This document shows positions 1 through 12,794 of a stretch of DNA of 12,794 bases, in pieces. The first letter of the stretch is position 1. Every line of letters starts with the position of its first letter. Source of the stretch: Flavisolibacter sp. (GTDB taxonomy: Bacteria > Bacteroidota > Bacteroidia > Chitinophagales > Chitinophagaceae); the NCBI GenBank assembly GCA_013695175.1, contig JACDAZ010000334.1, positions 1 through 12,794 on the forward strand, written 5' to 3'. Under the pieces are notes generated by a model. The model ran no database searches and was not told the DNA's origin. It saw only the letters and a list, made by a program, of their open reading frames with translations. The translations under genes and the position numbers were made by a program.

Positions 1-39
1 ATGGTAAAACATTAATTAAGGTTTTATCTTTTAAACGTG

Positions 40-66
40 GTTGCAAATGGTTGTTAAATTTGCAAC
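40..66. repeat. 9-bp perfect inverted repeat abutting the tsaE start
   Basis: GTTGCAAAT at 40-48 is the exact reverse complement of ATTTGCAAC at 58-66, with a 9-base spacer. The right arm ends one base before the tsaE ATG, so the hairpin would place the start codon at the foot of a stem. The spacer and right arm contain TAAATTTG (55-62), which matches the Bacteroidota -7 motif, but a start site there would fall at or inside the ATG. There is no U-tract, so this is not an obvious terminator. It could be an operator or an RNA hairpin controlling initiation; the role is inference. Confidence 0.6.
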
Positions 67-507
67 ATGGAATGGACTGTTAGTCTTGATAAATTGGATG
101 AATTTGCGAATCAATTCTGGAAAAATGGTTTTGAAGCAAACACATATGCATTTCATGGAGAAATGGGCGTTGGAAAAACAACAACCATTGCTGCCTTATG
201 TAAAGCCTTAGGCGTAAAGGATACGATAAGCAGTCCTACGTATTCAATAATAAACGAATATTCTTTTGGTGTTGATGGCAATTCCAGAAAAATTTATCAT
301 ATCGATCTCTACCGGTTAAAAGATAAGGAAGAAATAATACAGGCAGGGGTAGAGGAATGTATTATAAGCGGTGAAATTTCAATGGTTGAATGGCCGGACA
401 AGGCACCTGATATCTTTGATGAAAACTCTTTACACATCATTCTTGAACCTGTAGATGAAAAAACAAGATTAATTAAAATTGTTTCCCGTGCTCAATTTGC
501 AGGATAA
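67..507 (+). CDS. tsaE: tRNA t6A biosynthesis ATPase TsaE
   Basis: TsaE is the small P-loop ATPase that works with TsaB and TsaD in the cytoplasm to make N6-threonylcarbamoyladenosine at position 37 of ANN-decoding tRNAs. The 146-residue product has the expected length and order of motifs: Walker A GEMGVGKTT (31-39), the SPTY motif (56-59), HIDLYR (78-83) and the VEWPD motif (107-111). The ATG at 67 leaves a normal short N-terminus before the P-loop. The gene precedes the alanine dehydrogenase gene by 53 bp on the same strand, so cotranscription is possible. No Shine-Dalgarno is seen; a perfect 9-bp inverted repeat ends directly before the start codon. The family assignment is firm. Confidence 0.95.
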   Translation: MEWTVSLDKLDEFANQFWKNGFEANTYAFHGEMGVGKTTTIAALCKALGVKDTISSPTYSIINEYSFGVDGNSRKIYHIDLYRLKDKEEIIQAGVEECIISGEISMVEWPDKAPDIFDENSLHIILEPVDEKTRLIKIVSRAQFAG

Positions 508-560
508 TCATTAACAATACGTATTTTGTAACCCAATTACCAGAAGTTACCGACGTTGCT

Positions 561-1775
561 ATGCCTCATCAAAAACCATTTGTAAGTTCTACTTTCAGTT
601 ACGAAACCCTTGAGGAAACACTAGATATAAAACCAAAAGGCGCTCAATTACATATAGGCATTCCTAAAGAAATTGCCTTCCAGGAAAATAGAATTGCCCT
701 CACACCCGATGCCGTAAGTGTATTAGTCAGTAATGGTCATGAAGTAACTATCGAACACAATGCAGGCGAAGCAGCACATTTTGCTGATAAAGATTACAGC
801 GAAGCCGGTGCCCGCATTGTTTATAACAGGGAAGATGTTTATAAAGCACCTATATTGGTAAAAAGTGCTCCGCTTATAGATGAAGAATTACCGCTGTTGC
901 AGTACAATCAAATGATTGTTTCGCCAATTCACTTAACTATATTGAAAGCAGAGCTTTTGCAGAAGATGATGGATAAACGAATCACTGCCATTTCTTTTGA
1001 AAATTTAAAAGATGACAGCGGCAGTTATCCTATTGTAAGAAGTATGAGTGAGATTGCCGGTAGTGCGGTTATGCTGATTGCAGCCCAATATCTTGGCTCT
1101 GCCAATCATGGAAAAGGAGTTTTATTGGGTGGTGTTTCAGGAATTGCTCCAACAAAAGTTATTATAATAGGTGCCGGTATAGTTGGCGAATATGCTGCCC
1201 GTGCAGCACTGGCTTTAGGTGCTTCTGTTAAAGTATTTGATAATAGTGTTTATCGTTTAAAACGGTTACAAAATAATATTGGACAGCGGTTATGGACCTC
1301 CGTTATAGAACCCCGAATGTTAGCCAAACAGCTAAAAACCTGCGAGGTTGCGGTAGGAGCATTGGGTTCAGAAACGGGCAGAACACCTATTGTTGTATCT
1401 GAAGAAATGGTGAGCAGCATGCGCAGGGGAAGCGTGGTTATTGATGTAAGTATAGACAGGGGTGGATGTTTTGAAACTTCTGATATGACTACGCACGAAA
1501 ATCCAATCTATTTAAAATACGGGGTAATTCATTATTGTGTTCCCAATATTCCATCAGGTTTTGCCAGAACAGCATCGCAGGCTATAAGTAATGTATTAAT
1601 GCCCTTATTGCTGGAAGCAGGGGAGGATGGAGGTTTTGAACAAATGGTTTGGCACCAGATACACCTTCGTAGCGGTATCTATATGTTTAAAGGAGCCCTT
1701 ACTAATTTTTATCTTAGCGAAAGATTTAATTTAAAGTATACCGATCTGAATTTATTGATTGCCAGCCAGCGGTAA
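561..1775 (+). CDS. ald: Alanine dehydrogenase (Ald/PntA family)
   Basis: Predicted NAD-dependent L-alanine dehydrogenase, interconverting alanine and pyruvate plus ammonia. At 404 residues it is longer than the classical enzyme (about 370) because of an N-terminal extension of roughly 30 residues before GIPKEIAFQENRIALTP (33-49). The Rossmann motif GAGIVG (204-209) ends in an acidic residue at D227, favouring NAD over NADP. By comparison with the family, candidate catalytic or substrate residues are R44, K101, H124 (SPIHLT) and D299 in the IDVSIDRGGCFETS block (294-307). The segment PNIPSGFARTAS (328-339) corresponds to the NMPGAVPRTST block of classical Ald but is divergent. A transhydrogenase alpha-like protein is the alternative; the IDRGGCFETS block favours Ald. 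Its 3' end overlaps that of the opposing ABC ATPase gene by 24 bp. Confidence 0.87.
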   Translation: MPHQKPFVSSTFSYETLEETLDIKPKGAQLHIGIPKEIAFQENRIALTPDAVSVLVSNGHEVTIEHNAGEAAHFADKDYSEAGARIVYNREDVYKAPILVKSAPLIDEELPLLQYNQMIVSPIHLTILKAELLQKMMDKRITAISFENLKDDSGSYPIVRSMSEIAGSAVMLIAAQYLGSANHGKGVLLGGVSGIAPTKVIIIGAGIVGEYAARAALALGASVKVFDNSVYRLKRLQNNIGQRLWTSVIEPRMLAKQLKTCEVAVGALGSETGRTPIVVSEEMVSSMRRGSVVIDVSIDRGGCFETSDMTTHENPIYLKYGVIHYCVPNIPSGFARTASQAISNVLMPLLLEAGEDGGFEQMVWHQIHLRSGIYMFKGALTNFYLSERFNLKYTDLNLLIASQR

Positions 1776-2393
1776 TTTGTTTTTCAATTCATTCATATTT
1801 ATCTGCTCCTTGCAAAATTCATATTCTACAACATCGTTAGAACAAACAACCACCAGTCTGTCTGAACAATAATTTTTAATCAGGTCATGATAGAGCTGTA
1901 TTCCGGCTGCGTCAAGATTGCTGCATGGTTCATCTAAAAGCACAACATCGGTATCAGAAAAAATGCATTGCGCCAGTTTTACCCTTTGTTTCATTCCGGA
2001 TGAATAATTTCTTATTTGCTTTTCAGTAGCAGATGATAATCCAATAATTTCAATAATTTGATCAATTGCAAGATTTTGCCTGAAGGATTTAAATTGTTTA
2101 TGAAATTTTAAAAATTCTTTTAAGGTCATTTCTTCAACAACTTCCAGATAAGGTGCTGCTATAGAAACATGTTTAAATACATTCTCAGGATCCACTTGTT
2201 TATCTAATGTATAAGATACATTGCCTTCACTTAATTGAAGCATACCGCCAATACATTGTAAAAGAGTGGATTTACCCGAACCATTTGGTCCTGTTACTGC
2301 GTAAGAGGTGTTTGAATTAAATTCTAAATTAAGGTGACGGAAGATCCATTCACGATTAAATCGTTTGCCGGCATTAGAAAACCTGATCTTCAT
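1752..2393 (-). CDS. ABC-type ATP-binding protein without adjacent permease
   Basis: A 213-residue single ABC ATPase domain. Visible motifs are Walker A GPNGSGKST (35-43), signature YSSGM (130-134, in place of LSGGQ), Walker B VVLLDEP (150-156) and D-loop SNLD (158-161). Two usual residues appear changed. The Q-loop position in SIAAPYLE (77-84) has alanine where glutamine is normal, and the switch histidine is replaced by N186 in VVVCSNDV (181-188). No membrane component lies nearby, so the substrate cannot be told. The start codon lies inside the end of lpxA (20-bp overlap), which suggests translational coupling to the lipid A genes and a possible envelope-related export role (inference). 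The C-terminus overlaps ald tail to tail. Confidence 0.85.
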   Translation of the reverse strand: MKIRFSNAGKRFNREWIFRHLNLEFNSNTSYAVTGPNGSGKSTLLQCIGGMLQLSEGNVSYTLDKQVDPENVFKHVSIAAPYLEVVEEMTLKEFLKFHKQFKSFRQNLAIDQIIEIIGLSSATEKQIRNYSSGMKQRVKLAQCIFSDTDVVLLDEPCSNLDAAGIQLYHDLIKNYCSDRLVVVCSNDVVEYEFCKEQINMNELKNKLPLAGNQ

Positions 2394-3180
2394 TCAGGCC
2401 ATTTTTGGTGTATCGTTTAATAATGCCGTTTTTTGATGTTGTTATAAAGGAAACTATCTGTTTTTTTAACTCACCATCCTGAACCTGTTCATCTACCATT
2501 TTTAATCCGGAAGAAGTGCTATGGTTGCCTATAAAAAGTAAATGATAAATTTTTGAAATGGTATCAATATCATTTTGCGAAAATTTCCTGCGTTGCAACC
2601 CTACAATATTTAAACCCATATAACACATAGGTTCACGTGCTGCTTTTACAAATGGAGGAACATCTTTCCTGATAACGGTATGACCGGCAATATAAGTATG
2701 GGCTCCAATTCGGGTAAACTGCTGTGCACCTGCCAATCCACCAATGATAGCAAAATCGCCTACTTCTACATGACCCGCCAGTTGCACACCATTGGCAAGG
2801 ATAACATTATTGCCAACAACACAATCATGTGCTACATGAGAATAAGCCATAAGCAGGCAATCGGTGCCCACTACAGTTTTAAATTTATCCTTTGTACCCC
2901 TGTTTATAGTTACACATTCTCGTATGGTACAATTATCGCCAATCTCGGTAGTAGTTTCTTCACCAACAAATTTGAGATCCTGCGGAGTAGCGCCAATAAC
3001 AGCGCCCGGAAAAATCCTGCAGTTTTTTCCAATAATACTATAAGGCATAATAACCGCATTTGGCATTATGTGGCTGTCATCGCCAATAGTTACATTGTCT
3101 TCAATAACCACAAAAGGATCAACTCTTACATTGGTGCCAAGTTTAGCATTCGGATGTATAGAGGAAAGAGATGAAATCAT
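2374..3180 (-). CDS. lpxA: UDP-GlcNAc acyltransferase LpxA
   Basis: LpxA carries out the first step of lipid A synthesis, moving a 3-hydroxyacyl chain from ACP to UDP-GlcNAc in the cytoplasm. The 268-residue product shows the left-handed beta-helix hexapeptide pattern from about residue 8 to 175, the PQDLKF motif (66-71), IRECVTINRGT (86-96) and the catalytic block MAYSHVAHDC (111-120), where H118 corresponds to E. coli H125. H115 and H137 match E. coli H122 and H144. The residue matching E. coli H160 is Q153 in AGAQQF, an unusual change. G166 aligns with E. coli G173, the acyl-length ruler. The gene starts 2 bp after the lpxC-fabZ stop codon and its end overlaps the ABC ATPase gene, so the three form one operon. 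Confidence 0.95.
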   Translation of the reverse strand: MISSLSSIHPNAKLGTNVRVDPFVVIEDNVTIGDDSHIMPNAVIMPYSIIGKNCRIFPGAVIGATPQDLKFVGEETTTEIGDNCTIRECVTINRGTKDKFKTVVGTDCLLMAYSHVAHDCVVGNNVILANGVQLAGHVEVGDFAIIGGLAGAQQFTRIGAHTYIAGHTVIRKDVPPFVKAAREPMCYMGLNIVGLQRRKFSQNDIDTISKIYHLLFIGNHSTSSGLKMVDEQVQDGELKKQIVSFITTSKNGIIKRYTKNGLNEDQVF

Positions 3181-3182
3181 GG

Positions 3183-4598
3183 TTATACTTTGGGTTTCTT
3201 TACTATTTGCGCAACCAAATCAGCTTCAGCTACAACCTTATCGCCAACAAAAATAGTCCCTTTCATTTCACAAATTCCACGACGAACCGGCCTGGAAAGT
3301 TCCATTTTCAATATCAAAGTATCACCCGGAACAACTTTATTCTTAAACTTACAATTGTCAATTTTTAAAAAATAAGTATCATATTCATAATCCGCATCAT
3401 CGGGAATAGTTAGTATTCCTCCTGTCTGAGCCAATGCTTCTACCTGTAAAACACCCGGCATGATACAGTTACCCGGAAAATGACCCTGGAAAAAAGGCTC
3501 ATTATAAGTGACATTTTTTATAGCAACAATATGCTTTTCATCCATTTCAATTACTTTATCAATTAAAAGAAATGGGTACCGGTGAGGCAATTTTTGTTCT
3601 ATGGCATGAACATCATAAATAGGTGGTTTTGAAGGATCGTAAACCGGTATATTTTGTTTGTATTTATATTTCTTTATGTGCTCTTTTATTTTCCTCGCAA
3701 ACTTAATATTGCTGGAATGACCAGGTCTGTTGGCAATAATATGTGCTTTGAAAGGAAAACCAACTAAAGCCAGATCACCAATAACATCCAGAAGTTTATG
3801 ACGGGCAGGTTCATTGGGAAATCGAAGGTCGAGGTTATTGAGAATACCGCCTTCATTTACTTTTACATTGTCTTTTTTAAAAACCTTTGCAATACGCTGA
3901 ACCTGTTCTTTGCTTACAGGCTTATCTACCACAACTATTGCATTATTTATGTCACCCCCTTTAATAAGGTTATGATCTATTAAATATTCTAATTCATGAA
4001 AGAAACAAAAGGTACGGCAAGGTGCTATATTTTCACCAAATTCAGCAATGTTCTTTACATCAGCATGTTGCGTGCCTAGTACCGGGGAATTAAAATCAAT
4101 TAAAGTATTAATGCGAAAACCATCATAGGGAAGGGCTACCATCTCAACCTTTTTCTCCTCATCTACAAAGACAATATTGTGTTGAAGCGTATAATAAATC
4201 TTAGGAGTATCTTGTTGTTGAACACCGGCAGCTTTTATTTTTTCAACAAAAGGTTGGGCGCTACCGTCCAGGATGGGTACTTCAGGTGCATTTATTTCAA
4301 TTAATACATTATCAACACCAGATCCAACTAAAGCCGCCATTAAATGTTCAATTGTACTTATCCGGGCCCCATTTGCTTCAATAGTAGTACTTCGGGTGGT
4401 ATCTACCACATTATCCACATCTGCTTTTACCAGGGGTTCATCAGGGAGATCAACGCGTTTAAAAACGATCCCTGTATTCGGGGAAGCGGGTTTTAAACGG
4501 ATCTCAACTGTTTTTCCAGTATGGATTCCTACTCCTTTAATAGACGTTTCTGTAGCTAAAGTGTGTTGAAAATCTTTGGAACACTTTTCATCTTGCAT
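3183..4598 (-). CDS. lpxC-fabZ: Bifunctional LpxC deacetylase / FabZ dehydratase fusion
   Basis: One 471-residue chain joins two enzymes. Residues about 10-310 are LpxC, the zinc deacetylase of the committed lipid A step: STIEHLMAAL (81-90) with E84 and zinc ligand H85, ARHKLLDVIGDL (265-276) with ligands H267 and D271, and the catalytic H294 in RPGHSSN (291-297). Residues about 325-471 are FabZ, the 3-hydroxyacyl-ACP dehydratase: LPHRYPFLLIDKV (337-349), then FFQGHFPGNCIMPGVLQVEAL (369-389) with catalytic H373 and E387. The linker includes a lysine-rich stretch (302-314). This fusion is well known in Bacteroidota and places use of 3-hydroxyacyl-ACP for lipid A and for fatty-acid elongation on one protein. 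The gene is divergent from the AraC-type gene with 57 bp between them; I see no convincing promoter there. Confidence 0.97.
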   Translation of the reverse strand: MQDEKCSKDFQHTLATETSIKGVGIHTGKTVEIRLKPASPNTGIVFKRVDLPDEPLVKADVDNVVDTTRSTTIEANGARISTIEHLMAALVGSGVDNVLIEINAPEVPILDGSAQPFVEKIKAAGVQQQDTPKIYYTLQHNIVFVDEEKKVEMVALPYDGFRINTLIDFNSPVLGTQHADVKNIAEFGENIAPCRTFCFFHELEYLIDHNLIKGGDINNAIVVVDKPVSKEQVQRIAKVFKKDNVKVNEGGILNNLDLRFPNEPARHKLLDVIGDLALVGFPFKAHIIANRPGHSSNIKFARKIKEHIKKYKYKQNIPVYDPSKPPIYDVHAIEQKLPHRYPFLLIDKVIEMDEKHIVAIKNVTYNEPFFQGHFPGNCIMPGVLQVEALAQTGGILTIPDDADYEYDTYFLKIDNCKFKNKVVPGDTLILKMELSRPVRRGICEMKGTIFVGDKVVAEADLVAQIVKKPKV

Positions 4599-4655
4599 TT
4601 GGCGAATGTATGAAACTCTAGAAAAATTAACGCAACTGCAGATTCATAGTTAAAA

Positions 4656-5657
4656 ATGAATGGGGCAGATTTGACAACCTTATTACCAAACTTTATTGTT
4701 GAGCCACTAATTTTGCTGCTAATGAAACTTACCGGGGCATATGTTGATTTAGCTATAAGGCAGGCAGAACTGCAGCAACCGGTGTCAGTGGAAGTACGAA
4801 AACAAATACCGGGATCTGTCCATTATTCCATAAAAAGATTTCTACGCCCTCCCGACTGGATGGCTGAAGATACAGGTATGTTCAGGTACCAGGTTCATGA
4901 AAAAGATTCCACAGAAAATGCCCTTGAACTGAGATTTTGTGTTGCAGGTCAGATGTATTGCAGTCATTCAGTGGCGGATTGTGGAAACTGTAAATTCAAG
5001 ACATCAGTTAATTGTACAGAAAAGATTCCAAGTGTTGATATAATAAGTTTCACGTTTACTTCTTCGCTGCTATCACAGTTTGTTAAAGCAAAAGTTGTCA
5101 ATAATTCAATTGGTGAGGACCTTCTTTCCTTTAAATATTCTTCTTCGTTTATAAAAACAGTTCCCATCTGCAACCGCACCAGGAAGGTACTTGAAGGGTT
5201 AATGAACCATAATTATTCTGATACTCTTGAGAATATTTTTGTAAATGCCCAAACCCAGATTTTACTTCTTTACAGCCTGGAGTGTATGGTGGGGGAAAAA
5301 GAAATTGAAACTTTAACCTGTAAATTTTTGGCAAATGAAGCTGACCGCGAAAAAATTATAAAAGCAAGAGAGATTTTAATACAACACATAGGTGACCCCA
5401 TCACTATTAAAGAATTAAGCCGTAAAGTTGCCATCAATGAATGTTACCTGAAGAAGGGCTTTAAAGAAATGTTTGGTACTACTATATTTGATTTCTACCA
5501 AAATCAAAGGATGGAGCACGCTAAATTCCTGCTTTATGAAAAAGGCTTGACGGTAACCGAAGTTTCTTTTTTACTGGGTTATTCATCTATATCTCATTTT
5601 TCTACTGCTTTTAAAAAACATACAGGATTAAAACCATGTGAATTGTTGCTACGTTAA
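4656..5657 (+). CDS. AraC-family regulator with N-terminal cysteine cluster
   Basis: A 333-residue AraC/XylS-type transcription regulator. The C-terminal 95 or so residues (about 238-333) hold the double helix-turn-helix domain: DPITIKELSRKVAINECYLKKGFKEMFG, then the second helix pair ending VSFLLGYSSISHFSTAFKKHTGLKP. The N-terminal part (about 50-235) is a sensor of unrecognised fold. It carries C95 and the cluster C102-x6-C109-x2-C112-x7-C120, which suggests metal, iron-sulfur or thiol sensing (inference). The ATG at 4656 gives a hydrophobic N-terminus; M23 (4722) is a plausible alternative start. It is divergent from lpxC-fabZ and lies 92 bp upstream of a possible metal transporter gene on the same strand, which it may control. 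Confidence 0.85.
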   Translation: MNGADLTTLLPNFIVEPLILLLMKLTGAYVDLAIRQAELQQPVSVEVRKQIPGSVHYSIKRFLRPPDWMAEDTGMFRYQVHEKDSTENALELRFCVAGQMYCSHSVADCGNCKFKTSVNCTEKIPSVDIISFTFTSSLLSQFVKAKVVNNSIGEDLLSFKYSSSFIKTVPICNRTRKVLEGLMNHNYSDTLENIFVNAQTQILLLYSLECMVGEKEIETLTCKFLANEADREKIIKAREILIQHIGDPITIKELSRKVAINECYLKKGFKEMFGTTIFDFYQNQRMEHAKFLLYEKGLTVTEVSFLLGYSSISHFSTAFKKHTGLKPCELLLR

Positions 5658-5725
5658 AATTGTAGTTTAAACATTTTATTTAACCTTGTAGTGTTGTAAT
5701 AACTCATTTCTCCATCCTGCACGCT

Positions 5726-5733
5726 TACATTTG
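5726..5733 (+). promoter_or_regulatory. Possible -7 element before the membrane protein gene
   Basis: TACATTTG matches the Bacteroidota housekeeping -7 consensus TAnnTTTG exactly and lies 16 bases before the ATG at 5750. No TTG at the usual 19-21 base distance upstream is seen (the nearest, at 5694-5696, is too far), so the promoter is only half supported. If real, the leader would be about 10 bases. Confidence 0.35.
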
Positions 5734-5749
5734 CACTTTTTATTTTATT

Positions 5750-6367
5750 ATGATCAGTTTACTGGCAGGTACATTTTTACTGGCTATGGTGCATGCACTT
5801 ATACCAAACCATTGGTTACCTCTCGTAGCTGTGGCAAGAGCAGAAAAATGGAAACCCCGGGAAGTTACCACTATCACCTTCCTTGCTGCCTTAGCTCATG
5901 TTGCCGGTACAGTAGCATTGGGTATTATTTTGGGTTTAATAGGTAAGCAACTGGAAGAGCAATATGGAAATATTATTTATGTAGTATCTGCCATCTTACT
6001 CATAGTTTTTGGATTGATATATTTTACAGTGAACCTGCCTCACCATCATCACAGCACACAAAAGGATGTGGTAGCATATAAACGCTCCAAAAGAAGATGG
6101 ATATTGATATTTATTGTTATGATGTTTTTATCACCCTGTCTTGAAGTGGAAAGTTTGTTTCTTTCAGCAGGTGCTTATGGAATGGGGTTGGTGAGTTTAC
6201 TGGCAGTAGTTTATGCTATTGTAAGCATTACAGGTATTATGCTATTGGTTTCATTGGGTTATAAGGGAGTAAAATTGTTAAGTGCTGAATTTATTGAACA
6301 CAATGAAAAACGAATCACCGGAATTGTATTAATTATAGTGGGTATAATAACTTTTTTTGTTCACTAA
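5750..6367 (+). CDS. Six-helix membrane protein with His motifs, possible metal transporter
   Basis: A 205-residue integral membrane protein with about six hydrophobic segments (roughly 2-28, 40-65, 74-96, 116-138, 143-172, 188-204). The first helix holds HALIPNHWLPLVAVARAEKW (15-34), and the second has AALAHVAGT (46-54), so H15, H21 and H50 lie in or next to helices. A loop after helix 3 contains HHHH (98-101), and helix 4 ends SPCLEVES (128-135). Paired helix histidines plus a His-rich loop recall nickel/cobalt transporters of the NicO/RcnA and UreH/HupE type, but I cannot confirm that family from sequence alone. It follows the cysteine-rich AraC-type gene. A TAnnTTTG-like motif sits 16 bases before the start. 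The gene is real; its function is tentative. Confidence 0.8.
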   Translation: MISLLAGTFLLAMVHALIPNHWLPLVAVARAEKWKPREVTTITFLAALAHVAGTVALGIILGLIGKQLEEQYGNIIYVVSAILLIVFGLIYFTVNLPHHHHSTQKDVVAYKRSKRRWILIFIVMMFLSPCLEVESLFLSAGAYGMGLVSLLAVVYAIVSITGIMLLVSLGYKGVKLLSAEFIEHNEKRITGIVLIIVGIITFFVH

Positions 6368-6402
6368 GCTGTTTTGCTACTATTAAGCAATTGTTGCAGC
6401 CT

Positions 6403-6422
6403 GTCCCGTTCATTTACGGGAT
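6403..6422 (+). repeat. Small hairpin between two membrane protein genes
   Basis: CCCGT (6405-6409) and ACGGG (6416-6420) pair perfectly around a six-base loop, and the stem can be extended by one A-T pair and one G-T pair. It lies between the stop at 6367 and the likely DUF3817 start at 6440 or 6470. There is no U-run after it, so it is not a classic terminator. It argues mildly against using the ATG at 6374 as a start, because the hairpin would then be coding. Confidence 0.35.
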
Positions 6423-6439
6423 CGCACACTTCAGCTTTA

Positions 6440-6757
6440 ATGAATTCTATTCAACATCTAAATTCAAATATGAGTTCTATAAAACAACATCTTCGTTTAT
6501 CAGCTTTACTGGAAGGCATTTCTTTTTTACTTCTTTTATTTATTGCCATGCCACTGAAATATTTTGCAGGTATTCCTGAATTTGTCAGGTACATTGGCTG
6601 GGCTCACGGGTTGCTTTTTGTATGGTATATAATAGCTGTATTTATGGGTAGAGAAGAATATAAGTTTTCTTTAAAACAAACTGCCATTGCATTAGCCGGT
6701 TCTGTACTTCCCTTTGGTACTTTTTATGCCGATGATAAGATTTTTAAACATCTGTAA
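6440..6757 (+). CDS. DUF3817 small integral membrane protein
   Basis: A small membrane protein recognised by the DUF3817 pattern: LRLSALLEGISFLLLLFIAMPLKY, then a GWAHGLLFVWYI segment and a C-terminal SVLPFGTFYADDKIFK. There are three hydrophobic helices, and length (105 residues from this start) fits the family. The frame is open from 6374, but residues before the ATG at 6440 look non-coding and include a hairpin. A further ATG at 6470 (MSSIKQHLRLS) is equally good and places the domain right at the N-terminus. The role of the family is unknown. The gene runs head-to-tail 72 bp after the His-motif membrane gene, and its stop codon directly abuts the hemL stop codon on the other strand. Confidence 0.85.
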   Translation: MNSIQHLNSNMSSIKQHLRLSALLEGISFLLLLFIAMPLKYFAGIPEFVRYIGWAHGLLFVWYIIAVFMGREEYKFSLKQTAIALAGSVLPFGTFYADDKIFKHL

Positions 6758-8047
6758 TTAAAGAATTTCAGCAAGTGATTCTTTAGCTGCCTCTATAGTA
6801 ATATCCAGGTCTTTTTGTGTTAGAGCATTACTTAAAAACCAGGTTTCAAAAGCGGAAGGCGGTAAATAAATTCCTCTCTTCAACATTGCGTGAAAAAACT
6901 TATTAAACAATGCATTATTGGCTGATGATGCCGATGCAAAATCAATAACGGGTTGCTGACTGAAATGAACTGATATCATACTTCCCATACTATTGATAAC
7001 AAAGGGAACACCAGATTCTTCAAAAACTTTTTCTAATCCATTTTTCAAATAGTTACTTTTTTCTTCCAAATCAGAATATACAACAGGATTTGATTTTAAA
7101 TACGACAGTAATGTATATCCGGCTATCATGGCTATAGGGTTGCCACTTAATGTCCCAGCCTGGTATACATTTCCCAGCGGTGCAATCTGTTTCATGATTT
7201 CCATTTTGCCACCAAAAGCACCAACAGGCATTCCTGCACCAATCACTTTTCCGTAAGTAACCAAATCGGCATCAATGTTTAATCTTTCTTGTGCACCGCC
7301 CTGGGCTAATCTGAAACCCGTCATCACTTCATCAAATATTAATACAATGCCTTCTTCTGTACATATATTTCTTAACCCTTCAAGAAAGCCGGGTTCAGGA
7401 ATAATACATCCCATATTACCCGGAACAGGTTCTATAATAACAGCTGCAATTTCATTTTTATGTTCTTCTATAAGTTTTTTTACTGCATCCAGGTCATTAA
7501 AAGGTGCGGTAAGCGTATCAGCAGATACTCCGGCTGTAACACCCGGCACTGTTTGAATATTAAATGTTGCTACTCCACTTCCGGCTTTCACTAAAAATGA
7601 ATCAGCATGGCCGTGATAACATCCTTCAAATTTTATGATCTTGTTCCATCCCGTATAACCTCTTGCCAGTCTGATAGCACTCATACATGCTTCCGTACCA
7701 CTACTTACCATTCTGATCAGATCAACATTGGGTACCATACTCTTCACCAATTCAGCCATGTCCACTTCCAGTTCTGTGGGTGCACCAAAAGAAGTAGAAT
7801 CCAGTGCTTTTTCCTGAATAGCTTTTACTACAGGGTCAAAAGCATGGCCTAAAATCATGGGTCCCCATGAATTTATATAATCTAAATATCTGTTACCATC
7901 AACATCATATAAATAAGCGCCTTTTGCACTTTGAAAAAAAATGGGAGTTCCACCAACACTTTTAAATGCCCTTACCGGTGAGTTTACACCACCTGGTATA
8001 CTTTCCTGTGCCCGGTTAAATAATTCTATACTTTTCGAAATATTCAT
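6758..8047 (-). CDS. hemL: Glutamate-1-semialdehyde 2,1-aminomutase
   Basis: HemL converts glutamate-1-semialdehyde to 5-aminolevulinate, the C5-route precursor of heme, using PLP/PMP in the cytoplasm. The 429-residue product is full length: [12 protein letters not shown] (17-28), [16 protein letters not shown] (115-130), [17 protein letters not shown] (142-158), [11 protein letters not shown] (236-246) with D239 for the PLP ring nitrogen, and [17 protein letters not shown] (264-280) with the Schiff-base lysine K267. The start at 8047 gives the usual N-terminus [14 protein letters not shown]. It is the last gene of the heme cluster seen here. Its upstream region has been replaced by heptamer repeats of a four-helix-bundle cassette that end 3 bp before the ATG, so how it is expressed is uncertain. 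Its stop abuts that of the convergent DUF3817 gene. Confidence 0.97.
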
Positions 8048-8050
8048 AAT

Positions 8051-8076
8051 GTGAATGGTGAATGGTGAATTGTCAA
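8051..8076. repeat. Left heptamer repeat of the cassette
   Basis: Reads GTGAATG, GTGAATG, then GTGAATTGTCAA. Bases 8054-8072 pair perfectly with 8520-8538, and the 12-mer GTGAATTGTCAA (8065-8076) also occurs inverted at 8537-8548. So the two ends share the same units in permuted order. It forms nearly all of the sequence just upstream of the hemL start. Confidence 0.85.
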
Positions 8077-8106
8077 AAGTGCTATGATTGGCAAGGTGTC
8101 CATTAT

Positions 8107-8120
8107 GTAAATGGTAAATG
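8107..8120. repeat. Degenerate heptamer pair inside the cassette
   Basis: GTAAATG occurs twice in tandem and differs from the left-end unit GTGAATG by one base. It lies between the left repeat and the end of the four-helix-bundle gene. It looks like an older decayed copy of the same repeat, in the same orientation as the left end. Confidence 0.45.
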
Positions 8121-8140
8121 ATTATCAGTGAATAAAAGCA

Positions 8141-8494
8141 TTAAGATTGTATTAATCCTGTTAATATTTTAAAACATTTTACAATTGTAGCTCCTAACCT
8201 TTCTGTATTGATATTTGATAAATAACCAATTTCTTTTGCAATGTCTAATGCAGCGTCAACTTCAATTAAAGATCCTCTTGCAATCTCGTAATATCTTTTT
8301 CTTTCTGCTACAGACTTGCTTGAAGAACCTTCTGCAATATTTAAATGTACTGAAAGTGCTGCACGCCTTATTTGTGAGACCATTCCAAACTTTTCATCAT
8401 AAGGAAGTTGGTTCGTTAATTTATAACATTCAACTACAACCTCTTTTGAAGCTGAATATACATCAAGCTTTTGATGATTTAAAGTGAGAAACAT
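8141..8494 (-). CDS. Four-helix-bundle protein (S23/Avd-like family)
   Basis: A 117-residue, all-helical protein of the family found in 23S rRNA intervening sequences (the so-called S23 protein) and related to the Avd accessory protein of diversity-generating retroelements. Recognisable positions are HQKLDVYSASKEVVVECYKLT near the N-terminus, the family hallmark QIRRAALSVHLNIAEGSSSKS in the middle, and YYEIARGSLIEVDAALDIA after it. The frame extends upstream to an ATG at 8530, but that ATG is part of the terminal repeat; MFLTLNHQKLDVY at 8494 is the usual family beginning, so I start there. The molecular role of free-standing members is not established. No reverse transcriptase or template repeat is near. 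It sits between hemB and hemL with inverted repeats on both sides, and is unlikely to have a heme function. Confidence 0.88.
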   Translation of the reverse strand: MFLTLNHQKLDVYSASKEVVVECYKLTNQLPYDEKFGMVSQIRRAALSVHLNIAEGSSSKSVAERKRYYEIARGSLIEVDAALDIAKEIGYLSNINTERLGATIVKCFKILTGLIQS

Positions 8495-8519
8495 GCGAGA
8501 AGTTTTTTCAAACTTACAG

Positions 8520-8548
8520 CAATTCACCATTCACCATTGACAATTCAC
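8520..8548. repeat. Right heptamer repeat of the cassette
   Basis: On the minus strand it reads GTGAATTGTCAATG, GTGAATG, GTGAATTG. Bases 8520-8538 are the perfect inverse of 8054-8072. The hemB stop codon TGA (8545-8547) lies within the first unit, so the repeat ends the hemB reading frame. It also provides the upstream ATG (8530) of the longer but unlikely form of the four-helix-bundle gene. Confidence 0.85.
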
Positions 8549-9519
8549 GAAATCAATCTAACTGCGTCTTTTGCAAAATAGGTGGCAATCAAATCTGCAC
8601 CGGCACGTTTCATTGATGTAAGGGTTTCTAAAATAGCTTTGTCTTCATCTATCCATCCCATTTTAGCAGCAGCTTTTATCATGGCATATTCACCACTGAT
8701 GTTGTAGCAACTAACGGGTACGTTCACACTGGTTTTTACTTCCCTAATGATGTCTAAATATGAAAGCGCAGGCTTCACCATCACTATATCTGCTCCTTCT
8801 TCCACATCCATTTGCGCTTCTTTTACAGCTTCAATGCGATTGGCATAATCCATCTGATATGTTTTCTTATCACCAAAACCTGGTGCACTATCCAGGGCAT
8901 CCCTGAATGGACCGTAAAAACAGGATGCATATTTGGCACTGTATGCCATGATACCTGTTTTTGTATAATTTGATTCTTCTAAAGCTTTTCTTATAGCACC
9001 TATTCTTCCATCCATCATATCGCTGGGAGCAACAAAATCAGCACCGGCTTCTGCATGGCTCACACTCATTTTTGCCAAAACTTCCACTGTTGCATCATTA
9101 ACTATTTCACCATTTTCAACAATACCATCATGCCCAAAAGAAGAAAAAGGATCCAATGCCACATCAGTCATCACCAGCATTTCCGGAACAGCATCTTTGA
9201 TAGCTTTTATACTGCGTTGCATTAGTCCGTTTGGATTTAAAGCCTCGGTGCCTTTATTATCTTTTAATTCATCTCTTGATTTTACAAATAAAAGCACACT
9301 CTTTAATCCCATCTGCCAAAGTTCTTTTACTTCCTTAACTGTCAGGTCAACTGATCGACGATAATAATTTGGCATGGAAGCAATTTCAGACGAGTCATCT
9401 TCACCTTCTATAATAAATAGTGGAACTATAAAATCATTAGGAGTTAATTGCGTTTCAGCAACCAAACTTCTTATTGCTGATGATTGACGAAGTATTCTGT
9501 TGCGGCGTTGTAAGTACAT
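8545..9519 (-). CDS. hemB: Delta-aminolevulinic acid dehydratase (porphobilinogen synthase)
   Basis: HemB condenses two 5-aminolevulinate molecules to porphobilinogen. The 324-residue product has the two Schiff-base lysines, K196 in MAYSAKYASCFYGPFRDA (191-208) and K249 in IVMVKPALSYLD (245-256). In the metal-site block, DVALDPFSSFGHDG (119-132), aspartates replace the three cysteines of zinc-type enzymes, so this is the magnesium/non-cysteine type. The start codon overlaps the toxin stop by one base (TAATG), indicating translational coupling with the toxin-antitoxin genes. The C-terminus, YFAKDAVRLIS, ends at a TGA supplied by the right repeat of the neighbouring cassette, so one or two original terminal residues may have been lost or changed. 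The catalytic core is intact. Confidence 0.97.
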   Translation of the reverse strand: MYLQRRNRILRQSSAIRSLVAETQLTPNDFIVPLFIIEGEDDSSEIASMPNYYRRSVDLTVKEVKELWQMGLKSVLLFVKSRDELKDNKGTEALNPNGLMQRSIKAIKDAVPEMLVMTDVALDPFSSFGHDGIVENGEIVNDATVEVLAKMSVSHAEAGADFVAPSDMMDGRIGAIRKALEESNYTKTGIMAYSAKYASCFYGPFRDALDSAPGFGDKKTYQMDYANRIEAVKEAQMDVEEGADIVMVKPALSYLDIIREVKTSVNVPVSCYNISGEYAMIKAAAKMGWIDEDKAILETLTSMKRAGADLIATYFAKDAVRLIS

Positions 9520-9818
9520 TATATTCTCTTTGAAATTATGTCCGGATTCTGGTGTGTATTATGTATGGCAAAGATGAATACTAATGAATCTTGTATTTCA
9601 AAAATTATATTATAAAGAAAATCGGTTAAGGAAGCCTTACGTAAGTTCTTATTAATGTCTAAATAAGAAAAATACTGGGGAGTCTGCATTAATTTGGTGT
9701 AAAGGATTTGAAGCGTATCTATAAATTTTTCCGCTGCTGATTCACTATTTATTTTATAATAAATTAATGCTTTCTCTAAATCTTCCTGTGCCTCCGTTGA
9801 TATTACAAGTGAGTACAT
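9519..9818 (-). CDS. RelE/ParE-family toxin
   Basis: A 99-residue protein with the RelE/ParE-fold pattern: VISTEAQEDLEKALIYYKINS at the N-terminus, AAEKFIDTLQILYTKLMQTPQYF in the middle, LRKASLTDFLYNIIFEI, and the C-terminal strand VFIFAIHNTHQNPD. Helix-helix-sheet order and length fit ParE-like gyrase inhibitors or RelE-like mRNA endonucleases; I cannot choose between these. Its ATG overlaps the stop of the small upstream gene by one base (TAATG), the usual antitoxin-first arrangement, and its own stop overlaps the hemB ATG in the same way. Expression would thus be coupled on both sides. Its activity is not evident from sequence. Confidence 0.82.
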   Translation of the reverse strand: MYSLVISTEAQEDLEKALIYYKINSESAAEKFIDTLQILYTKLMQTPQYFSYLDINKNLRKASLTDFLYNIIFEIQDSLVFIFAIHNTHQNPDIISKRI

Positions 9819-10018
9819 TATTTAAGCTTTTCTTTTAAGCTTTTTAATGACTCTTCTACAGTAAATCCTTTTTTGCCTGACGCATAAAATTCATCCCTGC
9901 TTTCTTCAAATTTCTTTATCTCCTCCTCAGAAAATTGATATTCCTGATGGTTGTATTCATTAGCTAAAGCAATGATTAATCCAAGAAGCTTATCATCAGC
10001 ATTTCTTACGATCTCCAT
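9818..10018 (-). CDS. Putative antitoxin of the RelE/ParE pair
   Basis: A 66-residue, charged, helical protein (MEIVRNADDKLLGLIIALANEYN...) with a C-terminal half rich in Glu and Lys (FSEEEIKKFEESRDEFYASGKKGFTVEESLKSLKEKLK). It resembles small Bacteroidota antitoxins whose C-terminus wraps a ParE/RelE toxin. No clear ribbon-helix-helix or Phd motif is recognised, so the call rests mainly on size, charge and its position directly before the toxin with a TAATG overlap. The frame is open back to an ATG at 10111, inside hemF, but the likely promoter at 10063-10093 lies downstream of that ATG. Starts at 10018 (chosen) or 10048 are compatible. Confidence 0.7.
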   Translation of the reverse strand: MEIVRNADDKLLGLIIALANEYNHQEYQFSEEEIKKFEESRDEFYASGKKGFTVEESLKSLKEKLK

Positions 10019-10062
10019 AATAATTTCTTTTTTTTCTGCGAAGCCCATAAAAAAGGTTTTAT

Positions 10063-10093
10063 CAAAGTTACAAAACATACCTGCTAAACCCAA
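10063..10093 (-). promoter_or_regulatory. Putative toxin-antitoxin promoter inside the hemF 3' end
   Basis: On the minus strand TTG (10093-10091) is followed after exactly 20 bases by TAACTTTG (10070-10063), an exact match to TAnnTTTG. Element sequence and spacing agree with the Bacteroidota primary sigma consensus. It straddles the hemF stop codon (10084-10086), lies 44 bases before the antitoxin ATG at 10018, and would give a leader of about 40 bases. It should also drive hemB through the coupled genes. Confidence 0.6.
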
Positions 10094-11082
10094 TCTCTTG
10101 GCTGTAAACAAACCTGCACTAATTTATCTTCTTCACTACCGGGTTTAGGTTGATAATTATATTCAAATCTGACTGTGGGTGGAAGGCTCATTAAAATGCT
10201 TTCTGTTCTTCCATTGGTTTTTAACCCAAAAATGGTTCCCCTGTCGTGAATTAAATTAAATTCCACGTACCTGCCACGCCGGATTTCCTGCCAATTCTTA
10301 TGTTCCTTATTATAAGCAGCATTTTTTCTTTTTTCAACAATAAGTATATAAGAATCAATAAAAGCTTCACCACAGGCTTTTCCAAAATTCATCCAAAATG
10401 CTGCATCAGTTTCACCTTGTTGCGGAGAAAAAATAGCATCTTCCGGTAGTTCTCTTTGGTGATCATAAAAAATTCCACCAATACCTCGTCTTTCATTGTT
10501 ACGATGGGTATTTACAAAATAGTTATCGCAGGTTTTTTTAAAATCAGCATAAAAATTTTTGTGAAACCTGTTGCATACGTTTTTATAGGTTTGATGAAAA
10601 TGAACGGCATCTTCTTCAATTAAATAATATGGAGTTAAGTCAGTGCCGCCTCCAAACCAACGGTCAATTACTTCTTCATGTTCATTGTATAATTCGAACA
10701 TCCGATAGTTGCAATGAACAGTAGGTACAAATGGATTTATAGGATGAATGACCAAAGAAAGACCGCAAGCCCACCAGGAGCCACCATTACCGGAAGGTGG
10801 AATTTTTAATGCAGCCAACATAGCATCTGTAATTTTTCCAAAAACAACAGAACTGTTTACACCACCTTTTTCAAAAACATTTCCACCGGTAATCACTCTT
10901 GTTTTACCACCACCACCTTCTTCTCTTTCCCAGTTGTCTTCAATAAACTTTGCCTTACCATCACAAGATTCCAGGGCAGAACAAATTTTATCCTGCAGAT
11001 CGTGAATAATCTCTATCCATTCAGCCCCCTGTCCCCCGAAGGGGGAACCTAGATTTAAAAATTCTTTTTTTTTATCAGTCAT
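10084..11082 (-). CDS. hemF: Oxygen-dependent coproporphyrinogen III oxidase
   Basis: HemF oxidatively decarboxylates two propionates of coproporphyrinogen III to give protoporphyrinogen IX, using O2. The 332-residue product has the family blocks KAKFIEDNWEREEGGGGKTRVI (43-64), GGVNSSVVFG (73-82), HPINPFVPTVHCNYRMFE (113-130), WFGGGTDLTPYYL (142-154), RRGIGGIFYDH (198-208) and FNLIHDRGTIFGLKTNGRTESILMSLPP (275-302). Residues 11-20 ([10 protein letters not shown]) are encoded exactly by a 30-bp palindromic repeat and interrupt the normal N-terminal helix between MTDKKKEFLN and EWIEIIHDLQDKI. The insert lies before the conserved core, so activity is probably kept. The enzyme implies an aerobic or facultative host. 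The hemE-hemF gap is 69 bp. Confidence 0.96.
   Translation of the reverse strand: MTDKKKEFLNLGSPFGGQGAEWIEIIHDLQDKICSALESCDGKAKFIEDNWEREEGGGGKTRVITGGNVFEKGGVNSSVVFGKITDAMLAALKIPPSGNGGSWWACGLSLVIHPINPFVPTVHCNYRMFELYNEHEEVIDRWFGGGTDLTPYYLIEEDAVHFHQTYKNVCNRFHKNFYADFKKTCDNYFVNTHRNNERRGIGGIFYDHQRELPEDAIFSPQQGETDAAFWMNFGKACGEAFIDSYILIVEKRKNAAYNKEHKNWQEIRRGRYVEFNLIHDRGTIFGLKTNGRTESILMSLPPTVRFEYNYQPKPGSEEDKLVQVCLQPRDWV
11023..11052. repeat. 30-bp palindromic repeat, copy inside the hemF reading frame
   Basis: This copy matches the reverse complement of 11152-11181 at 29 of 30 bases (11052-11023 against 11152-11181); flanks do not match, so 30 bp is the full shared unit. It contains the hairpin core GTCCCCCGAAGGGGGAAC: a six-base-pair stem with a three-base loop, or on the other strand a C(UUCG)G tetraloop on four G-C pairs. 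In hemF it is exactly ten codons, L11 to A20. The unit is far richer in G and C than its surroundings. Confidence 0.85.
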
Positions 11083-11151
11083 ACAATATTAGAAGAGAAT
11101 AATAATTCTTTTGATATTAGGAGGATCTCAAAAAATTTTAACCTCACCGTC

Positions 11152-11181
11152 CTAAGTTCCCCCTTCGGGGGACAGGGGGCT
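11152..11181. repeat. 30-bp palindromic repeat, copy forming the hemE 3' end
   Basis: The same unit as 11023-11052, inverted, with one difference (A at 11155). Read in the hemE direction it gives nine codons (SPLSPEGGT) and then the TAG stop, so it is exactly in frame and ends the protein. Flanking sequence on both sides is unrelated to that of the hemF copy. Confidence 0.85.
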
Positions 11182-12204
11182 ATATTCCTTCACTGCATCC
11201 ACAAACGCTTTTGCATGATCAACAGGAATATTGGGTGTAATGCCATGACCTAAATTGGCAATATAATTTTGTGTTCCAAATTCGTCGATCATTTCCTTTA
11301 CCCATTTCTTTATTTGAGGTATGGGTGCCAGTAAACGGGCAGGATCAAAATTTCCCTGTAATGTAATATTGTTATTCGTTAACTCTCTTGCAACTTTAGG
11401 TGCAACAGTCCAGTCAATTCCAATACCTGATGCACTGCTGTTACTTAAATTTTTTAATGCATACCAGGTTCCTTTTGGAAATAAAATAACAGGTGCAAAA
11501 TCTTTTACCGCATCTGAAATTTGTAACAAATAAGGTTGTGCATAAATTTTAAAATCTTCAGGTGATAATGCACCGGCCCAGCTGTCAAAAACTTGCACTG
11601 TATCTGCACCTGCTCTTACCTGTGCTTTTAAATAATCAATAGTGATGTCGGTTATTTTTTGCAATAAAGCATGTGCTAATGCCGGTTGGGTATAAGCAAA
11701 TTGTTTTGCTTTATCCCAGGTTTTACTGCCTTTGCCTTCCACCATATAACAGAGGATGGTCCAGGGTGCTCCTGCAAAACCTATAAGGGGAACACGCCCG
11801 TTTAATTCTTTTTTTGTTAATGCTAATGCATCCAGTACATATTTTAAATGTTCTTCTGCGTTAGCTGTATTCAAATCATCTATATTCTGTGATGTTTTAA
11901 TGGTTTTAGGTAATGAAGGTCCTTTGCCTTCTTCCATCAGCACTTCCAATCCCATTGCCTGGGGAATAACAAGTATATCAGAAAAAATAATGGCTGCATC
12001 AACACCTACCTGGTCAATGGGCTGCAATGTTATTTCAGTTGCAAGTTCAGGTGTTTGTACACGGGTAAAAAAATCATATTTCTCACGCAATTTTATATAA
12101 TCAGGTAAATAGCGCCCTGCCTGCCGCATCATCCATACCGGTGGACGTTCCACTTTTTCTTTTCGTAAAGCCCTTAACAGCAGGTCATTCTTTAATATGT
12201 TCAT
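11152..12204 (-). CDS. hemE: Uroporphyrinogen decarboxylase
   Basis: HemE decarboxylates the four acetate side chains of uroporphyrinogen III to give coproporphyrinogen III. The 350-residue product starts with the diagnostic block [17 protein letters not shown] (20-36), with R27 and R31, followed by [14 protein letters not shown] (72-85) with the catalytic aspartate D76, then [28 protein letters not shown] and the C-terminal [25 protein letters not shown]. The last nine residues, SPLSPEGGT, and the stop are contributed by the 30-bp repeat. The family normally ends about at AVKEY, so the tail is an add-on. The start codon lies within the hemD end (20-bp overlap), which suggests translational coupling and supports the start chosen. 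Confidence 0.97.
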
Positions 12205-12794
12205 TCGTCTTTTTTTTATTGCTGAAATAGTGAATCATGGTTTGCGCTAATTCAATTTTACCGGGTTGTTCAGCAAGAATTATTTTATTATGTGTATAAT
12301 TTAAAATAGCGGCAGCAGTAGTTTTTCCAATTGCAAAAAAAACCGTGTCCGGCTCAACTTTATTTTCTGTAAAAAAACTTTCAACAGCACTGGGGCTGTA
12401 AAATAAGATGGCATCAAACTGCTTTTCTACCTTATGTTTTATCAATGTAGTGCTGTAAACAATCATCTCATTTACATGAATGCCTGCAGCTCTTAAAGTG
12501 TTTGGCAATTCATCTCTTCGCCTATCGCCACAAAAAAAATAAACTTCCTGCTCCATATTCTTAATAATCACATCTGCTAATGCTGCTGCATCATCTGCAT
12601 CGCCTCTTATTGTAGCCTGTAGTTTTTTATGAACCAGTTCTTTTGTTGTATACCCTATGCTGTAAATATTCCAGTTCAATTTTCCAGTAACTACGTCAGC
12701 TACGGCTTCCACTGCATTCATACTGGTAAAAACAGAAGTAATTTCTTGAGAAGCAAGTTTTATTATTTTTTGCTTCGTTTCATCATTAATAACA
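12185..12794 (-). CDS. hemD: Uroporphyrinogen-III synthase, N-terminus outside the window
   Basis: HemD closes hydroxymethylbilane, with inversion of ring D, to uroporphyrinogen III. The frame is open to the window edge, so the gene is partial. In-frame codons before the ATG at 12721 encode [20 protein letters not shown] and then [11 protein letters not shown], a hallmark of the family, showing that this ATG is internal. Further family blocks are [37 protein letters not shown] and [14 protein letters not shown]. At least 202 residues are present, out of about 240-260 usual. The low sequence conservation is normal for HemD. Its 3' end overlaps hemE by 20 bp, and its position directly before hemE supports the call. 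hemC and hemA probably lie upstream, outside the window (inference). Confidence 0.93.

Follow-up and report, generated by a model that had tools for sequence, protein, structure and literature searches.

Here we report that genes of the PF05635 (23S_rRNA_IVP) family, below called IVP genes, and the inverted arrays of short tandem repeats at their two sides form one unit, which lies at unrelated loci, has a characteristic strand polarity and, in one pair of copies, has boundaries that coincide with the outer edges of the repeats. We propose that this arm-IVP-arm unit of ~450-500 bp is probably a small mobile element, with arms that are recognised by the protein encoded between them. The unit was found in a window of 12,794 nucleotides from Flavisolibacter sp. 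(assembly GCA_013695175.1, contig JACDAZ010000334.1), by which we mean the whole stretch of DNA analysed, and further units of this make, found between unrelated genes of several phyla, point to a widespread, largely unrecognised type of mobile DNA.

Inverted ends and tandem heptamers have each been described before. The 23S rRNA IVS of Coxiella, as given in the accessible part of the source (PMC4990558), has a length of 428 nt (originally stated as 444) and a terminal stem of 28 bp, and carries tandem GACAGAT heptamers upstream of its ORF; such 23S IVS are called selfish there, and their mobility is given as a hypothesis. Tandem heptamers that are mostly intergenic were described as STRR in cyanobacteria (PMC2670836) and as TAACTGA arrays, nearly all of them direct, in Beggiatoaceae (PMC4679880), in each case as far as the available text of the source goes. 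Xanthomonas GGGAATC arrays, according to the part of their description at hand (PMC4692102), form 70 inverted pairs in Xcc, lie generally apart from mobile elements and occupy, for 90% of sites, the place between the same genes in two species. The available parts of these publications present the heptamer arrays (STRR, GGGAATC, TAACTGA) without a link to IVP genes, whereas here such arrays end IVP elements. In the open-licence literature, we found no text beyond the work on the Coxiella IVS that brings IVP genes, heptamer arms and mobility together.

The IVP element at the hemB-hemL junction

The element and its neighbours in the window are as follows, the neighbours being named by reading and after the initial annotation.

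6758..8047, minus strand: hemL, downstream neighbour
8051..8076, plus strand: 3' arm, GTGAATG-GTGAATG-GTGAATT-GTCAA, complementary to the 5' arm
8107..8134, plus strand: degenerate extra units GTAAATG, GTAAATG, GTGAATA between gene and 3' arm
8141..8530, minus strand: IVP / four-helix-bundle gene (PF05635, TIGR02436), likely start 8494
8520..8548, minus strand: 5' arm (relative to the gene), four heptamer-type units GTGAATT-GTCAATG-GTGAATG-GTGAATT, which gives hemB its stop codon
8545..9519, minus strand: hemB, upstream neighbour

The initial annotation had described a perfect 19-bp inverted repeat around one S23/Avd-like gene, and both its coordinates (8054-8072, AATGGTGAATGGTGAATTG, and 8520-8538, CAATTCACCATTCACCATT) and the protein family were confirmed. 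The repeat lengthens to 23 nt at 96% (8050-8072 and 8520-8542), and beyond this core extra heptamer units reach 8548 and 8076, so that the element consists at its ends of tandem 7-bp units in an intergenic position, as in STRR-type heptamer repeats. The arms enclose a single gene-like ORF (8141-8530, minus strand), which matches PF05635 in a Pfam search (E 3.1e-30) and TIGR02436 in an NCBIfam search (E 1.4e-27). Besides TIGR02436, NCBIfam returned two uncharacterised models, both below cut-off; Pfam returned PF05635 only, with no known transposase domain and no Y1 (PF01797) in the window protein; neither search pointed to a nuclease or recombinase family. The first ATG of the ORF, at 8530, lies inside the arm, and because close relatives start at MFL.., the true start is probably 8494, which would give a protein of 117 aa.

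The cassette was also said to fill the junction completely, and this holds: the hemL ATG lies 3 bp from the 3' arm, and the hemB stop codon TGA (8545-8547) lies within the 5' arm. With the arm score defined as the best ungapped inverted match between the upstream and the downstream flank of a gene, the element scores 20.5, and a score of 20 was reached by 2 of 451 control genes. The predicted fold of its transcript is a closed hairpin (-113.1 kcal/mol, z -2.70, 2/100 shuffles as low), and the complementary ends can make a terminal stem, as judged from the sequence and the predicted fold. Further upstream, between hemB and the next heme gene (9519-10111), lie two small ORFs, which by resemblance we take to be a RelE/ParE-type toxin and its partner.

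Inverted arms as a rule of IVP genes

The first set comprised 60 regions of 10 kb around IVP matches (eight same-genus relatives; part of the matches listed), with genes called here and in all other regions as mechanical ORFs. Of these regions, 57 IVP frames were counted; L108, L130 and L154 gave none, and intact IVPs are present in L130 and L154 outside the counted frames. A score of at least 12 was found for 52/57 IVP frames, against 27/451 for the other genes in these regions and 7% for 449 mispairings of flanks, and a score of 16 for 39/57, against 4/451 and 1.6%; some control genes are themselves neighbours of IVP elements and have one arm in common with them. Common intergenic repeats with no tie to this gene family, named beforehand as an observation that would overturn the initial annotation, are not what these counts describe. 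Seen from the repeats, the same 60 regions hold 73 inverted pairs of period 7 or 8, which enclose an IVP in 44 cases, no gene in 27 and another ORF in 2.

The association extends to other samples. A larger set, which includes the first, held 117 IVPs, reduced to 112 when five were dropped for short flanks; 94 of them score at least 12 (76/86 same-genus, 18/26 other-genus), compared with 6.4% of 1500 random mispairs. From 22 matching plasmid records, 14 loci were fetched (13 cyanobacterial, one Gemmatimonadota), all of which score at least 14.5, while mispaired flanks reach 14 in 7%. Among contigs of named genomes, represented by the best 80 of at least 560 matches, 78 had full flanks (three of them also in the first set), and 63 of these 78 score at least 12, against 16% of mispaired flanks; by record title, these best 80 cover Bacteroidota, Planctomycetes, Patescibacteria groups, Acidobacteria, Actinomycetes and Proteobacteria. 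In a gammaproteobacterial family, 26/30 IVP loci score at least 12, against 28% of mispaired flanks. The mispaired rates are higher in the latter two sets, as a single repeat family is common to many of their loci. The chief exception to the rule is a group of nine Chryseobacterium IVPs (L278-L281, L283, L285-L288), which lack heptamer arms and occupy one syntenic locus; these are possibly fixed or domesticated copies. A search of the window protein against 50,697 phage records gave no match at E 1e-5.

Arm structure and co-diversification with the protein

Arms were compared in 197 pooled rows (94 + 63 + 14 + 26), from which scores below 12 were dropped except at the plasmid loci, all of which were kept; the rows represent 194 distinct elements, as L157/L274, L190/L246 and L131/L272 are counted twice. 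The best period is 7 in 158 rows and 8 in 25. In 52 arms, positions agree with those 7 and 14 nucleotides away in 61% and 59% of cases, compared with 31% and 29% after shuffling. An arm has a median of 4.6 units, most commonly 5 or 4 (89 clear-period elements; at most 2 mismatches per unit), and in 185/197 rows G exceeds C in the 5' arm on the gene's strand. Mismatches between arms are of the G.U type in 154 cases and of the A.C type in 169 (p 0.44). The lack of a G.U-type excess means that RNA pairing of the arms is not visibly under selection, and arms acting as DNA sites are the simpler view. A slight excess seen in the 52 arms (58 vs 42), which had made selection for RNA pairing a candidate, vanished at 197 rows.

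The repeat is specific to the element, with a unit of 7, sometimes 8 bp, and each lineage has its own, so that GTGAATG cannot be upheld as a terminal repeat common to the whole family. Arms and protein have diversified together. Across a tree of the IVPs from 98 elements, the more distant two proteins are, the less alike are their arms: the mean arm score is 11.45 for the 133 pairs at a distance below 1.2, compared with 5.27 for permuted pairs and a maximum of 5.92 in 1000 permutations. The 28 pairs above 60% identity that lack homologous flanks have a mean arm score of 13.0, compared with ~5 for pairs below 40%. Unit length, 7 or 8, changes 7 times on the tree, against a shuffled mean of 19.1 (0/500 as low), a comparison in which shuffling ignores the relatedness of near copies. 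For the ten elements known at hemB or hemL, own arm pairs score above shuffled ones (p 0.001), and the own 3' arm is the best partner in only 2 rows. In the proteins (185 IVPs), five residues are near-invariant, namely Q53 (183/184), S60 (178/185), N64 (179/185), E67 (184/185) and E90 (184/184).

The hemB-hemL junction in related genomes

In 21 of the 23 genomes of the family, hemB and hemL lie side by side; one exception has no hemB match and the other no hemL in the locus. As the initial annotation had proposed, empty junctions were looked for among relatives, and they are common, the IVP being absent from 17 of 21: including the own genome, an IVP lies in 4 junctions and a different small ORF in 3, and the remaining 14 span 31-145 bp (by reading). 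The different ORFs, in L034 (G007), L023 (G016) and L038 (G018), we take by resemblance to be Uma2-like and YciI-like. Named relatives provided six more IVPs adjoining hemB and/or hemL, which brings the known number to ten. They do not form one clade (AU p 0.0064, on a tree with 8/10 of them, L245 and L250 being left out as their translations ran into a stop ahead of the true start): L254 and the G020 copy stand apart from the window's group, and L024 is a long branch with a broken row. A single origin had not been rejected with 4 rows (p 0.158) and was rejected with 8/10.

The repeat type at the junction varies by species, or no repeat is present; the alternative outcome of all relatives carrying the gene at this locus without repeats did not occur. 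The hemB frame of G002 and that of G020 run on into the arm and stop there. At the G002 junction (L024), the IVP has a broken frame, and the 3' arm next to it has grown to ~20 CCATTGA units. Junctions without an IVP (L022, L027, L029, L033, L036, L037) often contain short inverted repeats, AAGGCGCAAAG-like or GTCTGCTG-like, and some repeats of these types supply the hemB stop codon (by reading).

IVP genes and arrays in the genome of the window

The genome that contains the window has six IVP genes, and the suggestion that its other IVPs be checked for the window's terminal repeats gave a divided answer: one of them, on contig C155, has GTGAATG-type arms, and the other four do not, which leaves the window element and C155 as the only two of the six (by reading). 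The C155 IVP (G000:C155:14804-15163, L002) encodes a protein 69% identical to that of the window, with one in-frame stop, and its flanks differ from the window's, the element lying between ferrochelatase-like (hemH) and HemJ-like genes (by reading). An IVP of the window clade in G016 (L122) lies at a hemH-like/HemJ-like junction as well, so that heme genes host this clade twice.

Repeats of the window type also occur alone. GTGAATGGTGAAT has 14 exact matches on nine contigs of the genome, most of them away from IVP genes, and the genome G005 has 27 matches and no IVP. Seven more sites with arrays were inspected in the own genome: six have no partner arm and one forms a weak hairpin; three of the seven are near contig ends.

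GGGAATC arms in Gammaproteobacteria

XCC0516 of X. campestris is an IVP with a solved structure (2gsc). From this protein and the Xanthomonas GGGAATC arrays, we expected array-bearing genomes to hold an IVP with GGGAATC arms. Three exact GGGAATC units in a row were found in a single genome, G407, among 369 gammaproteobacterial genomes (8 overlapping matches, 4 contigs). This genome has one IVP, apparently with a shifted frame, between accB and accC (by reading), and its arms, CGGGAATCGGCAATGGGGAATCGGGAATCGT and ACGATTCCCTACTCCCCATTCCCGATTCCCG (score 23.5), are of the GGGAATC type, as predicted. In the family of G407, IVPs are present in 29/78 genomes. Of its 30 IVP loci, 12 match both accB and accC, and all of these have arms of GGGAATC or GGGATTC type (by reading); exact GGGAATC is present in the matched arms of 8 of these 12 loci and of none of the other 18, which have other units or no arms. 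Gene-less GGGAATC hairpins are also present in G407; in one of them, GTTCAAGC stands next to the 5' arm, as it does in the IVP element.

Copies at unrelated loci and sites of insertion

In the complete genome G003, two elements ~1.34 Mb apart (L114 and L116) are identical at 364/455 positions and have unrelated flanks, and their alignment starts and ends at the outer arm edges, the sole pair for which such boundaries are shown. These edge-to-edge copies, with the C155 relative that combines window-type arms and other flanks, bear out the claim that gene and repeats are one unit. The initial annotation had also called this unit non-autonomous, a label that the present results do not support. 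Inspection by eye revealed no target duplication at either L114 or L116. The two genes have a dN of 0.092 and a dS of 1.64, dS being saturated in 7 of the 10 pairs tried; since dN is far below dS, the protein is kept by purifying selection, even between copies at different loci.

The position of the elements relative to their neighbours is not random in direction. Of 53 armed elements (score at least 11), 41 have an upstream gene that points towards them, and for 36 of those 41 no more than 13 nt separate the stop codon of that gene from the start of the arm core, a closeness that is in part built in, as the arms contain stop codons. Between co-directional genes, 30 elements lie with and 4 against transcription (two-sided binomial ~6e-6). 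Other sites of the unit are cmr2/cmr3, cas6/cas4 (in two species) and nrdB/nrdA, where it lies against the gene direction. In many species, the elements at hemB-hemL and at accB-accC may be old residents, which suggests that many copies are stable.

Solo hairpins of the Bacteroidota set have no detectable interior in common with IVP elements. They were considered as simple MITEs, a view that was rejected because their interiors match IVP elements no better than noise; the 24/28 solo hairpins with arms like some IVP arm are about what chance gives over 98 elements and two orientations (chance estimated).

Twenty Y1 genes (L208-L227) were also inspected, and nine have strong GC-rich inverted flanks of their own, a repeat system separate from the heptamers.

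Discussion

The arms of the proposed element would act as its terminal inverted repeats, each of ~4-5 tandem heptamers (octamers in some lineages), with the G-rich strand nearly always at the 5' side of the gene. The IVP would bind these arms directly and have a role in movement, and cutting and joining would fall to host functions or to an unrecognised active site of the element. Entry would take place at or just behind the stop codon of a neighbour, mostly along transcription, and would be tolerated inside operons. Two solved relatives of the IVP, 2gsc and 2rld, have five chains deposited each, and the title of a 2006 report by Lin is said to speak of five four-helix bundles; with 4-5 units per arm, five chains may mean one unit per protomer. 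Operons may tolerate the element through cleavage of the transcribed hairpin, by analogy with the 23S IVS, for which such cleavage is described in the accessible part of the source (PMC4990558); for the window element, the support for this is the predicted fold.

Several other readings of the same data have to be weighed. That the arms are ordinary dispersed heptamer repeats, arisen by STRR-like slippage and placed beside an IVP by chance, with no mobile unit involved, would agree with the array pairs that enclose no gene (27 of 73) or another ORF (2), with the one-armed arrays of the own genome and with the arrays published, as far as those sources were available, for Xanthomonas, Nostoc and Beggiatoaceae; the strong association with IVP genes relative to control genes and mispaired flanks, the match of arms to IVP lineage and the confinement of homology between copies to the element make it very unlikely. 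We regard as unlikely, too, that the IVP is a regulator or RNA-binding protein whose targets are lineage-matched hairpins in mRNAs, both in the IVP transcript and in those of a regulon, with movement incidental. The cognate relation of protein and repeat, the position in operons, the predicted closed hairpin of the window transcript and the kinship with Avd (PMC10053308, in its available part) would suit such a role, but arm mismatches have no G.U-type excess, and the repeats at hemB-hemL differ or are absent by species, unlike a conserved regulon.

Movement could also run through an RNA copy, with the IVP in the part that Avd plays in diversity-generating retroelements, that of helper to a reverse transcriptase. 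Avd is a four-helix-bundle protein related to PF05635, according to the part of its description available (PMC10053308), and the strand polarity and the preference for the transcribed direction would fit. RVT_1, however, is absent in 23/33 IVP-bearing genomes, the own included, some of these genomes being incomplete, so that reverse transcription does not seem to be needed; three of these 23 genomes have 17-18 IVPs, 4/5 IVP-less genomes have RVT_1, and the arms have no wobble excess. We consider this route highly improbable. The same low standing is given to mobilisation of the arms by REP-type Y1 (RAYT) transposases with the IVP as a passenger. Y1 genes are indeed frequent (29/38 genomes, 6 in the own genome), but 6/33 IVP-bearing genomes have no Y1 match (G004, G008, G011, G025, G029 and G035, the first three less than 90% complete), and the inverted flanks with a score of at least 20 found at 9/20 Y1 genes are all GC-rich, with none of period 7 or 8.

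The relation of the unit to known systems can be drawn as follows. In REP/RAYT systems, a protein gene lies between lineage-specific inverted repeats, of which gene-less copies are dispersed. IVP elements resemble them (REPIN) in having lineage-specific repeats and gene-less copies, such as the GGGAATC hairpins of G407, and differ in having a four-helix bundle in place of Y1 and tandem 7- or 8-mer arms in place of GC-rich palindromes. With the 23S IVS, as far as the available text on it goes, the window element shares a homologous ORF, complementary ends, the location of the ORF in the loop and a similar size; unlike the 23S IVS, it lies between hemB and hemL and not in a 23S rRNA helix, and heptamer arrays in both arms, co-diversifying with the protein, are the rule here. 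Excision from the transcript by RNase III is a further trait of the 23S IVS. It differs from Avd retroelements in its inverted arrays and in that its own genome (92% complete) has no RVT_1 match. Homologous copies from edge to edge at unrelated loci, a trait of TIR transposons and MITEs, were found in one pair (L114/L116), and the known transposase catalytic domain of a TIR transposon is absent, which a MITE would not need. The element is thus kin to the 23S IVS by its ORF and complementary ends, and works like REP/RAYT systems without being a member of them.

A wider reading, which we put forward tentatively and hold to be possible rather than probable, is that IVP elements constitute a mobile-DNA class of their own across phyla, in which a pentameric IVP would be a mobility protein that reads 4-5 heptamers per arm, and Q53, S60, N64, E67 and E90 might form a new active site. 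The class could then include, as special cases or as derivatives lacking the gene, the 23S IVS together with the heptamer repeats found in Xanthomonas, cyanobacteria and Bacteroidota.

The function of the widespread PF05635 proteins is a puzzle, as are the origin of the 23S IVS and the presence of heptamer arrays in several phyla. Should the arms serve IVP proteins as recognition sites, these three puzzles would become one. Every genome would then offer natural pairs of protein and repeat for tests of recognition, and a type of mobile element would be added whose protein matches no known transposase family.
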